Source: Halococcus salsus
Lineage (GTDB): Archaea > Halobacteriota > Halobacteria > Halobacteriales > Halococcaceae
Assembly (NCBI RefSeq): GCF_009900715.1
Contig: NZ_JAAAJC010000010.1
Location: 1 to 63,984, forward strand
Direction: 5' to 3'
Length of the DNA: 63,984 nt
Shown here in pieces: positions 1-63,984 of this stretch. Positions within the stretch are counted from its first letter, which is position 1. Every line of letters starts with the position of its first letter. The notes beneath the pieces were generated by a model, which saw only the letters and a program-made list of their open reading frames with translations, did not search any database and was not told the origin of the DNA. Made by a program: the position numbers and the translations under genes.

Positions 1-65
1 TGACAGTTCTTAGCAATATACGAGCGTCACTGACCACCAATCGGCAGCTCAAACTGGGAGAAGTC

Positions 66-389
66 ATGGGATGGGCAAGTATCTTAATGAGCCTCTGGAT
101 AGGGCTCACGGCGATCACTGACGAGGCTTGGATAGCTGGCGCACTTTTCCCAGTGGGAGCTCTAGCATTCGCAGTCGGGATGGCTGCCAAACAACGGGCC
201 TATGGTTTTCTACTGCTGAACCTCACCGGCCTGTTGCTCGTTTCAGGACTAGTAGTATTTGGATATCCAGCGGAGGCCAGCCTCCCTCTGCTTATCGTTG
301 CTGGTGGCTTTTTCAATGGGTTAGTCTTGCTTCTGGGGTACATATATCCGGACCTACACGGCGAGCCTGCCAGACCAAACCCGGAATAG
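66..389 (+). CDS. Small four-helix membrane protein, unknown function
   Basis: A 107-residue protein made almost entirely of hydrophobic helices (about residues 5-20, 24-40, 47-66 and 70-93) with a short polar C-terminus, so it should sit in the cytoplasmic membrane. No catalytic motif is visible and I do not recognise the family. The ATG at 66 follows a purine-rich GGGAGA stretch that could act as a ribosome-binding site. The ORF starts close to the window edge, so any operon partner upstream cannot be seen. The downstream neighbour is a broken fragment on the other strand. Confidence 0.6.
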   Translation: MGWASILMSLWIGLTAITDEAWIAGALFPVGALAFAVGMAAKQRAYGFLLLNLTGLLLVSGLVVFGYPAEASLPLLIVAGGFFNGLVLLLGYIYPDLHGEPARPNPE

Positions 390-441
390 ATCTTTCCAGA
401 GTGATCGTGCGCGCTACTGGCAGCTTGTCTATCACAGTTTG

Positions 442-645
442 TTAGGGCAGTCCGATTGTAGCCGATAAGATGCTTGCACCGGCTACTAAGAGAAGAAGGC
501 TGGCAATAATCACTCCAGCAAGCTCATCGCCAGACCCGACGACAACAGCGTCAGGAGGCGATTGAAGCGCGCTTGCGAGTCGCGCGATACGCTCAGGTCG
601 GTCAAACGCGTTCTCAACGTCAGAATAGTGAAGCAGAGTTGGCAT
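442..645 (-). pseudogene. 5' remnant of a 5'-nucleotidase-like gene fused to a hydrophobic tail
   Basis: The first 40 residues (starting MPTLLHYSDVENAFDRPERI) are clearly homologous to the N-terminus of the complete metallophosphatase at 3265-4650, with the same LHYSD(V/I)ENA start and the same GSGD motif. After GSGD the similarity stops and 27 hydrophobic residues follow before the stop. No metal-binding core remains. I read it as a decayed duplicate whose 5' end has become joined to unrelated sequence. A tiny membrane-anchored protein is possible but less likely. Confidence 0.6.
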
Positions 646-721
646 ACTCGAAGCTTGTCTTTGATTTGTACTCCATCGACAAAGAACGTACTGCCGCTTA
701 GCTGGATTGCAGTACCCGCAT

Positions 722-729
722 GGTTTATT
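722..729 (+). promoter_or_regulatory. Box A for the DUF5694 gene
   Basis: A TTTATTG-type box A lies about 28 bases before the ATG at 755, the spacing expected for a leaderless haloarchaeal transcript. This supports the ATG at 755 over the longer ORF starting at 707. Confidence 0.5.
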
Positions 730-754
730 GCGATATCGTCTCAAGGGAATCATA

Positions 755-1624
755 ATGCTCAGACCACGGGCAACTGCTCGAAAGACGCCGACCTGGCCAA
801 CACCAACTCCTGAACAGGTGGAGGTCGTACTTCTTGGAACGTACCACATGGATGAACCCGGATTAGATGACGTCAATGTCAGTGCCGACGACGTTCTTGC
901 GGATTCTCGGCAGAACGAACTCAAATCCTTGGTCTCGCACCTCGAGCCAGTCGAACTAGACTACGTCGCCGTTGAACGACCTGCCTCTCTGGGGCAGGAA
1001 GTGAACGAGCTCTATACGCGCTATCACGAGGGGGAGATCGCATACGATGAAGAGCACACGTTCGCTCCCCATCATCCCGAGCGAGACGACGACGGAATGG
1101 CATGCCGGAGTGAGGTCATTCAAGTTGGATTCCGGCTCGCCGATCGACTCGATCATGACCGGGTTTTGCCTGTCGACGTTCCCGAGATGCTCGGAGAAGA
1201 TCCTGATTTCGAGCGCTTAGAAGATGAAGCCGACCTCACACCGAAGGTAGACACTCCACAATTAGACCGAGATCGATTACAGGAATCCCTGGATGAGCGC
1301 CTCACTGATAGCTCTATCACCGAGTACCATCGCTACCTCAACGAAGAAGCTGCTCTCCACTACAATGATGGAATGTTCGAGGAATTCCTTCGCTATGGTG
1401 AAGGCGACAGCTATGCCGGCCCCGATGCGCTCGCCAAGTGGTATCGTCGGAACCTCAGAATGATTCACAACATCTGGCGCGCTGTGGACGCCGATACTGA
1501 CCGGGTGCTTCTCGTCGTTGGGTCAGGGCACATCCACATCCTTCGACACCTTCTCACCGAATTTCCACAGTTCTGCCCTGTTAGCTCGCTGCCGTACCTC
1601 CCATCGGATTCTAAGCGGGAGTGA
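755..1624 (+). CDS. DUF5694 domain protein (TraB/ChaN-like fold)
   Basis: A 289-residue cytoplasmic protein. The N-terminal LLGTYHM followed by PGLDDVNVSADDVL is the typical start of the DUF5694 family; VAVERPAS follows, and VVGSGHIHIL lies near residue 256. Paired GTYH and GSGH motifs are reminiscent of TraB/ChaN-like metal-dependent folds, but the substrate is unknown. The start at 755 is preferred because of the box A at 722-729. The gene stands alone between the 5'-nucleotidase remnant and a convergent acetyltransferase gene. The family assignment is fairly secure; the role is not. Confidence 0.8.
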   Translation: MLRPRATARKTPTWPTPTPEQVEVVLLGTYHMDEPGLDDVNVSADDVLADSRQNELKSLVSHLEPVELDYVAVERPASLGQEVNELYTRYHEGEIAYDEEHTFAPHHPERDDDGMACRSEVIQVGFRLADRLDHDRVLPVDVPEMLGEDPDFERLEDEADLTPKVDTPQLDRDRLQESLDERLTDSSITEYHRYLNEEAALHYNDGMFEEFLRYGEGDSYAGPDALAKWYRRNLRMIHNIWRAVDADTDRVLLVVGSGHIHILRHLLTEFPQFCPVSSLPYLPSDSKRE

Positions 1625-1650
1625 GCGGCGCTAGGAATGAATGACCATAC

Positions 1651-2466
1651 TCAACAGCGGTTTGCTTCGAGCCATTCAATGGCAAAGTCCACAAGCTCTG
1701 ACTGAGAGAGGAGTTTTGCTTCACAATCACCGATGGCCCCCGTTCTGCATGCCTTCGGTTTACAACGCTCAAATGCTGCGCCACACTCTGAGAAGTCCCC
1801 ATCATCGAAATTGAGGTCCCCAAAGGACACCCACTCACGCTCTCCATCCACGAGTACTGCGCTACCATGCGTATCAGTACCCAGGTCGAGGTCGGCTCGA
1901 TACTCAGCGAGATGGATAGATGTACTCGTTTCGTGGGACGTTCCCAGATACAAGACGTCACCATCGAGGTCATACATACGAGCTAGTGGCGAATCCTTGC
2001 CGAGCGAATACGCTAACGAATGGTCCTCAGTGACGAACTCAGCATCGGCTCCCCACGCCGCAAACGAGTGCTGGGGATGCTTGCTCCGAAGAACATCTGG
2101 ATAGGACCGAAAACACTCAGCGATAGCACCCATCCCCTGTGTCGGAGTCACGGCTGGCCGGAACGGCGGCATCTGGTCTCGAATCGTATCGTACCACGAG
2201 TCGGGGACGGGTGGATTTTGCATATCAGTCGGGTCTCTATTTCCTGGTGAGTGCGTCGGCATGACGAGAGTTCCCTCCTCACCAGTAACCTCTTGCAGCG
2301 CGTCCACAACCGTAGGAGCGCCGCCACAGACCCATCCGAGGGAAGATAGCGATCCGTGGACAAGTAGCGTTTGACCTGCTTTAACACCGAGAGATCGTAA
2401 GTCCTCTACCAGCGAATCAACTGTTATTGGCTCTGGAGAACGATCTTCAGGAAGGATATCGTTCAT
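1651..2466 (-). CDS. AAC(3)-family aminoglycoside N-acetyltransferase-like protein
   Basis: A 271-residue protein with the AAC(3) signature from the N-terminus: LLVHGSLSSLGWVCGG, then GTLVMPTHS, FRPAVTPTQGMGAIAECF, HPQHSFAAWG, and the catalytic region LYLGTSHETSTSIHLAEY near residues 175-192. This family transfers acetyl from acetyl-CoA to the 3-amino group of 2-deoxystreptamine aminoglycosides. Archaeal ribosomes are poorly sensitive to most of these drugs, so the natural substrate may be another amine. The length fits the family (about 260-280). The C-terminus carries several cysteines (ERCKPKACRTGAIGDC). It is convergent with the DUF5694 gene and 51 bases downstream of the NUDIX gene on the same strand. 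Confidence 0.88.
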   Translation of the reverse strand: MNDILPEDRSPEPITVDSLVEDLRSLGVKAGQTLLVHGSLSSLGWVCGGAPTVVDALQEVTGEEGTLVMPTHSPGNRDPTDMQNPPVPDSWYDTIRDQMPPFRPAVTPTQGMGAIAECFRSYPDVLRSKHPQHSFAAWGADAEFVTEDHSLAYSLGKDSPLARMYDLDGDVLYLGTSHETSTSIHLAEYRADLDLGTDTHGSAVLVDGEREWVSFGDLNFDDGDFSECGAAFERCKPKACRTGAIGDCEAKLLSQSELVDFAIEWLEANRC

Positions 2467-2517
2467 GGGGAATCTACGAAGGTAGCTGGACTTAGCAAGT
2501 GGGGAATCTCAGCTGCT

Positions 2518-3117
2518 CTAATGAGTACTGGAACCAGTCGCTAACGAACGCAGGTAGTCGTGTTTTCGTGTGTACTCGCGCATTTCTTCAGGGAGTTCGT
2601 CGTGGCTAAACCACGCCAAATCCGTGATCTCCGGATTCGCTTCGATTTCTGCTTCGCTCAGTTCTGCTCCGCCACTCGGTTCTGCAGTGAAGACGATAAC
2701 GGGTATCGGGAGGGGCTCTGGTCCACCGAGGTCAACATTCATCAGACGGGCGAAAAGGACACCAGTGATTTCGCACTCGATGCCGGTTTCCTCACGGGTT
2801 TCACGTTGAGCGGTTTCCGCGGGCACTTCACCCGGTTCGCCCGCCCCGCCAGGCGTCTCCCACTCACGAACGGGGTTTCGCACACAGAGCAGCTCGGCAT
2901 TGTCGTTTACAACGACCGCTCCTGCCGCATACGGGTAGGATTCGTCCTCGAATTCGTCGGCCGTTTCTGGATAGATTGGGTCGTCGTGGTTCGGCATTGG
3001 CTCGACGAGAAGTGGCTCAATACGCTCGTAGTCCCAGCGTTCATCCAAGTCAGTAAGCGTCCGTTCAGCACGTTGATGTACAGCCTCAGCAACCGAATCG
3101 TGGTCAGTACTGTCCAT
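2518..3117 (-). CDS. NUDIX hydrolase
   Basis: A 199-residue protein with an intact Nudix box (consensus GX5EX7REUXEEXGU) read as GEPGEVPAETAQRETREETG, about residues 93-112. Preceding strands include AAGAVVVNDNAELLCVRN, as in NTP-pyrophosphohydrolase-type NUDIX proteins. It should hydrolyse a nucleoside diphosphate linked to another moiety with Mg2+. The N-terminal 60 residues are an acidic haloarchaeal extension. It lies upstream of the acetyltransferase gene on the same strand and may be co-transcribed. The exact substrate cannot be read. Confidence 0.9.
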   Translation of the reverse strand: MDSTDHDSVAEAVHQRAERTLTDLDERWDYERIEPLLVEPMPNHDDPIYPETADEFEDESYPYAAGAVVVNDNAELLCVRNPVREWETPGGAGEPGEVPAETAQRETREETGIECEITGVLFARLMNVDLGGPEPLPIPVIVFTAEPSGGAELSEAEIEANPEITDLAWFSHDELPEEMREYTRKHDYLRSLATGSSTH

Positions 3118-3264
3118 GTTTCTTCTCCTCTAGGGTGTGGGAAGAAGCTACTCCTCCTGAAGCGATTGCGACAGTGAGGGAATCGCTTGAACTATAAGAA
3201 AATCAGCAATAAAATACATCAACACTCGCTGTAGCCTCCGAAATATCTTTGAAAAGCGGCTGAG

Positions 3265-4650
3265 ATGATTGCCAGTATGCCTCTCCAGATCCTCCACTAC
3301 TCTGATATCGAGAACGCCTATGACGATCCTGAACGCATTGGACGCCTCGCTGGGCTTATCAACCGCCTGCGCGACGAACAGACTCTCGTCACAGGAAGCG
3401 GTGACAACACGGCCCCAGGTGTCCTCTCGCTCGTCACCCATGGAAAGCAGGCATTCGATTTCTTCCACGCCGTCGAACCAGATGCCGATGTCCCCGGGAA
3501 TCACGATTTCGACTACGGAATTGACCCTCTCCGCTCGCAGATTCGTGACTCACCACAGCCATGGCTCTGCGCGAACGTCTTCTCGGGAAACGAGCGTTTT
3601 TCCGCCGACGAAGGAACGCTGTCACACACCGTCATCGAAACCGAGAATCACCGAGTCGGGCTGATCGGCGTTGCAACCCCTGATACGCCAGTTATGGTGC
3701 CTGAGGCGGAGCCTCTCAATTTCACTGACCCCGTCTCCGCTGCTGCTGAGAGCGTTAACGAACTTCAGGACAGCGTGGATACTCTCGTCGTGCTTTCGCA
3801 CTGTGGCGACGACACTGACCTCGCTACGGCACTTGATGTCGACGCGGTCCTCGGCGGGCACAAGCATACACCACATACTGAGTACATTGACGGAACTCTC
3901 GTCGCTCGTCCTGGCTCAAACGGCCGGTATCTCCTTTCAGTCAATTTCGAGGGTGACGATCCAACTGTTACCAGACACGAGGTTAGCGATGGTGCGCTTG
4001 ATGAAGGCGTCTCGTCAGCTCTACGAACCCGAATGGATGAAACCGGGCTTACCAATGTAGTGGCCACGCTCAACGACCCGATACCAGTACACGACCGGGC
4101 GCGCTTGGCAGGGGAAAGCCTGATCGGGAACTTCGTGACTGACGCCCTACGTTGGCGAGCGGATGCTGAAGTTAGTCTAATGCGGGCCGGGATCCGCGAG
4201 AACGAGCCGCTCACCGGTTCTATAACCTCTGCAGACCTCATCGGCGTTCTTCCATTTGACAACGACCTGTGTGTCGTCGAACTCTCCGGCGAACAACTTC
4301 TCGAATCGTTTCGTGAACTCGCAGTCACGTACCGCTATCCCGAAGCTACCGACTGGTGGTTTGGTCACGTAAGTGGAGCGACCATCGTTTGGAATGACCA
4401 GACGAATTCCCTTCTTGATGCAGCCGTGAATGGTAACCCTGTTGCAGAGGATCAGATGTATTCTGTCGCTGTTGATTCTCATCACGTCGAGACAACTCAT
4501 CTATTCTCGACGTTCGATAGTAGTGAGGTAACCAAAACGGCTGGAACGGCGTATGAGGCGCTCGTTGAATATGCCCAAGAGTGGGGTGTCAGCCCTGAGC
4601 TGGAAGGGAGGATCCAACGACCGGCCTTTGAAGAGGCTGAGAGTGACTAA
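3265..4650 (+). CDS. 5'-nucleotidase / metallophosphatase family protein
   Basis: A 461-residue two-domain protein. Residues 1-210 are a calcineurin-like metallophosphoesterase with GSGD (44-47), GNHDFDYG (78-85), VVLSHCGDD and GGHKHTPH, which supply the metal ligands. From about residue 270 comes the C-terminal substrate-binding 5'-nucleotidase domain (LIGNFVTDALRWRADAEVSL, then LPFDNDLCVVELSGEQL). Members hydrolyse nucleotides, 2',3'-cyclic phosphates or UDP-sugars, usually outside the cell, but no signal peptide is visible here. The first motif is SDIEN instead of the usual DxH, shared with the remnant at 442-645, so it looks like a haloarchaeal variant. Starts at 3265 or 3277 are both possible. 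Confidence 0.88.
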   Translation: MIASMPLQILHYSDIENAYDDPERIGRLAGLINRLRDEQTLVTGSGDNTAPGVLSLVTHGKQAFDFFHAVEPDADVPGNHDFDYGIDPLRSQIRDSPQPWLCANVFSGNERFSADEGTLSHTVIETENHRVGLIGVATPDTPVMVPEAEPLNFTDPVSAAAESVNELQDSVDTLVVLSHCGDDTDLATALDVDAVLGGHKHTPHTEYIDGTLVARPGSNGRYLLSVNFEGDDPTVTRHEVSDGALDEGVSSALRTRMDETGLTNVVATLNDPIPVHDRARLAGESLIGNFVTDALRWRADAEVSLMRAGIRENEPLTGSITSADLIGVLPFDNDLCVVELSGEQLLESFRELAVTYRYPEATDWWFGHVSGATIVWNDQTNSLLDAAVNGNPVAEDQMYSVAVDSHHVETTHLFSTFDSSEVTKTAGTAYEALVEYAQEWGVSPELEGRIQRPAFEEAESD

Positions 4651-4776
4651 CCTCTATCCGGCTTTGGAAATCTCTGAGGCAAAAGCGGATCAACGGTGTT
4701 TGTTGGTCTGTGCAGGGGCTGGAACAGCATGCTCTCTCTTACGAGAGACGCTCTTGTGAAGTACATTGTTGGTGAG

Positions 4777-5232
4777 TCAGAGAACTGCTCGGATAATCTG
4801 TTTCAGTGCTTCTCGACCCGGTTTGCGGAGGATTCGTCGCCGAAGCTGGAACGGTCTGAGATACGCGGTCAGTTTGTCCTTTGAGACGCCTCGATGCGGC
4901 GAGAGCCACCGTTGCGCCAGCGACGCGTGGCTCTCGCACGTGTTCACGTGCGCGTCTCCATCAACGTACTCGCCGTCACCGTGAATTACTGATTCTCGGT
5001 GGAAGCTCTCGTCACCGTCGAGTGGATCGTAGGCCCGAAATCCGTCAGTATAGACGGTCAGCGACTCCTTCTCGCGGTTGTCGAGAAGGAGTCGCACGGT
5101 CGCTTCGTCGGCGGATTTCGCCGGGACGACGTATCGCTGACCGCTGCCGCGATCAACGAGCGTGAACACTGGCGGTTTGTCCCCCTCGTACGTTCCTCGT
5201 CCGCGTTTCGAGAGGCCACGCGAGCGCGACTC
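4777..5232 (-). pseudogene. IS1595-type transposase, C-terminal half
   Basis: The frame reads SRSRGLSKRGRGTYEGDKPP into VFTLVDRGSGQRYVVPAKSA, then VYTDGFRAYDPLD (second catalytic Asp), HVNTCESH (third acidic residue) and the basic C-terminus. This is homologous over its whole length to the intact transposase at 28672-29556. It is separated from its N-terminal half by the 333-bp insert, so no full transposase can be made. Confidence 0.85.
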
Positions 5233-5258
5233 TAATGACTGAGAGAAGTTGTGAAACC

Positions 5259-5281
5259 TTTACCGTAATTTTTACGGTAAA
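5259..5281. promoter_or_regulatory. TTTACCGTA palindrome at the gene's 3' end
   Basis: A 9-bp perfect inverted repeat, TTTACCGTA and TACGGTAAA, with a 5-base spacer ATTTT, overlaps the stop codon of the 73-codon gene. It shares the sequence of the two motifs upstream of the gene's start (5507-5529). It could be an operator copy, a transcription terminator or both. Confidence 0.5.
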
Positions 5282-5493
5282 TCAGTTTCGTTCGGCTTTT
5301 CGATCCGTTCAGCGAGCAACTGAACCAACTCCTGTACGGTGATTTCATCCTCTTGGGCGAGGGTCGCATCAGCAGCATACTCGATCGCTTCAGCGTAGCT
5401 AGAGCGATCATGAGAAGCCATGATCCGCGTTAGCTTCGTTGCCAAGCTATCGCTGATTGTGACGGTTGTGTACCCATCTGGAGGCATATCCAA
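5272..5493 (-). CDS. Putative ribbon-helix-helix / antitoxin-like small protein
   Basis: A 73-residue acidic protein carried inside the MITE-like insert. The N-terminus reads YTTVTISDSLATKLTRIMAS followed by SSYAEAIEYAA, the pattern of haloarchaeal VapB/DUF7557-type ribbon-helix-helix proteins (beta strand TVTIS, then two helices, with a S-Y-x-E-x-I motif at the second). The C-terminal half (VQELVQLLAERIEK) is a charged helix. TTTACCGTA motifs lie 14-36 bases before the start and at the stop, as for an autoregulated DNA-binding protein. No toxin partner fits in the insert. The fold assignment is a pattern-based inference. Confidence 0.5.
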   Translation of the reverse strand: MDMPPDGYTTVTISDSLATKLTRIMASHDRSSYAEAIEYAADATLAQEDEITVQELVQLLAERIEKPNETDLP

Positions 5494-5506
5494 CCAAGGT
5501 AGCGAA

Positions 5507-5529
5507 TTTACGGTAAAACCTACGGTAAA
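5507..5529 (-). promoter_or_regulatory. Tandem TTTACCGTA operator-like sites
   Basis: Read on the minus strand, two TTTACCGTA copies stand 14 bases apart immediately upstream of the 73-codon gene (start at 5493). One continues into a palindromic TTTACGGTAAA. Same-face spacing, and a further palindromic copy at 5259-5281, suggest binding sites for the encoded small protein. Confidence 0.5.
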
Positions 5530-5565
5530 CTACTCTGCTATCTTCATAACTTCTCTGGGTCATTA

Positions 5566-5994
5566 TCGGTCGCGCTCGCGGCCTTTCTTCCCGGCAGAGA
5601 CGTAGAACTCGTCAATCTCGACCGGGCCAACGAGGGAGATGGCTGGCGCGTCGAGCGTTCTGGCGAACTGCTCGACGCGCCGGCGAAGCGAGCGATACGA
5701 AACGTCAATTTCAGCGTCTAATTGGCGGATACTCGTGTTGAACCGGAGAAACGAGTAGAACGCGAACAAGAGCTTGTCGAGGCCGATCTTCGCGTGCGCG
5801 AAGGTCGTGCCGGTCTTGTCGTTGAACGTTCGGTCGCAATCCTTACAGAGATACCGTTGATACTCTCGATAGCTGCCGTGTTTGATCACCGACTCAGACC
5901 GGCAGTGCGGGCAGTAGAGGCCGTCGCGCCAGCGAACCTGCTCCAGCAGGTTCGCGGCGCTCGCCTCTGAGCGAAGCAATTCAACTGGGAACAT
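5566..5994 (-). pseudogene. IS1595-type transposase, N-terminal half
   Basis: It begins MFPVELLRSEASAANLLEQV and contains the N-terminal zinc ribbon CPHC...CKDC, the helical linker and the first catalytic motif VEIDEFYVSAG. The frame is cut after GRERDR by the insert at 5233-5565. The start at 5994 matches the start of the intact copy at 28672. A GGGTGACGC hairpin lies just upstream (6002-6023). Confidence 0.85.
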
Positions 5995-6001
5995 TGCATT
6001 C

Positions 6002-6023
6002 GGGTGACGCTGCCGCGTCACCC
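6002..6023. promoter_or_regulatory. IS1595 subterminal hairpin
   Basis: A perfect 9-bp stem, GGGTGACGC and GCGTCACCC around TGCC, lies between the IS end and the transposase start. The intact copy has the same stem with a TTCC loop at 28644-28665, a few bases before its ATG. It may limit translation from transcripts entering from outside. Confidence 0.5.
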
Positions 6024-6091
6024 TTGCCCGCTACGCTTTCACAGCGACAGCGCTACTCGACCAACAACCTGCTTCCGAAGAGCGATAAAGT

Positions 6092-6484
6092 TTAGTGGTC
6101 CTCCGGCTCATCCTGCTTCGTCGCGTGTACGGTGCCGTCTGGATGCTCTGGTGGACTATAGAGCGTATACAACCGAAGGGCTTCCTCCTCTGACGTATTT
6201 GTGACGTTGTGTTCAGCTCCATCAGGAATCACTACGATATCATCGTCTTCGAGGGAAATCTCTTCGTCGTCAAGAACTACTTGTGCGGTCCCTGCTTCGA
6301 TCCGGATAAACTGATCGATATCTGAGTGGGTTTCGAGCCCGATCTCTTCACCCGGTTGGAGGGTCATGAGAACGAGCTGGGTGTTCTCACCGGTGTACAG
6401 CACGCGGCGATAATCCTCATTTTCGAGGGTGTCCTCCTCGATGTCGGTCGTGAACCCGTTCGCTACGTTTTCAGTCATGAGCAT
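6092..6484 (-). CDS. Cupin-domain protein
   Basis: A 130-residue single-domain cupin. Motif 1 reads PGEEIGLETHSDIDQFIRIEAG (residues about 45-66) and motif 2 reads VIPDGAEHNVTNTSEEE (about 87-103). In the usual first motif the ligands are two His, a Glu and a later His. Here the first motif has one His (ETHSD) plus acids, and the second keeps a His (AEHN), so a metal site is likely but not certain. The role is unknown; similar proteins bind small organic ligands. A TACATAATAG box A lies about 28 bases before the ATG at 6484, favouring that start over 6478. It is framed by two IS1595 derivatives. Confidence 0.85.
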   Translation of the reverse strand: MLMTENVANGFTTDIEEDTLENEDYRRVLYTGENTQLVLMTLQPGEEIGLETHSDIDQFIRIEAGTAQVVLDDEEISLEDDDIVVIPDGAEHNVTNTSEEEALRLYTLYSPPEHPDGTVHATKQDEPEDH

Positions 6485-6518
6485 CCTCTTTTACCAGAGC
6501 TACTATTATGTACCTTTT

Positions 6519-6838
6519 GCTCATTTCGAAGGACGTTGTTGGTGAGTCAGAGAACAGTCCGAACAATTTCTCTCAAGGCTTCTCGTCCGGATTTGCGTAG
6601 GATTCTCCGGCGAAGACCGAAGAGTCTGAGATAGTTGTGAGTTTGTCTTTCGAGGTTCCTCGGTGCGGCGAGAGCCATCGTCGCGCCAGCGAACCTGCTC
6701 CAGCTGGTTCGCGGCGCTCGCCTCCGAGCGAAACACTTCAACTGGGAACATAGTCGAGTGATGCTGACGCATCTCCCATGCCCGCTACGCTTTCACAGCG
6801 CCAGCTCTATCCGACCAACAATCTGCTTCCGAAGAGCG
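6519..6838 (-). mobile_element. Internally deleted IS1595 derivative
   Basis: Both IS1595 ends are present (a GAAGGACGTTGTTGGTGAG end at the left, GCTCTTCGGAAGCAG inward from the right). Between them only the first 22 or so transposase codons (FPVEVFRSEASAANQLEQVR) and the last 45 (ending GREALREIVRTVL) remain. The junction falls where the two parts share a short similar sequence (gcg...atggctctcgccgca), so a microhomology-mediated internal deletion is likely. At about 320 bp it is MITE-like and could move in trans. Confidence 0.75.
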
Positions 6839-7018
6839 TATAGGCTATTATGAGAATGACTTATGTTCTCGCTAGTGTCGAATCTGTAGCGGTCATCCCA
6901 ATGAACCGGTTTTTCACCTAGTGAATGTATCTATCTCTTCCGCTCGTGAGTGGTGTTCGGCAATTCTGAGCGGATCTGGCAACCATGCATAGAGTAGACA
7001 ATCCCGGATGCCGAATTG

Positions 7019-9232
<2,214 letters not shown>

Positions 9233-9507
9233 TTACTATTTTCCTGACATCGACAGGAGTTCGGAATAACAGTTTGTGTGACTGAGACGCCCGGCTACCT
9301 GAGGCCGACCTATGACCATTCGTCTTTAGCTAACTCCAGAAGTTGGTTACGCTCATGTGTAGCACATTGTTGATGGCGAACAGTCTTGCGATTTCATTAG
9401 CTCTCATAGCCCGTTGCATGGTTTCGAAATCAGCTCGGAAATATCGTACAGCAGTCACTAATTGCAGGAATAGTCACTTTCACTAGACTAGAAGTCGGAG
9501 TAGTGCT

Positions 9508-11103
9508 ATGAGTACCAGCACCTCCGACGCCTGCGACAACACCGCCTATTCGCATAAGATCACCGTTCGTGGATACCTCCAAACCCACGGCGAGGTCGCC
9601 TCCAAGGACGATCTCCGCGCCGGCACCGACGTGCCGGCGTGGTACATCACTAACATCGCCTCCCAAGCCCCCTTCTACACTTCCTTGAACCACAACAACG
9701 AGTACGTCGCCAGCAAGCACATCGTCGGCCACCGATCCACTCACGACGGGTTCTGGCGGCCCGAGGTGGATGACGGCGTCGCCGTCTTCCACCGCAAGGA
9801 AGACGCCAAGCCGACGCTCAAACACCTCGCGTTCCGCCGTCCATCCGGGCTGACCGCATCCGAAGCAAACGACCTTCTCGGTCGTCGCTCCTACCGCCCA
9901 CTCCAGAAGCTCGCTGACCAACAGGAAGTACACGCCACGGAATGGCTAGACACCACCGTCTACACCCACAGCTGGCCGTCCCGCAGGGACGACCAGCTGG
10001 CTCAGCGTGAAACCGACCAGCCAGCCGATGTCACTCACGACGATCCTGCTGACGACGGCTACCTCTACCGTGACGAACTCGTTGCAACCTTCCTCTCGGT
10101 CGCTGTCTCGGAACTTCAGTCAATCTCTCCCGAACGAGCTGCCGCACTCGTCCTGCGGCAGTTCGAGGGCGACTCCTTCGACGCCCTCGAACGCCGTCTT
10201 CAGCGCAATCACTCATTTCGAGAGGCTCTCGACTACACCGAGCCAGAGGACGTCCCGGATGGGACGTCGCTCTGGCGGGCCTTCGATGAACTTCATCCCG
10301 ATGAACTCCGAGACTGCCTCCAGTCGATGTGCGGCGAGTTGCTTGCCGATCACGAACATGGCGGTGAGTTCGTCGTGATCGATGGAACGCACATCGCGGC
10401 GTGGGCGAATACGCGTGATGAGATCGAAAATGGCGAAGTTGAAGGTGCGAGCTGGGGGAAACACGAAGGATCGTTCTACGGGTACAAGGTGTTTCTCGTG
10501 GTGGATGCGGCAACGGAGCTGCCGGTCGCCATCACGATGGAGACCGGCAAGAGGAACGACAGTGCGGCGTTCGAACCGCTCGTTGAGGAGTTCAACGAGC
10601 GGTACGACACTGACGATCTCCAGGCAGCCCTCGCCGATGCCGGCTTTGACAGTCAGGATAACCGCGACTTCTGTCAGGATCAGCTCGATTGTCCGTTGCT
10701 GACGGCGATCAATCCTCGCCGATCGTCGCCGTTAGCAACGATCAAGGACGAAATCAAGGAACTGTTCAAGGAACACGGCGAGGAGGTCGACAGTCCCTAC
10801 GACGCTCTGGAGCGGCTGCCACAGAAGCAACTCTCGGAGTACGGTGTTTCCGTCGGAAACGTCGAGGAGACGTACATTTTTCAGGCAATCAAAGAACGGA
10901 TGCATCGACACCTGCGGGCAGGTGTCGAGCGCGTATTCTCGCGTCTGAAGTCCTTTACCGGCCTTGATCGCGTCCGCGCACGCAAGAAGAACAACGTTGA
11001 GACTCACGTCGTTCTCTCGGCAGTAGCGCTGGTTGCAGCGTCTCTCACTGCACAACGGCAGAACAAACCAGGGTTGATACGGTCACCGAGTCGGCTCATC
11101 TGA
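9508..11103 (+). CDS. DDE transposase of a haloarchaeal IS element
   Basis: A 531-residue protein. A DDE triad is visible: D292 in FVVIDGTHIAAW, D377 in ALADAGFDSQD, E474 in AGVERVFSRLKSFTGLDRVR. The N-terminal 190 residues contain a winged-helix-like region (VRGYLQTHGEVASKDDL, SGLTASEANDLLGRRSYRPLQKLA) likely to bind the element ends. The catalytic part resembles IS4/IS1182-like transposases, but I cannot fix the family. The ORF is intact. Terminal inverted repeats could not be located with confidence. A strong hairpin with T-run follows at 11127-11170. Confidence 0.85.
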   Translation: MSTSTSDACDNTAYSHKITVRGYLQTHGEVASKDDLRAGTDVPAWYITNIASQAPFYTSLNHNNEYVASKHIVGHRSTHDGFWRPEVDDGVAVFHRKEDAKPTLKHLAFRRPSGLTASEANDLLGRRSYRPLQKLADQQEVHATEWLDTTVYTHSWPSRRDDQLAQRETDQPADVTHDDPADDGYLYRDELVATFLSVAVSELQSISPERAAALVLRQFEGDSFDALERRLQRNHSFREALDYTEPEDVPDGTSLWRAFDELHPDELRDCLQSMCGELLADHEHGGEFVVIDGTHIAAWANTRDEIENGEVEGASWGKHEGSFYGYKVFLVVDAATELPVAITMETGKRNDSAAFEPLVEEFNERYDTDDLQAALADAGFDSQDNRDFCQDQLDCPLLTAINPRRSSPLATIKDEIKELFKEHGEEVDSPYDALERLPQKQLSEYGVSVGNVEETYIFQAIKERMHRHLRAGVERVFSRLKSFTGLDRVRARKKNNVETHVVLSAVALVAASLTAQRQNKPGLIRSPSRLI

Positions 11104-11124
11104 CGGTCGCGCCATCTGTCCAAA

Positions 11125-11172
11125 AAACAGGTGTCGCCGCCTGAGAGGCATCGCTCTCAGGCGGCTGTTTTT
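11125..11172. terminator. Bidirectional hairpin terminator
   Basis: A perfect 12-bp stem, GCCGCCTGAGAG and CTCTCAGGCGGC, with a six-base loop, is followed by TGTTTTTT and preceded by the complement AAAAAACA. It would end transcription from either direction, just behind the DDE transposase. Confidence 0.7.
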
Positions 11173-11612
11173 TCTGAAAGAAGCTCGACCAATCAGGCTG
11201 ATCTACCGGCCGATTCAGCCATTTCTATCAAAAATCGTTCCATCGTTTCACCAACTCTACTGATGGAGTCCGGATTCAGGCCCGATCGTTCCGTCTGGCG
11301 ATTTGATTTTGAACGTGCAACAGGGTATTTAAAATAATTGAGGCTAAAGCTAACCGTTGTTTATACTACGTTAGCAACCACCACAAGACTCATTATCGCG
11401 AATCAACTATCCTGATGTAGCTCGGGAGTAGGGTTCGCAAAAGGGGAAACCCCGTTGCGTGGCATCACCCTGCTTTCGAGTTTCCTTTTCTGGTCCGTTG
11501 ACCAGTATCATCAACTGAGTCGCCATTTACATAGTCTTTGTGAAAAAGCATCAAGCTGCCTTTTCTTGATAGGACGTTCTCCGCAGCGATTACCTAATTT
11601 CAGGCGCTAAGG
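11173..11612. other. Gene-free stretch between two transposable elements
   Basis: No ORF with recognisable protein features on either strand. The sequence is A/T-richer than the flanking elements. Nothing structured was found until the hairpins that begin at 11613. Confidence 0.4.
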
Positions 11613-11719
11613 CCCCTCCCTCAAGGAGCACGACCGGAGGGAGCGCGAGTAGGGAGGGGATACAGCGTCCCCAGAACGCTTCGCGTTCTGGTGTGCGAAC
11701 GAGACGCGAAGCGTCTCGT
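11613..11719. repeat. Array of three hairpins, possible right end of a lost IS1341-type element
   Basis: Hairpin 1 (11613-11659) pairs CCCCTCCCT with AGGGAGGGG and resembles, in sequence layout and size, the hairpin at the right end of the TnpB element at 13157-13200 (CCCCACCCT and AGGGTGGGG). Hairpin 2 (11671-11691) is CCAGAACGC-TTC-GCGTTCTGG. Hairpin 3 (11700-11718) is CGAGACGC-GAA-GCGTCTCG. Together they suggest the structured end and guide-RNA region of a related element whose tnpB is gone, or the left-end structure of the following element. Confidence 0.5.
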
Positions 11720-11816
11720 CAACGCCGTCATCGTCTGACCTCCCGAGGTTTCGGCGTGTCGGCTGACCGGACCACGAGCGATACGTTTATGTTTCTACAA
11801 CGTTTATACTCTACCG

Positions 11817-11963
11817 ATGGACCGGCACGAGGTCGAAGGCCACGAAGTTGTGGACGGAGAAGTGAAGCCCACCGGCAACGGCGCTCACGTTCTCGTCCCA
11901 CGCCGATGGGTCGGCGCGACCGTCAAGGTCGTTCGTACCTCCGAACCGAATCCAGACGAGTAG
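11817..11963 (+). CDS. DUF2080 transposase-associated small protein
   Basis: A 48-residue protein beginning MDRHEVEGHEVVDGEVKPTG and containing GNGAHVLVPRRWVGATVKVV, the SpoVT/AbrB-like core of the DUF2080 proteins that precede tnpB in many haloarchaeal IS1341-type elements. The stop is three bases before the tnpB ATG, so the two are an operon. Box A-like ATACGTTTATG and CGTTTATAC stretches lie just upstream. Probably a DNA-binding partner or regulator of the element. Confidence 0.85.
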   Translation: MDRHEVEGHEVVDGEVKPTGNGAHVLVPRRWVGATVKVVRTSEPNPDE

Positions 11964-11966
11964 ACC

Positions 11967-13193
11967 ATGCTCAACTACAAGTCCCGGCTCAACCCCACGC
12001 CCGCTCAAGCAGAGCAGTTAGCGTGGACGCTGGACACCTGCCGACAGGTCTACAACCACTTTCTCCACCGATTGAATCGCGTCGAGAACACGTCGTCGTA
12101 CAACGAGCAGCAGCGACTACCGAAGCTCAAGGAGTGGTGGGACGACCTACGCGCAGTCCACTCCAAAATGCTTCAGAAGGTCGTTCAACGCCTGTACGAC
12201 AATCTCTCGACGCTTCGCGGTCTGAAAGAGAACGGCCACCGCGTCGGTCAACTCCGATGGAAAGGAGCGGGATACTACCATTCGTTCACATACAGTCAGT
12301 CCGGTTTCAAGCTCGACCAAAAGAGCGACCGCGACGAACTGTGGCTGTCGAAGATTGGCAGTATCCCCGTCGTCGCTCACCGCGACCTTCCCACCGATGC
12401 GACCGTGAAATCCGTCACGGTGAAACGCGAACCCACCGGCAAGTGGTATGCCGTCCTCTCGGTCGAAACGCCCGACGAACTGCCGGAGAAACCAACGAAC
12501 CCAGAGAACGTCGTCGGCATCGACGTGGGGATACTAAAGTTCGCCCACGATACCGACGGGACGGCGGTCGGGTCGCTCGACCTGTCGCACGAACGCGAGC
12601 GGCTGGAACACGAACAGCGCGTCCTTTCGCGCCGCGAACACGGGTCGAACAACTACCGCGAACAGCAACGGAAGGTTGCTCGACGCCATGCCGACATCAA
12701 ACGGAAGCGTCGGGATTTCCTTCACAAACTCTCGACGTGGTACGCCGAGAACTGCGACCTCGTTGCCGTCGAAGACCTCGACGCGAAAGGTCTGATGCAA
12801 CTCGATGGCAACAGTCGCAACCGTGCATCCGCCGCGTGGGGGACGTTCCGGCGAATGCTCGAATACAAGTGCGAGCGCGAAGGCACGCACTTCGCGGAGG
12901 TTCGACCACACGGAACAACCAAAGAGTGTGCCCAGTGCGGCGCGGAGACGGACAAACCGTTGTGGGTGCGGGAACACTCGTGTCCGGCGTGTGGCTTCAC
13001 CGCCGACCGCGACGAAAACGCCGCGTGGAACGTCCTTCAGCGCGGTATCGACCAGATAGGCATGGGCAATGCCGAATCAACGCCTGCGGAGACTGTGGTC
13101 CCTACGGCGACTACTTTTCAACCAGTCGCAGCAAACCACGTCGCGGAAACAGGAAGCCCCACCCTCAAGCGCGAGCCGTCAGGCGAGCGGTAG
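11967..13193 (+). CDS. tnpB: TnpB (IS1341-type, IS200/IS605 superfamily) RNA-guided nuclease
   Basis: A 408-residue, apparently intact TnpB. The N-terminal helical domain (LNPTPAQAEQLAWTLDTCRQ) is followed by the split RuvC nuclease: D186 in VVGIDVGILKFA, E269 in LVAVEDLDAKGL, and ADRDENAAWN (D347/D349). A zinc finger CAQC...CPAC lies before the last motif. In the family TnpB is an RNA-guided DNA endonuclease, ancestor of Cas12, using a guide RNA from the element's right end. There is no tnpA, as in other IS1341-type elements, so movement would need a TnpA supplied in trans. The 3' end overlaps the right-end hairpin. Confidence 0.93.
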   Translation: MLNYKSRLNPTPAQAEQLAWTLDTCRQVYNHFLHRLNRVENTSSYNEQQRLPKLKEWWDDLRAVHSKMLQKVVQRLYDNLSTLRGLKENGHRVGQLRWKGAGYYHSFTYSQSGFKLDQKSDRDELWLSKIGSIPVVAHRDLPTDATVKSVTVKREPTGKWYAVLSVETPDELPEKPTNPENVVGIDVGILKFAHDTDGTAVGSLDLSHERERLEHEQRVLSRREHGSNNYREQQRKVARRHADIKRKRRDFLHKLSTWYAENCDLVAVEDLDAKGLMQLDGNSRNRASAAWGTFRRMLEYKCEREGTHFAEVRPHGTTKECAQCGAETDKPLWVREHSCPACGFTADRDENAAWNVLQRGIDQIGMGNAESTPAETVVPTATTFQPVAANHVAETGSPTLKREPSGER

Positions 13194-13200
13194 GGTGGGG
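13157..13200 (+). ncRNA. Right-end hairpin, 3' part of the presumed TnpB guide (omega) RNA
   Basis: A CCCCACCCT / AGGGTGGGG stem overlaps the last codons and stop of tnpB. In TnpB elements the guide RNA is produced from this region and its guide lies just beyond the element end, here the bases after 13200. The exact transcript ends cannot be read from sequence. Confidence 0.5.
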
Positions 13201-14011
13201 AGGATGTCACAGTGAATCTCTCACTCAGAATAGAGCTGTAATCGTGGGCTGAGGTAAGTATCGACGTGTGTGCTACGGCAGTGTGCTCGAAACGCGGTGA
13301 TCCATCGCGGCGATAAGTTAGTTAGACGACGTTCTGTTGACAAAATCGTTATTGCGCGTTGGCAAGTAACTGGATAAGAGTACGTGACGTGACGGGATCA
13401 ACCGCGAAACGACTGAACTACAGAGCGCTATTCCCATCACAGAATCGTTAGTGCGCGGTGAACGGTCGTTTCGCGGCCTACAACAGTGGTCGCCGACGGC
13501 CGCTATCCGTGTGGAGAACGAGTGGGCCAACAAGAAGTTGAGTTGGGGTTGAGTTCATGTCTAAACCGGGTTCGATCAGGTTCTCGAGTGCCTTTTGGAC
13601 ATCTTGACCATGGTCTGAGGCAGGAATGAATCTCCGGCTCTATCCACGAATAATCGTATACCACGTTGTAGAATCAGACGACTCCTGTGTTCGTGCTTCA
13701 TGGTGTCTGTTTTCCCTTTAGTAATACAATTCTCGGAGAGTATCGAGAAGCCCAGTACTTGCTCTCGGACCTTGGTACAAGTCCACAACGTGAGTACGGT
13801 GGGCATGTCGAGCAAACCGTAATCCGGTTCGTTCTTTCGAGAAACCAATAGACTCGGTGATGATTTCTGCCTTCAGGATTGGTCGAGAAAAATTCTAAGG
13901 GGTTGTCCACCTCCGTCGTCTGGCTTACAGCATGATTACTGACTGCGCTGATAAACAGGATGTGGCGGAAAAACATCTCAAGAACGGTTAGAGGGAAGTC
14001 AATGAATTCGA
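13201..14011. other. Gene-free, possibly decayed stretch
   Basis: Several open frames on both strands have no protein-like composition. A short sequence near 13535-13590 (GGTTGAGTTCATG...GGGTTCGATC) recurs in looser form near 16036-16065 and 20743-20770, so an old mobile-element end is possible. Nothing else supportable was seen. Confidence 0.35.
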
Positions 14012-14182
14012 CTAGTCGCTCGCAAAGTCCGACTGTTTTGACCCAGCCACTGGAATGAGTTTCTCGCGGACGACTGTTTCACAGTTGAACGAACAGACGT
14101 GATAAGTGTTACCCGCCCCCATAATTTGACTATCTTGTTCTCTCTTTCCAAGCGGCGCAGCGCAGACATCGCAGGTGTACAT
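14012..14182 (-). CDS. Small zinc-finger protein (56 aa)
   Basis: Begins MYTCDVCAAPLGKREQDSQI and continues to TYHVCSFNCETVVREKL, giving a CxxC...CxxxC zinc site of the treble-clef/TRASH type. Length and composition are typical of the many haloarchaeal micro-zinc-finger proteins. Such proteins act in regulation or nucleic-acid binding, but this one's role is unknown. The ATG follows an A/T-rich stretch; the coding frame is clean. Confidence 0.7.
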   Translation of the reverse strand: MYTCDVCAAPLGKREQDSQIMGAGNTYHVCSFNCETVVREKLIPVAGSKQSDFASD

Positions 14183-14330
14183 TACGTAATGGAAAAGTCG
14201 GTCACGAGCAAGTAAGTCCTCGCTCAGGAGATTCTATACCACTCGATATCTCTCGGAAGGAGAAACTATTGAGTTCGACTTCAGCTACGAAATAACGAGA
14301 TACAGTTCTTGCCAGTGGGCGGGTTTCCTG

Positions 14331-15698
14331 CTAGTTCTTTCCGTTTCCTCCGGATTTTGATTTCCCTGCCGAGGGGAGGAACTGGCCACCCTGTAGTTCG
14401 GCACTAATTCGCGTCTCCGACCCCTTCAGTTGCACACGAAGGCTAGGTGCGAGCGTCCCGCCGAAGACCGCCTTCTGCTCTTCGGGCGAGAGTTCAGAAA
14501 CCGAATCAAGGGATTCTCCGGGGAGGTCCTGGAAATTGAGGAAGCTCGTTACGAGGAGGTTGTCCCCGTGTGGGAGTGCGAGATGAGAGTACGTCTGGAA
14601 CGGTTGTTCGGTGGGGTTTGCGACGACGAGACCACCATCATTAAGCGGCTGATAGTCGCCATCCATCGAGTCTGCAACGAAGCCATACAGCCCGTCCGGT
14701 CCGGTGAGACCGGGCGCGAACGTGAACTTGTGGCTAATTGTGAATAGATAGTAGTTTCCTCTATTAACGACGATATGAGGTCGCTCAAGTTGCTGGTTCG
14801 TGGTTATTGCTTCGAGTAGCGGCTCCTGGAGCTCCCAGTCAGTGAGCTCCTCGTTCGTTGCCTGAGCAATACCGACGTTTCCGTTCCACTTGTACCAATC
14901 ATTTTGGTAGGCACTGGGGTCCTCGATTCGAGTGTTACCTTCGAAGACAACGTAGTCCTCGCCGGTTTCGGGATGCTGGAAATACCAGGGATCACGGAAC
15001 GCGTAGACGATCCCTTGGTCCACGGACTGTTCGAGCGTTTGGTAAGTCTGGCCGTCAGCCTCGGCGATCTTGTGGTGTTCAAAGCTCCCTGTGAGTGAAA
15101 CTCCCTCGGATGAGGTTTCCATCGAGGCGCCTTTGGCGAAAGCGAGACGCTGCCGATAGCGTTCCCTTGGCGGGAGATTGCCGTCACTGACGGCTGTGTA
15201 GAACAGATATAGCTGGTCTTCGGTCTGGTCGTACATGGCCGAGCCAGCCCACTGGTGGTGCCCAAGTGGGTTTTCAAATGCTTCACCACCGAGTGTCCAG
15301 TCATGTCCGTTCTTCGAATAGAAGTATCGAATTCGAGCGAGGTTGTGACGAGCACCTGGAGGAACATCATTGGGCGCTGTCAGGGAAAATATCACCTGGT
15401 AGCCGTTGATCTTCGTAATTGAGCCGTCACGGTTTCGGAGGGGCCACGTATCCCAAATATAGAGGCTGTCGGATAGTTTGTCGACAGGTTCATCGATAAG
15501 TGGCGCAGTATTGGCGTCAGTTCGTCGGATCTGTTCGGCCTGCTCGCGAGTCCACGAAGGACCGAATCGGCCTTTCCCAGCTGCACTCCCTGGAAGGGTT
15601 GCACCAGCAACGCCAGCAGCCCCGAGAGCGCCAAACGTTTTCAGCGCTGTTCGTCGATGCATACCGAATTGTCCGCTGGAATCCTCTTCGGGCATCAT
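14331..15698 (-). CDS. Tat-exported GH68 levansucrase / fructosyltransferase
   Basis: A 455-residue secreted enzyme. A twin-arginine signal (HRRTALKTFGALGAAGVAG) ends near an A-A-G site. The mature part is family GH68: nucleophile D83 in YIWDTWPLRN, transition-state stabiliser D236 in YAFRDPWYF, general acid/base E305 in QLERPH. It should split sucrose and transfer fructose to water, sucrose or a growing levan/inulin chain outside the cell. The start is taken at the paired ATG 15698/15695, behind a GGAG; the GTG at 15761 would put 30 extra residues before the signal. There is no dedicated operon partner; a sugar-acid operon lies 2 kb away. Confidence 0.93.
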   Translation of the reverse strand: MMPEEDSSGQFGMHRRTALKTFGALGAAGVAGATLPGSAAGKGRFGPSWTREQAEQIRRTDANTAPLIDEPVDKLSDSLYIWDTWPLRNRDGSITKINGYQVIFSLTAPNDVPPGARHNLARIRYFYSKNGHDWTLGGEAFENPLGHHQWAGSAMYDQTEDQLYLFYTAVSDGNLPPRERYRQRLAFAKGASMETSSEGVSLTGSFEHHKIAEADGQTYQTLEQSVDQGIVYAFRDPWYFQHPETGEDYVVFEGNTRIEDPSAYQNDWYKWNGNVGIAQATNEELTDWELQEPLLEAITTNQQLERPHIVVNRGNYYLFTISHKFTFAPGLTGPDGLYGFVADSMDGDYQPLNDGGLVVANPTEQPFQTYSHLALPHGDNLLVTSFLNFQDLPGESLDSVSELSPEEQKAVFGGTLAPSLRVQLKGSETRISAELQGGQFLPSAGKSKSGGNGKN

Positions 15699-15761
15699 CT
15701 CCACGTGTACTCGGCAGACGAAAGTATCTATTGGCCATTTTTGCATTATTGTTGGTGTCAC

Positions 15762-16224
15762 GCTCTAAAAGTGGTCAAACGTTAGTCCACTACTGACTAC
15801 AAAGTCAGATGTTGATAAAAGTTCAAGTTGTTGGATCTTCTCTGTTTGTGAATGATTTCCCCGTGCCTCGTTGCTTGCAAATTTCACTCACAATTCGCTG
15901 ACATGGACTACGCCTTCACCGCTATTGATGCGGTTTACGTCTGGACCCGAGGTGGCTACCAGGCCGCTCGGATTTGATGCGCTGGATCCACTCCTTCGTA
16001 ACCGTTTCCATCGAACGCCTTCTGTTCTATAGGGGTGAGTTTGTGTCAAACTAGGTTCGATCGGGTTGCCGGGTACGTCCGAAACGGCGACGGATTGTAT
16101 CGTCGCTCTACGGAAAGAACATGGTTACTGAGAGTCTGTTAGTGACTTACCCGCTTTATCCAAAAGCAGGGGCGTCAACAATTCGAGATTGTTCGTCGAA
16201 TAGTTGGAGAGACGTGTTTCGGTC
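15762..16224. other. Intergenic region without a visible gene
   Basis: Between the divergent-side end of the levansucrase gene and the 3' end of the HTH regulator. It holds the levansucrase promoter region and another copy-like sequence GTGAGTTTGTGTCAAAC followed by GGTTCGATCGGGTT (about 16036-16065). No ORF is supportable. Confidence 0.35.
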
Positions 16225-16746
16225 TTAATTGACAGGTGCTTCCATCGTTTCTGTTCTGATGATGAGCTTGTTGTCGGAGCCAACAACTCCATCAATCGTC
16301 CCAGTAATCGCAAGCCTCGATTTCGGCGTGGGACCGACCGTAACTGAGTCGCCTTCATGAAAGTCCCGAACTGACCCCTGCATTCGAAGCTCAGCGCGGC
16401 ATTTCCCAGGATGGTGGACGCTCATCAGGTTGATCTCCTGAATCACCTGTTCGTCGATTGGATCACCATTGTGGCTCAGCGGGATGGAGGCAGGCTCATC
16501 CATCTCCTCGATGTCGAGCGCGTTGTAAGCGCTCGCCATCGGCTTGTAGCCACCCTTCGGTCCAGGAACGCCCTCGACCAATTGGAGGGCTTTCAAACTC
16601 TGCATCTGATTTCGGATTGTGCCTGCATTACGGTCGATCTGCTCGGCGATGGCTTGACCTTTGACTGCGTTCTCGCTGTCCCGATAGAGGTCAACGAGTT
16701 CTTGGAGGATCGTCTTCTGGCTTTCAGTCAACTCGATCGATGACAT
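16225..16746 (-). CDS. Winged-helix transcriptional regulator (Rrf2-like)
   Basis: A 173-residue protein. The N-terminal wHTH covers residues 5-65: TESQKTILQELVDLYRDS, GQAIAEQIDRNAGTIRNQMQ (recognition helix), then the wing VPGPKGGYKP. The C-terminal 90 residues are a small beta-rich domain (PGKCRAELRMQGSVRDF, EGDSVTVGPTPKSRL) that may sense a ligand or mediate dimerisation. Haloarchaeal proteins of this type are usually annotated Rrf2 family. No cysteine cluster for an Fe-S site is visible. It could control the neighbouring levansucrase or the UxaA operon; that is inference from position only. Confidence 0.75.
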   Translation of the reverse strand: MSSIELTESQKTILQELVDLYRDSENAVKGQAIAEQIDRNAGTIRNQMQSLKALQLVEGVPGPKGGYKPMASAYNALDIEEMDEPASIPLSHNGDPIDEQVIQEINLMSVHHPGKCRAELRMQGSVRDFHEGDSVTVGPTPKSRLAITGTIDGVVGSDNKLIIRTETMEAPVN

Positions 16747-17055
16747 ACATACAATAGTGGGTCACTGTCGGTTAAGTCCGTGGATGAAATCAGATGGCAT
16801 TCAAACCTTCGCAGATCGTGTGCTTGATTTCGAGATAGGAGAAAAGATAGGTTGACCTTCCACTCAATCTTCGGTTGAGTCTGGCAGGTAAACTGTTAAA
16901 ATTCTTTCCCAGAGGTTTACGTTGTAACCTCAGAAGAATATATAACCCAGAACGAGCGAAATTATCGCCGCGATCCAAATTCTACATGAACAATCCGACT
17001 AAGAATCGAACAAGTGAAGAGTATTAGTACCCTGCACTGTGTGAAATACTATCAC

Positions 17056-17181
17056 ATGCCAGAAGACGCGGAAGCTGGACCTACTCGGAACATCAACGAA
17101 TTGTTAATGCGGTGCCCCGAGTGTGGTACACCCTTCCTAGAAGAAACTGCTATGAAGAGTCACAGAACGGAAACTCATTAG
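17056..17181 (+). CDS. Small C2H2 zinc-finger protein (41 aa)
   Basis: Starts MPEDAEAGPTRNINELLMRC and contains CPECGTPFLEETAMKSHRTETH, a classical single C2H2 finger (C-x2-C-x12-H-x4-H pattern). It is likely a DNA- or protein-binding microprotein. The ATG is preceded by an A/T-rich region after GTGAAATACTATC. Partners unknown. Confidence 0.65.
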   Translation: MPEDAEAGPTRNINELLMRCPECGTPFLEETAMKSHRTETH

Positions 17182-17192
17182 CAATATAGCTC

Positions 17193-17690
17193 TCAGTCGC
17201 CGCCTAGGCCGACACACTGGCGTTGATTCCCTTCATACGCTACCGTCGTGCCGTTTTCCATGGTGAACTGAATGCCCATGTATTGGGGTCGATAGCGAAC
17301 TCCGAGTACGGCGGGTTTCACGAGCAACAGAACACCGTCTCGGTCCGTTCAACCTCCATGTGTGTGAGCAAATCAGGGTAGTGAACCGCCTCACTGACCA
17401 ACATAGGGTACTCCTCGAGGCCATGGAGTAGCTTGCCAGCCCAGCCATCACACGTTTTGGCGCTGACCGTATATCAGCCGCAGAGGTGATTGACGGGCCC
17501 AACTCGCCCGACTGGAGGCGCCTGGGGAACAAGGGGACGTTTTGCTGGAGGAACTCTCGGCACCACGTTTCGCGCGATCCACCGGTACCGATAAGGAATA
17601 GTTGATGTGCCACACCTCACCGCTCCCCGAAGCTTCGCTTTGCTCTGCTGTTCCGTCTGCGCTTCCATATAATCGAGGGCCTCCCCAGCA
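17193..17690 (-). pseudogene. Decayed gene of unknown function with frameshift
   Basis: Two frames together read like one protein: LEEYPMLVSEAVHYPDLLTH then, after a shift near 17335, DGVLLLVKPAVLGVRYRPQY and MGIQFTMENGTTVAYEGNQR before the stop at 17193. The upstream part is interrupted by further shifts. I cannot name the family. It lies at the 3' end of the UxaA operon on the same strand and may once have belonged to it. Confidence 0.4.
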
Positions 17691-18842
17691 CTAGTCGTTC
17701 GCTATGGGCGAGCCGGTCGGCGCCGATAGCGCTACATCGAGGGCCCGACTCGCGTAATCGCGAACTCGGTCAGCCCGTGGCGCTCTGCGCAGGTGCGCTC
17801 GCCGTTCGCGACCCCCCCCGACCGCCTCCTGCAGGTCGATGTCTGGCGCCGACGCGTCGAGGTCGATATCGGAGCCGAGTACGGCGGCGGTTCGAGAGTC
17901 GCCGGTGATCTTGAGAATCGGCACGACCGGATGACCGGTCGGCACGCCCTCGCTCGTCGCGTGCACGATGAGGTGTGCCCCGGCAGCGGCGAGTGCCGTC
18001 GCGGCCTCCTCGACCTGCGAAGGCGCATCGACGAGCGTGACCGCCCCGTCGCAGGTTGCCCGCTCGCCGTACTGAAGCACGTCCGCAATCGGCTGGTCCC
18101 CGAGAAGGTCGGTCGCGCTCGCCGCGCCCGCCTCGCTTGCTGCCCGTCGAATCGGCGGGGCTCGCGCCGACTGGCGTTCGTGGCGGTCAAGCAACGCCTC
18201 GAAGGTCCTCTCAGCGTGGGCGTCGGCGAAGCGGCCACGGATCTCGTCGGCATGCGGGACGAACCGCTCGGTTCCCGCGACAACAACGCGGCCACCGGCT
18301 TCGGTAACCTCATCGACGAGCCTCCCCATCAGCGGGTCGACAGTCTTGCGGGTCGACCTGTCGCAGTCACTCGCGACGACCCCGACCGTCAGGTCGCCGA
18401 GCTCAACGGTTGGCCGACCGTGCTCGCTCTCGCCGGCGAGGTCGTCGGCCTGGGCGATCCCCTCGGCGATACACTCGTCGGTTCCACCGGCCTCCTGGAT
18501 GATCGTCTCGCGAACCGGGATGTCGTACTCGGCGAGCTCCGCGACCACCTCGTCGCTCTGAACGGCCTCACAGCCGAGACCGACAACTACGGTTCCTGCG
18601 ATATTCGGATTCCGGCCGACGCTGACGAACGTGCGTTTGGTCTGTGCGTTGTCTGCCCCGATCTGTGCACAGCCGTGGTCATGCGGGGCGCTCACCGCCT
18701 GATCGACACGATCTGCGATCTCGTCAGCGACGACGTGCGAGCAGATGACCGAAGGCAAGACGAGCACACGGTTCCGGACCGCGACCCGCTCGTCCCCGCG
18801 CCGGCGCTCCTCGATTTCCGTCGAGGGTACGTTCGCTCTCAT
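17691..18842 (-). CDS. UxaA-family dehydratase large subunit, second copy, C-terminally frameshifted
   Basis: A protein of the altronate/galactarate dehydratase large-subunit family: GCAQIGADNAQTKRTFVSVG, NPNIAGTVVVGLGCEAVQSD, HATSEGVPTGHPVVPILKIT. The ORF ends in an unlike basic tail. At an 8-C run (17812-17819) another frame continues with the family-typical ending VANGERTCAERHGLTEFAIT and stops at 17732. So the gene carries a +1/-1 change near its 3' end, or a sequencing slip. The ATG at 18842 overlaps the stop of the SAF gene by four bases. It lacks the conserved G-G-S-D cysteine motif of the partner subunit, so it may have a different substrate or be degenerating. Confidence 0.8.
   Translation of the reverse strand: MRANVPSTEIEERRRGDERVAVRNRVLVLPSVICSHVVADEIADRVDQAVSAPHDHGCAQIGADNAQTKRTFVSVGRNPNIAGTVVVGLGCEAVQSDEVVAELAEYDIPVRETIIQEAGGTDECIAEGIAQADDLAGESEHGRPTVELGDLTVGVVASDCDRSTRKTVDPLMGRLVDEVTEAGGRVVVAGTERFVPHADEIRGRFADAHAERTFEALLDRHERQSARAPPIRRAASEAGAASATDLLGDQPIADVLQYGERATCDGAVTLVDAPSQVEEAATALAAAGAHLIVHATSEGVPTGHPVVPILKITGDSRTAAVLGSDIDLDASAPDIDLQEAVGGGRERRAHLRRAPRADRVRDYASRALDVALSAPTGSPIAND
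17812..17819. other. 8-C homopolymer at the frameshift in the UxaA paralogue
   Basis: Changing the run by one base would restore the family C-terminus ending at 17732. It could be a true indel, a slippage-prone site, or a base-calling error. Confidence 0.6.
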
Positions 18843-19162
18843 GGGTGCTCACCGTCCCGAATATCCGCCGTCAGGTCACCCCGTCCGCGGGCACTCCGAC
18901 AGTTATGTGTATGCACCCATGTCCCCGGTTCGATCCGGGTTTCAGCGGTGCCGATCACCTCCCCGTACTTGCGAACCGCACCTGCTTCGTTTATCGCGGC
19001 AACCGCGAGCTTGTGGCCGAACGGGACATCGTCGACGAGCTCGATCATTGGTCCGTCCGGGCGCTCGATCGTCTGGCCGGCATCAAGATCGCCGAGCGCG
19101 GTCGCGACCGTATCGCCCGCGGCCATCACCAGTGCAACACCGTCGACGACAGTGCCTTTCAT
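18839..19162 (-). CDS. UxaA small subunit, SAF domain
   Basis: A 107-residue SAF-domain protein corresponding to the N-terminal domain of UxaA/GarD dehydratases: VVDGVALVMAAGDTVATALG, VPFGHKLAVAAINEAGAVRK, YGEVIGTAETRIEPGTWVHT, then HNC. In the family this domain forms part of the active site with the large subunit and eliminates water from a sugar acid. Both ends overlap neighbours by four bases (ATGA), so all three genes are translationally coupled. Likely substrates are altronate, galactarate or a related onate; the sequence does not decide. Confidence 0.85.
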   Translation of the reverse strand: MKGTVVDGVALVMAAGDTVATALGDLDAGQTIERPDGPMIELVDDVPFGHKLAVAAINEAGAVRKYGEVIGTAETRIEPGTWVHTHNCRSARGRGDLTADIRDGEHP

Positions 19163-20346
19163 ACGGAACCCCCGGCGGCGATCTCGTTTGGCTGAATCTC
19201 GTTGATCGCGAACTCCTCCATGCCGCGGCGCTCCGCCTCGGTGACTGCCCCGTTGGCGACGTCGAGTACCGTCTCGAAGACCCGTTCGCCGACAGATTCG
19301 AGCGGTTCGCCGTCGAGAATCGTGCTCGCGTTGACATCCATGTTGTTGGCCATCCGGCTGTAGGTCGCGGGATTCCCGGTGACCTTGATCACCGGCGCAA
19401 TCGGGTTGCCGGTCGTCGATCCGCGGCCCGTGGTGAAGGCGATTACCTGTGCGCCGCCGGCGATCTTCCCGACGACACTCTCGACGTCGTAGCCGGGTGT
19501 GTCCATCAGGACGAGACCGCCGCCGACCGGGAGCGGCTCACCGTAGTCGACAATTCCGCGAACCGGCGTCGTCCCGCCCTTCGCGATCGCCCCGAGGCTT
19601 TTTTCTTCGATTGTTGTCAGCCCGCCCTCCTGGTTGCCTGGCGAGGGCTGTGCGCCGCGCATGTCGACGCCCATTAGGTCCGCAAGCGATTCGCGACGTT
19701 CGACCCGCTCAAGGAGGCGTTCTCGAATGTCGTCGTTGACGCAGCGCTCGGCGAGGATGTGTTCGGCACCGATGAACTCTGGCGTTTCGCTGAAACTGGC
19801 AGTGCCGCCTGCCTCGACGAGCCGGTCGCAGGCGTTCCCGACGGCGGGATTCGCCGCGATGCCACTAGTTGCGTCGCTGCCGCCACACTCGACGCCGAAA
19901 ACGAGTTCGTCAACATCCGCCGACTCACGCCGCGCCGCCGCGGCGACCGTTCGGAGATCTTCGACTGCCGCTGCCCCGGCATCGACGGTCGCGCTCACCC
20001 CGCCTGATTCGCGGATCGAGAGCGTCCGTGCCGGCTTACCGGTTTCTGCGATCCGGTCGGCAATCCCCTCTGTGTCAGTCTCTTCGGTTCCGAGCTCGAC
20101 CAGTACCGCCGCGGCGACGTTCGGGTTCCGGCCGATCCCGGCAAGCACCCGTTCGGTCTGTTCGCGAGCAGGCGCCGCCTGGCTTGCTCCCATCTGGTGT
20201 GGCGTTGCGCGGACGTTTGGTCCTCCATCGTCGGCCACCCGCTTCGCGACGGCACTCGCCGCCACGGAAACCGGGATTACAGCGACGAGGTTCCGTACCC
20301 CAACCGTCCCGTTTGACCGCCGGTACCCATTGAATTCGAGGTTCAT
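19159..20346 (-). CDS. uxaA: UxaA-family dehydratase large subunit
   Basis: A 395-residue protein of the altronate/galactarate dehydratase catalytic domain: NGYRRSNGTVGVRNLVAVIP at the start, VFGVECGGSDATSGIAANPA (metal/active-site motif), VDYGEPLPVGGGLVLMDTPG, FTTGRGSTTGNPIAPVIKVT, and EEFAINEIQPNEIAAGG at the C-terminus. It should dehydrate a C5-C6 aldonic or aldaric acid to a 2-keto-3-deoxy acid with a divalent metal. It is the first gene of a three-gene overlapping operon with a SAF subunit and a second large subunit. Base composition is visibly more G+C-rich than the surroundings, suggesting separate acquisition. Confidence 0.88.
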   Translation of the reverse strand: MNLEFNGYRRSNGTVGVRNLVAVIPVSVAASAVAKRVADDGGPNVRATPHQMGASQAAPAREQTERVLAGIGRNPNVAAAVLVELGTEETDTEGIADRIAETGKPARTLSIRESGGVSATVDAGAAAVEDLRTVAAAARRESADVDELVFGVECGGSDATSGIAANPAVGNACDRLVEAGGTASFSETPEFIGAEHILAERCVNDDIRERLLERVERRESLADLMGVDMRGAQPSPGNQEGGLTTIEEKSLGAIAKGGTTPVRGIVDYGEPLPVGGGLVLMDTPGYDVESVVGKIAGGAQVIAFTTGRGSTTGNPIAPVIKVTGNPATYSRMANNMDVNASTILDGEPLESVGERVFETVLDVANGAVTEAERRGMEEFAINEIQPNEIAAGGSV

Positions 20347-20912
20347 CTATTACGATTGACGATACATGATGGATACGTATTCATCCTTTCGGGCGGGGTC
20401 TTCGCTAATCACGTGCCACAATTGCGCATTCGATCCCGCCTCGGGCCGGCAATAGCGGGTACGGGGACTTGCCGGGAGAACAGGTGAAAGCGGTACGCTG
20501 ACCCCGACGATTCGGTAGCGGGAGCACTTTTCACCGGATCGGGCACGGCTGTGCCACACCCCGAGCAGCTTAAGGGGTGGCTCGATTCCTGGGTTGACGT
20601 TGTTCGGGTGATCCTCGACATCGGCGCGGATCGGGCTTGTACAGCTGCTGTGTCGAATTCTAATGCTGGACATCAGTTAGTAACGGATCGGGGTCGAACC
20701 CGCTCAAGTGAGCCTCACAGTGGCTACTGGAAGCGGTTGAAAGGAGGGTTGAGTTCATACTAGCTATAGTCCGATCGATCCGAGTTTGAGTTGTATTTGA
20801 GCTCGAAAGGGATCCCGACTCTGGGTGAACCTAAGATGAAATGATAGACTGACCGTCGGGGTGGGGCATCGCTGTGGACGATTGGGAAAGTATCTTGATG
20901 ACCTGTGGAAGG
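20347..20912. other. Intergenic region upstream of the UxaA operon
   Basis: It contains the operon's promoter side and a G+C-rich segment without a credible ORF. A GGGTTGAGTTCATAC stretch near 20741 resembles ones near 13535 and 16036. Nothing more was supportable. Confidence 0.35.
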
Positions 20913-21194
20913 TCACCCTTCGTTCTCGTCCGGTGGCCGTTCCGAGAGATCTCTGAAGCGGTCTTGGGCCTGTTTTGAGCGGGTAGCAGTTTCGTCGGGT
21001 AGGTAAGTGATATGCTTGAGTCGGTCGCCTTCGATTTCGACCACAAAGATCGCATCTACATGATTTCCGTCCTCGGGAAGCTGCTTTCGAGAGATCACGA
21101 TATCGTCAATCGTACTCCCATTACGTTCCAGGAGGACGACTGCCTGGTCGCCCTCAAAACGGTCCAACACACCTCGATACTCCTCGGTCTTCAT
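20913..21194 (-). CDS. DUF3006 family protein
   Basis: A 93-residue acidic protein with the DUF3006 pattern: YRGVLDRFEGDQAVVLLE at the start, then a small beta domain ending in a helical charged tail (SKQAQDRFRDLSERPPDE). DUF3006 proteins are commonly encoded beside metallo-beta-lactamase/ComEC-like proteins, as here; function unknown. Its ATG overlaps the stop of the upstream MBL gene by four bases, so the two are coupled. Confidence 0.8.
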   Translation of the reverse strand: MKTEEYRGVLDRFEGDQAVVLLERNGSTIDDIVISRKQLPEDGNHVDAIFVVEIEGDRLKHITYLPDETATRSKQAQDRFRDLSERPPDENEG

Positions 21195-22726
21195 GAGTAG
21201 TCCTCGCTGAGCATTTCTTGGCCTTCGTCGTTCGTAACCATGATTGTATCGCCCCCATTATTCCAGATGGCTCTCCCAGACCCCCAATAGAGGTCTGAAT
21301 CGGTATCACGTCCCTCCCCCGTGTGGAGAGTCAGCGTCTCGCCAGCATCGATGGTCGTTCCGGATGGCACAGTATACGAATGCGAGCTCCTGTCTTCGAT
21401 GGTCCACCCGGATATATTGAGCGACGTCGAACCGGTATTCTCGAATACGATGTATTCGTCGTTGAGATTCTCGGATTCGTCGCCCTCCGCATCGGCATGG
21501 ACCGTCCTCACTGCAAGTGCGCTACCGGTATCGGTTCCCCCATCGCTTGTAATGGTTGATGTCGATGGGTCTGTAGATGTCGGCGTATCCCGTGTTGAAT
21601 CCGTCGCGGTCTCTGAGACTGTCTCTGTCGTACTACTTCCAACTTGGATGGTCGCACGGTGAGTCACTGGTTTGTCGGAGCCGGGTTCGATAGGATTGCC
21701 GTCGCGAACAGCCGTCGGCTCGGTGGGTGCTTTTTGTTGTGTGGCGATATCGATAGTGGAACCATCGCTTGTGAGAACGATATTCCCGTGAGTAGCGGTC
21801 CAGTAAGCCTCGATATTCTGGTCAGCGAGCCGTTGGAGGGTTTCCGGAGCTGGGTGGCCATACTGTGAATCGTACGCGCTCGAAATGAGCGTGACAGTTG
21901 GCGAGACCGCATTGAGGAACGGCTCGGTACTACTCCCAGCACTGCCGTGGTGGGCGGCTTTCAAGATGGTCGAGTTGAGGTGGCTCCCGTATTCACTCGC
22001 GAGGCGGCTTTCGCCAGTTTCCTCGATATCGCCCGGCAGCACGAAACTCGTCTGACCGAAGGTAAATCGGAGGACAATGCTATTCTCGTTGCGATCTCGG
22101 TTGTCGATGTACTGCTCAGGTGGACTCAAGACCTGTGTTTGGACTCCCTTGAGGGGGATATTGTCGCCAGCGTGAGTCTCATAGAGCGTGACGTTGTGCT
22201 TCTCGACGGCATCAAGGTAGTCTTGGTAGGTTCCTGAACTAGAGGCAATACCAGGATCATAGACGGCTCCAATACCCTCGGCCTGTGATTCGTAGTATTC
22301 GATGATCTCCGCGTTCCCACCGATATGGTCGGCATCGGCGTGCGTGGAAACGAGGTAATCGATACGGGTGATATTATGATTTTTTAGATACTCGAGGACG
22401 ATCTCGCCGTTGTCGCTGTAATCGCCCGTGTCGATGAGCATTGTCTGGTTGGTAGGACTAATGATAAGCGTCGAATCACCTTGGTCGACATTGATCGAGT
22501 GGACTTCAAATGTTCCGTCGGACGTTGAAGAAGACGATTCCGAGCGCGTTTCAGTGGCTGATGAATCCTCGCTATATGGTGAGGGAGGTGTTGTGGTCGT
22601 CTGATTGTCACCGCCGTCAGAGCCACTGTTGACTCCTATTTGAGTTTGAGAGCCAGCATCCGAAGCACACCCTGCAAATACGAGAAGTATCGCTACGAGA
22701 GCAACGCCCACCGTGTGTCGATCCAT
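21191..22726 (-). CDS. Lipoprotein with ComEC-like metallo-beta-lactamase domain and lamin-tail domain
   Basis: A 511-residue surface lipoprotein. A lipobox ends VFAGC at C20, followed by a long Ser/Thr-rich linker (residues 21-70). Residues 72-330 are an MBL-fold hydrolase of the ComEC/Rec2 type: INVDQGDSTLI, LIDTGDY, THADADHIGG (129-138), LPGDIEETGE, AAHHGSAGSS, GHPAPETL. After a second Thr/Ser-rich linker, residues 405-505 form a lamin-tail (LTD) domain (NDEYIVFENTGSTSLNISGW). This pairing suggests an extracellular nuclease or phosphodiesterase possibly tied to DNA processing or uptake. It heads a two-gene operon with DUF3006. Confidence 0.88.
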   Translation of the reverse strand: MDRHTVGVALVAILLVFAGCASDAGSQTQIGVNSGSDGGDNQTTTTPPSPYSEDSSATETRSESSSSTSDGTFEVHSINVDQGDSTLIISPTNQTMLIDTGDYSDNGEIVLEYLKNHNITRIDYLVSTHADADHIGGNAEIIEYYESQAEGIGAVYDPGIASSSGTYQDYLDAVEKHNVTLYETHAGDNIPLKGVQTQVLSPPEQYIDNRDRNENSIVLRFTFGQTSFVLPGDIEETGESRLASEYGSHLNSTILKAAHHGSAGSSTEPFLNAVSPTVTLISSAYDSQYGHPAPETLQRLADQNIEAYWTATHGNIVLTSDGSTIDIATQQKAPTEPTAVRDGNPIEPGSDKPVTHRATIQVGSSTTETVSETATDSTRDTPTSTDPSTSTITSDGGTDTGSALAVRTVHADAEGDESENLNDEYIVFENTGSTSLNISGWTIEDRSSHSYTVPSGTTIDAGETLTLHTGEGRDTDSDLYWGSGRAIWNNGGDTIMVTNDEGQEMLSEDYS

Positions 22727-23086
22727 GGGATAGCTTGTCAGCTACGCTGGGTAAATCTATCGGTAGTGGAGTCGTTAATTCATTCTTTGTGAATATATTA
22801 CTGAACCAATGGAAGCGATGGTATGTCCTTGCTTCGCAGTTCCTGTTGGGCAAGGAAAACTCTGATTTGTTTTTGAGATTGCTTCAACAAGTATACATTG
22901 GGTGTTTGCAAACCCGCTGTAGAGTAAATCCATTCGCCCAACGGTGGTTGAGCAATCGATGCGCTGAATCTCGATAGCTTTCGCTCCGCGAGTCGCAATC
23001 TATGTGAGGGATTTTCCGACTCATCCATCCCACTGCTCTTGAGCACAATACACAAAGTACATACTCTCGTTAAGCGGTCGGAGAGT
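22727..23086. other. Divergent intergenic region
   Basis: It holds the promoters of the MBL lipoprotein (minus) and the UPF0104 gene (plus). Short pieces near 22810-22975 could be a decayed coding sequence but are interrupted by stops in all frames. No gene is called. Confidence 0.35.
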
Positions 23087-24106
23087 ATGGTCGAGAGCAG
23101 ACGGTTTCGAACGACGGCACTCGGATTCCTCGGTGCCGGGCTTGCGTTCGCCATCGCGATCTGGGTCATTGGCCCACAAGACATCTATAATGCGCTTGCC
23201 ATGAGTCAACCCGGAATCCTTGTCGTTATTGTCGGAGTCGCGGCGTGCTGGCTCACAGCATGGGGACTCTCGCTCCGAACCGTTTTGGAGGCGCTCGACG
23301 CCCCCATTCCGATTTCGACAGCTGTTTTGGTATTCGCCAGCGCAACCTTCGCTAATAACGTCACGCCGTTCGGACAAGCTGGCGGTGAGCCCGTGAGTGC
23401 GTTGCTCATCTCCCGTGCCTCAGACCAAGAGTACGAGACGGGTTTGGCGGCGATAGCGAGCGTTGACGCGCTGAATTTTGTACCGTCGATAGGGCTCGCA
23501 CTGATTGGATTGAGCTATTTCGCTACGAAACTTACCTTTGGAACGGATCTCACGCTCGCCGCTGCCGCGGTCGGCCTATTCGCAGTAGTCCTCGTAGCCG
23601 CCGTTGTCCTCGGATGGCGCTACCGCTACCGAATCGAACACGGGGCTGTGGCTACGATCACGCCACTCGTCCAACGGATCGCCAGTGCATTCCCCCGAGT
23701 TACAGCACCCGAATCCGAGTCGCTTGAAGCTCGAATTGAGGGATTTTTCACCGCCGTTGAGCGGGTGGCGACCAATCCCCAAAAGCTGGCACTCGCTTTG
23801 GTGTTTTCGACGATCGGATGGATAGGCCTGTCAACATCGTTGTGGCTATCACTTTACGCGATAGGCTATACTGTCCCGCTTGCTGTAGTACTGGTCGCCA
23901 TTCCGGCAGGTGCAATGGCAAGCATCACGCCCCTTCCAGGTGGTCTCGGCGGTGTTGCGGCGGTTTTGGGCGCACTCGTTGTTGGAACGACAAATGGTGT
24001 TACGATAGCCGCCGTCACTGCCGCTGTTCTTGTTCATCGCGGGGCGACCTACGTTTTGCCAACGATGGTCGGTGGAGGGGTCGCTGCCGTACTTGCTGAC
24101 CAGTGA
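23087..24106 (+). CDS. UPF0104 / lysylphosphatidylglycerol synthase TM-region family protein
   Basis: A 339-residue integral membrane protein with about eight helices. It shows the family pattern: an N-terminal helix pair, the FASATFANNVTPFGQAGGEP loop (conserved N-x-x-P-x-x-x-G-G-E-P), and a C-terminal SITPLPGGLGGVAAVL stretch. Relatives are flippase-like MprF membrane domains; archaeal members are thought to handle lipid-linked substrates. The start at 23087 (MVESRRF) fits the helix layout; the frame is open up to 23039. A TnpB remnant begins 12 bases after the stop. Confidence 0.82.
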   Translation: MVESRRFRTTALGFLGAGLAFAIAIWVIGPQDIYNALAMSQPGILVVIVGVAACWLTAWGLSLRTVLEALDAPIPISTAVLVFASATFANNVTPFGQAGGEPVSALLISRASDQEYETGLAAIASVDALNFVPSIGLALIGLSYFATKLTFGTDLTLAAAAVGLFAVVLVAAVVLGWRYRYRIEHGAVATITPLVQRIASAFPRVTAPESESLEARIEGFFTAVERVATNPQKLALALVFSTIGWIGLSTSLWLSLYAIGYTVPLAVVLVAIPAGAMASITPLPGGLGGVAAVLGALVVGTTNGVTIAAVTAAVLVHRGATYVLPTMVGGGVAAVLADQ

Positions 24107-24117
24107 ACTACCGCGTC

Positions 24118-24790
24118 CTACTCGCTCACGATTGACACTGTTCGCTCCTTGAGGGCGCGGATTCCTGCCTCTATGACGCGCTTTGCAGATACGGTAGTAT
24201 CCCCAGGCGTTGATTCGGAGTAGACCACTCCTATGCGTTTGAGGCCGCGAGAAAGGATGTTCTTTGCCGCGTTCACGTCCCTGTCCGCCGTGAAACCGCA
24301 CGAGGGACAGGAATGTTCGCGTACCCACAACGGTTTGTCTGTCGAGACTCCACAAGCGGCGCACTCCTTGGTCGCTCCCGACGGTTTGATCGTCGCGACG
24401 TGCGTGCCTTCGCGCTCGCACTTGTATTCGAGCATGGAGAGGAACGTTCGCCATGCCGCTGACACGGCATTCCGACCGTTCGACGGGCTTTCAAGCATCC
24501 CGCGGACGTTCAGGTCTTCGACCGCCACGAGGTCGTACTCGGTGGCGTAGTAATTCGACAGCTTGTGGAGCAAGTCGCGGCGCTTCCGTTCCAGGTCGGC
24601 GTGACACTTGGCCACCCGTCACCGCTGACATTCGTAGTTGGCGGAACCATATTGCTTCCGTGAGAGAGCGCTGTTCACGTTTGTCCGACAGGTCGGGCGA
24701 TTCGACCGCCACGCCGTCGGTGTCGTGAGCGTACTTCAGAATTGCACGTCGATACCGACCACATCTTCCGGCTCGGTCGGTGGTTCAGGC
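24118..24790 (-). pseudogene. Truncated, frameshifted TnpB
   Basis: The C-terminal 165 residues are open (24118-24615): LVAVEDLNVRGMLESPSN, CAAC...CPSC zinc finger, FTADRDVNAAKNILSRGL. Upstream, EPPTEPEDVVGIDV and ILKYAHDTDGVAVESPDLSD are recognisable but sit in shifted frames. The N-terminal domain is missing. It is a dead IS1341-type element, of a lineage different from the intact tnpB at 11967. Confidence 0.85.
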
Positions 24791-24907
24791 GGCGCTCGCT
24801 GAGGGAGAGGGATTAGCGCCCTACAATTCAGCTAAAGACTGCAGTTTTTGAACGGGCTACCGAAATTCGGTTTCCTCTTATATCCTGGCCAGAAACGCAT
24901 CTTATCG

Positions 24908-26857
24908 ATGTCTTCGTGGTCAAAACATGGTCGACAAATCCTTCCTATTTTTCTGTTGGCTATTTTTGCACATTCTAAAATACTCCAGAACTGGTTTGTA
25001 GCAAGCGATACGTTGCCGCTAATTCAAACGAGCCGGGTAACGAATCTGAGTGAGCTCGTCGATATATTTACACAGCCGCTAATGGGCGGTTCAGATTTCG
25101 TGACTGGGGCGCTCTTCTACCGACCGGTTTCTAGCCTCTCATACGCAGCCGACTATGCGATCTGGGGACTCAACCCGTTCGGCTATCATCTTACGAATTT
25201 ACTCCTCCATGCAGTTGCAGCAATATTAGTTGCAGTAATGGTCACCACCCTCACCAGCCGTCCCAAGGTTGGTTCCCTGACAGCCGTTTTATTTGCTCTC
25301 CACCCAGTTACCACTGAGGTCGTCCCCGTTACTGCACGGCGGCAAGACATCCTTCTAACCATTTTCGCCCTGGCTTCGATCACACTGTTTGTCAAGTGGT
25401 ATCGTGTGGTTGAAGAGTCCGGTGAGATACGCTGGAAGCGGAAAGCTCACTGGCTCCTCGGCGGGGCACTTCTCATGTATCTCTGTGCGCTCGGATCGAA
25501 AGAAACCGCCCTTATGGTGGTAGGACTGGTTACCGTGTGGGTCACCCTTCAAGTAGGCGTTGAGAGACCCCGTCTGACTATCCAAGAACTCGCAAAAACA
25601 ACGGGACTGTTCGTTGTAGTTTCTGTGCCATACGTTGCACTCCGCACCTCCGTATTAGGTGGCCTTGGAGGATACGATGGCGAAGCCCAGGCAGTTACAT
25701 TTCAGCTTCTCATGCGCCACCTGATAGACGTTTTCTTCTTTGTCATCAAGTATAGTCTCTGGCTCACCTATCCGCTCTATTTCATTGAAGAGCAAACGAC
25801 GACCCTTTTGGAGAACCCGTTCTTGGTGGTCTTTCTCGTAGTATTCTTCGTTATAATCGGTCGAACTGGTATACAGGAATATCATAGACGAAGTTCTTCT
25901 CAACGCAAACATCTCCGAGGAATGCGAACCCTTTCGCCGATCATGAGCATCATTGGATTCTCGACAATCCCAATCCTACTTATTCAAAAGTCGTTCAGCC
26001 CAGCGCTATCCGCCGGTGCTTCAGGAACCATCGTGAGCTACGCGATCGGGATATTATTCGTGGGGGGCTGTCTTGGCGTGATTGTTACAACAATTCTTGT
26101 ACGAAAGGGATCAGTTAGCAGAACGAAACGGATGCAGCTGATATTTTTTGGCTGCTGGGTTATCATCCCTGTTGCCGGACTGGCTACTCAAGGGTTCGTT
26201 ACGAGCAAGCCGATGGAGTATGGATTTGGCATTCGAAACGGCTATTTCGCTATTGTCCCTGCAATGGCCCTTCTTTCGATACTCTTGGTGCCAGCTCTGC
26301 GACGAATATGGGACACTGCTAAACAGGTAAACGTGGACAAGAATCGTCTCACTCGTTCTGAAGTGCTCAATAGCGATACAGTACGTATCGCCAGTATTCT
26401 TCTATTGTTATTTCCATTGATTGCCGCTTCGCCCGCCCTCCATGCTCAGAATGGGTGGCAAGCAGCCGGTGAACTCAATCGTCAGTCTCTTTCCGGACTA
26501 CAGACCAGTCTCGAAAACACACCTAATGAACCGTTCACATACGTTGCGGATTTCCCGAATGAGTTCAACAACCAACAGCGTGCCTACTCTCGCGTACACT
26601 CGATAACACCCCTTCAACCCTATTCGATCGAGGCGTGGCTCAAGTTGCATGACGAGACATCGTCCACCCAGATCCGGCTCGTACGAAAGAAGACCGTTTC
26701 GAGCGTTCCGGAGAACCTTTCGTTTCGAACGGGAGACCGAAATGGATGGACAGCGGTCTGGGTCACTCAAACCTCCAATGAAACTCCCAGTATGGTGGAT
26801 GATCAGGTGGTCCCCTCACAACCCCCTCTCCGCTCTCCATTGGAGGATAGGGAATAA
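24908..26857 (+). CDS. TMTC-like multi-pass membrane glycosyltransferase (GT-C fold)
   Basis: About 650 residues with 12 or more membrane helices. The signature region NPFGYHLTNLLLHAVAAILV, ALFALHPVTTEVVPVTARRQ and DILLTIFALASITLF is the core of the TMTC/GT105-like protein O-mannosyltransferase family (compare HPVHxEAVAWVSGRKD). An acidic pair before the first loop (ASDTLPLIQTSRVTN) suits a lipid-phosphate-sugar donor. It probably transfers sugars to proteins or lipids at the outer face. Unlike eukaryotic TMTCs it lacks C-terminal TPR repeats, ending in a short soluble tail. The start at 24908 is preferred (open to 24848). A paralogue follows two bases after the stop. Confidence 0.75.
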   Translation: MSSWSKHGRQILPIFLLAIFAHSKILQNWFVASDTLPLIQTSRVTNLSELVDIFTQPLMGGSDFVTGALFYRPVSSLSYAADYAIWGLNPFGYHLTNLLLHAVAAILVAVMVTTLTSRPKVGSLTAVLFALHPVTTEVVPVTARRQDILLTIFALASITLFVKWYRVVEESGEIRWKRKAHWLLGGALLMYLCALGSKETALMVVGLVTVWVTLQVGVERPRLTIQELAKTTGLFVVVSVPYVALRTSVLGGLGGYDGEAQAVTFQLLMRHLIDVFFFVIKYSLWLTYPLYFIEEQTTTLLENPFLVVFLVVFFVIIGRTGIQEYHRRSSSQRKHLRGMRTLSPIMSIIGFSTIPILLIQKSFSPALSAGASGTIVSYAIGILFVGGCLGVIVTTILVRKGSVSRTKRMQLIFFGCWVIIPVAGLATQGFVTSKPMEYGFGIRNGYFAIVPAMALLSILLVPALRRIWDTAKQVNVDKNRLTRSEVLNSDTVRIASILLLLFPLIAASPALHAQNGWQAAGELNRQSLSGLQTSLENTPNEPFTYVADFPNEFNNQQRAYSRVHSITPLQPYSIEAWLKLHDETSSTQIRLVRKKTVSSVPENLSFRTGDRNGWTAVWVTQTSNETPSMVDDQVVPSQPPLRSPLEDRE

Positions 26858-26859
26858 CC

Positions 26860-28572
26860 GTGCGACATTCATGTCTTCTGTGGGTGGGTGTTGGACTCGC
26901 GTTCATTCTCGGCATTTTTGCTCACATCGACTCACTTAGTGAATGGTTCACCTCGTATGATTCGCTCGCACTTATCGAGACAAGTCGTATCACCTCATTT
27001 GAGGATATCTACACGATATTCACGACGCCATTGCTGTCTAGTACAACGTATGTTGAGTCAGGTCTCTTTTACCGACCTGTAGTTAACATTACGTATGCGG
27101 TGGAGTATTGGGTTTGGGGGGTCGACCCATTTGGGTATCATCTTACAAATCTCCTCTTACACGGTCTCGCTAGCGGACTCGTCGTTCTCACAATATACTC
27201 ACTAACGGGCTCGTACTTGACTGGAACTCTAACAGGAGTTCTCTTTGCTATCCATCCGCTCTCAATTGATACGGTTCCGGCGATCTCGCGGCGTCAGGAT
27301 ATTCTGCTGGCCGTGTTTGGTTTGTTCACACTGTGGCTTCTTGTCGAAGGGTATCGTCGAGAAGACAACCGACTACGGACTCTCGCAGTTGTTGCATATG
27401 GGTTGGCACTGTTTTCGAAGGAGACTGCCATTGTTGTGGGACCGCTCGCATTTCTCTGGGTCCTTTTTCAGGAGCAGTCGCTCCGTGAAGTGAAAGCGTA
27501 TTTTCAGGCTTTTTATACAGTTTCTCCCCTGGCGGCTGTAGCTATACTATATCTAATCATTCGACTTGCGGTGCTCGAGGGTGTCGGTGGATATACTCAT
27601 GACCCCCCATTGGCCCAGATACTCCTCTTTCCGATGGAATACATGCTTTCGCTCATCTATCAAGCAGATCTCTTTAGTGTGGTTCGAGTCTTCTCACCGC
27701 TCGTTCTTCTCATCATCATTTTCGTAACAGTGACGCTGTACGTACTGCTTTTCAACCGTGACCGTTCTGTTTTCAATGTCACGTACTCTTCTGTCCCACT
27801 TATTGGTGGTCTAGTTGCCGTCCCTGGCGTGGTGACACTCTTCGTCCTGGTATCTAATTTGCTGTCGTCATCAAATGTGCTCAACTCTCAGATGGTTAGT
27901 TGGTATGCTATGGGAACGACTTTCGCGGTTGCTACTGTCAGTGCCCTGCTTGTGGCCCTCTTGTCGAAGTCGTCACGCAACGGCAATCAGCGGCGGCTGA
28001 ACGTGTTTTTCACTATCTGGATGGTAATCCCTCTACCGTTATTTTTCATAGCAAAGCAGTTTGCGTTTCGGGACGCGTATTTTTTCGTTATTCCATTCAT
28101 TGCACTGGCGGTCACGTGTTTTGTAGAAGCTCTTCCCCATCTTGAGAATCTGCAGACGATCCCATTCAACAACACAGCTGATAGGGTTCTCATACTCGCT
28201 GTACTAGTATTGTTGATCCCTACTGTAGCTGCGTCTCCTCTCCTCCACAACGATTCAGGATGGGGCAGCAGTAGTGACGTTACGAATGAGTCACTCTTCG
28301 ATATCAATAATTCTGTAGCCCAAGCCAATGAAAGCACACCGGTAACTGTTATCGGTATGCCAACAAGAGTTCAGCACAATCCACGTCGGCTAGGGCAGGC
28401 ACGAAAGGTGACTATGCTTCAACCACATTCTGTTCGTGCATGGTCTCGGCTACATGGGATGGGAAATAAAATAAAAGTTGGTGGTTTCCGCTCATTCGAC
28501 ACTGCGCCACAGAACGTTTCATCGACGACCTATAAGAGAAAGCAAGTAGTCGTTCGTCTACGCTATAGCTAA
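26860..28572 (+). CDS. TMTC-like membrane glycosyltransferase, tandem paralogue
   Basis: A 570-residue membrane protein starting with GTG two bases after the preceding stop, so the two are co-transcribed. It shares the same blocks: SYDSLALIETSRITSFEDIY, FYRPVVNITYAVEYWVWGVD, DPFGYHLTNLLLHGLASGLV, HPLSIDTVPAISRRQDILLA. It differs by a shorter C-terminus. Tandem non-identical copies suggest two sugars or two acceptors, or a heterodimer. The IS1595 copy starts 12 bases after its stop; its natural downstream neighbour may have been removed. Confidence 0.75.
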   Translation: MRHSCLLWVGVGLAFILGIFAHIDSLSEWFTSYDSLALIETSRITSFEDIYTIFTTPLLSSTTYVESGLFYRPVVNITYAVEYWVWGVDPFGYHLTNLLLHGLASGLVVLTIYSLTGSYLTGTLTGVLFAIHPLSIDTVPAISRRQDILLAVFGLFTLWLLVEGYRREDNRLRTLAVVAYGLALFSKETAIVVGPLAFLWVLFQEQSLREVKAYFQAFYTVSPLAAVAILYLIIRLAVLEGVGGYTHDPPLAQILLFPMEYMLSLIYQADLFSVVRVFSPLVLLIIIFVTVTLYVLLFNRDRSVFNVTYSSVPLIGGLVAVPGVVTLFVLVSNLLSSSNVLNSQMVSWYAMGTTFAVATVSALLVALLSKSSRNGNQRRLNVFFTIWMVIPLPLFFIAKQFAFRDAYFFVIPFIALAVTCFVEALPHLENLQTIPFNNTADRVLILAVLVLLIPTVAASPLLHNDSGWGSSSDVTNESLFDINNSVAQANESTPVTVIGMPTRVQHNPRRLGQARKVTMLQPHSVRAWSRLHGMGNKIKVGGFRSFDTAPQNVSSTTYKRKQVVVRLRYS

Positions 28573-28643
28573 AGATAGCAAATGCGCTCTTGTGAAGGAC
28601 ATTGTTGGTGGAGTAGCTGTGGCTGAGAAAGCGTAGCGGGCAA

Positions 28644-28665
28644 GGGTGACGCTTCCGCGTCACCC
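28644..28665. promoter_or_regulatory. IS1595 subterminal hairpin before the transposase start
   Basis: A perfect 9-bp stem GGGTGACGC / GCGTCACCC with loop TTCC lies six bases before the transposase ATG. It is conserved in copy 1 (6002-6023). A structure here could protect the element from translation of read-through mRNA. Confidence 0.5.
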
Positions 28666-28671
28666 GGTAGG

Positions 28672-29556
28672 ATGTTTCCATTCGCCGCACTGAGTTCGGA
28701 GGAGAGCGCCGCGGACCTGCTGGAGCAGGTCCGCTGGCGCGATGGCCTCCAGTGCCCGCGCTGCCGGTCCTCGTCGGTGATCAAGTACGGCAGCTACAGA
28801 GCGTTTCAGCGGTATCTCTGTAAGGATTGTGACCGAACCTTCAACGACAAAACCCGCACGATCTTCGCCCACGCGAAGATCGCGCTCAACGAGTGGCTGT
28901 TCGCGATCTATACGTTCGTCCGGTTCAACACCAGTATCCGCCAACTTACCGCCGAACTCGACCTCTCGTACAAGACGCTTCACCGGCGTGTCGAGCGCTT
29001 CGCCAAAGCGCTCGACGCGCCCTCCATCGAGCTGTGCGGTCCCGTCGAGATCGACGAACTGTACGTCTCTGCCGGGCTGAAGGGTCGCGAGCGCGACGGC
29101 CCGTCGCGCTCGCGTGGCCTCTCCACGCGCGGGCGTGGAACCTACGAGGGTGACAAACCGCCTGTGTTCACCCTCGTCGATCGCGAGAGCGGGAAGCGAT
29201 ACGTGATCCCGGCGAAATCGGCGGACGAATCGACCGTTCGGCTCCTTCTCGCGGGACGCGAGAAGGAGCCACTCACTGTTTATACGGACGGATTTCGAGC
29301 GTACGACCCACTGGATGACGACGAGCGGTTTCACCGCGAGTCGGTCATCCATGCGAACAACGAGTACGTCGACGGAGATGCTCACGTGAATACCTGCGAG
29401 AGCCACGGGTCGCTGGTGCGACCGTGGCTCTCACCTCATCGAGGTGTTTCGAAGGACAAGCTCACGCACTATCTGAGAGCGTTTCAGCTACGAAGGCAAA
29501 TCTACCGCAAATCGGGCCGAGAAGCGTTGAGACACGTCCTTCGGAAAGTGCTCTGA
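28672..29556 (+). CDS. IS1595-family transposase (ISXO2-like)
   Basis: A 294-residue intact transposase. The N-terminal zinc ribbon CPRC...CKDC (residues 25-65) is followed by a helical linker and the ISXO2-like DDE domain: first acid in VEIDELYVSAGL, second in VYTDGFRAYDPLD, third near HVNTCESH. The basic C-terminus ends GREALRHVLRKVL. It starts MFPFAALSSEESAADLLEQV. It could also mobilise the two defective copies at 4749 and 6519, whose ends match. Confidence 0.93.
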   Translation: MFPFAALSSEESAADLLEQVRWRDGLQCPRCRSSSVIKYGSYRAFQRYLCKDCDRTFNDKTRTIFAHAKIALNEWLFAIYTFVRFNTSIRQLTAELDLSYKTLHRRVERFAKALDAPSIELCGPVEIDELYVSAGLKGRERDGPSRSRGLSTRGRGTYEGDKPPVFTLVDRESGKRYVIPAKSADESTVRLLLAGREKEPLTVYTDGFRAYDPLDDDERFHRESVIHANNEYVDGDAHVNTCESHGSLVRPWLSPHRGVSKDKLTHYLRAFQLRRQIYRKSGREALRHVLRKVL

Positions 29557-29573
29557 CTCACCAACAATGTCCT

Positions 29574-29777
29574 TCACAAGAGCGCAATGCTAATGTATCC
29601 ACGCTGTTCAGTGAGCTCTTCAACGACGCTCTCGGTCAGATAGAGATCTCTGTCCTTGGACCGAACGTATTCAATGAACGTCTGATACTGCGAACTATCC
29701 GTGCCACCAATTGTCCGGAGAAAACTCGTATCAAGGATAAGGGCCGTTGGAAATGGCGATGGATGGCCCTCACTCAT
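29574..29777 (-). pseudogene. PIN-domain toxin gene truncated by IS1595
   Basis: The remaining 64 or so codons read ALILDTSFLRTIGGTDSSQY and YLTESVVEELTEQRG: the first PIN Asp (LDTSFL) and the conserved Glu (VVEEL) are present, then the frame runs into the IS end and stops (ALL). The later catalytic Asp residues are lost, so it cannot be an active RNase. The start at 29777 overlaps the end of the upstream HTH gene (stop 29770), the usual coupling for an antitoxin-toxin pair. Confidence 0.8.
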
Positions 29778-30399
29778 CGGTGCGCTCGTAAGGGGCCTGC
29801 TCAAGCGCTTGTTGAGGAGTCTCCACCTCAAAGGAACTATCATTGAGTATTGGATCAAACTCCTTCACCACAGCGATGATCCGTTCGATCGCCTGTGTGA
29901 CCGCAATTGCCTCAACAGCAGGCACACTTAGGCTATCCGCGACCCCTCGTCGCGTCATCTCACCTTTCAGGTAGTCGACTGTTGCAGTAATAGCAGGTGC
30001 GAGTGCGGCCTTTCCGTGGCGATCAATGAACAGTTCGAGATCCTCGTTGACACTCGTTGCTCCATAGACAGCAATAGTGACCGGACTGAGCTTGAGAGTG
30101 GCTTCGTCGGTCCAGTCCCCGCTTATAGCGTCAGCACGCCAGAGAGCGGATCCATCCTTATGTGAGTCGAGTTCCTTTGCAACACCCAGCTCAGCCAGGG
30201 TATTGGCGTACTTGTAGGCGGTGCTCTTGGAGAATCCCTGGCGATTACGCGCAGCGGTGACTGTGGTTGGGGAATTGATCAAGAGGTCGGTGTAAAAGCG
30301 CGCGAGCTCGGGCGTTCTGAGTAGCTCTTGGATGGCGAAAAATCGGTGGACTGTATCCCCAACATCTGGCGGATGGGTTGGGATCGGCGTATTTGACAT
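29770..30399 (-). CDS. HTH regulator, antitoxin partner of the truncated PIN protein
   Basis: A 209-residue protein. The N-terminal half has a winged helix (ELARFYTDLLINSPTTVTAA, RQGFSKSTAYKYANTLAELG as recognition helix, LDSHKDGSALWRAD as wing). The C-terminal half is helical (LSVPAVEAIAVTQAIERIIA). Haloarchaea carry many such HTH proteins directly upstream of PIN-domain genes, apparently acting as antitoxins and repressors. Here it is intact while its toxin is cut, so it is an orphan antitoxin. The overlap with the PIN start supports the pairing. Confidence 0.75.
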   Translation of the reverse strand: MSNTPIPTHPPDVGDTVHRFFAIQELLRTPELARFYTDLLINSPTTVTAARNRQGFSKSTAYKYANTLAELGVAKELDSHKDGSALWRADAISGDWTDEATLKLSPVTIAVYGATSVNEDLELFIDRHGKAALAPAITATVDYLKGEMTRRGVADSLSVPAVEAIAVTQAIERIIAVVKEFDPILNDSSFEVETPQQALEQAPYERTDE

Positions 30400-30627
30400 A
30401 GTTCCGAGTACGCGAACTATAGACTAAACGGTTCCGGTGAATCCGAGTTGGGATAGGGTGAGAAATTCTGAGTTATCTCGTCATCACATTTGAGTCTCAC
30501 CCTACATTGGAAGAGCCAGCTAGGATGAGTCTCCCTGAGAAAGGGGGTAGCGACTGAATATCATCCGTAGTTCCTCAATCACACTTCTACTATGATAAAA
30601 ACCTCGCAGGCTTACTGGAATCCATAT

Positions 30628-30684
30628 ACAATACCCTTACTACTTAGGCAAAAGGTCGATATACTCTCAAAGCCAATATTGTGC
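30628..30684 (+). promoter_or_regulatory. Conserved leader/promoter of TbsP copy 1
   Basis: These 57 bases match the 57 bases before the second tbsP (39328-39384) at roughly two thirds of positions, including ACCCT...TTAG.CAAAA and CGATA..CTC. The CGATATAC piece lies about 24 bases before the ATG, suitable for box A. Confidence 0.5.
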
Positions 30685-31515
30685 ATGGTCTTACCTCAAA
30701 CCACCGTAGACACGTCCAAATCAACTCTCTTCGATGCAATTCTCGAAAATGAGTCGAACGATCTTCTTAGCACTGGGTTTGATGAGGCTCTTACAGAGGC
30801 GCTCATCACCGTACTCGGAGAAATAGATGATCCACCGAACGTCCACCTTCTCACAACCGAATCCGTATTGAAATGGGTTCGGGACGACTTCGTCTTAGCA
30901 AGCGAGGCTGCAGACCTCATTAAAAGTGAGACGCTCTCGATGCGGACTGACGAAAGCGTATCCGAGAATCGATTGGTCATCACCGAAGAATCCGTTGTCT
31001 CACTCGTTACCGCCGGTGAACACACCGCTGGACTCCCCACCGACGACGAGGAGTTCGTCGGAGCAGTAAATGAGAAATGGAACGAACGCTGGAATCAGGC
31101 CGAGGAATTCTCGCTCCGAACACCGCCACGCTCACGGGTGGAAGCCTCTCTCAACGATGAATTTGGCTCGGAGGTCGAGGAAGACTTCCGAGCGATGCTG
31201 GACACAGTTGAGAGTACTCGCAGCAATGAGGGACTCGATGCAGTGGATGTCAGTCTCCTCGTGGCCGCCAAACACGAACTCCTGCTCTACGATGTTTCGA
31301 AGTGGGGAGAGGATATTGGCCTCGCAAGTAAAGCAACCTTCTCACGAGCGAAAACGAACCTCGAAGAGAGCGTACTCATCGAAACCGAAAAAGTCCCGAT
31401 CGACGTCGGCCGACCGCGTCTACGGTTGCTTCTCGGCGAAGACGAACTGCGGGATGCCGATATTGACGAACTCCCCAGTGTCGCTCAACGGCTCGCTTCG
31501 ATGGTTCCAGCATAA
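30685..31515 (+). CDS. tbsP: TbsP-family transcriptional regulator (DUF5821), copy 1
   Basis: A 276-residue protein matching the haloarchaeal TbsP family throughout. The N-terminal sensor-like half contains STGFDEALTEALITVLGEID, VHLLTTESVLKWVRDDFVLA and ESVVSLVTAGEHTAGLPTDD. The C-terminal half is the wHTH: VSLLVAAKHELLLYDVSKWG, LASKATFSRAKTNLEESVLI, EKVPIDVGRPRLRLLLG. In Haloferax TbsP works with TrmB on glycolysis/gluconeogenesis genes. The start at 30685 matches the second copy, which is also 276 residues long. An Lrp gene follows on the same strand 156 bases later. Confidence 0.85.
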   Translation: MVLPQTTVDTSKSTLFDAILENESNDLLSTGFDEALTEALITVLGEIDDPPNVHLLTTESVLKWVRDDFVLASEAADLIKSETLSMRTDESVSENRLVITEESVVSLVTAGEHTAGLPTDDEEFVGAVNEKWNERWNQAEEFSLRTPPRSRVEASLNDEFGSEVEEDFRAMLDTVESTRSNEGLDAVDVSLLVAAKHELLLYDVSKWGEDIGLASKATFSRAKTNLEESVLIETEKVPIDVGRPRLRLLLGEDELRDADIDELPSVAQRLASMVPA

Positions 31516-31671
31516 TCCTCGCTGTCATCGTCATTCTCGGTAGAGCATTTCATCTTTCTACCTGATAATGGGGATATAGGTCGTATTCCCTAACAAGTGC
31601 ATCTTCTGAATTGGTGGCAGACGCTGATTGAGTTCGCAAAGAACTCATATCTCCGTGCTATATTCTGGGAA

Positions 31672-32127
31672 ATGGCATACGAGAATCTCGACACAGAACT
31701 CATCAATGAACTCTTGAATGATGGTCGCGCAAGCCTTCGGAGCCTTGCCGAGGAACTCGACGTCTCGGTCACGACGATCTCAAACCACATCGCCGAACTC
31801 GAAGATGCAGGTGTGATCGAAGGCTACTCGCCAGAAGTAAATTATGACGAGCTGGGATACGATGTGACGGCTACTATCCAACTCAACATTGAAGGGAGTA
31901 AACTCGCCGACGTTATTGAGAATCTCCGCGAGCACAACCAAATCACGTCGATCTACGAGGTTACTGGTGACTACGATGTCATTGCAATCGGGAAGTTCAG
32001 GGATACCGACGAGATGAACGGCCAGATCAAGGCCCTCCTGAACGATTCCGGGGTCAAAGAGTCCAACACCAACGTCGTGTTGAACACCGTCAGCGAACAC
32101 GTGCAGTTCGAACTCGACGTCAACTAG
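31672..32127 (+). CDS. Lrp/AsnC-family regulator, copy 1
   Basis: A 151-residue Lrp-type regulator: the N-terminal HTH reads [20 protein letters not shown] and [20 protein letters not shown], followed by the RAM ligand-binding domain with [20 protein letters not shown]. The ATG at 31672 matches the starts of copies 2 and 3 (M(A/T)YENLDTEL). Haloarchaeal Lrp proteins regulate amino-acid and central metabolism and respond to amino acids. It sits next to tbsP copy 1 in an arrangement mirrored at 38.6-40.2 kb. Confidence 0.9.
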
Positions 32128-32177
32128 ATCACTTCTCATAATGATTGCCCCCTGAGTACGAGATTAGAGAGACACGC

Positions 32178-32246
32178 AACGGTCAGCTAGAATACCGTTG
32201 GATACGTGCTGAATCAAGAAGGTGATCCAAGATCTCTATCACCTTC
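32178..32246. terminator. Hairpins between convergent genes
   Basis: A 9-bp stem GAAGGTGAT / ATCACCTTC with an 11-base loop (32218-32246), and a smaller AACGGT / ACCGTT hairpin before it, sit between the 3' ends of lrp copy 1 and the Cmi4-like pseudogene. The following run is T-containing (GGTTTTAATG). Probable transcription-end signals. Confidence 0.4.
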
Positions 32247-32385
32247 TCTGGTGGTGGTTTCGGAGGTTTTAATGCTGGTATGGGTGGTGAATAATTTACA
32301 GGATGGCAGATCAGTCGCTCTGAGGTGGCGTCCTGTGGTGGCGAAGTCTCACACGCACTTTGCCATCCGCATTTGCTACGAACTC

Positions 32386-33009
32386 CTACTGGAATTGAGG
32401 GTTGTCCGCGCCAGCACCGGCAACTGCGTCGGCAAGGCCATCATCGAAGGCGGGTTCGAATTCAGCGTCGGGATCCTCAGCTTCTGTCGTGCCGTCTGCA
32501 GAGCACAAACGCCGGAAGCGTTCGTAGTAGGTGTTCTCGACACGTTTGGCTTCCTGCTGTGCCCTGAGAACCCGTCAATACTGGTTGGCAGTCGAAGCGG
32601 CGATATCTAGTTGGCGAGCGCACTCGGCCCCTGAATTACCCGCCTCGAAGCACTCGCTCAGCGCCTCGAGGTCGAAATCAGCTGTCGTGTCTCGCTCACG
32701 AAAGAGATGGAGGCCGAGGCGAGCTCGAGTCACAGTTCTATCCAGACTGCTATCACCGAGTCGCCGGGCGATTGCCGTATCTCCCTTGCCCTCAAAGAAC
32801 GCTTTCACGAGTGCCACCAATTGATCGGTCGGCAATTGGGTACTGAGGTCATATCGTTCGTGCATTTCCTCAATGGTTGAGCGAATCTGTTGATCGGTAT
32901 TGGTATTCGAGTTCCATCTTCCTCGCTGGTCTTCTTGGCGTTCGGTCGTCGTGGTGTCTCCTTTCGAGACATCCATATAGATGGCCGTCAGCTCCTCAAC
33001 GTCCGTCAT
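32386..33009 (-). pseudogene. Conditioned-medium-induced protein 4-like gene with one nonsense codon
   Basis: The frame reads 144 codons, then TGA at 32575-32577, then continues in the same frame for 62 codons to TAG at 32386. The two parts together form one protein: an N-terminal charged region, an HTH (FFEGKGDTAIARRLGDSSLD), a second HTH (ECFEAGNSGAECARQLDIAA, STANQY), then VLRAQQEAKRVENTYYERFR and a C-terminal acidic tail ending ADNPQFQ. Homologues I know have Arg at the stop, so CGA to TGA is likely. Cmi4-like proteins are induced by spent medium in haloarchaea. The mutation looks recent because the rest is undamaged. Confidence 0.75.
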
Positions 33010-33464
33010 CGGTCTTTACTCTACACGTTGTATAAGTAAGAACCTGATGATCGGACAAAATCACGGCGAGTCCTTCTCTACAGTTGTGCGTATAGTCGCG
33101 GCTATCTGAGAAGGTGCCTATTACAGACGATGTTCTTGCTTGCTCTCCCCAACAACACTGCTCCTGTTTTCATGGGCAGGATACTCACTCTGTTTGGACG
33201 TCTGAACCGACTTAGATATAGCAGTAAGACCGTGGCTCGGCAATACACAGTAGTACATAGTCTGTCGCTAGATAGCGGTCTTTCAGCGCACGTAGGAGGC
33301 GACACATGATTGATCTCAAGAGGTTCGAGGACTCCATTACCGCTTAGCTCTTTAAGTGCTTCTAGCGATAAGGTGTAGATACGAGAGAGGTTCGCCGGGT
33401 TTTGTGGAGGATAGAATTCTACACAAACGCATCTTTCAACCACGAGTAGATAGTAGGTCCAGTT
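33010..33464. other. Divergent intergenic region containing one arm of a direct repeat
   Basis: It holds promoter regions of the Cmi4-like gene (minus) and the RNA polymerase epsilon gene (plus). A 39-base repeat at 33349-33387 recurs at 34220-34258. No gene-like ORF was found. Confidence 0.4.
33349..33387 (+). repeat. 39-bp direct repeat, left copy
   Basis: Starts TCTTTAAGTGCTTCT and ends GAGAG; it differs from the right copy (34220-34258) at four positions. The pair brackets the RNA polymerase epsilon gene. Confidence 0.7.
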
Positions 33465-34193
33465 ATGACCAACGGTGGAACGGTTCCACAGTCGCCCTCC
33501 TCTACTCTGGACGGAGATGACGAGTACGAAGAGTTCGTTCAACTGAGCAGGCTACCCGGCGACAGTACCGTCTCACGTGCGGACCTCCAGCGCGACGAAA
33601 CCGTTCGTCGGTGGGGTCTCGTTACCCCGAGTGCGACGCGTATCGGACGCGCTGAGGCACCCGAACACGACCTCAGCGAGAACATTCGGCGACTCCACGA
33701 GGAACGCCATCCAGCGATGGAGGGGTACAGCGAGCGGGCTCACCGTCTCGAGAAACTTCGCCTCACGCACGCGCTCTGCAGTAGTCTCGGACTTACACCC
33801 TGGCAACGCGACCGCGCTATTGGGACGATGGTCGACCTCGATCTCACCGCGTTCGGAAGTCAGCGCGCTATCCCGAAAGTCGCGCTTGTCGTGATCCGCC
33901 ATGTTGTCGATCTTGAACGAGAACACCATCTCGGTCTTCATGACAACGACTGGATAGCTGAGCAGCCACCCGAGCGACTCGCCGACCTTTACGAGCAGTT
34001 CCAGTCGATCACTGACGATGAGCAGTTCACGGAACTCTGCGAGCAACACGACCTCGGTGTCACGAACCTGAACCGGCTACGGCGAACGCTCGTCGACCAG
34101 CTTGACGAACAGGGCCTTCACAACGCAGTCTATGGCCGAAATCCCTACCGGGACCCGAGTCTGCCAGATCTTGTGGCTGGTTCCTCGGCATGA
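33465..34193 (+). CDS. DNA-directed RNA polymerase subunit epsilon (haloarchaeal)
   Basis: A 242-residue protein matching the haloarchaeal RNA polymerase epsilon family: TVPQSPSSTLDGDDEYEEFV at the start, RWGLVTPSATRIGRAEAPEH, LGLTPWQRDRAIGTMVDLDL, TAFGSQRAIPKVALVVIRHV, and a C-terminal VTNLNRLRRTLVDQLDEQG. The central part resembles the cyclin-like fold of TFB-type factors. Its role in transcription is poorly understood. It stands between 39-bp direct repeats, in an island of other transcription genes. Whether it is the only copy in the genome cannot be judged here. Confidence 0.85.
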   Translation: MTNGGTVPQSPSSTLDGDDEYEEFVQLSRLPGDSTVSRADLQRDETVRRWGLVTPSATRIGRAEAPEHDLSENIRRLHEERHPAMEGYSERAHRLEKLRLTHALCSSLGLTPWQRDRAIGTMVDLDLTAFGSQRAIPKVALVVIRHVVDLEREHHLGLHDNDWIAEQPPERLADLYEQFQSITDDEQFTELCEQHDLGVTNLNRLRRTLVDQLDEQGLHNAVYGRNPYRDPSLPDLVAGSSA

Positions 34194-34219
34194 CCCTGCG
34201 ATCTACGAATCGGCTACTT

Positions 34220-34258
34220 TCTTTAAGTGCTTCTGGCGACAAGGTGGAGATATGAGAG
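34220..34258 (+). repeat. 39-bp direct repeat, right copy
   Basis: Matches 33349-33387 at 35 of 39 positions by my count, in the same orientation. It begins 26 bases after the epsilon stop. Confidence 0.7.
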
Positions 34259-34417
34259 GAGTTGGATGGGCTTCCATCCACAGTCGTCGCTTCTATTGGA
34301 CTAGCCATTTTGCTGTATTGTTGCTGTGTACCGAAATCTTGCTGTCGAGTGGTATCTCTAGTCTTGAGGACAAAAGTGAGCTCTTCACACAAGGAATCGT
34401 GCCTCTCTCAGCGGGAC

Positions 34418-34855
34418 CTACGCTTCTTCGTCAGCGGTCGATGACGTGGTTTCAATGACTTCCGCGAACGCGACGTTCTCACGAGCGTTCTGGATTTCGA
34501 CTTCAACCTCGTCGTCCGGGCGAGCACCGGGGACAATGACAACATAGCCTCGCTCAACTTTCGCGATGCCGTCACCTTGGTCGCCAACTGATTCGATAGT
34601 GAGTGTGCGCTTGTCGCCCTGTTCGACTGGCGGCGATTGTGTCGTCGACTCCGAAGTATTGGATGATGACTGCGAGGGAGAGTTGCTTTCCTCACCAGTT
34701 TGCTCTGTTGAGAGAATCGCGACACGATAGGTTTCGCCGGCGACGACTGAGCCGTTCTGCATTTCATTCTGCGGAACCTCGATCCGGTACGACTCACCAT
34801 GCTGTTCGACAGACCCACTATAGAGACATTCCATCCGCTCTGAAATTTCAACCAT
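34418..34855 (-). CDS. TRAM-domain protein
   Basis: A 145-residue acidic protein. The C-terminal 65 residues are a TRAM beta-barrel (KRTLTIESVGDQGDGIAKVE, RGYVVIVPGARPDDEVEVEI, ENVAFAEVIE), an RNA-binding module that in archaea can act as an RNA chaperone or termination factor. The N-terminal part (LYSGSVEQHGESYRIEVP, AGETYRVAIL) looks like a second small beta domain, joined by a Ser/Thr/Gln-rich linker. Shorter TRAM0076-like proteins promote termination in methanogens; whether this one does is inference. It neighbours the epsilon gene on the opposite strand. Confidence 0.88.
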   Translation of the reverse strand: MVEISERMECLYSGSVEQHGESYRIEVPQNEMQNGSVVAGETYRVAILSTEQTGEESNSPSQSSSNTSESTTQSPPVEQGDKRTLTIESVGDQGDGIAKVERGYVVIVPGARPDDEVEVEIQNARENVAFAEVIETTSSTADEEA

Positions 34856-34967
34856 TGCGTAATCTCTTTGTTTTCCAGCGGGGATATTGAATCCTCGCCT
34901 CCGGACAAGCGATACCAGTCATTATGAATTATCCACGGATTCATGCTCTCGGAGGCGAATGTTCTGT

Positions 34968-35234
34968 ATGAGCTGGGAGCGGCGACTGCCGCCACTCGCC
35001 GAGGAGGCTCTCGATATCCTGCGTGAAGCAGCGGAGGATGAAACTGGTAGTAACGAGACCGGTGAGTGGAACTCCTCGAACGCGGATTTCACTAAGCATA
35101 GTGCTGCAGCAGTGCTGGTCGCAGACGAGGAATTCACGGAAGCCGATGCGGAGCATGCCTTGGAACTGCTTGAAAGTCGTGGCCATATCTATTACATCGA
35201 CGACGAGGTCTATCTCACGCCGACCGACGATTGA
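34968..35234 (+). CDS. Small acidic haloarchaeal protein, possibly helix-turn-helix
   Basis: An 88-residue protein starting MSWERRLPPLAEEALDILRE. It has helices, an AAVLVADEEFTEADAEHALE segment, then LLESRGHIYYIDDEVYLTP, which reads like the last helix and wing of a winged-helix domain. No firm family. The start at 34968 is preferred because the longer ORF from 34887 adds a non-conserved-looking Cys/Arg/Ser stretch. It lies between the TRAM and DUF1931 genes in the transcription island, which fits a nucleic-acid role. Confidence 0.65.
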   Translation: MSWERRLPPLAEEALDILREAAEDETGSNETGEWNSSNADFTKHSAAAVLVADEEFTEADAEHALELLESRGHIYYIDDEVYLTPTDD

Positions 35235-35352
35235 TGGTTGAGGGCTCTTCGATCGGGTCGATGAAAGATTGAGAAGCCGTCTGACCAGACGAATTCTTTA
35301 CTTTTAGTGTGCTTCGATAGATTATCAGTCCCTCTCAGTGAGAACCCCATGT

Positions 35353-35520
35353 ATGGTAGACCTGATTGTCCAGTCGGCCGTGAAGGAGCAACTCGACCAG
35401 ATGAACGTCTCCGCGGATTTCTATGACTCCCTTGACGACGAGGTAGCCGACCTCCTCGCTGATGCCGCTCGCCGAGCCGAAGATAATGACCGCAAGACCG
35501 TTCAGTCACGCGACCTCTAA
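35353..35520 (+). CDS. DUF1931 histone-fold-like protein
   Basis: A 55-residue protein starting MVDLIVQSAVKEQLDQMNVS, with FYDSLDDEVADLLADAARRA and ending NDRKTVQSRDL. This is the DUF1931 pattern, a histone-fold family related to archaeal histones/NF-Y-like proteins. Many haloarchaea have one such gene. It probably binds DNA or takes part in chromatin-like regulation, but the function is not settled. The start at 35353 gives the family-typical MVDLIV opening. It is upstream of a long intergenic region leading to the TBP gene. Confidence 0.85.
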   Translation: MVDLIVQSAVKEQLDQMNVSADFYDSLDDEVADLLADAARRAEDNDRKTVQSRDL

Positions 35521-35631
35521 AACGAGTTCGAATGCGGTAGAGACCCACTTTGATGTAGAACACAGATACAAGCAAGCGCCGCTTCTGTGCTGTGCGCTTA
35601 GACGATGAGTCTCCAGATGCAGGCGTCCTTG

Positions 35632-35673
35632 GTTACCCCACAATTCCCGGGATTGCTCCGAACGTGGGGTAAC
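35632..35673. promoter_or_regulatory. Inverted repeat GTTACCCCAC-N22-GTGGGGTAAC, copy 1
   Basis: Two perfect 10-bp arms, 22 bases apart. An operator for a dimeric or tetrameric regulator, or a mobile-element end, are both possible. Confidence 0.6.
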
Positions 35674-35963
35674 TAACCTCGCAGGACACCGGGTTTCCAC
35701 TGTAACTTCGGAAAATCGCTGGTCGAATTACGCACTCGGTGTCTTGGTTTTGGTCGCACTCTCAATCTGAGGGGTCGGAGAGAAGCAGGAGGTCCTGGAT
35801 ATGAACAGAGGCGGTGGTCACGATATTGAATGTGAACTCTCGCTCATAACCCCATATGTTCAGTAGGAAGGGGGCTCCGCACTAGTCTTCACCCACTATT
35901 CGAATCAGGGTCTCACTCCAATGTTTGTTAAGACACAGAACCGCGGACATGGTGGGGTCAGGC

Positions 35964-36003
35964 GTTACCCCACGATGTGGAGAAATCGAATACGTGGGGT
36001 AAC
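35964..36003. promoter_or_regulatory. Inverted repeat GTTACCCCAC-N20-GTGGGGTAAC, copy 2
   Basis: Same arms as copy 1 with a 20-base spacer, 332 bases downstream and about 107 bases before the TBP box A. Confidence 0.6.
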
Positions 36004-36109
36004 TACGAGTGCCGCCGAGCTCGGCTTCGCCGTCGCGAACATGCACATCGAGTTATGCGGTTCCTCATTGGTGATATGTGCGTGTACCGATGGAGCTCAT
36101 GAAGTGAGG

Positions 36110-36117
36110 TTATTTAG
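36110..36117 (+). promoter_or_regulatory. Box A of the TBP paralogue
   Basis: TTATTTAG is centred about 25 bases before the ATG at 36138, the expected distance for a leaderless transcript. It supports the start at 36138 rather than 36147. Confidence 0.6.
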
Positions 36118-36137
36118 CACTGCTACTTTCAGTTCAG

Positions 36138-36725
36138 ATGACTCCAATGGCTGAGCGCCCGAACGTAGACCGATATCTGGACGCCCTCGAAATTCAGAAT
36201 GTCGTTGCCTCATCAGCGATCGGTCAGGAGATTGATCTTGAGGCTCTCGCTATGGATCTCGAGGGCGTGGACTTCGACCCGGAGAAGTTCCCCGGCCTGA
36301 TCTATCGAATTGAGGAGCCACACGCAACAGCGCTGATCTTCCGCTCCGGGAAGTTAGTTTGTACTGGGGCAGACTCCGTCGATGGAGTCCATGAAGCACT
36401 CGCATCAACCTTTGAAACACTCGGCAACTTAGGTCTCAGTGTAGACGATGACCCGGCTATCACCGTGCAGAATATCGTTGTGAGTGGCGACCTTGGTGAG
36501 AGGCTGAATCTCAACGCGATCGCAATCGGGCTTGGGCTCGAAGCTATCGAATACGAGCCGGAACAGTTCCCAGGACTTGTCTATCGCTTGGAGGAGCCTG
36601 CTGTCGTTGCCCTCCTGTTTGGGTCGGGAAAGACAGTTCTCACGGGTTGCAAGCAGCTCGAGGATGCCGAAGAGGCGACAAACGTTCTCGTTGAGCGGCT
36701 CTCAGACCTTTCTCTTCTTGGCTGA
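36138..36725 (+). CDS. tbp: TATA-box-binding protein (TBP) paralogue
   Basis: A 195-residue TBP with two direct repeats. Repeat 1 (residues about 12-96) has IQNVVASSAIGQEIDLEALA, DFDPEKFPGLIYRIEEPHAT and LIFRSGKLVCTGADSVD. Repeat 2 (about 103-190) has VQNIVVSGDLGERLNLNAIA, EYEPEQFPGLVYRLEEPAVV and LLFGSGKTVLTGCKQLEDAE. It binds box A and recruits TFB and RNA polymerase. Haloarchaea often carry several TBPs that direct subsets of promoters. Beside epsilon, TRAM and DUF1931 genes it suggests a specialised transcription set. Confidence 0.96.
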   Translation: MTPMAERPNVDRYLDALEIQNVVASSAIGQEIDLEALAMDLEGVDFDPEKFPGLIYRIEEPHATALIFRSGKLVCTGADSVDGVHEALASTFETLGNLGLSVDDDPAITVQNIVVSGDLGERLNLNAIAIGLGLEAIEYEPEQFPGLVYRLEEPAVVALLFGSGKTVLTGCKQLEDAEEATNVLVERLSDLSLLG

Positions 36726-36860
36726 TGATGACTTCTGGATGAGATTTCGACTGAGGGCTATTCTTACCTCCGGAAATGATAGTGTGTCCTGCGGAACCTC
36801 CGGAAACGGTGGTCGATTTCTCTAGTCTGTGCGACCCCTCTATAACGCCTACGAGCCTTC

Positions 36861-36914
36861 TAGTATTTTTGAGTAGTAAGAACACTACGCGATGCAGAGA
36901 TCGTAAAAATACTA
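36861..36914. terminator. TAGTATTTTT / AAAAATACTA inverted repeat
   Basis: Perfect 10-bp arms, 34 bases apart, between convergent genes. The T-run in one arm could end tbp transcripts. Confidence 0.4.
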
Positions 36915-36933
36915 CACGTACTTCACAACTCAT

Positions 36934-36958
36934 AGTACTCGTAACGTTTGCGAGTACT
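36934..36958. terminator. AGTACTCG / CGAGTACT hairpin
   Basis: Perfect 8-bp arms with a 9-base loop containing AACGTT, between the 3' ends of tbp and mscS. Confidence 0.4.
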
Positions 36959-37075
36959 CTACCCTCTCAACTCTGGAACGCCCTTAGATACTTTTTCAGG
37001 TGAGAACCCGGGGGCTAATAGCCGAGGTAATCGTTCAGTGTGGCGAATTCCTCAGGGGAGAACGGCACAGTTGTC

Positions 37076-38056
37076 TCACCTTTCTGCTTGCGCTATTTGA
37101 CTGGCTTTGAGTTCCCCGGAGAGGTCAACCTGCGGGTAGGGGATATCGATACCGGCCTCATCGAAGCGCCGCTTGACATTAGTTACGTACTCGCCGCGAG
37201 TTTTCAGGAAGTCAGCTCGGTTCGGATCTGCGATCCAAAATCGGGAGGTGAGGCCAACATAGGAGTCCGCAAGCGCTCCCTCAGTACTCATTCGAACAGT
37301 CGGGGCTGGGTCATCAAGGATATCCGGATGTTTCTGTGCTTCCTCGACAATAATGTCGGTTGCACGTTCGATATCGTCGTCATACCCGATTCCAAACGTG
37401 AACTGGAGCCGGAGTTCGCCCTTCTTGACTGGGTTCTTGATTACGTCGCTGGTCAGTACTGCATTCGGAACGGTGAGGACCTCGTTATCGAAAGTACGTA
37501 CCCTAGTTACTCGGAAGGAGATGTCCTCAACGACACCCGCATACGCTCCGTGCTCCCACTCGATCCAGTCACCGATTCGGAACGGACGATCTGTATAGAT
37601 GAATACGCCCGCAACGAAGTTCGAGAGGGTGTTTTGTAGTGCAAACCCAATAGCGAGTGTTGCAGCAGCTCCAATCGCAGCTAACGAGGTGAGCAGTCCC
37701 TGATAGCCCGCAACTCGGAACGCAATTCCGATGCTGATGAACGCGACCAGGAGCTTACCCAATCGAAGGAGCGGACGCTTTTCGTGGGTATCGAGGCCCC
37801 TTCGGTCTAGCAGCCGATTGACGAATGGAATTACAAAAATCCGGCCGAGTGAGTAGAGGATGAACGCCGCAGCAACAAACGTGATTAGCGCACCCAATAC
37901 TTTGTAATAGGGAACGTTCAGATTGTGGAGGAATGCGCCGACTGGTCCGAGTTCTGGATTCGAAATAACATCCGACACATTTGTTCCGGTCCCATTCGGA
38001 GTCGGTGTTCCGGCTTGCAAAACCCGTTCCGGAAGATGAGGATCTGTCAGTGACAT
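37076..38056 (-). CDS. MscS-family small-conductance mechanosensitive channel
   Basis: A 326-residue membrane protein. Three helices (about 48-68, 85-110, 118-145) precede the MscS core: AAIGAAATLAIGFALQNTLS in the pore helix, then FVAGVFIYTDRPFRIGDWIE, the beta domain around EDISFRVTRVRTFDNEVLTV, and a C-terminal alpha/beta domain ending GIDIPYPQVDLSG. It opens under membrane tension and releases solutes during hypo-osmotic shock, important for a halophile. An N-terminal 40-residue extension is non-membrane. It is convergent with tbp. Confidence 0.93.
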   Translation of the reverse strand: MSLTDPHLPERVLQAGTPTPNGTGTNVSDVISNPELGPVGAFLHNLNVPYYKVLGALITFVAAAFILYSLGRIFVIPFVNRLLDRRGLDTHEKRPLLRLGKLLVAFISIGIAFRVAGYQGLLTSLAAIGAAATLAIGFALQNTLSNFVAGVFIYTDRPFRIGDWIEWEHGAYAGVVEDISFRVTRVRTFDNEVLTVPNAVLTSDVIKNPVKKGELRLQFTFGIGYDDDIERATDIIVEEAQKHPDILDDPAPTVRMSTEGALADSYVGLTSRFWIADPNRADFLKTRGEYVTNVKRRFDEAGIDIPYPQVDLSGELKASQIAQAER

Positions 38057-38608
38057 TTTGAGTTACTGGATATCAATTTGGTCTGGGATGGAGTCGTATC
38101 GCTGTTTCTCGCCGACTCGGGTTGCGAACTGACAGTTGCTATCTCTTTGTGGTTCGCGATGGAAGACTCCATATCTTGTGGTTCGTGTGTACTCTCGCGA
38201 TCGATGCTGCCTAGGTAATCAGAGGCTGTTTCCGAGCGAAGACTCCAGTCTTGATGACGCTCTGTTTTCTCGAATATGAGGTCACCAATCACTCCCAGAT
38301 ATCATTGTTCAGTCCACCTAAGGCCTCTCATATTCTTAAGAAACTTCACCACGACTCATCTTCAGACTCCCATCTGATCTTATCCCCAATTACTCACCAG
38401 GATTGCCAATGACGAAACAGACTTCCGTAAGTTCATTGAGACGCTCTCCCAAATGGACATTAAACACTTTGGCAAAGGCGGAGACGGCGGATTTCGTGAG
38501 TTCTCAGAGAAGAATTCCAACTGCCTAACGACGGGTCAGTCGTCCACCCTCATGTACCCTCCATTGTTTTCCGAAAGATATTCTTTATTTGTGGACGGAT
38601 TCTTGCAA
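38057..38608. other. Intergenic region upstream of mscS and lrp copy 2
   Basis: It contains both promoter regions. One stretch (about 38386-38550) reads [20 protein letters not shown] and [18 protein letters not shown] in frame with the Lrp gene and looks somewhat protein-like, but it has no good start and no family I recognise; it may be a remnant. Confidence 0.35.
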
Positions 38609-39079
38609 ATGGCGTACGAGAACCTCGATACTGACCTCATTAACGAATTGTTGGGTAATGGACGTGCGAGCCTGCGAAGCCTCGCCGAGACGCTTGACGT
38701 CTCAGTGACAACCGTCTCGAATCATCTTCAAGACCTCGAGGAAACGGGTGTGATTCGCGGGTATTCGCCCACTGTAGACTACGACACACTCGGGTACGAC
38801 GTCACAGCCATTATGCAACTCACTGTAGACGGAAGCGTGCTTTCAGATGTGACTGAAAGCCTTCGTGAGCATCACCAGATTCTCTCCGTTTACGAGGTAA
38901 CGGGTGGGTTTGATGTCATCGCGATCGGGAAGTTCCGAGATACCGAGGATATGAACGATCAGATCAAGAGCCTCCTGAATGATTCCGGGATCAACGAGTC
39001 CAACACCAGTGTCGTCTTGAACACGGTGAGTGAGTACGAGCAGTTCGAGCTCGACACGGACACCTCGTTGAGCGAGTAG
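38609..39079 (+). CDS. Lrp/AsnC-family regulator, copy 2
   Basis: A 156-residue paralogue of the regulator at 31672 with the same start ([20 protein letters not shown]), HTH ([20 protein letters not shown]) and RAM domain ([20 protein letters not shown]). The C-terminus is slightly longer (DTDTSLSE). The ATG at 38609 is preferred over the open frame starting at 38453; a TTCTTTATTT box A-like stretch lies about 25 bases before it. With tbsP copy 2 downstream it mirrors the tbsP-lrp pair at 30.7-32.1 kb. Confidence 0.9.
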
Positions 39080-39327
39080 ACAGGAATCGGTAGTCGCGCC
39101 GCTTACAACACGCAAGACTATTCTTGGTCTAACCAGCCAAAACAATTATTACATATGGTGCACATTGAATAATTGGCCGGATGGGAGGGCAGTCACTGAA
39201 AAGAGGTAGGCGTGTCCCATCTGGCGGCCAGTCATGAGACAGACCGGGGTTGGGCCACCCTCATCACGGCCTTTCCTTAGCCCCCACTACCAGGCTTGAA
39301 CCTTTGTGATAGTTGTAACGGTAGCAT

Positions 39328-39384
39328 GCAACACCCTCATTGTTTAGACAAAACACCGATACAGACTCAGGCTTGAATTGATGC
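39328..39384 (+). promoter_or_regulatory. Conserved leader/promoter of TbsP copy 2
   Basis: Aligned without gaps to the 57 bases before tbsP copy 1; about two thirds identical. Shared blocks include ACCCT, TTTAG, CAAAA and CGATA. Conservation outside the box A suggests a common operator, perhaps for TbsP or Lrp. Confidence 0.5.
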
Positions 39385-40215
39385 ATGGTTCTTAGCCAAC
39401 CGGTCAGAGATGTAACCCGGTCGAGTCTCCTCAATGCAATCCTTGAGGATGAGTCACGCGACCTCGTTTGCACTGGGTTTGATGAAGCTCTCGTTGAGGC
39501 ACTTATCACTGTACTGAGAGACAGAGATGGTCCGCCGACCGTCCATCTGCTGACAACTGAATCGGTATTGAGATGGGCTCGAGACGATTTTGACTTAGCG
39601 AGCGAGGCTGCAGACCTCGTTGAGAGTGGGACACTCTCGATTAAGACGGGGGAAGGCGCACTCGAGAACCAATTGGTCATCTCTGAAGGGTCAGTTGTCT
39701 CGCTCGTTACCGCTAGTGAGCACTCGGTAGGACTCCCGACTGAGCATGAGGAATTCGTCGGTGCAGTGAATGAGAAATGGAACGACCGTTGGAACCGGGC
39801 CGAAGAGTTCTCACTCCGAACCCCAGGACGCTCACGGATCGAAGAGTCCCTCAATGAGGAATTCGGCTCGGAGGTCGAATCGGATTTTCGAGCAATGCTT
39901 GACGCTGTCGAGGGCACTCGTAGCGATGAGAATCTTGACGTGGTAGACATCTGCCTTCTAGTGGCTGCCAAGCACGAACTCCTCCTCTACGATATCTCGA
40001 ACTGGGGCGAGGAGGTCGGCGTTGCGAGCAAGGCAACCTTCTCGCGAGGGAAGAACAATCTCGAAGAGAGCGGCCTAATCGAGACCGAAAAGGTCCCGAT
40101 CGACGTTGGTCGGCCGCGTCTTCGACTCCTGCTCAGTGAGGATGAACTACAGGACGCTGATATCGACGTTCTCCCAGGTGTCGCTCAAGGATTACTCTTA
40201 GAGGGTCTGGCATAA
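39385..40215 (+). CDS. tbsP: TbsP-family transcriptional regulator (DUF5821), copy 2
   Basis: A 276-residue paralogue of the protein at 30685, equal in length. Shared blocks: CTGFDEALVEALITVLRDRD, VHLLTTESVLRWARDDFDLA, GSVVSLVTASEHSVGLPTEH, and the C-terminal wHTH VASKATFSRGKNNLEESGLI and EKVPIDVGRPRLRLLLSEDE. Divergence is spread evenly, so both copies appear to be under selection. It follows lrp copy 2 by about 300 bases. It could act on the same carbon-metabolism promoters as TrmB/TbsP or on the genes of this island. Confidence 0.85.
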   Translation: MVLSQPVRDVTRSSLLNAILEDESRDLVCTGFDEALVEALITVLRDRDGPPTVHLLTTESVLRWARDDFDLASEAADLVESGTLSIKTGEGALENQLVISEGSVVSLVTASEHSVGLPTEHEEFVGAVNEKWNDRWNRAEEFSLRTPGRSRIEESLNEEFGSEVESDFRAMLDAVEGTRSDENLDVVDICLLVAAKHELLLYDISNWGEEVGVASKATFSRGKNNLEESGLIETEKVPIDVGRPRLRLLLSEDELQDADIDVLPGVAQGLLLEGLA

Positions 40216-40510
40216 TTCTCTTCGTTGGTTTGATGAAGCCTAACCAGTACTTTCCTGAGCTACAGTGAAAATGCGGGGTGGCTCGAAATAATTCTTACCT
40301 GACGATCGAACCGAAATCGGGTTCGATTGTTTGGTAAGATGCTAAGCGCTAACTGAATCCCAGCAGAGTTGTTAACGGTGTGTAGAACTCGCGAGAAGCA
40401 TCGGCAACGTGTAGTGAGCGGTAGGCAAGTATTTGCGTTGTTGCTCCCGATTCATTCTGGAGAACGAAACCAAACATCGAATGTGCTGTGCTATTTGGTA
40501 ACAAGAATTA

Positions 40511-40635
40511 AGGGGTCCTAACCCGTACTGAGGCATGCAGGCGTATTGCCTGTACTACGTGCGGCCAACACGGGGACACCGTGCGTAGGAGTATACGTGA
40601 ACCACGGGCCGGGGGTTAAACCGGCCGGCCCATTT
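40511..40635 (+). ncRNA. Candidate structured RNA with multi-branch fold
   Basis: Complementary arms fit one nested fold: CCCGT (40522-40526) with ACGGG (40604-40608) enclosing TGCAGGC/GCCTGTA (40536-40554) and CTACG/CGTAG (40555-40588), the last enclosing CACGG-GGACA-CCGTG. A GC-rich hairpin GGCCGG/CCGGCC (40607-40626) and ATTTTCT follow, like a terminator. No ORF explains it. I recognise no known RNA family. Strand is assigned from the trailing T-run. Confidence 0.4.
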
Positions 40636-40858
40636 TCTATCCCGACACCCTTTTAACGGATGTCTTCGGAAGCAGGGCAAAGGTTGGCGAGCGAGGCTGC
40701 GAAAGCACTTTGAAGGTCAGCTCAGTGTGACTGTTTTTGTAGGGCTCTACAGTGGCCAAATCGTTCGAGAAAGTTCTGATCTGTCCCAAAACGGATGAGA
40801 GATTGACCAGTAAGATACGTTAATCACTTTTCTGAGAAGCGTGGTAGGAAAGACCGCA

Positions 40859-40987
40859 AGAACGGTCACAAAGCGGGACAGTCGGCGGTGCTGATGTGCC
40901 CTGTGCTCCCGGTGGCGACGGAAGCAAGCGACCCACACCATATCGACGAAACCATTGTTCCGGACTGTCTCGCGTGAAAACCGTTCT
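40859..40987 (-). ncRNA. 129-bp element with covarying terminal stem, copy 1
   Basis: The ends form a long interrupted stem: AGAACGG (40859-40865) with CCGTTCT (40981-40987), and GCGGGACAGTC (40873-40883) with GACTGTCTCGC (40963-40973). A copy of equal length lies at 47541-47669 with 13 differences. Two of these are paired changes that keep base pairing (C-G to G-C, T-A to G-C) and others swap G-C, G-U and A-U. This favours an RNA or hairpin under selection over a plain repeat. Alternatives are a MITE with long inverted repeats or a decayed coding sequence. Strand is tentative; a GTTTAAAC box A candidate lies at 41026-41033. Confidence 0.5.
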
Positions 40988-41025
40988 GACCACAGAGCGA
41001 GGGACAGGCGACGCCCTGCACGGTG

Positions 41026-41033
41026 GTTTAAAC
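41026..41033. promoter_or_regulatory. Palindromic box A GTTTAAAC
   Basis: Centred 27 bases before the ATG at 41057, it fits a leaderless promoter for the SnoaL-like gene. Being palindromic, it could also serve minus-strand transcription toward the 129-bp element. Confidence 0.5.
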
Positions 41034-41056
41034 AGCCCCAATCAGTATCTTGAGCC

Positions 41057-41413
41057 ATGGCTACGACTGGCCCGGAGTCAGTAGTACGGGCGTATTACGA
41101 GCTCGTGGATAGAGATCGCTATGACAATCTCATGGACTTATTCGCTGAGGATATCAGCTACGAACGGCCGGGACAGTCTCCTATCGAGGGACGGAGTGCA
41201 CTCAGGGAATTCTACGAATCGGGTCGCCCGCTTGAAGATGGCAGCCATGAGATTCACAGTGTGATCGTTGAGGACCTTACCGCAGCAGTCCGGGGTTCGT
41301 TCACCGGGAAGCAGCATGGCGAGCAGGTTAGGTTTGGGTTTGCTGACTTCCACGAGTTCGAAAACGAAGTAATCACGCGGCGCTATACCTACACCGACCG
41401 CGATGAAGTATAG
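41057..41413 (+). CDS. SnoaL-like / NTF2-fold protein
   Basis: A 118-residue protein with the NTF2-like pattern: SVVRAYYELVDRDRYDNLMD, LFAEDISYERPGQSPIEGRS, ALREFYESGR, then strands ending DFHEFENEVITRRYTYTDRD. Such proteins form cone-shaped barrels and act as small-molecule isomerases, cyclases or binding proteins. No specific substrate can be read. The leaderless start at 41057 agrees with the GTTTAAAC at 41026. Confidence 0.85.
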   Translation: MATTGPESVVRAYYELVDRDRYDNLMDLFAEDISYERPGQSPIEGRSALREFYESGRPLEDGSHEIHSVIVEDLTAAVRGSFTGKQHGEQVRFGFADFHEFENEVITRRYTYTDRDEV

Positions 41414-41568
41414 CCACTGGGATACCATGTTACGAATGTACTGAGTGTGAGTGGACGGGTGATACGCTGTTCGATGCACTCGGTCCCGCGAAGACTCACG
41501 AAATTCGTCTTACCAGCGAGTGAGCCTTTCAGAACCTCTTTAGGAGTGAATAGTATACGGGTTCTCGA

Positions 41569-41892
41569 ATGAGCGAAATCACCGCTGAGGAGTTGAAGCA
41601 ACGGCTTGAAGCCGGAGATGATATTGCCCTTGTTGATATCCGATCTAACGACGACTACGAAGCCGAAACCATCGAGGGAAGCCAGAACCTCCCAATTCGT
41701 GACGCTCTCATAGATGGTGATCTTGAAACCGTCCAAGAGTACTTGAGCGAGCTCCCTGATGACGAGGAAGTGGTGACCTTCTGCGGCGCAGGGGTTACCT
41801 CCGGGCAAACAGCAGAGATACTCACCGAACAAGGATATGACGCAAAAGCCCTTGACGGCGGATTGAATAGTTGGAAAGAGAACGAAAGCTAA
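41569..41892 (+). CDS. Rhodanese-domain sulfurtransferase
   Basis: A 107-residue single-domain rhodanese: ISAEEL-like opening (ITAEELKQRLEAGDDIALVD), IRSNDDYEAETIEGSQNLPI, and the active-site loop VVTFCGAGVTSGQTAEIL with the catalytic Cys followed by GAGVTS. The C-terminus reads GYDAKALDGGLNSWKE as usual. It transfers sulfane sulfur to thiophilic acceptors in the cytoplasm. It stands between the SnoaL-like gene and a convergent SMR gene. Confidence 0.93.
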   Translation: MSEITAEELKQRLEAGDDIALVDIRSNDDYEAETIEGSQNLPIRDALIDGDLETVQEYLSELPDDEEVVTFCGAGVTSGQTAEILTEQGYDAKALDGGLNSWKENES

Positions 41893-42012
41893 CTACTGGT
41901 GTACCCAGTCTCTTCTTACTGCAGTTGTTGAACCAATGTGATACCTCATTCACACTCTAGTTATGGTAGAGTATGGTAGAACCCTCAAGCACAATGGAGA
42001 CTTAATCCACTC

Positions 42013-42384
42013 TCACTCGATTAGAAGAGGAATCAGAGCTAATTGAGAAACGAGTTGTGATCGGCTAGAGAGTTCTAAGCCAGCAACGCCAATGACGATA
42101 AATCCGATAAATCCTAGACGAGTGATGCTGAATGTCTCATCAAAGAGGAGGATGCCAAGGAGTGCTGTTGCAGTCGCTCCGATTCCCGTCCAAGCAGCGT
42201 ATACAGTTCCAATTGGAAGTGACTGAACCGCTCTCCCTAAGAGGACCACACTAATCGCCATCGAGATAACTGTCGCAATACTCGGAACGAGCTTCGTGAA
42301 TCCATCCGAGAGTTCAAGTCCGATCGCCCACCCAGTCTCGAACACTCCTGCAATGATGAGATATACCCATGCCGAGTTCATCAC
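42013..42384 (-). CDS. SMR-family small multidrug transporter, copy 1
   Basis: A 123-residue four-helix protein of the small multidrug resistance family: WVYLIIAGVFETGWAIGLEL (with the essential Glu in helix 1), SMAISVVLLGRAVQSLPIGT, YAAWTGIGATATALLGILLF. The FETGWAIGLE motif and GTVYAAWTGIG place it near SugE/Gdx-type members, which export guanidinium or quaternary amines. It is likely an antiparallel homodimer. Copy 2 at 55243-55566 is closely related. It runs divergently from the TSUP gene. Confidence 0.92.
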   Translation of the reverse strand: MMNSAWVYLIIAGVFETGWAIGLELSDGFTKLVPSIATVISMAISVVLLGRAVQSLPIGTVYAAWTGIGATATALLGILLFDETFSITRLGFIGFIVIGVAGLELSSRSQLVSQLALIPLLIE

Positions 42385-42510
42385 TTCGACTAATGATTCA
42401 CATCATAAAGGGCCTACTGGGTCAACTGCTGTTTCTCATCTCGTGTAGAGCAACCGACTCGAATAGGTTCTAAGCATTTTGTACCACTTTCAGAGAAAAA
42501 GGGTGCTATC

Positions 42511-43296
42511 GTGGTTGTGAGCTTCGCTCTTCCGTTTGGACTCGGGCTGGCAGCTCTGCTTATCGGCATCGCTTTCGTTTCAGGAATCGGTATTACCGCG
42601 ATCGGACCCGGTGGAATCTTTCTGACTGTTGCTTTGTATGCGCTCACGTCGGTTGATTCAGCAGTTATTGCTGGTACAGTGCAGGTTGCCTTTCTTGCGA
42701 CGGGTCTGTTAGGTGCTCTTGCGTATATTCGATCGGGCGAACTCTCCAGAGAGAATCTGCTTCTAACTGGACTGCTCTGTATTGGGAGTATTGGAGGAGC
42801 ACTGTTAGGCGCGTGGCTAAATGGATTCGTCTCCCGAGAGCTGTTTGGATTACTACTGGGCTGTCTTACCGGACTCACTGGCGTCACTATCGTCTATCGT
42901 GAATATCGTGATCTGGGAGCTATCAGCGCTCTTACTCCAGAAACCACTCGTGGGAAAGTGGGGTATCTCTTCTTGGGAGTCGTCCTTGGAACGTTTAGTG
43001 GCCTTCTCGGGGTTGGAGGACCAGTCATTGCAGTTCCAGCACTCGTGATTCTTGGAGTACCGATGCTGTTCGCTGTGGCTGTTGCCCAGGTACAATCCGT
43101 CTTTATCGCGCTGTTTGCTGCAGTAGGATATCTTTCTCAGGGAGCCATATCCCCTTCTCTCGCGGTTCTTGTAGGTGCTCCACTCTTGGCTGGTGTCCTC
43201 CTTGGATGGAAGATAGCTCATCGAATCGAACCATCTCGACTAAAAATAGTACTTGGTGGGATACTCATTGTTGTAACTCCTTACCTCGCGTTCTAA
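42511..43296 (+). CDS. TauE/SafE-family (TSUP) anion exporter
   Basis: A 261-residue membrane protein of the TSUP (DUF81) family with about eight helices: GIGITAIGPGGIFLTVALYA at the start (conserved G-x-G-x-G/P), GALLGAWLNGFVSRELFGLL, and the repeated LGTFSGLLGVGGPVIAVPAL in the second half. Members export sulfite, sulfoacetate or other organosulfur anions. The start is a GTG at 42511. It is followed closely by the FNT gene on the same strand. Confidence 0.88.
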   Translation: MVVSFALPFGLGLAALLIGIAFVSGIGITAIGPGGIFLTVALYALTSVDSAVIAGTVQVAFLATGLLGALAYIRSGELSRENLLLTGLLCIGSIGGALLGAWLNGFVSRELFGLLLGCLTGLTGVTIVYREYRDLGAISALTPETTRGKVGYLFLGVVLGTFSGLLGVGGPVIAVPALVILGVPMLFAVAVAQVQSVFIALFAAVGYLSQGAISPSLAVLVGAPLLAGVLLGWKIAHRIEPSRLKIVLGGILIVVTPYLAF

Positions 43297-43408
43297 CTTT
43301 TGGACAGTAATCTCAACAATTATGTTATCATTTACACAAACTAACAGAGCTCAGAAGAGTAACACGGAACCGTGTAGTTCTCATGAGTGGAGTGAGAGTG
43401 TCTTTCTA

Positions 43409-44254
43409 GTGAGTTCTGAAGAAGACGGCCCCTCAGGCGCGACGTTGTCGTATCGGAACATCATTGAGCGTGAGATGGAGAATGCGTTGAAAGAGATGGA
43501 CCGGCCCGCGCTTGGGACGTTCATTTCGGGGTTTTCTGCAGGACTTAACTTAAGTTTCGGCGCACTGTTCATGGCCATGGTACTCACCTTCGCCGGTGGG
43601 TTCGGTTCAGATCTCACGAAACAACTCGCGCTCGCGGGCGTCTCTTCGATCGCTTTTCTGTTCGTGGTTATCGGTCAAACAGAACTGTTCACCGCCCATT
43701 CGACTATGGCAGTTCTCCCGGTACTCGATGGACGGGCGTCGATTCGCGACCTCGGGCGGATTTGGAGCGTAACGTATGTCTCGAATCTGCTGGGATGTGC
43801 GGCGTTCGTTGGGCTCATTGCTGCTATCGGTGAGCCGATGGGTATCGCCACTCCCTCAGCCTTCGGGTCACTTGCAGGCGCGCTCATTGAGGTTCCATGG
43901 TGGACTATACTCCTCTCGGGAGTCGTTGCAGGATGGTTGATGGGTATGGCAACATGGCTTTCGGCCGCTAGCCGTGATACCATCGGACGGATCGTCTTCG
44001 TACTGCTTACTACCGCGGCCATTGGCTTCGGGCCGTTTCATCACGCGATTCTCGGGACAACCGAGGTGCTCTCGGCAATCGTACTGGGTGCAGGCGTCGC
44101 GCCTAGAGCATTTATCCCATTTCTCGTGTTCACCACTCTCGGTAATATCATCGGTGGCACGGTGTTCGTTGCCCTACTCAATTACGGTCATATCGCTCTC
44201 GCAGGCAAGCAGAAGGATATCGACTTCCAAGCCGATGGGATCGAGGACTCGTAA
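43409..44254 (+). CDS. Formate/nitrite transporter (FNT) family protein, copy 1
   Basis: A 281-residue six-helix channel. The GTG start at 43409 is chosen because it gives the same length as copy 2 (53792) with the same opening (SSEEDGPSGATLSYRNIIER). Motifs: FISGFSAGLNLSFGALFMAM, FVVIGQTELFTAHSTMAVLP, and FHHAILGTTEVLSAIVLG. FNT proteins are pentameric channels for formate, nitrite or hydrosulfide. The sequence between the first ATG in frame (43322) and the GTG is also similar in copy 2 but is preceded there by stop codons. A TSUP gene precedes it. Confidence 0.88.
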   Translation: MSSEEDGPSGATLSYRNIIEREMENALKEMDRPALGTFISGFSAGLNLSFGALFMAMVLTFAGGFGSDLTKQLALAGVSSIAFLFVVIGQTELFTAHSTMAVLPVLDGRASIRDLGRIWSVTYVSNLLGCAAFVGLIAAIGEPMGIATPSAFGSLAGALIEVPWWTILLSGVVAGWLMGMATWLSAASRDTIGRIVFVLLTTAAIGFGPFHHAILGTTEVLSAIVLGAGVAPRAFIPFLVFTTLGNIIGGTVFVALLNYGHIALAGKQKDIDFQADGIEDS

Positions 44255-44449
44255 TTCACACAGCGAGTAGACTTCGATCCGAGAGGAGGATGTTAAATAC
44301 ATTCGATCTTCTAGTATTGATGGGAGATTTGAGAGATCGGTGGTAAGTTGAGTCGGTCAAATTATCGCACCTTGTACTCTTGGGCTCCAATCCCGACTCA
44401 CTAGTTTTCCCTGATTTGAGATTTACGTGATGGTTTCATAGTGGAATCA

Positions 44450-45056
44450 CTATATGGTGTGCATCACCTCGCCGACTTCGATAGCAGACGTCATTTCGCC
44501 GTAACAGTTCGAGCAGACCCCATCACGTGCGAACTCGAGTTGTTGAGCGGTCATGGTCCCGACAATGGAGACCATTCGGTCGAGGTCACCGTGTCCGGCA
44601 CCGTCCGATGGATACATGTTCGAAAAGACTGGGTGGCCACGACTGCACCGAACCACGAGCTGACCGGTCGAGTACTCGACCGTCAACGGAGCGTCGCAGA
44701 ACAGACACTCCCCCTCTCGACGATGGCAGTCTGTGCTCCCCTTCCGTGAGCGTTCCGGCGAATATCGTTCCGACAATCGCGAGTCCGCGCTCCTGGAGGA
44801 CGTATCCCTGGTCCGTCTTCCGAATGAACGACCCCCGGAGGCGCTTTAGATGGTAGCCGAAGTTCCCATCGTCCTCGTAGCCGACCCGATCACGGAGTTC
44901 GCTGAATGAGACCGGGCCACCGTCGTCGCGTAGCGCGTCGGAGAGCGCTATCAAGACCCGCAGTCGGACTTCGTTTCCTAACTCGGCTAATCCTTCCTCG
45001 GTCGCGGTGGGATCGTCGAACGCCGTCATATGTGCGAGACTACACGCTGGCCACAT
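44450..45056 (-). pseudogene. HTH regulator with zinc-ribbon C-terminus, frameshifted
   Basis: The N-terminal frame (to about 44710) is an ArsR-like winged helix: EEGLAELGNEVRLRVLIALS, GPVSFSELRDRVGYEDDGNF, GYHLKRLRGSFIRKTDQGYV. After a 5-C run (44709-44713) the other frame continues as the family's zinc-binding part: CLFCDAPLTVEYSTGQLVVR, CSRGHPVFSNMYPSDG, CSNCYGEMTSAIEVGE. Together they match haloarchaeal DUF7347/DUF7351-type regulators. It ends early after GEVMHTI, so the C-terminus is also short. A start at 45029 (MTAFDDP) is likely. Confidence 0.75.
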
Positions 45057-45510
45057 ATTCTGTTCCGTTGTACGGTCCTCGTCGCTTGCTCTCGAAGCGC
45101 TCGGACACGATCAGGAGTCAGGAATCATTGTACAGACCGTCACTTCGTGACTCCCGCACCGGACAACCGGTTTGGACTGCCATGCCACGCTCGATTCCAT
45201 GTATCGGAGTACGGCGAGCCATTATCTGAAGTCGTGAACTGCTCATGAGTATGTCCCCCGACGTACTCGGATCGAATCACAGGAATCCGATCCTTACCCA
45301 GAAGATCGGTCATGGTCTCACCCAGGAGCTACGCAACATGTGTGGTGCCGAACTCACAGCGTATACGGACATGATGTTTAAATCACATGCCGAGAGGTTT
45401 TCATGAATGATAGTCGACGCAATAGCCGATATCTGGTCCTAGACCGCCAGTTGCGCTAACAATTCGGCGCGACTGCTTGTCGACAACACGCCCGCTCGAC
45501 TGGAGGACGA
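45057..45510. other. Intergenic region
   Basis: Promoter side of the HTH pseudogene and of the CPBP gene. ATGTTTAAATCAC at about 45372 could be a box A, although it is more than 100 bases before the CPBP start. No gene called. Confidence 0.35.
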
Positions 45511-46287
45511 ATGAGGTCCTTCTCGGAGACCTGGGGCGCACTTCGGGGCGACGGCGGGTTCAACTGGCGAACGTTCGGCATCCTGGTTCTCACAGGCCTG
45601 CTCAGCACGCTCGCCATCCTCCCAATGCAGTTGTACGGACAGGACCTTGGGATACTCCTCTGGTTGATAGTCGTCTCCACCCTATTGAACACGGGTATCC
45701 TGCTCGTCGTGGCCGTCGGTATCGGGACATTCCTCCACGACCGCGTGGGCCTGCACGTCCACCGATGGGCCGCGGACGCCATGCGACGCAATGGGCTTGC
45801 CTCCATCCTCGGACTGCTGTCGAGGGCGCTCATCGTCGGACTCGATGCCGTGGTCTTCGTGCCCCTAGTTCAGGACGCTATTATCGGCGGGGTTGTAGCC
45901 GAAACCCCACAAGCCCCCTTCTGGACCGGTTTCCTCGCCGGTTTCTATGGCGGTATCACTGAGGAACTGTTGCTCCGGTTCGGTCTCATGACGCTGCTCG
46001 TCTGGGGTGGCTGGAAACTAACCGGAAGCGACGGAGTACCCTCGGTGGGCATTGTTTGGGCAGCCATCGTTTTCGCAGCGGTACTGTTCGGTCTCGGCCA
46101 CCTCCCGGCCACTACGGCGGTTTACGAACTGACGCCAGCCGTGGTCGTACGCGCGATCATACTCAATGGAGTGGTCGGAATCGTCTTCGGTTGGCTCTAC
46201 TGGCGCTACGACCTGACGAAAGCGATGGTCAGTCATTTCTCAGCCGATATGGTGTTGCACGTCCTGCTGCCCACGCTGTTTCCCTAA
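45511..46287 (+). CDS. CPBP-family intramembrane metalloprotease
   Basis: A 258-residue protein with about seven membrane helices and the CPBP (CAAX protease/bacteriocin-processing, Abi) motifs: GGITEELLLRFGLMTLL (EExxxR), FAAVLFGLGHLPATT (FxxxH) and AMVSHFSADMVLHVLLP (HxxxN/D-like). These residues form a metal site in the membrane. Possible jobs are prenyl-protein processing or self-protection against peptides. A GGAGG lies eight bases before the ATG, a clear ribosome-binding site and uncommon in this window. Confidence 0.88.
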   Translation: MRSFSETWGALRGDGGFNWRTFGILVLTGLLSTLAILPMQLYGQDLGILLWLIVVSTLLNTGILLVVAVGIGTFLHDRVGLHVHRWAADAMRRNGLASILGLLSRALIVGLDAVVFVPLVQDAIIGGVVAETPQAPFWTGFLAGFYGGITEELLLRFGLMTLLVWGGWKLTGSDGVPSVGIVWAAIVFAAVLFGLGHLPATTAVYELTPAVVVRAIILNGVVGIVFGWLYWRYDLTKAMVSHFSADMVLHVLLPTLFP

Positions 46288-46374
46288 GCTCCAGACAGCG
46301 CTTTCGGGCTGGTTGGTCGCCGTGAACGCTAACTTGCCGCCGATCCCGGCCATCGAAACTCCGAAGTGCCGGTA

Positions 46375-46407
46375 GAAGTTGAGACTAGCGCTTTCAATGC
46401 ATAGCCC
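46375..46407 (+). repeat. 33-bp direct repeat, left copy
   Basis: Begins GAAGTTGAGACTAGCG and contains TCAATGCATAG. It recurs at 51788-51820 with four differences, 5.4 kb away. Confidence 0.6.
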
Positions 46408-46533
46408 ACTATCTGGAGCTGGCAGTCAACAATCCATCAGAAAACAGGCAGTTTATAGAAATCCAAACGCCGAGCCTCTGTAGTCTGGTTGTTTTACTTT
46501 GCATATACCTGCATAGAGTGACATGTTGTAGAG

Positions 46534-47221
46534 CTACCCCTCAACGGGCGCCTCGGCCGAACCCTGGATGTATCGCTCGCGATTGTCATCGATCGCCCTG
46601 ACCGTCGTCCGGGTGATACCGGCTCGCCGGGCGAGCTCGCGTTTGCTCGTTCCTTTGTCGAGCTCATCGATGATGACGACCGCTGTATCATAGTCCTCGT
46701 TCGGAGTGAGATAGCCCTCTGAACCGACGTCGAACCCGAACGGTGGTCGACCGTGCCACTTCCCCTGAGCGCGGCTCGCCGTGATTCCCTCGCGAATGTT
46801 GTCGCGTTTGATCTCGGCCTCGAGCTCGGCGAACGTCGCGGCGACTGTAGAGGAACGCGCGCGTGTAGTGATCCGGATTCTTCGGATCGAGGTCAATCCC
46901 CATATCGAGGACGTGGAGCGCGACTTTGTTCGTATCGACGATTCGATCCACGGCGTCGGCGAAATCCCGAACCGATCGTGAGAGCCGCGACACCGCTGAG
47001 GTGACGACTCGCTCGACCTCCCAGTTCTCGACTGCCTCGATCATCTCGGCGTATCCATCGCGGTCGGTGTTGGTCCCCGTCTACTTGTCGGAATATACAT
47101 CGATCATGGCGGGTTCAATCCCGAGTTGGTCGGTCGCGTAGTCGCTGGTCTGTCGCCGTTGGCGAGCAAGGCTTTGCTCGCTGGTGCTGACCCGACAGTA
47201 GAGAGCGGTTTTCCCGGACAT
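46534..47221 (-). pseudogene. Serine recombinase / resolvase, broken by a stop and a frameshift
   Basis: It starts MSGKTALYCRVSTSEQSLAR (catalytic Ser in RVSTSEQ), and reaches a TAG at 47081-47083 after VYSDK. The same frame resumes with TGTNTDRDGYAEMIEAVENW and VVTSAVSRLSRSVRDFADAV. Near 46855 the frame shifts into VAATFAELEAEIKRDNIREG, with GKWHGRPPFGF and a C-terminal HTH (GTSKRELARRAGITRTTVRA). Two independent lesions show decay. It was a resolvase/invertase-type site-specific recombinase, common in haloarchaeal mobile DNA. Confidence 0.88.
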
Positions 47222-47905
47222 GGTGGGGTGCTATGTATCAGAATTTGACCCGTATGTCATGCCATCTGAAGTCGGCTAGGTAGGATTCGTCATGCACGGC
47301 CACCCGCGAAATTTAGCCCAACGGACCAAATCTCACAGCGAACCGTGCATTAGGAATCCTACCTGGCCATCATCAGATAGCATATTTGCTTGAGAAAATG
47401 TGGCGACGGCCGTTTCGACACTAGATTCAGCTTCTTAAGAGATAACTACTAATACCAATTCCAACCATGAAGTCTACCGTCACCGAGACCACTGAAATGC
47501 GTTAATCATATATCTACAACCCTGACAGAAAGAACTGCGGAGAAGGGTCACAAAGCGAGACAGGCGGCGGTGCTGATATGCTCTGTACTCCCGGTGGCGA
47601 CGGAAGTAAGCGACCCACACCAGATCGACGAAACCATTGTTCCGTCCTGTCTCGTGTGATAACCCTTCTTTGTCGTAACTTCTGAACGAGAGCACTCTGA
47701 ATTACCCACTATATCCATCCAAAAGCATGTAGTCGTTAGTAGAAGCAGTCGCAAGGTGAGAAAGTCAGCAATAACAACAGGATCTGGGTTCTGGAGACAT
47801 CAAAAACGTCGCACGGATAAATGGCTACTAATCTATTGACGGAAAGTTCGAAGTAAAGAGGTGCCCACCGAGAACCCTATACGAAAGTAGCGGAAATGTA
47901 GTAAG
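47222..47905. other. Gene-free region containing the second 129-bp element
   Basis: A sequence before 47280 and the structured element at 47541-47669 are the only features. An inverted repeat pair (GTAGGATT near 47280 and AATCCTAC near 47354) encloses CACGG/CCGTG arms and could be a further small hairpin. Confidence 0.45.
47541..47669 (-). ncRNA. 129-bp element with covarying terminal stem, copy 2
   Basis: Same length as copy 1 (40859-40987), with 13 differences by my count. The outer arms AGAAGGG / CCCTTCT and inner arms GCGAGACAGG / CCTGTCTCGT pair like those of copy 1 although both sides changed. The loop keeps GGCGGTGCTGAT, CCCGGTGGCGACGGAAG and GACGAAACCATTGTTCCG. Similarity continues weakly about 45 bases on the low-coordinate side (CGTTAATCA) but not on the other side. 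Confidence 0.5.
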
Positions 47906-48172
47906 ATGGCTGACCGAAAGTGGGCTTATCTCGGACTGTTGATAGTCGGGTTCGTAACCTGGACCATTTCGATGGTCATAACACTAAACCGAGGCGGGAT
48001 ATTCACAATTATCGTTTCTGGAACTTTTGCTATTGTATGTCTTTACCAAGGGTCTCGGTATAGAAGATGGAAGGAAATAGCAACGAAACGTGAAATCCCT
48101 CCATCAGTGATCTTCAGTGCAGTCCTTTTTGGAATAGCTGGTTTGGTCATGGTTGGATTCCTATTTGCTTGA
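47906..48172 (+). CDS. Small three-helix membrane protein, unknown
   Basis: An 88-residue protein with helices at about residues 7-27, 31-47 and 66-87, and a basic loop between helices 2 and 3 (QGSRYRRWKEIATKREIPPS). No family recognised. It is alone between the 129-bp element and the sulfatase gene. Base composition is A/T-rich, like its flanks. Confidence 0.55.
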   Translation: MADRKWAYLGLLIVGFVTWTISMVITLNRGGIFTIIVSGTFAIVCLYQGSRYRRWKEIATKREIPPSVIFSAVLFGIAGLVMVGFLFA

Positions 48173-48394
48173 AGATGATACTTAGAATAGAAGATATATT
48201 CATACTCCATCGACAATACAGCTTTCGAAAAGAACTATGAATATTACGAACTCCCCCTCCTCCAGTTTTAATTTAACATTATCTCAACTTTAGATTTTCT
48301 CTAGTAGGCAAGTTCTATTCATGAAGTATTGCTCTCCTAAAGACTATTCGTCTCTGGTTGTTCGAAACCATCTCTTCCTAACACTTGCTTGGCC

Positions 48395-49957
48395 TCAGTT
48401 CTGCTGTTGACCCTGGATATTGTCTGGGGCCGTCTTCGGTGCATTTTCTGGCCGCTTTTTCTGGTTGGTTCCGCGCATACTTCGCTGGAGCGGAATTGGT
48501 ATACCGCCATCCGTTTCAATCCAATCAAACAGGCGGTCGTGCATTACTTTGAGGAGTTTCTCGTGTTTCTTCTCGTTGACGAGGTTGTGTTGTTCAAGTG
48601 GGTCAGCTTTGAGGTCGTATAGTTCGTTCTTGACTGGGCCGTAGTACCAGATATATTTATATTGGCCTTCTCGTGTGCTGAACATTGTTGGATGCTGAGG
48701 AGCTCCGCCCCAGAACGATTCATAGAAGGGTTCCTTGCGTTTGCTCATCGTTCCCTCAGCGAGTGCTGGCAGAAACGATTCGCCACTCATGTAATCGGGC
48801 ATGGAACGCCCGGCTTGCGCGAGAATCGTCGGTGCAATATCAACATTCGAAATGTGTTCATCGACAACTGTTCCTGGGTCAATCATTCCCGGTGCGTATG
48901 CGAGCAATGGCACGCGAAGTGACGTCTCATAGGCAGTCTGCTTGCCGATCAGTCCGTGTTCGCCGAGCGTGTAACCGTTGTCACCCATGTATAACATCAG
49001 CGTCGAATCAGCCAATCCCGACTTATTGAGTCGATCCATTATTGCACCGACGCTTTCGTCAAGCGCCAGTAGTGTCTCGCTGTATCGACGATAGAGCTCA
49101 TCGAAGCTAAAACGACCGCCAAAAACATAGTTCACGCCGCGTGGACCGTCGCGTTGGTTTTTCACCCAATCAGGTTTTCCAGCATAATTCTTCTTCGTGT
49201 TCGCCATCGTTTTTGGATACTTGATGGGTGCGTTTGCGTACCGGGTCCGATGACGTGGTGCTGGCCGGAATTGCAAATGGGGAGCCTTGTGTGAGAGATA
49301 TAGGAAAAAGGGTTTGTCGCTATCCCGGTTTTTGAGCCACTTTTCGGCGTACTCAGTCAAGATATCGGTAATGTAGCCCTTACGTCTCACTCGATTTCCG
49401 TTGATATTGAGCGTCGGATTGAAATACGATCCCTGGCCCTCGAAGCTGACCCAGTGATCGAACCCGGGACGCGGTTGCGCATTGTCCATATGGTATGTAT
49501 GCCATTTCCCGATGAATGCTGTTTCGTAGCCCGCATCCTGGAGGTGTTCGATGAAGAATGGATCGTGGTCTGTTTTCGTGTGCTGGTTGTCAATGACACC
49601 GTGCTCGTGTGCATATTGTCCAGTAAGAATCGAGGCGCGACTTGGCGCACAGAGTGGCGTATTGACCGAAGCGTTCCGGAGGTGTGCCCCATTCTTCGCC
49701 ATACGGTCCATGTTTGGTGTCTCTAAGAACTCCGGAGTCCCCGATTCGTCCATGAAACTCATAAAGTCGTATCGGTGGTCATCACTGAGCATGAACACGA
49801 CGTTACGCTGCTCGATCGTTGAATCCTTATTTTGTAGTATGTCGATATTCGAATTACAACCGCTGAGCGCCCCAGTAACCCCCACTCCGCCAACCGCTTT
49901 GAGAGCGTTTCGACGGTGAAGACTCTGTTCCGAGTGCTCCGCCGAATGGTTGATCAT
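48395..49957 (-). CDS. Exported lipoprotein sulfatase
   Basis: A 520-residue type I sulfatase. The N-terminus has a twin-arginine signal (SLHRRNALKAVGGVGVTG) ending in a lipobox LSGC (Cys 34), so it should be anchored outside the cell. The catalytic motif CAPSRASILTG has the Cys (103) that is converted to formylglycine. Metal ligands are in VFMLSDDHRYDFM and MLYMGDNGYTLGEHG; GKWHTYHM is the usual second motif. It should remove sulfate from a glycan. Whether the host has the formylglycine-generating enzyme cannot be seen here. The ATG at 49957 is preferred over the TTG at 49969. Confidence 0.93.
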   Translation of the reverse strand: MINHSAEHSEQSLHRRNALKAVGGVGVTGALSGCNSNIDILQNKDSTIEQRNVVFMLSDDHRYDFMSFMDESGTPEFLETPNMDRMAKNGAHLRNASVNTPLCAPSRASILTGQYAHEHGVIDNQHTKTDHDPFFIEHLQDAGYETAFIGKWHTYHMDNAQPRPGFDHWVSFEGQGSYFNPTLNINGNRVRRKGYITDILTEYAEKWLKNRDSDKPFFLYLSHKAPHLQFRPAPRHRTRYANAPIKYPKTMANTKKNYAGKPDWVKNQRDGPRGVNYVFGGRFSFDELYRRYSETLLALDESVGAIMDRLNKSGLADSTLMLYMGDNGYTLGEHGLIGKQTAYETSLRVPLLAYAPGMIDPGTVVDEHISNVDIAPTILAQAGRSMPDYMSGESFLPALAEGTMSKRKEPFYESFWGGAPQHPTMFSTREGQYKYIWYYGPVKNELYDLKADPLEQHNLVNEKKHEKLLKVMHDRLFDWIETDGGIPIPLQRSMRGTNQKKRPENAPKTAPDNIQGQQQN

Positions 49958-50009
49958 GGTTGATACCAAGATAACCGTGATGAGTGGTCTTTCGTCTTTT
50001 GAAATTGTA

Positions 50010-50455
50010 TCATACTATACTGGCGTGAGCGAATTCGGCGACGATCGCCTCAATGCTGAGTTTGTTGAGATATAGCTCAAAAGACTGATAGTTGTCCCAC
50101 CCGCCGATCCCCATTACAACACGGGGATTCATCCGCTCGCAAACGAGACACGAATGGGCGAAGTGTCGTCGAAGGTCGTGAGAGGACACCTTCCGTGAAT
50201 CGTCGTTGCCTGTACGATCAACTGCTCTCGTCGCGGCGGATTTCATGATTCGCTGCATCATCCCGGGGGCCATATCGATCACGAGATCTGACTGAGCGAT
50301 GCTCTCGGTCCGTAATAGCGGTGCAGGTGTAGATCGTGTTCGACCTCACGCGGGAGGTAGGCGTTTTCGGTTTCCCGCCACCCCCTGTGGTGACTTTGCC
50401 CTGCGGCACGCGGAGGAAGTAGTAATCCCCGTCCTCGACTAGTTCGCGCCTTGGA
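50010..50455 (-). pseudogene. Tyrosine recombinase (integrase) remnant
   Basis: The last 90 codons are open (50010-50282): MMQRIMKSAATRAVDRTG, then VSSHDLRRHFAHSCLVCERM (HxLRR box) and VVMGIGGWDNYQSFELYLNK, where the catalytic Tyr is Y in LYLNK. Upstream pieces in two other frames, YYFLRVPQGKVTTGGGGKPK and AYLPREVEHDLH, belong to the preceding part of the catalytic domain. The N-terminal core-binding domain is missing. It is a dead phage/plasmid-type integrase. Confidence 0.8.
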
Positions 50456-50716
50456 GGACGGCTCCCAGAAAGCCAAAATGCCGACGAGAAAGGCCACACG
50501 CATTACCGGAATAGCGTGTGCACCTACGGCAGGGGCAAAAGGCGTAGACTCCGACGACCCAGCACCGATAGTCCACGTCATGAACAGGCTCGCAATTCCT
50601 GCGACGATGGCTATCAATACTGTTCCGACATCAACCATCGGTGGTGGTGCAATCGCCGAGATAACAAAAATGCGAGTGGCAAGCGCTGGGAACAGCACTA
50701 TCCGTTCATAGAACAT
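50279..50716 (-). CDS. Small membrane protein, C-terminally fused to integrase debris
   Basis: The first 87 residues, starting MFYERIVLFPALATRIFVIS, contain about three helices including VLIAIVAGIASLFMTW and VMRVAFLVGILAFW. After WEPS the frame enters the decayed integrase sequence. Probably an old small membrane protein whose end was replaced. It is divergent from the pentapeptide-channel gene, with starts only about 12 bases apart. No family recognised. Confidence 0.4.
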   Translation of the reverse strand: MFYERIVLFPALATRIFVISAIAPPPMVDVGTVLIAIVAGIASLFMTWTIGAGSSESTPFAPAVGAHAIPVMRVAFLVGILAFWEPSSKARTSRGRGLLLPPRAAGQSHHRGWRETENAYLPREVEHDLHLHRYYGPRASLSQIS

Positions 50717-50727
50717 CGTAATTTGCA

Positions 50728-51765
50728 ATGGCGACTGAGGGACGCTGTGGATACGAGCAACCCGTAATCACCAAAGAAGATGTCGGCGCAGTCTGTTGTT
50801 GGCGGCCAATTTGGGAAACCCATGAACGGTGTATCTGGCACGCCGACGAGACCGGGAAGCCTCGTGGGGCGTTCGAAGACCATCCACCCGAGCGGGACGA
50901 GCGCCTCGATGGGGCGGTACTCCGCGGAGCTTTTCTCACCGATATGGATTGGCTCGTTGGTGGAACTCTCATCGGTGCGGATTTCTCCGACGCAATCATT
51001 CGAGAGGCGGATCTCGCTGGTGCAGATCTCCGGCGGGCGAACTTCCGGAACGCCGACGCACGCAGCGCGAACTTTACCGACGCGAACGTCGAGGACGCCG
51101 AATTCGTCCACACTCAGATTCAGGGGGCGAATTTTGAGGGCGCGCTCTTCGACCGAGCGCTCTTTCAGGGCGCACATGCAGATCGATACACAACCTTTGG
51201 TGACCGAGTCGCTGATGAGACCGTCCTCAAAGGCTCCGGAAATGAGTTTGTTGTTGCTGCCGAGCAGGCGGTCTGGGCGTACAAAGAACTCGAACGACTC
51301 TTCGGTGAGAACGCGTTACCAGAGATCGAACGCCAGTACTACCTCCGTGAGAAAGATCTCAGACGGCGAATTGCGTGGGCGCGGAGCCACTATGCCCGCG
51401 CGTTGCGACTGGAGGGCGCACGTTGGGTAACTGGATACGGAACCAGCCCTGTGCGGGTAATCATCAGTTCGTTCGTACTCATCGTCGTGAGTGCACTTTT
51501 GTATCCGTTTACCGTTGGAATTCGGGAACCAGCCACGGGGACGGTGATCGCCTACTGGTCAGGCGGCCCAACCACGATGCCGCTCGGAGAGCTGCTCTCG
51601 ACGTTGTTTGTGAGCCTCTATTTCAGCGTTATTACGTTCGGGACGCTTGGTTATGGCGACATTCAACCTGTTGGCACCGCTGCTCGGGCGCTGGCCAGCA
51701 TTGAATCGCTACTTGGTGCACTGCTGTTGGCACTACTAGTCTACGTGCTTACGCGTACGCTGTGA
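50728..51765 (+). CDS. Pentapeptide-repeat protein fused to a two-helix ion channel
   Basis: A 345-residue protein. Residues 1-50 contain CCWRPIWETHERCIWHAD, a Cys/His-containing segment. Residues about 60-150 are pentapeptide repeats (ADLAGADLRRANFRNADARS, ANFTDANVEDAEF, ANFEGALFDRALF), a right-handed beta helix. A charged helical linker follows (WAYKELERLFGENALPEIER). The C-terminus is an ion-channel domain: helix 232-254, a pore loop with ITFGTLGYGDIQPVG (K+ filter signature T-x-GYGD), and a last helix to the end. Probably a tetrameric K+ channel with a cytoplasmic repeat domain. Confidence 0.88.
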   Translation: MATEGRCGYEQPVITKEDVGAVCCWRPIWETHERCIWHADETGKPRGAFEDHPPERDERLDGAVLRGAFLTDMDWLVGGTLIGADFSDAIIREADLAGADLRRANFRNADARSANFTDANVEDAEFVHTQIQGANFEGALFDRALFQGAHADRYTTFGDRVADETVLKGSGNEFVVAAEQAVWAYKELERLFGENALPEIERQYYLREKDLRRRIAWARSHYARALRLEGARWVTGYGTSPVRVIISSFVLIVVSALLYPFTVGIREPATGTVIAYWSGGPTTMPLGELLSTLFVSLYFSVITFGTLGYGDIQPVGTAARALASIESLLGALLLALLVYVLTRTL

Positions 51766-52152
51766 TTCTCATCCCAACGTTTCAACGGAAGTTGAGACTG
51801 GTGCTCTCAATGCATAGGCCCCATTGAATGGAGTGAAAAAGTCCTCACGGTAGTTGGCGCTCGATTCCTCCTGGGTATCGTCAGATACCGGATAGGGAGT
51901 CCTGAACCACCTCGGATCACTGATTTGGGTGTTCCTCATGTGACTCATTCCGCCGTCAACCTGTTCAGTAGCTGCTTCCGTGACGTTCCTGTGTAGAAAC
52001 TCCCAGCGCGAAGAATGCTTGCTCATCGGATGGGAGTAGAGACGCTATCTGTTCCCCCTGATCGACTTATGTGAATCCTCTCAGCTGGATCCGTCTCAGA
52101 CATAATTCGAATCGCCGCAACTTATTTCTACGTATAGTCTGTAGATGGACTC
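51766..52152. other. Intergenic region with the second 33-bp repeat
   Basis: Contains the repeat at 51788-51820. The ATTTCTACG stretch about 25 bases before the ATG-proximal region (near 52125) may serve the TumA-like gene. No ORF is supportable. Confidence 0.4.
51788..51820 (+). repeat. 33-bp direct repeat, right copy
   Basis: GAAGTTGAGACTGGTG...TCAATGCATAGGCC, same orientation as 46375-46407. The pair encloses the recombinase, sulfatase, integrase and channel genes. Confidence 0.6.
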
Positions 52153-52671
52153 ATGAGCGAGAAATCAGCGCAAGGGTGGACTGACGGGCTATCGGGGGCC
52201 GAGCGCGTCGAAGCTGTTGCACTCACTGTCAGTGAACCACGAACGGCAAACTGGATCGCTACAGAGGCCGAGGTGGCCCACGAAACGGCGACGAAGTACC
52301 TCAAACGACTCGCTGACGACGGCAAACTGACTGCAGATACACGTGGTCAGCAGACCACCTACGAGCCGGATCCCGTTGGCCAGTATCTCCTCGAGATGCG
52401 CGAGCTCTATGAAGAACACTCACCCGATGAACTCGCTGCGAGCCTCGAAGCGATGAACGAGCAAATTCGAACGTGGAAGCGTGACTACGACACAGAGACC
52501 CCCAACGAGCTCCGTGCGAGCCTCGGGAAAACCGGTGATACTACGGACGAAGGCGAACGTCGCCAGGCTGCTCGCGAGTGGGATCACCTCCGGACTCGCC
52601 GCCGTCTCGTCGAGGATGCATTGCAACTCTACGACCGGTTTCCTGGAGAACGGCGCTCTGCCTCCGCATGA
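52153..52671 (+). CDS. Winged-helix protein (DUF7342-like), possible antitoxin
   Basis: A 172-residue protein. Residues 15-75 are a winged helix: VEAVALTVSEPRTANWIATE, AEVAHETATKYLKRLADDGK (recognition helix) and LTADTRGQQTTYEPDP (wing). A long charged helical region follows (LLEMRELYEEHSPDELAASL, WKRDYDTETPNELRASLG). This layout is known in haloarchaeal DUF7342 HTH proteins. The stop overlaps the next start by four bases (ATGA), so it is tightly paired with the TumE-like protein and may repress the operon and neutralise its product. Confidence 0.75.
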   Translation: MSEKSAQGWTDGLSGAERVEAVALTVSEPRTANWIATEAEVAHETATKYLKRLADDGKLTADTRGQQTTYEPDPVGQYLLEMRELYEEHSPDELAASLEAMNEQIRTWKRDYDTETPNELRASLGKTGDTTDEGERRQAAREWDHLRTRRRLVEDALQLYDRFPGERRSASA

Positions 52672-53105
52672 ATCCGGGAGTGGAAAACCCAGCTCTCTAT
52701 CGGACCCTTTGGGATACACTGGAACGGCAAGCTGAGATCATCTCCGTTCGGTTTGAGCCAGATGCGATTCAGAAACGCTACCTCGCTGCGACGGTCGACC
52801 CACAGCGCGTTGTTCCACCGACTGGACCTGACTCGCCCCAGCTCGAAGTCCATTGGAAACTAACGCCGCCCCACGACGAATTCAGAATCGACTACGCTGA
52901 CCCCAATTTGGATTTTCATTGTGGCTGGCATCAGGACGAAGATCACGATGAGCTGGGTATGGCGCATTTCCAGTACCAGACGGCTTCAATGGAAACCCCC
53001 CATCGCGAAGGTACCGAATTCGAAGCGGCTTCTCCGCCGAAAATCCTCTGGGAGTGCTGTGACGATCTCTTCGGGACTGTGATTCCCGAATATACTGCTC
53101 TGTAG
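52668..53105 (+). CDS. TumE-like putative toxin (DUF6516-related)
   Basis: A 145-residue protein starting MNPGVENPALYRTLWDTLER. The middle and end resemble the TumE/DUF6516 layout: LEVHWKLTPPHDEFRIDYAD (strands), CGWHQDEDHDELGMAHFQYQ (where TumE proteins have HWQD...RWDN), METPHREGTEFEAASPP (where they have PHH..TFPHHKH), then ILWECCDDLF. The resemblance is by pattern only and the motifs are altered. Coupled translation with an HTH gene supports a toxin-antitoxin reading. Confidence 0.5.
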   Translation: MNPGVENPALYRTLWDTLERQAEIISVRFEPDAIQKRYLAATVDPQRVVPPTGPDSPQLEVHWKLTPPHDEFRIDYADPNLDFHCGWHQDEDHDELGMAHFQYQTASMETPHREGTEFEAASPPKILWECCDDLFGTVIPEYTAL

Positions 53106-53231
53106 GCTCGCTAGATGAAAATACATTTAGAGAAATTTTGGGTATCTATTCCCGATGATGAAATCGAAGACCTCACGGAATTCTCGCCGGGCAGTGCATT
53201 CGCTGACGGTGCGAAATAACTCTGAAAGGAG

Positions 53232-53256
53232 TGCGAGGGGCAGGATTTGAACCCGC
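53232..53256 (-). other. 3'-end fragment of a tRNA gene (attachment-site-like)
   Basis: On the minus strand the sequence gives a T-arm GCGGGTTCAAATCCTGC (53240-53256) followed by the 3' acceptor strand CCCTCGC and discriminator A (53232-53239). The upstream part does not make a D-arm and anticodon arm with a matching GCGAGGG 5' strand, so the tRNA is incomplete. Haloarchaeal tRNA-Leu genes have this kind of acceptor. Such 3' fragments mark att sites of integrated elements; a dead integrase lies 2.8 kb away. Confidence 0.65.
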
Positions 53257-53298
53257 GCCGTCGGGGAAGCCATCGTTTCCTCGCTACCACTCAACATT

Positions 53299-53454
53299 AT
53301 GACGATAGATACAGCGCTCTTCTTGCCGTTGATATTCGGCTATTTCGTTGTGCTCTATTCTGCGTTTAGTGGTCTATTGAAACAGGTGAATCATACTAAT
53401 GCTAGACTCGAGCTCGCTACCGCCGGAAAGAAATGTGGATCGTTGCCAAGATGA
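53299..53454 (+). CDS. Possible small membrane peptide (51 aa)
   Basis: Starts MTIDTALFLPLIFGYFVVLY and has one membrane helix, then a basic tail ending CGSLPR. Only length, helix and a clean frame support it. It could be the first part of a broken gene with the next ORF. Confidence 0.3.
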   Translation: MTIDTALFLPLIFGYFVVLYSAFSGLLKQVNHTNARLELATAGKKCGSLPR

Positions 53455-53510
53455 GACGGATATCACATTAGTCCAAGTCCGTGGTTGGACGAAACCTCAC
53501 TCACAAAATG

Positions 53511-53744
53511 GTCCCAGTATATCGAGGTCGTATCTCAGCTCTAGAATTCTCGTTGAGTGGCTCGAGCTCACTAATTGGTATTACAGGAGGTTTACTTGGA
53601 GCAACCGTTGGTGAGCCTCCTGGATTCAGGATATATCTTACAACAAGTCTCCTGACTGTCGCGGTTTTATTCTACAACATCAAACTTCCACCAAGCAGTG
53701 ATTCCCGTCGCCTTCCAGGGATTCAACAAAGCGCATTACAGTAA
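53511..53744 (+). CDS. Small membrane protein, unknown
   Basis: A 77-residue frame with two possible helices (SSLIGITGGLLGATVG, YLTTSLLTVAVLFYNIK) and a polar end. The frame is open from 53481. No family recognised; the start is uncertain. It lies between the tRNA fragment and FNT copy 2. Confidence 0.35.
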   Translation, partial: VPVYRGRISALEFSLSGSSSLIGITGGLLGATVGEPPGFRIYLTTSLLTVAVLFYNIKLPPSSDSRRLPGIQQSALQ

Positions 53745-53791
53745 TAGGAAAACCGTGTAACTCTCATGAGTGGAACGAGAGTGTTGTTGTA

Positions 53792-54637
53792 GTGAATTCT
53801 GAAACGGACGAACCCTCGGGCGCAACGTTGTCGTATCGGAACATCATTGAGCGCGAGATGGAGAACGCATTGAAGGAGATGGACCGACCCGCGCTTGGGA
53901 CATTCATTTCGGGGTTCTCTGCAGGACTCAACTTGAGTTTCGGCGCACTGTTTATGGCGATGGTGCTCACCTTTGCTGGCGGGTTCGGTTCGGACCTCAC
54001 GAAACAGGTCGCACTCGCGGGCGTCTCTTCGATCGCTTTTCTGTTTGTAGTCATTGGTCAGACCGAATTGTTCACCGCTCATTCTACTATGGCAGTTCTC
54101 CCGGTGCTCGATGGGCGAGCGTCGATTCGCGACCTCGGGCGGATTTGGAGCGTAACGTATGTCTCGAATCTGCTGGGATGTGCGGTATTCGTTGGGCTCA
54201 TCGCTGCTATCGGTGAACCGATGGGCATTGCCACCGCCTCAGCTTTCGGGTCGCTCGCAGACGCGCTCATCAATGTTCCATGGTGGACCGTGCTCCTCTC
54301 GGGTGTCGTTGCGGGATGGTTAATGGGTATGGCGACATGGCTCTCAGCTGCCAGCCGTGATACGATTGGACGGATCATCTTCGTATTACTCACCACCGCA
54401 GCCATCGGCTTCGGGCCGTTTCATCACGCGATTCTCGGGACAACCGAAGTGCTTTCAGCAATCGTTCTGGATGCGGGCGTCACGCCTGGAGCGTTCGTCC
54501 CATTCCTTGTTTTCACTACCCTCGGCAATATCATCGGTGGCACGGTGTTCGTTGCTCTACTCAATTACGGTCATATCGCGCTTGCAGGTGAGCAGAAAGA
54601 CATAGACTTCCAAGCAGATGGGATTGAGGATTCGTAG
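53792..54637 (+). CDS. Formate/nitrite transporter (FNT) family protein, copy 2
   Basis: A 281-residue protein nearly identical to copy 1 (43409-44254), differing by scattered substitutions such as FGSLADALINVPWW against FGSLAGALIEVPWW and LDAGVTPGAFVPF against LGAGVAPRAFIPF. The GTG at 53792 is the only possible start before upstream in-frame stops and is used to set the start of copy 1. Many differences are silent, so both copies look functional. A Zn-ribbon gene and SMR copy 2 follow. Confidence 0.9.
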   Translation: MNSETDEPSGATLSYRNIIEREMENALKEMDRPALGTFISGFSAGLNLSFGALFMAMVLTFAGGFGSDLTKQVALAGVSSIAFLFVVIGQTELFTAHSTMAVLPVLDGRASIRDLGRIWSVTYVSNLLGCAVFVGLIAAIGEPMGIATASAFGSLADALINVPWWTVLLSGVVAGWLMGMATWLSAASRDTIGRIIFVLLTTAAIGFGPFHHAILGTTEVLSAIVLDAGVTPGAFVPFLVFTTLGNIIGGTVFVALLNYGHIALAGEQKDIDFQADGIEDS

Positions 54638-54810
54638 TTCACACAGCAAAAAGTCCCAATTTAGAGAAGAGACGCTGTTTTCGTCAGTCATTTCACGAGA
54701 ATCTTACCGAGGAGGATCACTGCGCCAAAGGAATACCTCAAGCTGCTGAAGAGAAGCATAGTGAGTAAACCGGCAAAAGAAATATGCTAAATCATAACAA
54801 ACGTTGTGAG

Positions 54811-54996
54811 ATGGGGTCTGTACCAACCAAGGGTATTGAGACACCTACTAAAACTCCCTCTCAAGAACCTGGTTTCGTTTCGTGTCCAAACTGTGGGACT
54901 ATCAACAAAAAATTCTATTGGTATTGTCGAGAGTGTATAAAATCTCTACGAGCTACTTCACAGACTCAATATATCCATGTAGCAAAAATAAAATGA
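54811..54996 (+). CDS. Small zinc-ribbon protein (61 aa)
   Basis: Begins MGSVPTKGIETPTKTPSQEP, then FVSCPNCGTINKKFYWYCRE and CIKSL, giving CPNC...CREC, a zinc ribbon. The ATG at 54811 sits in a context without the upstream HNKRCE residues of the longer frame. Related to haloarchaeal DUF7577-like ribbon proteins. Role unknown. Confidence 0.6.
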   Translation: MGSVPTKGIETPTKTPSQEPGFVSCPNCGTINKKFYWYCRECIKSLRATSQTQYIHVAKIK

Positions 54997-55014
54997 AGAG
55001 CTTTGCTATACTAT

Positions 55015-55098
55015 CTAATTGAGAACCTCCCCGACAGGCGTTCGACCATCAAGCGCTTGATTCGGTCGATCGTAGTTGTAATAATACCACGGCTGTCG
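55015..55098 (-). pseudogene. C-terminal scrap of an rve-type transposase
   Basis: Reads RQPWYYYNYDRPNQALDGRT and PVGEVLN before a stop, the typical end of IS3/IS481-like integrase-core transposases (YN..RPHQALGG.TP). Upstream sequence is unrelated, so only the last 27 codons remain. Confidence 0.7.
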
Positions 55099-55242
55099 CA
55101 GTCAACGCACGGTGCTGGCTGGACCCCTTTCCCAAGACGCGTGAGATGGATTGATCCGCATTGATGTCCCATTTATTTCTGATAATTCTCGATTTGGATA
55201 TATGTGAGAAGAAAAACGACGCACAAATTTTCTAGACTAAAA

Positions 55243-55566
55243 TCATCCACTTGTTAGCTCTAGACCGACGACTCCGAGGATAATCAAACCAATAAATCCG
55301 AATCGAGCGACGCTAGATGACTCGTCGAAGAGGACAACACCTAGTACAGCAGTAGCAGTTGCCCCAATCCCTGTCCAGACAGCATATGCAGTACCAATCG
55401 GGAGCGACTGCACAGCCTTCGCAAGCAAGAGCACGCTGATTGCCATAGATACTATAGTAGCGATACTTGGAATGGGATTACTGAATCCATCAGAGAATTC
55501 TAATCCAATTGCCCAGCCCGTTTCAAACACAGCAGCGACTAGGAGATACAGCCATGCGGTATTCAT
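55243..55566 (-). CDS. SMR-family small multidrug transporter, copy 2
   Basis: A 107-residue four-helix SMR protein closely related to copy 1: WLYLLVAAVFETGWAIGLEF (essential Glu), SMAISVLLLAKAVQSLPIGT, YAVWTGIGATATAVLGVVLF and FIGLIILGVVGLELTSG. It is shorter than copy 1 at the C-terminus, which is the usual family length (about 105-110). In both copies of the module an FNT gene lies within 1-2 kb. Confidence 0.93.
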   Translation of the reverse strand: MNTAWLYLLVAAVFETGWAIGLEFSDGFSNPIPSIATIVSMAISVLLLAKAVQSLPIGTAYAVWTGIGATATAVLGVVLFDESSSVARFGFIGLIILGVVGLELTSG

Positions 55567-55654
55567 CCTCGAACAAAGGCACGCACGACTGTAATTCCTA
55601 CCGATTCGTTCCTATAGCCAAATTCATATACTCGTCGTAGACGTCCCCTTGGAG

Positions 55655-56137
55655 ATGGCGCCAGATGCTGACTCAGAATATATCGAACGCACGCTTGATC
55701 TCGCTCATGAAAATATCGAAGACGGTGGGCGTCCGTTCTCGTGTGTTATCGTTCGAGATGGCGAGATTTTAGCTGAGAGCCCCAATCTCGTCGAGCAGAC
55801 CAACAATCCCGTGGCTCACGCAGAAACCGTTGCAATCGAACAGGCCTGTAAGCGAATCCAGAGCGAGGATCTCTCCGGCTGCGACGTGTACGTGATGGCA
55901 CATCCCTGTCCGATGTGTCTCGGTGCGCTCTATTATTGCAGCCCCGACCGAGTAATCTTCCTCACTCAAAGAGAAGACTACGAACAGTACTACACTGATA
56001 GCCGAAAATATTTCGAATTCGGAGAATTCTACGATGAATACGCTAAGGACTGGGATGAGCGGAACCTCCCACTCGTTTACGAACAAAACGACGATGGGCT
56101 CGAAGTCTACAAACGCTGGCAGAGTCTCAACAGCTGA
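55655..56137 (+). CDS. Nucleoside/guanine deaminase (cytidine-deaminase-like zinc enzyme)
   Basis: A 160-residue CDA-fold deaminase. The zinc motifs are HAETVAI (HAE, with catalytic Glu) and HPCPMCLGALYYCSPDRVIF (PCxxC). FSCVIVRDGEILAESPN is the substrate-binding strand pair. The C-terminal part (FEFGEFYDEYAKDWDERNLP) is like guanine-deaminase/tRNA-adenosine-deaminase-related proteins such as GuaD. It should deaminate guanine or a related base. The ATG at 55655 is preferred to the TTG at 55649. It is divergent from SMR copy 2. Confidence 0.9.
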   Translation: MAPDADSEYIERTLDLAHENIEDGGRPFSCVIVRDGEILAESPNLVEQTNNPVAHAETVAIEQACKRIQSEDLSGCDVYVMAHPCPMCLGALYYCSPDRVIFLTQREDYEQYYTDSRKYFEFGEFYDEYAKDWDERNLPLVYEQNDDGLEVYKRWQSLNS

Positions 56138-56204
56138 GCTCGCGATCCTTCACCGATTTGTGAGATCGCGGGTTAGAAAAGACAGTGTTTGAGATGATAG
56201 CTAC

Positions 56205-56897
56205 TCATCCCTGTTCGTGGATGAATTCCGCGAGTTTATTGGCTGAGGTGACTTCATGGAGTGATCGACTTTCGTAGATAAGGGTGGGAACATCACCCAC
56301 ACCCGCGTGACGTGCCTCCGCACACTGAGTGAGCACTTGCTCGCGAGCATCTGCTTTCTTCAGTGGGATGTCGATAGCATTTCTATTGAGTCCGCTCTCT
56401 TCAGCAATGTTACGAAGAACCCCTGTATCGCTGATATCCTCACCATTGCACCAGAGTGCAGTGAAAATTCGGTCGGTAAACGCGAACCAGCGATTTGGGT
56501 GTTCGTGCTTGATGTACCATGATACAATCTGTGCGGGAAGTGAGTCTACAAGTGGGACGTCTGCGGGTGAGAGCATAGTCCCGTCATCATGTTTCTGAGC
56601 GAGTTTGGAAATCTTCGTATGCACCTGTTCCGGATATCCAATATCATACTGGGTATCGAGAAAACCGCCTGTAGTCCGCTTTTGGTGCCGGATATCGTAG
56701 GGAAGCCAATTAACGAGAGGATGATTTGGGTGAGACTGACGATATTCGACGAGTGATTGCTGTTCCAGATAGCAGAATGGACAGACATAGTCTGCATAGA
56801 GTGTGAGTGTACGGTTAGAGGGGTTCACGATTTGACGAAGGGTGCAGAACAGAAATATGACTAGCAAGACTGTTGATCCGATAATATAGACCATCAA
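56205..56897 (-). CDS. DsbA/FrnE-family thioredoxin-fold protein with N-terminal anchor
   Basis: A 230-residue protein. A hydrophobic helix (residues 2-20, YIIGSTVLLVIFLFCTL) precedes the thioredoxin fold: LTLYADYVCPFCYLEQQSLV has the CPFC redox pair, and the C-terminal GVGDVPTLIYES carries the cis-Pro loop (VPT). Between them lies the helical insert of the DsbA family. It probably makes or rearranges disulfides at the outer face, or acts as a FrnE-like isomerase. It lies downstream of and convergent with the deaminase. Confidence 0.88.
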   Translation of the reverse strand: MMVYIIGSTVLLVIFLFCTLRQIVNPSNRTLTLYADYVCPFCYLEQQSLVEYRQSHPNHPLVNWLPYDIRHQKRTTGGFLDTQYDIGYPEQVHTKISKLAQKHDDGTMLSPADVPLVDSLPAQIVSWYIKHEHPNRWFAFTDRIFTALWCNGEDISDTGVLRNIAEESGLNRNAIDIPLKKADAREQVLTQCAEARHAGVGDVPTLIYESRSLHEVTSANKLAEFIHEQG

Positions 56898-57103
56898 TTG
56901 CTTTACTCTCTGACCAAGGTTGACAGTCGAGTCTATAAGTATCCTCAGAGTAGAGATTCGTGGTGGGAACTGAAAAGGGAATGTTCACAATGCTACTGAA
57001 AGCGCTTTTACCCAACCATTTTGTACCAGATTGCCAGTCAACGCCTGATACCCTATATTGAAAAGCCAGAGATATTGTCTGACCGGTAAGAGGAGATGTT
57101 GGT

Positions 57104-57709
57104 ATGACTTTCGCTAATCAAACAATCGATGAATTTCTTGGAAATGTCGCATCAGACAACATCACACCAAGCGGAGGAGCAGTTGCTGCTATTAGCGGAG
57201 CGGCCGGAGCAGCACTTTGTGAGATGGTTTGTATCCATACCCTAAGACAAACCGCTGACCCTGATGTAGAACAGGAACTAACCACTATCCGTGCCGAATC
57301 CAGTGCGTATCGACAACGTTTGGTAGAACTTGCTGATGAGGACTCAGCAGCGGTAAACGAATTGCAGAGCGCCTTCAATTCACCACACATAGAGCATCAC
57401 GACGAGGAAATGCAGAAAGCCATGAAACGGGCCACTAATGCCCCTCTGAAGACGGCCGAGGCATGTCTTGAAGTCATTGAGCTTGCAATCACAGCATCTG
57501 AACTGTGCAACCAGAATGCTATCGCAGATGTTGGAACCGGTGCCTCACTTGCATATGGTTCACTTCGGGCATCAGTTCTTACTGTTCAATTCAATCTTCA
57601 GATGATTGATGACGAGACCTACGTTGATGAGGTATCCGTGCGTACCGATCATCTCAAAGATTCTGCAGAGCGAAAAGTAGCGGCAGTGGCAGAAAGCGTC
57701 AATAGCTAG
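57104..57709 (+). CDS. Cyclodeaminase/cyclohydrolase family protein (FTCD C-terminal type)
   Basis: A 201-residue helical protein matching the formimidoyl-THF cyclodeaminase (FchA) family: TIDEFLGNVASDNITPSGGA, VAAISGAAGAALCEMVC, ATNAPLKTAEACLEVIELAI, and ALAxGDVG-like NAIADVGTGASLAYGSLRAS. The family converts 5-formimino-THF to 5,10-methenyl-THF or opens methenyl-THF. No histidine or glycine degradation partner is near, so it may serve folate interconversion generally. ATG at 57104 follows AGGAGATG, a ribosome-binding site. Confidence 0.88.
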   Translation: MTFANQTIDEFLGNVASDNITPSGGAVAAISGAAGAALCEMVCIHTLRQTADPDVEQELTTIRAESSAYRQRLVELADEDSAAVNELQSAFNSPHIEHHDEEMQKAMKRATNAPLKTAEACLEVIELAITASELCNQNAIADVGTGASLAYGSLRASVLTVQFNLQMIDDETYVDEVSVRTDHLKDSAERKVAAVAESVNS

Positions 57710-57875
57710 CTCAAAAGGAGCAAGTCATAATTTAGAATGGGTATAGTGGTGTTCCTATAACTGAATAGTATCTTGAGACGTCTTTGTGGTCTGTCGCTGA
57801 TGACCTCGAAGTGTCTCATACTCAAAGAGAGCCGATTACCGGTGTCTTCAAGTTACCCAATAGTAGATATCCGAG

Positions 57876-59051
57876 GTGAAAACGGGACGACGGGTACTTG
57901 TAGTATTGATGGGTGGGTTCTTTGCTGCGATGGCTGCACGTCTCATTGTCAGTCCGATCGTCCCATATGCAGTTTCGACGTTCAATACGACCCCAGGGGT
58001 GCTTGGCCTTTCCCTCTCCGGAATGTGGCTTGCATACGCTCTCGCTCAACTTCCTGCGGGAGTACTCGCTGCCCAGTATGGTACACGCCCACTCATCGTC
58101 GCAGGGCTACTTCTCACAGCAGCTGCATCCGGCTTGCTCGCAATTGCTCCATCCGTACTTGTGTTCGCCATTGCAGTGGTCAGCCTCGGTATCGGCCCAG
58201 GTCTCTACTTCCCAGCGGCTGCTGTTCTTCTGACAGAGACGAGCGAAAACGTCGGCGAAGCACTTGGACTTCATCTCGCGGGTGGCGATAGTGCAGGGAT
58301 CGTGATCCCACTCGTTGTGACCGTAATCGCCGGTTTCCAGGGCTGGCAGGCGGCGCCCCTTGTTGGTCTCTTCGTCGCTGGATCGATGGCAGTCATCGCC
58401 GTGTTCGCTCTCCCTCAAATTGATGGTCCTGCACCCAAGATTGACTCCAGCAAGAAGGAACTCACCACTGCACTCAACCGTGTCATTCATGATCCGGCTG
58501 TTCGACGCATCGTCCTCTTAGCGGGCTGCCTCACGTTCTGCTTCCAATCAGTGACATCCTTTCTCCCTGCGTATCTTCATGCCGCTCATAACCTATCGAT
58601 TCCTGCTGCGAATACTCGATTCAGTCTTGCGTTCGCTATCTGGATTATTGGTATGCCACTCGCCGGCCGACTCGCTGACCGCTTAGGGGCGAACGCTGTC
58701 CTCATCGCTACTGCGCTCATCTTGGCCACAGGAGTTGCAATCCTGATACTGGCTACTTCATCGCTCATAGTACTTATTGGGGTTGCTCTCCTTGGTTTAG
58801 GGATGTCCTGGGGTGGTGTACTTGGTGCGAAGACAATGACCGCCCTCGGGAGGAAAGGTCGGACAAGTGGATATAGAGCCGTCCGAGCAATGTATGGGAT
58901 TATAGGGGCTACAGGAAGTGTCGCGGTTGGGACGTTCGCCACGTGGGCAAACTGGCAGATCGGATGGAGTCTACTCTTTATCGTTGCAACACTCGCTCTC
59001 CTCATCCTTGGATGGGATATTCGAAAAGAGGCTTCAGTGAATATAGGGTAG
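57876..59051 (+). CDS. MFS transporter 1
   Basis: A 391-residue 12-helix major facilitator protein. The loop after helix 2 reads LPAGVLAAQYGTRPLIVAGL, the MFS motif A (G-x-x-x-D/Y-R-x-G-R-R like), and the equivalent in the second half is GMPLAGRLADRLGANAVLIA. The start is a GTG at 57876. The substrate cannot be read. A second MFS gene of a different subfamily follows about 165 bases later on the same strand. Confidence 0.88.
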   Translation: MKTGRRVLVVLMGGFFAAMAARLIVSPIVPYAVSTFNTTPGVLGLSLSGMWLAYALAQLPAGVLAAQYGTRPLIVAGLLLTAAASGLLAIAPSVLVFAIAVVSLGIGPGLYFPAAAVLLTETSENVGEALGLHLAGGDSAGIVIPLVVTVIAGFQGWQAAPLVGLFVAGSMAVIAVFALPQIDGPAPKIDSSKKELTTALNRVIHDPAVRRIVLLAGCLTFCFQSVTSFLPAYLHAAHNLSIPAANTRFSLAFAIWIIGMPLAGRLADRLGANAVLIATALILATGVAILILATSSLIVLIGVALLGLGMSWGGVLGAKTMTALGRKGRTSGYRAVRAMYGIIGATGSVAVGTFATWANWQIGWSLLFIVATLALLILGWDIRKEASVNIG

Positions 59052-59215
59052 CGAAACCAAAGCACCGCAAAACATCCTTCTAGAGAGCCTATGTCAATCA
59101 GAACAATCTGGGACTTACCACACGTATGTACCGGCTAAAAATCATACCTATTCATTTTCTCGAAGTGCTTTGATTGGATCACCAGCTTCATACACTGTAT
59201 CAACGGATCGCTGCT

Positions 59216-60451
59216 ATGGACGACAATGATCGGGCTATTACTAGCCTCGTAGTACTTTCGCACTCTCTAGTCCACACCTATGAATTTGCCATGCCGATCT
59301 TCATCCCTGTCTGGCTCTCACAGTTCAACTCAACGGCATTCCTTGTTGGGAGCGTAATTACGGTAGGGGTGTTTCTCTATGGAGTTGGGTCGCTGCCCGC
59401 TGGTATTCTAACCGATCGTATCGGTTCTCAGCCTTTGCTAGTTGGCTGTCTCGCGGGTATGGGCCTCGCCTTCCTTGGAGTGAGTGTCGCTCCGAATCTC
59501 ATCGTACTGGCATTCGCACTTGCTATCTGGGGTACTGCAGCGAGTGTACATCATCCAGCGGGGCTAACACTGATTACAAGAAATTCCTCCACTCGTGGAG
59601 ATGTCTTCGCCTATCACGGAATGGCAGGAAACATAGGTACCGCTGCTGGTCCATTGCTCACAACTCTCCTTCTTGTAGCTTTCAACAACGATTGGCGGTT
59701 CGTGGCACTCATTTTAGCACTTCCAGCGCTCTTCGCATCCGTTCTCGCTGCCCGAATTAGTGTTAATGAGGGCACTGTGACTACCACTACTGATGGCGGA
59801 GCACGCGCGCCCGATATTGATTCCATTGGAGAGTTCTTCGACACCTCTAGACTCCTCTTTGCGAGTGCATTCATTGTGGTCTTTGGGATGGTAATGAGCT
59901 ACGGGCTCTACTATCGGGGCTCCCTAACGTTTCTCCCAGAGATGTTCTCGGGTTTCGAAGCGATCCGCCCAATTCACGCCTTTGGCGGAACATTTGAACC
60001 TGGCAACTACGTTTTTGCAGGGCTACTCGCTATGGGTCTATTTGGACAGTATGTCGGTGGAAAACTAACAGACCGAATCCGGGTCGAAATTGGACTTACC
60101 ACGGGTTTCGCCATGCTCGCGATCCTCGCTGTTGGGTACGTTCCGGTCTCAAATGCAGGTCTTGGTCCATTGCTCGTCCTATCAACGGTATTCGGTTTCG
60201 TACTTTTTTACATCCAACCGTTCTATCAGGCGGCTGTTGCGGAGTATACCCCACCAGCTGCCCGCGGACTCTCGTATGGATTCACTTACTTCGGCGATTT
60301 CGGGTTTGGTGCCCTTGCTGCATCTGGGGCCGGAGCGATACTAACGTATTCTTCTGCTACAGTGCTATTTGCAATCCTCGCCATTATTGCCGTTGTTGGT
60401 GGCGGATTTAGCACCTACCTACTTTCCCGGAGAGACTCTAAGAGTGATTGA
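59216..60451 (+). CDS. MFS transporter 2
   Basis: About 411 residues and 12 helices. Motif A reads GSLPAGILTDRIGSQPLLVG in the first half and GQYVGGKLTDRIRVEIGLTT in the second. VHHPAGLTLITRNSSTRGDV and HGMAGNIGTAAGPLL are typical of the FosR/CynX-like MFS group (fosmidomycin-resistance-like proteins). A long loop with Thr/Gly residues separates the halves (GTVTTTTDGGARAPDIDS). ATG at 59216 is preferred over the open frame from 59174. The Lrp regulator on the other strand is a plausible controller. Confidence 0.88.
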   Translation: MDDNDRAITSLVVLSHSLVHTYEFAMPIFIPVWLSQFNSTAFLVGSVITVGVFLYGVGSLPAGILTDRIGSQPLLVGCLAGMGLAFLGVSVAPNLIVLAFALAIWGTAASVHHPAGLTLITRNSSTRGDVFAYHGMAGNIGTAAGPLLTTLLLVAFNNDWRFVALILALPALFASVLAARISVNEGTVTTTTDGGARAPDIDSIGEFFDTSRLLFASAFIVVFGMVMSYGLYYRGSLTFLPEMFSGFEAIRPIHAFGGTFEPGNYVFAGLLAMGLFGQYVGGKLTDRIRVEIGLTTGFAMLAILAVGYVPVSNAGLGPLLVLSTVFGFVLFYIQPFYQAAVAEYTPPAARGLSYGFTYFGDFGFGALAASGAGAILTYSSATVLFAILAIIAVVGGGFSTYLLSRRDSKSD

Positions 60452-60519
60452 ATTAGCCTTCTGCATGTAGCTAGGCAACACTCTAACCTATGTCAGTCTA
60501 TGGAGGAAGTCAGGGGATG

Positions 60520-60978
60520 CTATGTTTGCATTTCGAGTTCAAACTGTTCGTTCTCACATACAGTATCCAGAACCACACTCGTGTCCGACTCGTTGATGTC
60601 TGTGTTGTTAATCAGTTTCTTGATCAGGTCGTTCATATCATCGGTGTCCTTGAATTTCCCGATTGCAACAACATCATGATTGCCAGTCACTTCATACACT
60701 GATGTGAGCTGGTCGTATTCTCTGAGACTATCAGCGACCTCTGACAGCCCACTTCCTTCGATATTGAGGTGGATGATCGCTGTTACTCCGTAACCAAGTG
60801 CCTCGTAATCTATTTGCGGTGAATAACCCTGTATCACACCTGCCGACTCAAGATCATCGAGATGGTTTGAGACTGTCGTGACTGACACATCAAGCTTTTC
60901 GGCGAGTTGGCGAAGACTCGCCCGACCATCACCCAGAAGTTCGTTGATCAACTCTGTGTCGAGGTTCTCGTACGTCAT
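60520..60978 (-). CDS. Lrp/AsnC-family regulator, copy 3
   Basis: A 152-residue Lrp paralogue: [40 protein letters not shown] (HTH), [20 protein letters not shown] (RAM domain). It lies convergent with the MFS genes, 68 bases after the second. It has no tbsP neighbour, unlike copies 1 and 2. Its C-terminus ends QFELEMQT, as in the other copies (QFEL). Confidence 0.92.
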
Positions 60979-61143
60979 CTTCGGATATAGTCAGTAACAA
61001 CGATAAAACCTTACGAATCTACACTCTAGATACTTCCTCCTCAATCACTAATGCCGAAGCGAGAGCAATGAGTTACCGAGTATGGCCCTACATGGAATAG
61101 TTGGCGACATCTATTATATATAGACGGATGTAGAAATGAGACT

Positions 61144-61257
61144 ATGGGTGAACGCGCGTGCTACCTAGCCATCTGTCCTCACTGTGATCTTCGAATATCG
61201 ATTGCAGAGCAAGAATGCCCTGAATGTGGGACTGAACTCAACAAAGATGATCTGTAA
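61144..61257 (+). CDS. Small zinc-ribbon protein (37 aa)
   Basis: Reads MGERACYLAICPHCDLRISI, then AEQECPECGTELNKDDL, giving CPHC...CPEC, a rubredoxin-like knuckle pair. Clean short frame preceded by ATTATATATAG (about 61113) which could be box A. Haloarchaeal microprotein of unknown role. Confidence 0.65.
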   Translation: MGERACYLAICPHCDLRISIAEQECPECGTELNKDDL

Positions 61258-61349
61258 TTCTCTCGGGTAGACATCATTTCTCGAACAACAGTAAGTGTTG
61301 AGAAGTTATTCAGCAGGACTCATAGTCACGGGCGGCCTCTCTTACTCTA

Positions 61350-61769
61350 ATGAGCACCCAAGTTCTTGTCCCCCTTACAGACTCAAGCCATGCTTGGCCA
61401 GGTCTGAAGTATGCACTTGAACTGTATCCAGAAGCAGATATCACTGTCATAAACGTCATTGACCCGGCCGGGGCAGGGTATGGAGAGTATTCGTCAAGTG
61501 AGGAAAGCGGCCAAGTTACTCCAGAGAGCCAAGCAGAGGCATTGTTCACAGCAGCAAGTGACTTAGCTAGTGAATCTGGAAGAGACCTCACTACGACTCT
61601 CATAGAAGGTCGTCCCGCCGAAGCAATCGTTGAACATGCTGAAAACCACTCTTTTGATGCGATCGTAATGGGAAGTCGCGGCCGCTCCGGTGTTTCGCGC
61701 GTTCTTCTTGGAAGCGTTGCAGGATCGGTTGTAGAAAACTCGTCGGTGCCTGTTACTGTGGTGCCGTGA
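61350..61769 (+). CDS. Universal stress protein (UspA family)
   Basis: A 139-residue single-domain UspA protein: QVLVPLTDSSHAWPGLKYAL at the start, DITVINVIDPAG, and the nucleotide-binding motif IVMGSRGRSGVSRVLLGSVA followed by SVVENSSVPVTVVP, the ATP-binding G-2x-G-9x-G(S/T) signature. Such proteins form dimers and respond to stress. The next gene (HPP family) is 19 bases downstream, so the two are an operon. Confidence 0.95.
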   Translation: MSTQVLVPLTDSSHAWPGLKYALELYPEADITVINVIDPAGAGYGEYSSSEESGQVTPESQAEALFTAASDLASESGRDLTTTLIEGRPAEAIVEHAENHSFDAIVMGSRGRSGVSRVLLGSVAGSVVENSSVPVTVVP

Positions 61770-61788
61770 CTCATCAAGAATCGGATTC

Positions 61789-62298
61789 ATGAACGACCAG
61801 ATAACTACAAGTCTGCATACTGGCCTCTTGATTGCAATCTTGGGAGTCCTCACATGGGCAAGTGGGCTACCAGCGTTGTTTCCGAGCCTAGGGCCATCTG
61901 CATTCGTTCTCGCGATGTTCCCCGAGAGCGAGGCAAGCAATCCAAAGCGGGTGATAGGAAGCCATGTTCTGGGAGTCATCGCTGGTTTTCTCGCATACCA
62001 TCTCTTTGCACAGGGTATCGTCGTTACAGGCCAAATACCACCGTTTTCAACTGTTAGTCTTAGATTAGCTGTCAGTAGCGTTGTAGCGATCGTCTTGACC
62101 GTAGTTGCCATGCTCTACTTTGGTATTCGGCATCCACCAGCTTGTGCGACGACGCTAATCGTGGCGCTTGGACTCCTCCCGACACTCTTTGATAGTATAA
62201 TTATCATCGGTGCTGTAGTCATCATTGTTGGCGTTCAGAAGCTCTTGCTCCGTATTGATCAACTAATTAGAGATTCCACGCACTGGAGTCTCTCTTAG
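61789..62298 (+). CDS. HPP-family membrane protein
   Basis: A 169-residue protein with about five membrane helices matching the HPP family: LPALFPSLGPSAFVLAMFPE, SNPKRVIGSHVLGVIAGFLA, and FGIRHPPACATTLIVALGLL with the HPP tripeptide. Plant and cyanobacterial relatives transport nitrite in plastids/thylakoids. Genes for FNT channels lie nearby, so a nitrite link is possible but inferred. Co-transcribed with uspA. Convergent with the truncated FNT copy 3. Confidence 0.85.
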   Translation: MNDQITTSLHTGLLIAILGVLTWASGLPALFPSLGPSAFVLAMFPESEASNPKRVIGSHVLGVIAGFLAYHLFAQGIVVTGQIPPFSTVSLRLAVSSVVAIVLTVVAMLYFGIRHPPACATTLIVALGLLPTLFDSIIIIGAVVIIVGVQKLLLRIDQLIRDSTHWSLS

Positions 62299-62312
62299 GC
62301 AAGAGTCGGTAT

Positions 62313-62912
62313 TCAGGAGTCGTTGGTCGTTTCTGCCTCGAAATCCACATCCTGTTGCGTACCAGCGAGTTCGATATGGCCATAATTAAGCAGTCCAACG
62401 AAGACTGCCCCACCAATGATGTTTCCAATGGTGGTCCGGAGGAGGAAGTGGACGAAGTCCCCGACCGTGATTCCTTGGCCCAAGAGCATCGCCGAGACGA
62501 CCTTAGTGGTTCCGAGGATGGCGTGATGGAACGGGCCGAAACCGATCGCTCCAGTCACAATCAATGTGAACATGATCCGTCCGATTGTATCGCGACTGGC
62601 GGCCACGAGCCAACCTGCCACAACCCCACTCAAAAGAATCGTCCACCACGGCAATGGCACCAGCGCATTTGCAAGGGTAGCGAATGCTGATGGTGATACG
62701 ATATTCATCAATGGCCCTATCGTTCCGATAAGGCCAGCGAATATCATGCACCCAAGAAGATTCGAGACGCACGTTGCTCCCCAGAGTCCGCCGAGATCAC
62801 TGAGAGAGGCACGGCGATCGAAGACGGGGAGGACGGCCATTGTCGAATAGGCGGTGAATAGCTCCGTTTGGCCGAGGACTACGAACAAGAATGCAATGGA
62901 AGAGCCGAACAA
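62313..62912 (-). pseudogene. FNT copy 3, N-terminally truncated with an internal deletion
   Basis: 199 residues homologous to residues about 80-281 of the other FNT proteins: SIAFLFVVLGQTELFTAYST, FHHAILGTTKVVSAMLLG, LLNYGHIELAGTQQDVDF. The first two helices and part of the pore are missing; upstream sequence is not FNT-like. In addition GWLVAASRD replaces GWLMGMATWLSAASRD, a deletion of seven codons. It is probably nonfunctional. Confidence 0.85.
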
Positions 62913-63005
62913 TCATCCATCCTGTACTCCTTGATTTGGAAAGTACCCCGTACTTCAACACTGACGCACGAGTTGCAATCGTACATATCGCAGTAGAATT
63001 TGATC

Positions 63006-63984
63006 TTAACGTTCCGATTCTACCTCAAACAATCTTGAGAATATTTTCCGTTGAACGGTGCGATTGAGTTGGGAGAATGCAGACGGAGACACTTCTAGGA
63101 TCTCTGCAACTTCCGAACCTGAGTTTTCCCGTGGCGTTTCAAAGTATCCACTTTGATAGGCCGTTCTCACCACTTCCAGTTGCCGGTCAGTGAGCTGGTC
63201 GAATATCTGTGACCTAGTCATATCATTGATATTGTCCGTACGCTGTCGATTATGCTGTGTGAGAAGAGTCAAATCTTGAAACTCCTGTGTGAGAATGTTG
63301 TTGACGGTTCGAGTGGCGGTTGGGTTTGGGACCTCTATTTTGAGGTGCATTGCGTCCGTATTTACTGATATCTCACGGAGAGTAGTTCCATGGTCAACGA
63401 GTTTAGTCGCAATGAAAGGGGCTGAAAAGTGGAACTGAACGGTCGAATCACCTCCGTTCGCTGATTCAGAGATCACCCTGAAATTCTCAATACCGACGAC
63501 CGATGTAGCTGCTTCGCGTAGCGCATCAAGTGAACTATGGTCGACTTTCGCAATTGCTGATATTCCTTGGGAGGTCTGTTGGAGCCCTTCATCAAGATAG
63601 ATTGTACAGTCGGCGGCGCGTGCAAGCTGGAGCAAGACCGATTCCCTATCAGTCGTCTTATATTCTAACTCAGTCGTAGTGTCACTGAGCAGTGCATCCC
63701 GCTGCTTTGCTGCAGTGATAGCCGCAGCAATTGTTTCACTCAATTCACCGAGTACTGCCTGTGAGGTTTCGTCGAACGCCTCCTGCTGACCTGCATACAC
63801 TGTTACTACCCCGTAAAAGGCCTCTTCATGGATCAAGGGAAGGCTGAGAGCAGAACGGAACCCATGAGCGAGTGCTTCCGATCTCCAAGCTTCCACTTGA
63901 AGCTCACTCGCAACATTTGAGACTACTGTCGGTTGGTGAGTTTCAGCTGCCTGAGCCGTCGGTTCTTCATGTGGAATATCCTCG
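63006..63984 (-). CDS. GAF + bacterio-opsin-activator-type HTH regulator (partial)
   Basis: The frame stays open to the window edge, so the N-terminus is missing. Visible parts are the end of a GAF domain (ALSLPLIHEEAFYGVVTVYA, FDETSQAVLGELSETIAAAI), a beta-rich middle domain known from Bat-like proteins (ADCTIYLDEGLQQTSQGISA), and the C-terminal HTH_10 domain (LTDRQLEVVRTAYQSGYFET, VAEILEVSPSAFSQLNRTVQ). Such proteins sense light, redox or ligands and activate target genes. Sensor domains such as PAS or a receiver may lie beyond the edge. Confidence 0.9.
   Translation of the reverse strand, partial: EDIPHEEPTAQAAETHQPTVVSNVASELQVEAWRSEALAHGFRSALSLPLIHEEAFYGVVTVYAGQQEAFDETSQAVLGELSETIAAAITAAKQRDALLSDTTTELEYKTTDRESVLLQLARAADCTIYLDEGLQQTSQGISAIAKVDHSSLDALREAATSVVGIENFRVISESANGGDSTVQFHFSAPFIATKLVDHGTTLREISVNTDAMHLKIEVPNPTATRTVNNILTQEFQDLTLLTQHNRQRTDNINDMTRSQIFDQLTDRQLEVVRTAYQSGYFETPRENSGSEVAEILEVSPSAFSQLNRTVQRKIFSRLFEVESER

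Follow-up and report, generated by a model that had tools for sequence, protein, structure and literature searches.

Two copies of a 129-nt element and their surroundings

The analysed window (63,984 nt of Halococcus salsus contig NZ_JAAAJC010000010.1) harbored two copies of a 129-nt element on the + strand, both recognized by R1, a covariance model built from seven copies, and by R2, its refined version. The features of the two copies are listed below.

40805..40858, + strand: block upstream of copy 1, common to copy 2, by homology
40859..40987, + strand: RNA element copy 1, 129 nt (R1 E 4.9e-32, R2 E 1.4e-30)
40859..40885, + strand: copy 1, P1 5' arm, from covariation and the pair list (P1a 40859-40865, P1b 40866-40869, AAA bulge 40870-40872, P1c 40873-40885)
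40886..40892, + strand: copy 1, conserved internal loop, 5' side, CGGTGCT (family CGNNGCY), kept from Halococcus to Haladaptataceae
40893..40898, + strand: copy 1, P2 5' strand GATGTG, with partner CATATC at 40939-40944; double changes in 6/6 pairs
40906..40924, + strand: copy 1, P3 hairpin with the 7-nt loop GTGGCGA (family NUNGCNN), from covariation; 2 pairs significant in the tree-aware test
40945..40959, + strand: copy 1, conserved internal loop, 3' side, GACGAAACCATTGTT; CGAAA nearly invariant across the family
40960..40987, + strand: copy 1, P1 3' arm, from covariation and the pair list (P1c 40960-40973 with 1 bulged base, P1b 40974-40977, AAA bulge 40978-40980, P1a 40981-40987)
47487..47540, + strand: block upstream of copy 2, common to copy 1, by homology
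47541..47669, + strand: RNA element copy 2, 129 nt (R1 E 5e-30, R2 E 4.6e-28)
47541..47567, + strand: copy 2, P1 5' arm, laid out as in copy 1
47642..47669, + strand: copy 2, P1 3' arm

From the outside inwards, P1 consists of P1a (7 bp), P1b (4 bp, TCAC/GTGA), and P1c (13 bp, one bulge); an AAA bulge in the 3' arm separates P1a from P1b, and another in the 5' arm separates P1b from P1c. An earlier sequence-only reading had described two equal-length copies with 13 differences and paired ends; both copies are 129 nt long and differ by exactly 13 substitutions without any gap, and the pairing of the ends holds, but P1 is longer than that reading described. Its account of the changes within the stem was accurate: two P1 pairs were altered on both arms with pairing kept (C5-G125 to G5-C125 and T24-A106 to G24-C106), two were altered on one arm (G15-C115 to G-U and G18-U112 to A-U), and one was lost between the copies (C25-G105 to C-U). 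The homology of the copies (82.6% over 184 nt) covered 54 nt upstream and 0 nt downstream, stopping exactly at the element 3' end, and the shared 54-nt upstream block is probably a promoter or 5' region.

Several other features lie around the copies. A resolvase-like gene split into overlapping frames (window 46534-47044) was detected just upstream of copy 2, and a short phage-integrase-family remnant (50010-50282) downstream of it. A 116-bp segment upstream of copy 2 (47264-47379) shared 86% identity with a plasmid of Halocatena salina that yielded no RNA copy, and the window and Halococcus dombrowskii had a transposase region in common with 98% identity. TbsP-like regulators adjoin elements at three places in the host genome (window 39385-40215, a Pfam match, and 30592-31515; L007 6385-7212; L009 5388-6215), probably reflecting a shared segmental duplication.

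Covariation and the conserved core

The sequence-only reading favored a conserved RNA and proposed collecting homologues, building a covariance model and running R-scape for covariation, including paired substitutions in further copies. Homologue collection with the covariance model yielded seven copies in the host genome, about 40 in the genus and relatives in other families. Among 34 same-genus sequences, double changes occurred in 34 of the 35 proposed pairs; paired cells reached 93.5%, versus 72% in shuffles and at most 50% in slid structures, and the covariation score was 0.577 versus at most 0.151 in slid controls. Because this 34-copy alignment had been fitted to the covariance model, the core was realigned across families with MAFFT from sequence alone and the count repeated; 25 of 26 pairs then showed double changes, and the score was 0.567 versus at most 0.180 for slid structures. 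Alignment A7 was used, and the MAFFT alignment A8 was left out due to the misalignment of P3.

Significance was assessed with a home-made, tree-aware, R-scape-like null, in which the tree was kept and substitutions were redistributed branch by branch. In the two-set version on named pairs, 11/35 same-genus and 7/26 cross-family pairs were significant, the 11 being spread over P1a, P1b, P1c, P2, and P3 with at least two per helix, while only 0.09% (same-genus) and 0.07% (cross-family) of the remaining column pairs reached p<0.001. The unrestricted test over all column pairs, of low resolution with only 40 nulls, gave one and two significant pairs, all within the structure. Covariation thus backs all five helices. 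In addition, helix cells contained 115 G-U versus 36 A-C combinations (~3:1), indicating that the + strand is the RNA.

The end sequences drifted freely with their pairing kept, and the inner core was more conserved than the ends. Conservation was strongest in two single-stranded parts, the internal loop (CGNNGCY facing NCGAAAN..NNGUYCC) and the P3 loop with UNGC, each flanked by covarying helices; RNAs that bind a protein or ligand are built in this way. With covariation in further copies and a fold conserved across families, the case for a conserved RNA is far stronger than two copies allow.

Genomic distribution and the flanks of the copies

In the host genome, blastn detected five further matches (E 1e-51 to 2e-4), and R1 recovered seven copies, two each in C10, C11, and C8 and one in C7, the six other copies having R1 E values of 1e-31 to 4e-8. 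R2 revealed about 40 copies in 8 of 10 genomes of Halococcus, with around 20 in one of them; a match in a ninth genome was judged chance and not counted, as were, by eye, weak model matches in GC-rich sequence (L068, L069, L070, L171, L172, and L021). Copies were dispersed, some on plasmids, and occupied the same placement (orthologous sites) between Halococcus species. Tandem arrays comprised five copies in L042 (6898-7740), at least four in L043 (3347-4187), and two each in L007 and L009. A plasmid of Halococcus dombrowskii carried two copies, one of which reads identical to a copy in the same-genus genome G001. Some Halococcus copies were truncated (L052 16289-16408) or degenerate, suggesting that not all are functional.

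The truncated L052 copy is a second, 5'-degraded copy, 6.3 kb away from the intact one (9929-10057) and in the same orientation, and its 3' part and 31 nt downstream are kept with 90% identity; in the list of reading frames at this one locus, no integrase was seen between the two. Moreover, homology blocks often begin or end at the element 3' end or within the element (window 40454-40987 with L007 5336-5869; L007 5818-7922 with L009 4820-6931; L043 4144-4661 with L052). These breaks are most simply explained by recombination between the repeated RNA genes, and the element 3' end may also be used for integration. An attC-like recombination site, raised by the same breaks, was rejected because the core is conserved, copies are orthologous, and the flanks look promoter-like.

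Beyond the genus, R2 matched 26 of 28 genomes of Haladaptataceae (Halorussus, Haladaptatus, and Halomicrococcus), with between one and a few copies per genome, the majority located at either of two fixed sites on the chromosome. At the first, 17 loci adjoin a gene on the opposite strand, named TrkA-N from its sequence; at the second, 8 loci lie near tRNA-His, which largely accounts for the proximity of copies to tRNAs, scattered elsewhere. The outer stem was not conserved in Haladaptataceae. The core model R3 extended the range to four genomes of genus g67, which belongs to a third family, and to G027, which has two copies, and the phylum sample contained nothing significant beyond these groups. 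For searches that covered more than 40 genomes, filtering was stricter and missed weak matches, and the actual distribution may thus extend further. The element was not found in viral contigs searched with two core patterns or in phage records searched with blastn, and bacterial matches of a genome-wide pattern (Limibaculum, Eggerthellaceae, Demequina, and Bacillota) do not fit the model.

These distributions bear on the main alternative of the sequence-only reading, a MITE with long inverted repeats, and on non-autonomous mobile DNA in general, where the pairing would be a by-product of terminal inverted repeats. The element resembles a MITE as a short dispersed repeat with inverted ends, present in many copies partly on plasmids, and the homology blocks that stop exactly at its 3' end or inside it fit such a reading. 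However, no target duplication was present at either window copy, no autonomous relative sharing the ends was seen in the flanks examined, the ends keep their pairing rather than their sequence around a better conserved core, and the covariation is tree-aware. The fixed orthologous sites, in the 17 and 8 Haladaptataceae loci and between Halococcus species, mostly refute mobile DNA, which we regard as very improbable.

For the flanks, a promoter-like CATAACAAAG box and a 5' hairpin accompanied the core in most Haladaptataceae copies, and the end was often T-rich. The 5' hairpin (GCGCCCG/CGGGCGC) was paired in 22-23 of 23 sequences, and a single-stranded CACGAAAGTTCTCGT stretch was nearly invariant in this family. 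A clear TATA box was confined to a few Halococcus copies, the window copies having only weak candidates. One Halococcus copy subgroup conserved an extra upstream hairpin region (GGGGAGA..GGTTGGG..CCCTCAACC..TCTCCCC) together with a CRAAAGNNCTACG box ~100 nt before the element (upstream of L043 4187, L044 9700, L045 10046, L046 3045, L048 9932, L052 10057, L053 9911, and L079 1501). As the promoter-like box and extra hairpins differ between Halococcus and Haladaptataceae, the RNA seems modular, with a variable 5' arm and a fixed core.

Downstream, window copy 1 is followed by a same-strand SnoaL-like gene 70 nt away and copy 2 by a same-strand small open reading frame 237 nt away, an arrangement consistent with a cis-acting mRNA leader (a riboswitch or autoregulatory element) controlling the downstream gene. 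However, the genes downstream were unrelated from locus to locus, with no recurring same-strand function, and the downstream gene was convergent at four annotated Haladaptataceae plasmid loci and at the H. dombrowskii plasmid locus, both of which argue against a leader. The tandem arrays, which reach five copies, and the T-rich end after the RNA in Haladaptataceae also speak against it, making a leader improbable. No gene co-occurring with the RNA was found, and HalOD1-domain neighbors, suggested by the plasmid loci, were absent near the Halococcus copies. Promoter-like boxes, T-rich ends, and convergent neighbors suggest instead that the element may form an independent transcription unit.

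Relation to known RNAs and proposed role

Searches against Rfam 15, at the gathering threshold and at E<=5, matched only nearby tRNAs and no family at the elements, in agreement with the first impression that no known family has such a sequence. The RNA family is previously unnamed and without known relative, and orphan structured RNAs are familiar as a class of discovery. SRP RNA and RNase P RNA are likewise structured archaeal RNAs from stand-alone genes, but their Rfam models matched none of the copies tested; a resemblance to the SRP Alu domain or the hammerhead was compared by eye, and the topology does not fit.

Similarity in overall shape also raised a Y-RNA-like partner of the Ro60 (TROVE) protein, as Y RNA/YrlA is a small RNA whose two ends pair into a bulged stem and which can be multi-copy, and the element, itself present in several copies, has conserved loops and a closing stem with small bulges. 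The host genome lacks a TROVE gene, which refutes a Ro60 partnership as a general explanation; the gene was missing from the RNA carriers G000, G003, G008, G027, and G196, and TROVE occurred in eight genomes where the RNA was not found versus one where it was present. Given also the absence of an Rfam match and an outer stem that differs between families, not being conserved in Haladaptataceae, this partnership has almost no probability.

The chief rival is an antisense-type sRNA that pairs with mRNAs via its conserved unpaired core, its structure serving mainly stability. Conserved single-stranded stretches, such as the one in Haladaptataceae, are consistent with this, as is the abundance of intergenic sRNAs in haloarchaea (PMC5892119, PMC7002113), exemplified by Haloferax volcanii sRNA132 (PMC6560208) and by the itsRNAs of a halite community, which include the unassigned 69-nt Halococcus STRG.48671.1 (PMC7002113). 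Those sRNAs resemble the element in being intergenic, of similar size, and probably independent units, whereas they are described mainly by expression and the element is a family whose fold is conserved across haloarchaeal families. Helices and spacing kept across families go beyond the needs of a seed, and we consider mRNA pairing unlikely.

The preferred reading is that the copies are probably small stand-alone RNA genes on the + strand, encoding a trans-acting structured RNA that is a putative protein scaffold or ligand. The transcript would be one long irregular hairpin composed of P1, an asymmetric internal loop, P2, and a short P3 with the UNGC loop, in which a lineage-specific 5' arm would precede the fixed core. 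The conserved single-stranded core would be the working part, and the two-bulge closing stem P1 may additionally protect the RNA ends. Such an RNA would most likely work in trans by scaffolding a protein or serving as its ligand, although protein binding itself is a guess. The multiplication to around 20 copies in Halococcus, partly in tandem, would make sense if dosage or copy variants were important.

To our knowledge, archaea-specific structured RNAs are few. With chances that we place somewhat short of even, the element may represent a new archaeal structural RNA class, an RNP present in almost all Haladaptataceae and amplified to a tandem multi-copy family in Halococcus. Some haloarchaea are genetically tractable; the fixed sites in Haladaptataceae offer clear deletion targets, and the copy number in Halococcus provides a natural experiment. 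This strongly supported family is a directly testable entry to a new RNA's function.
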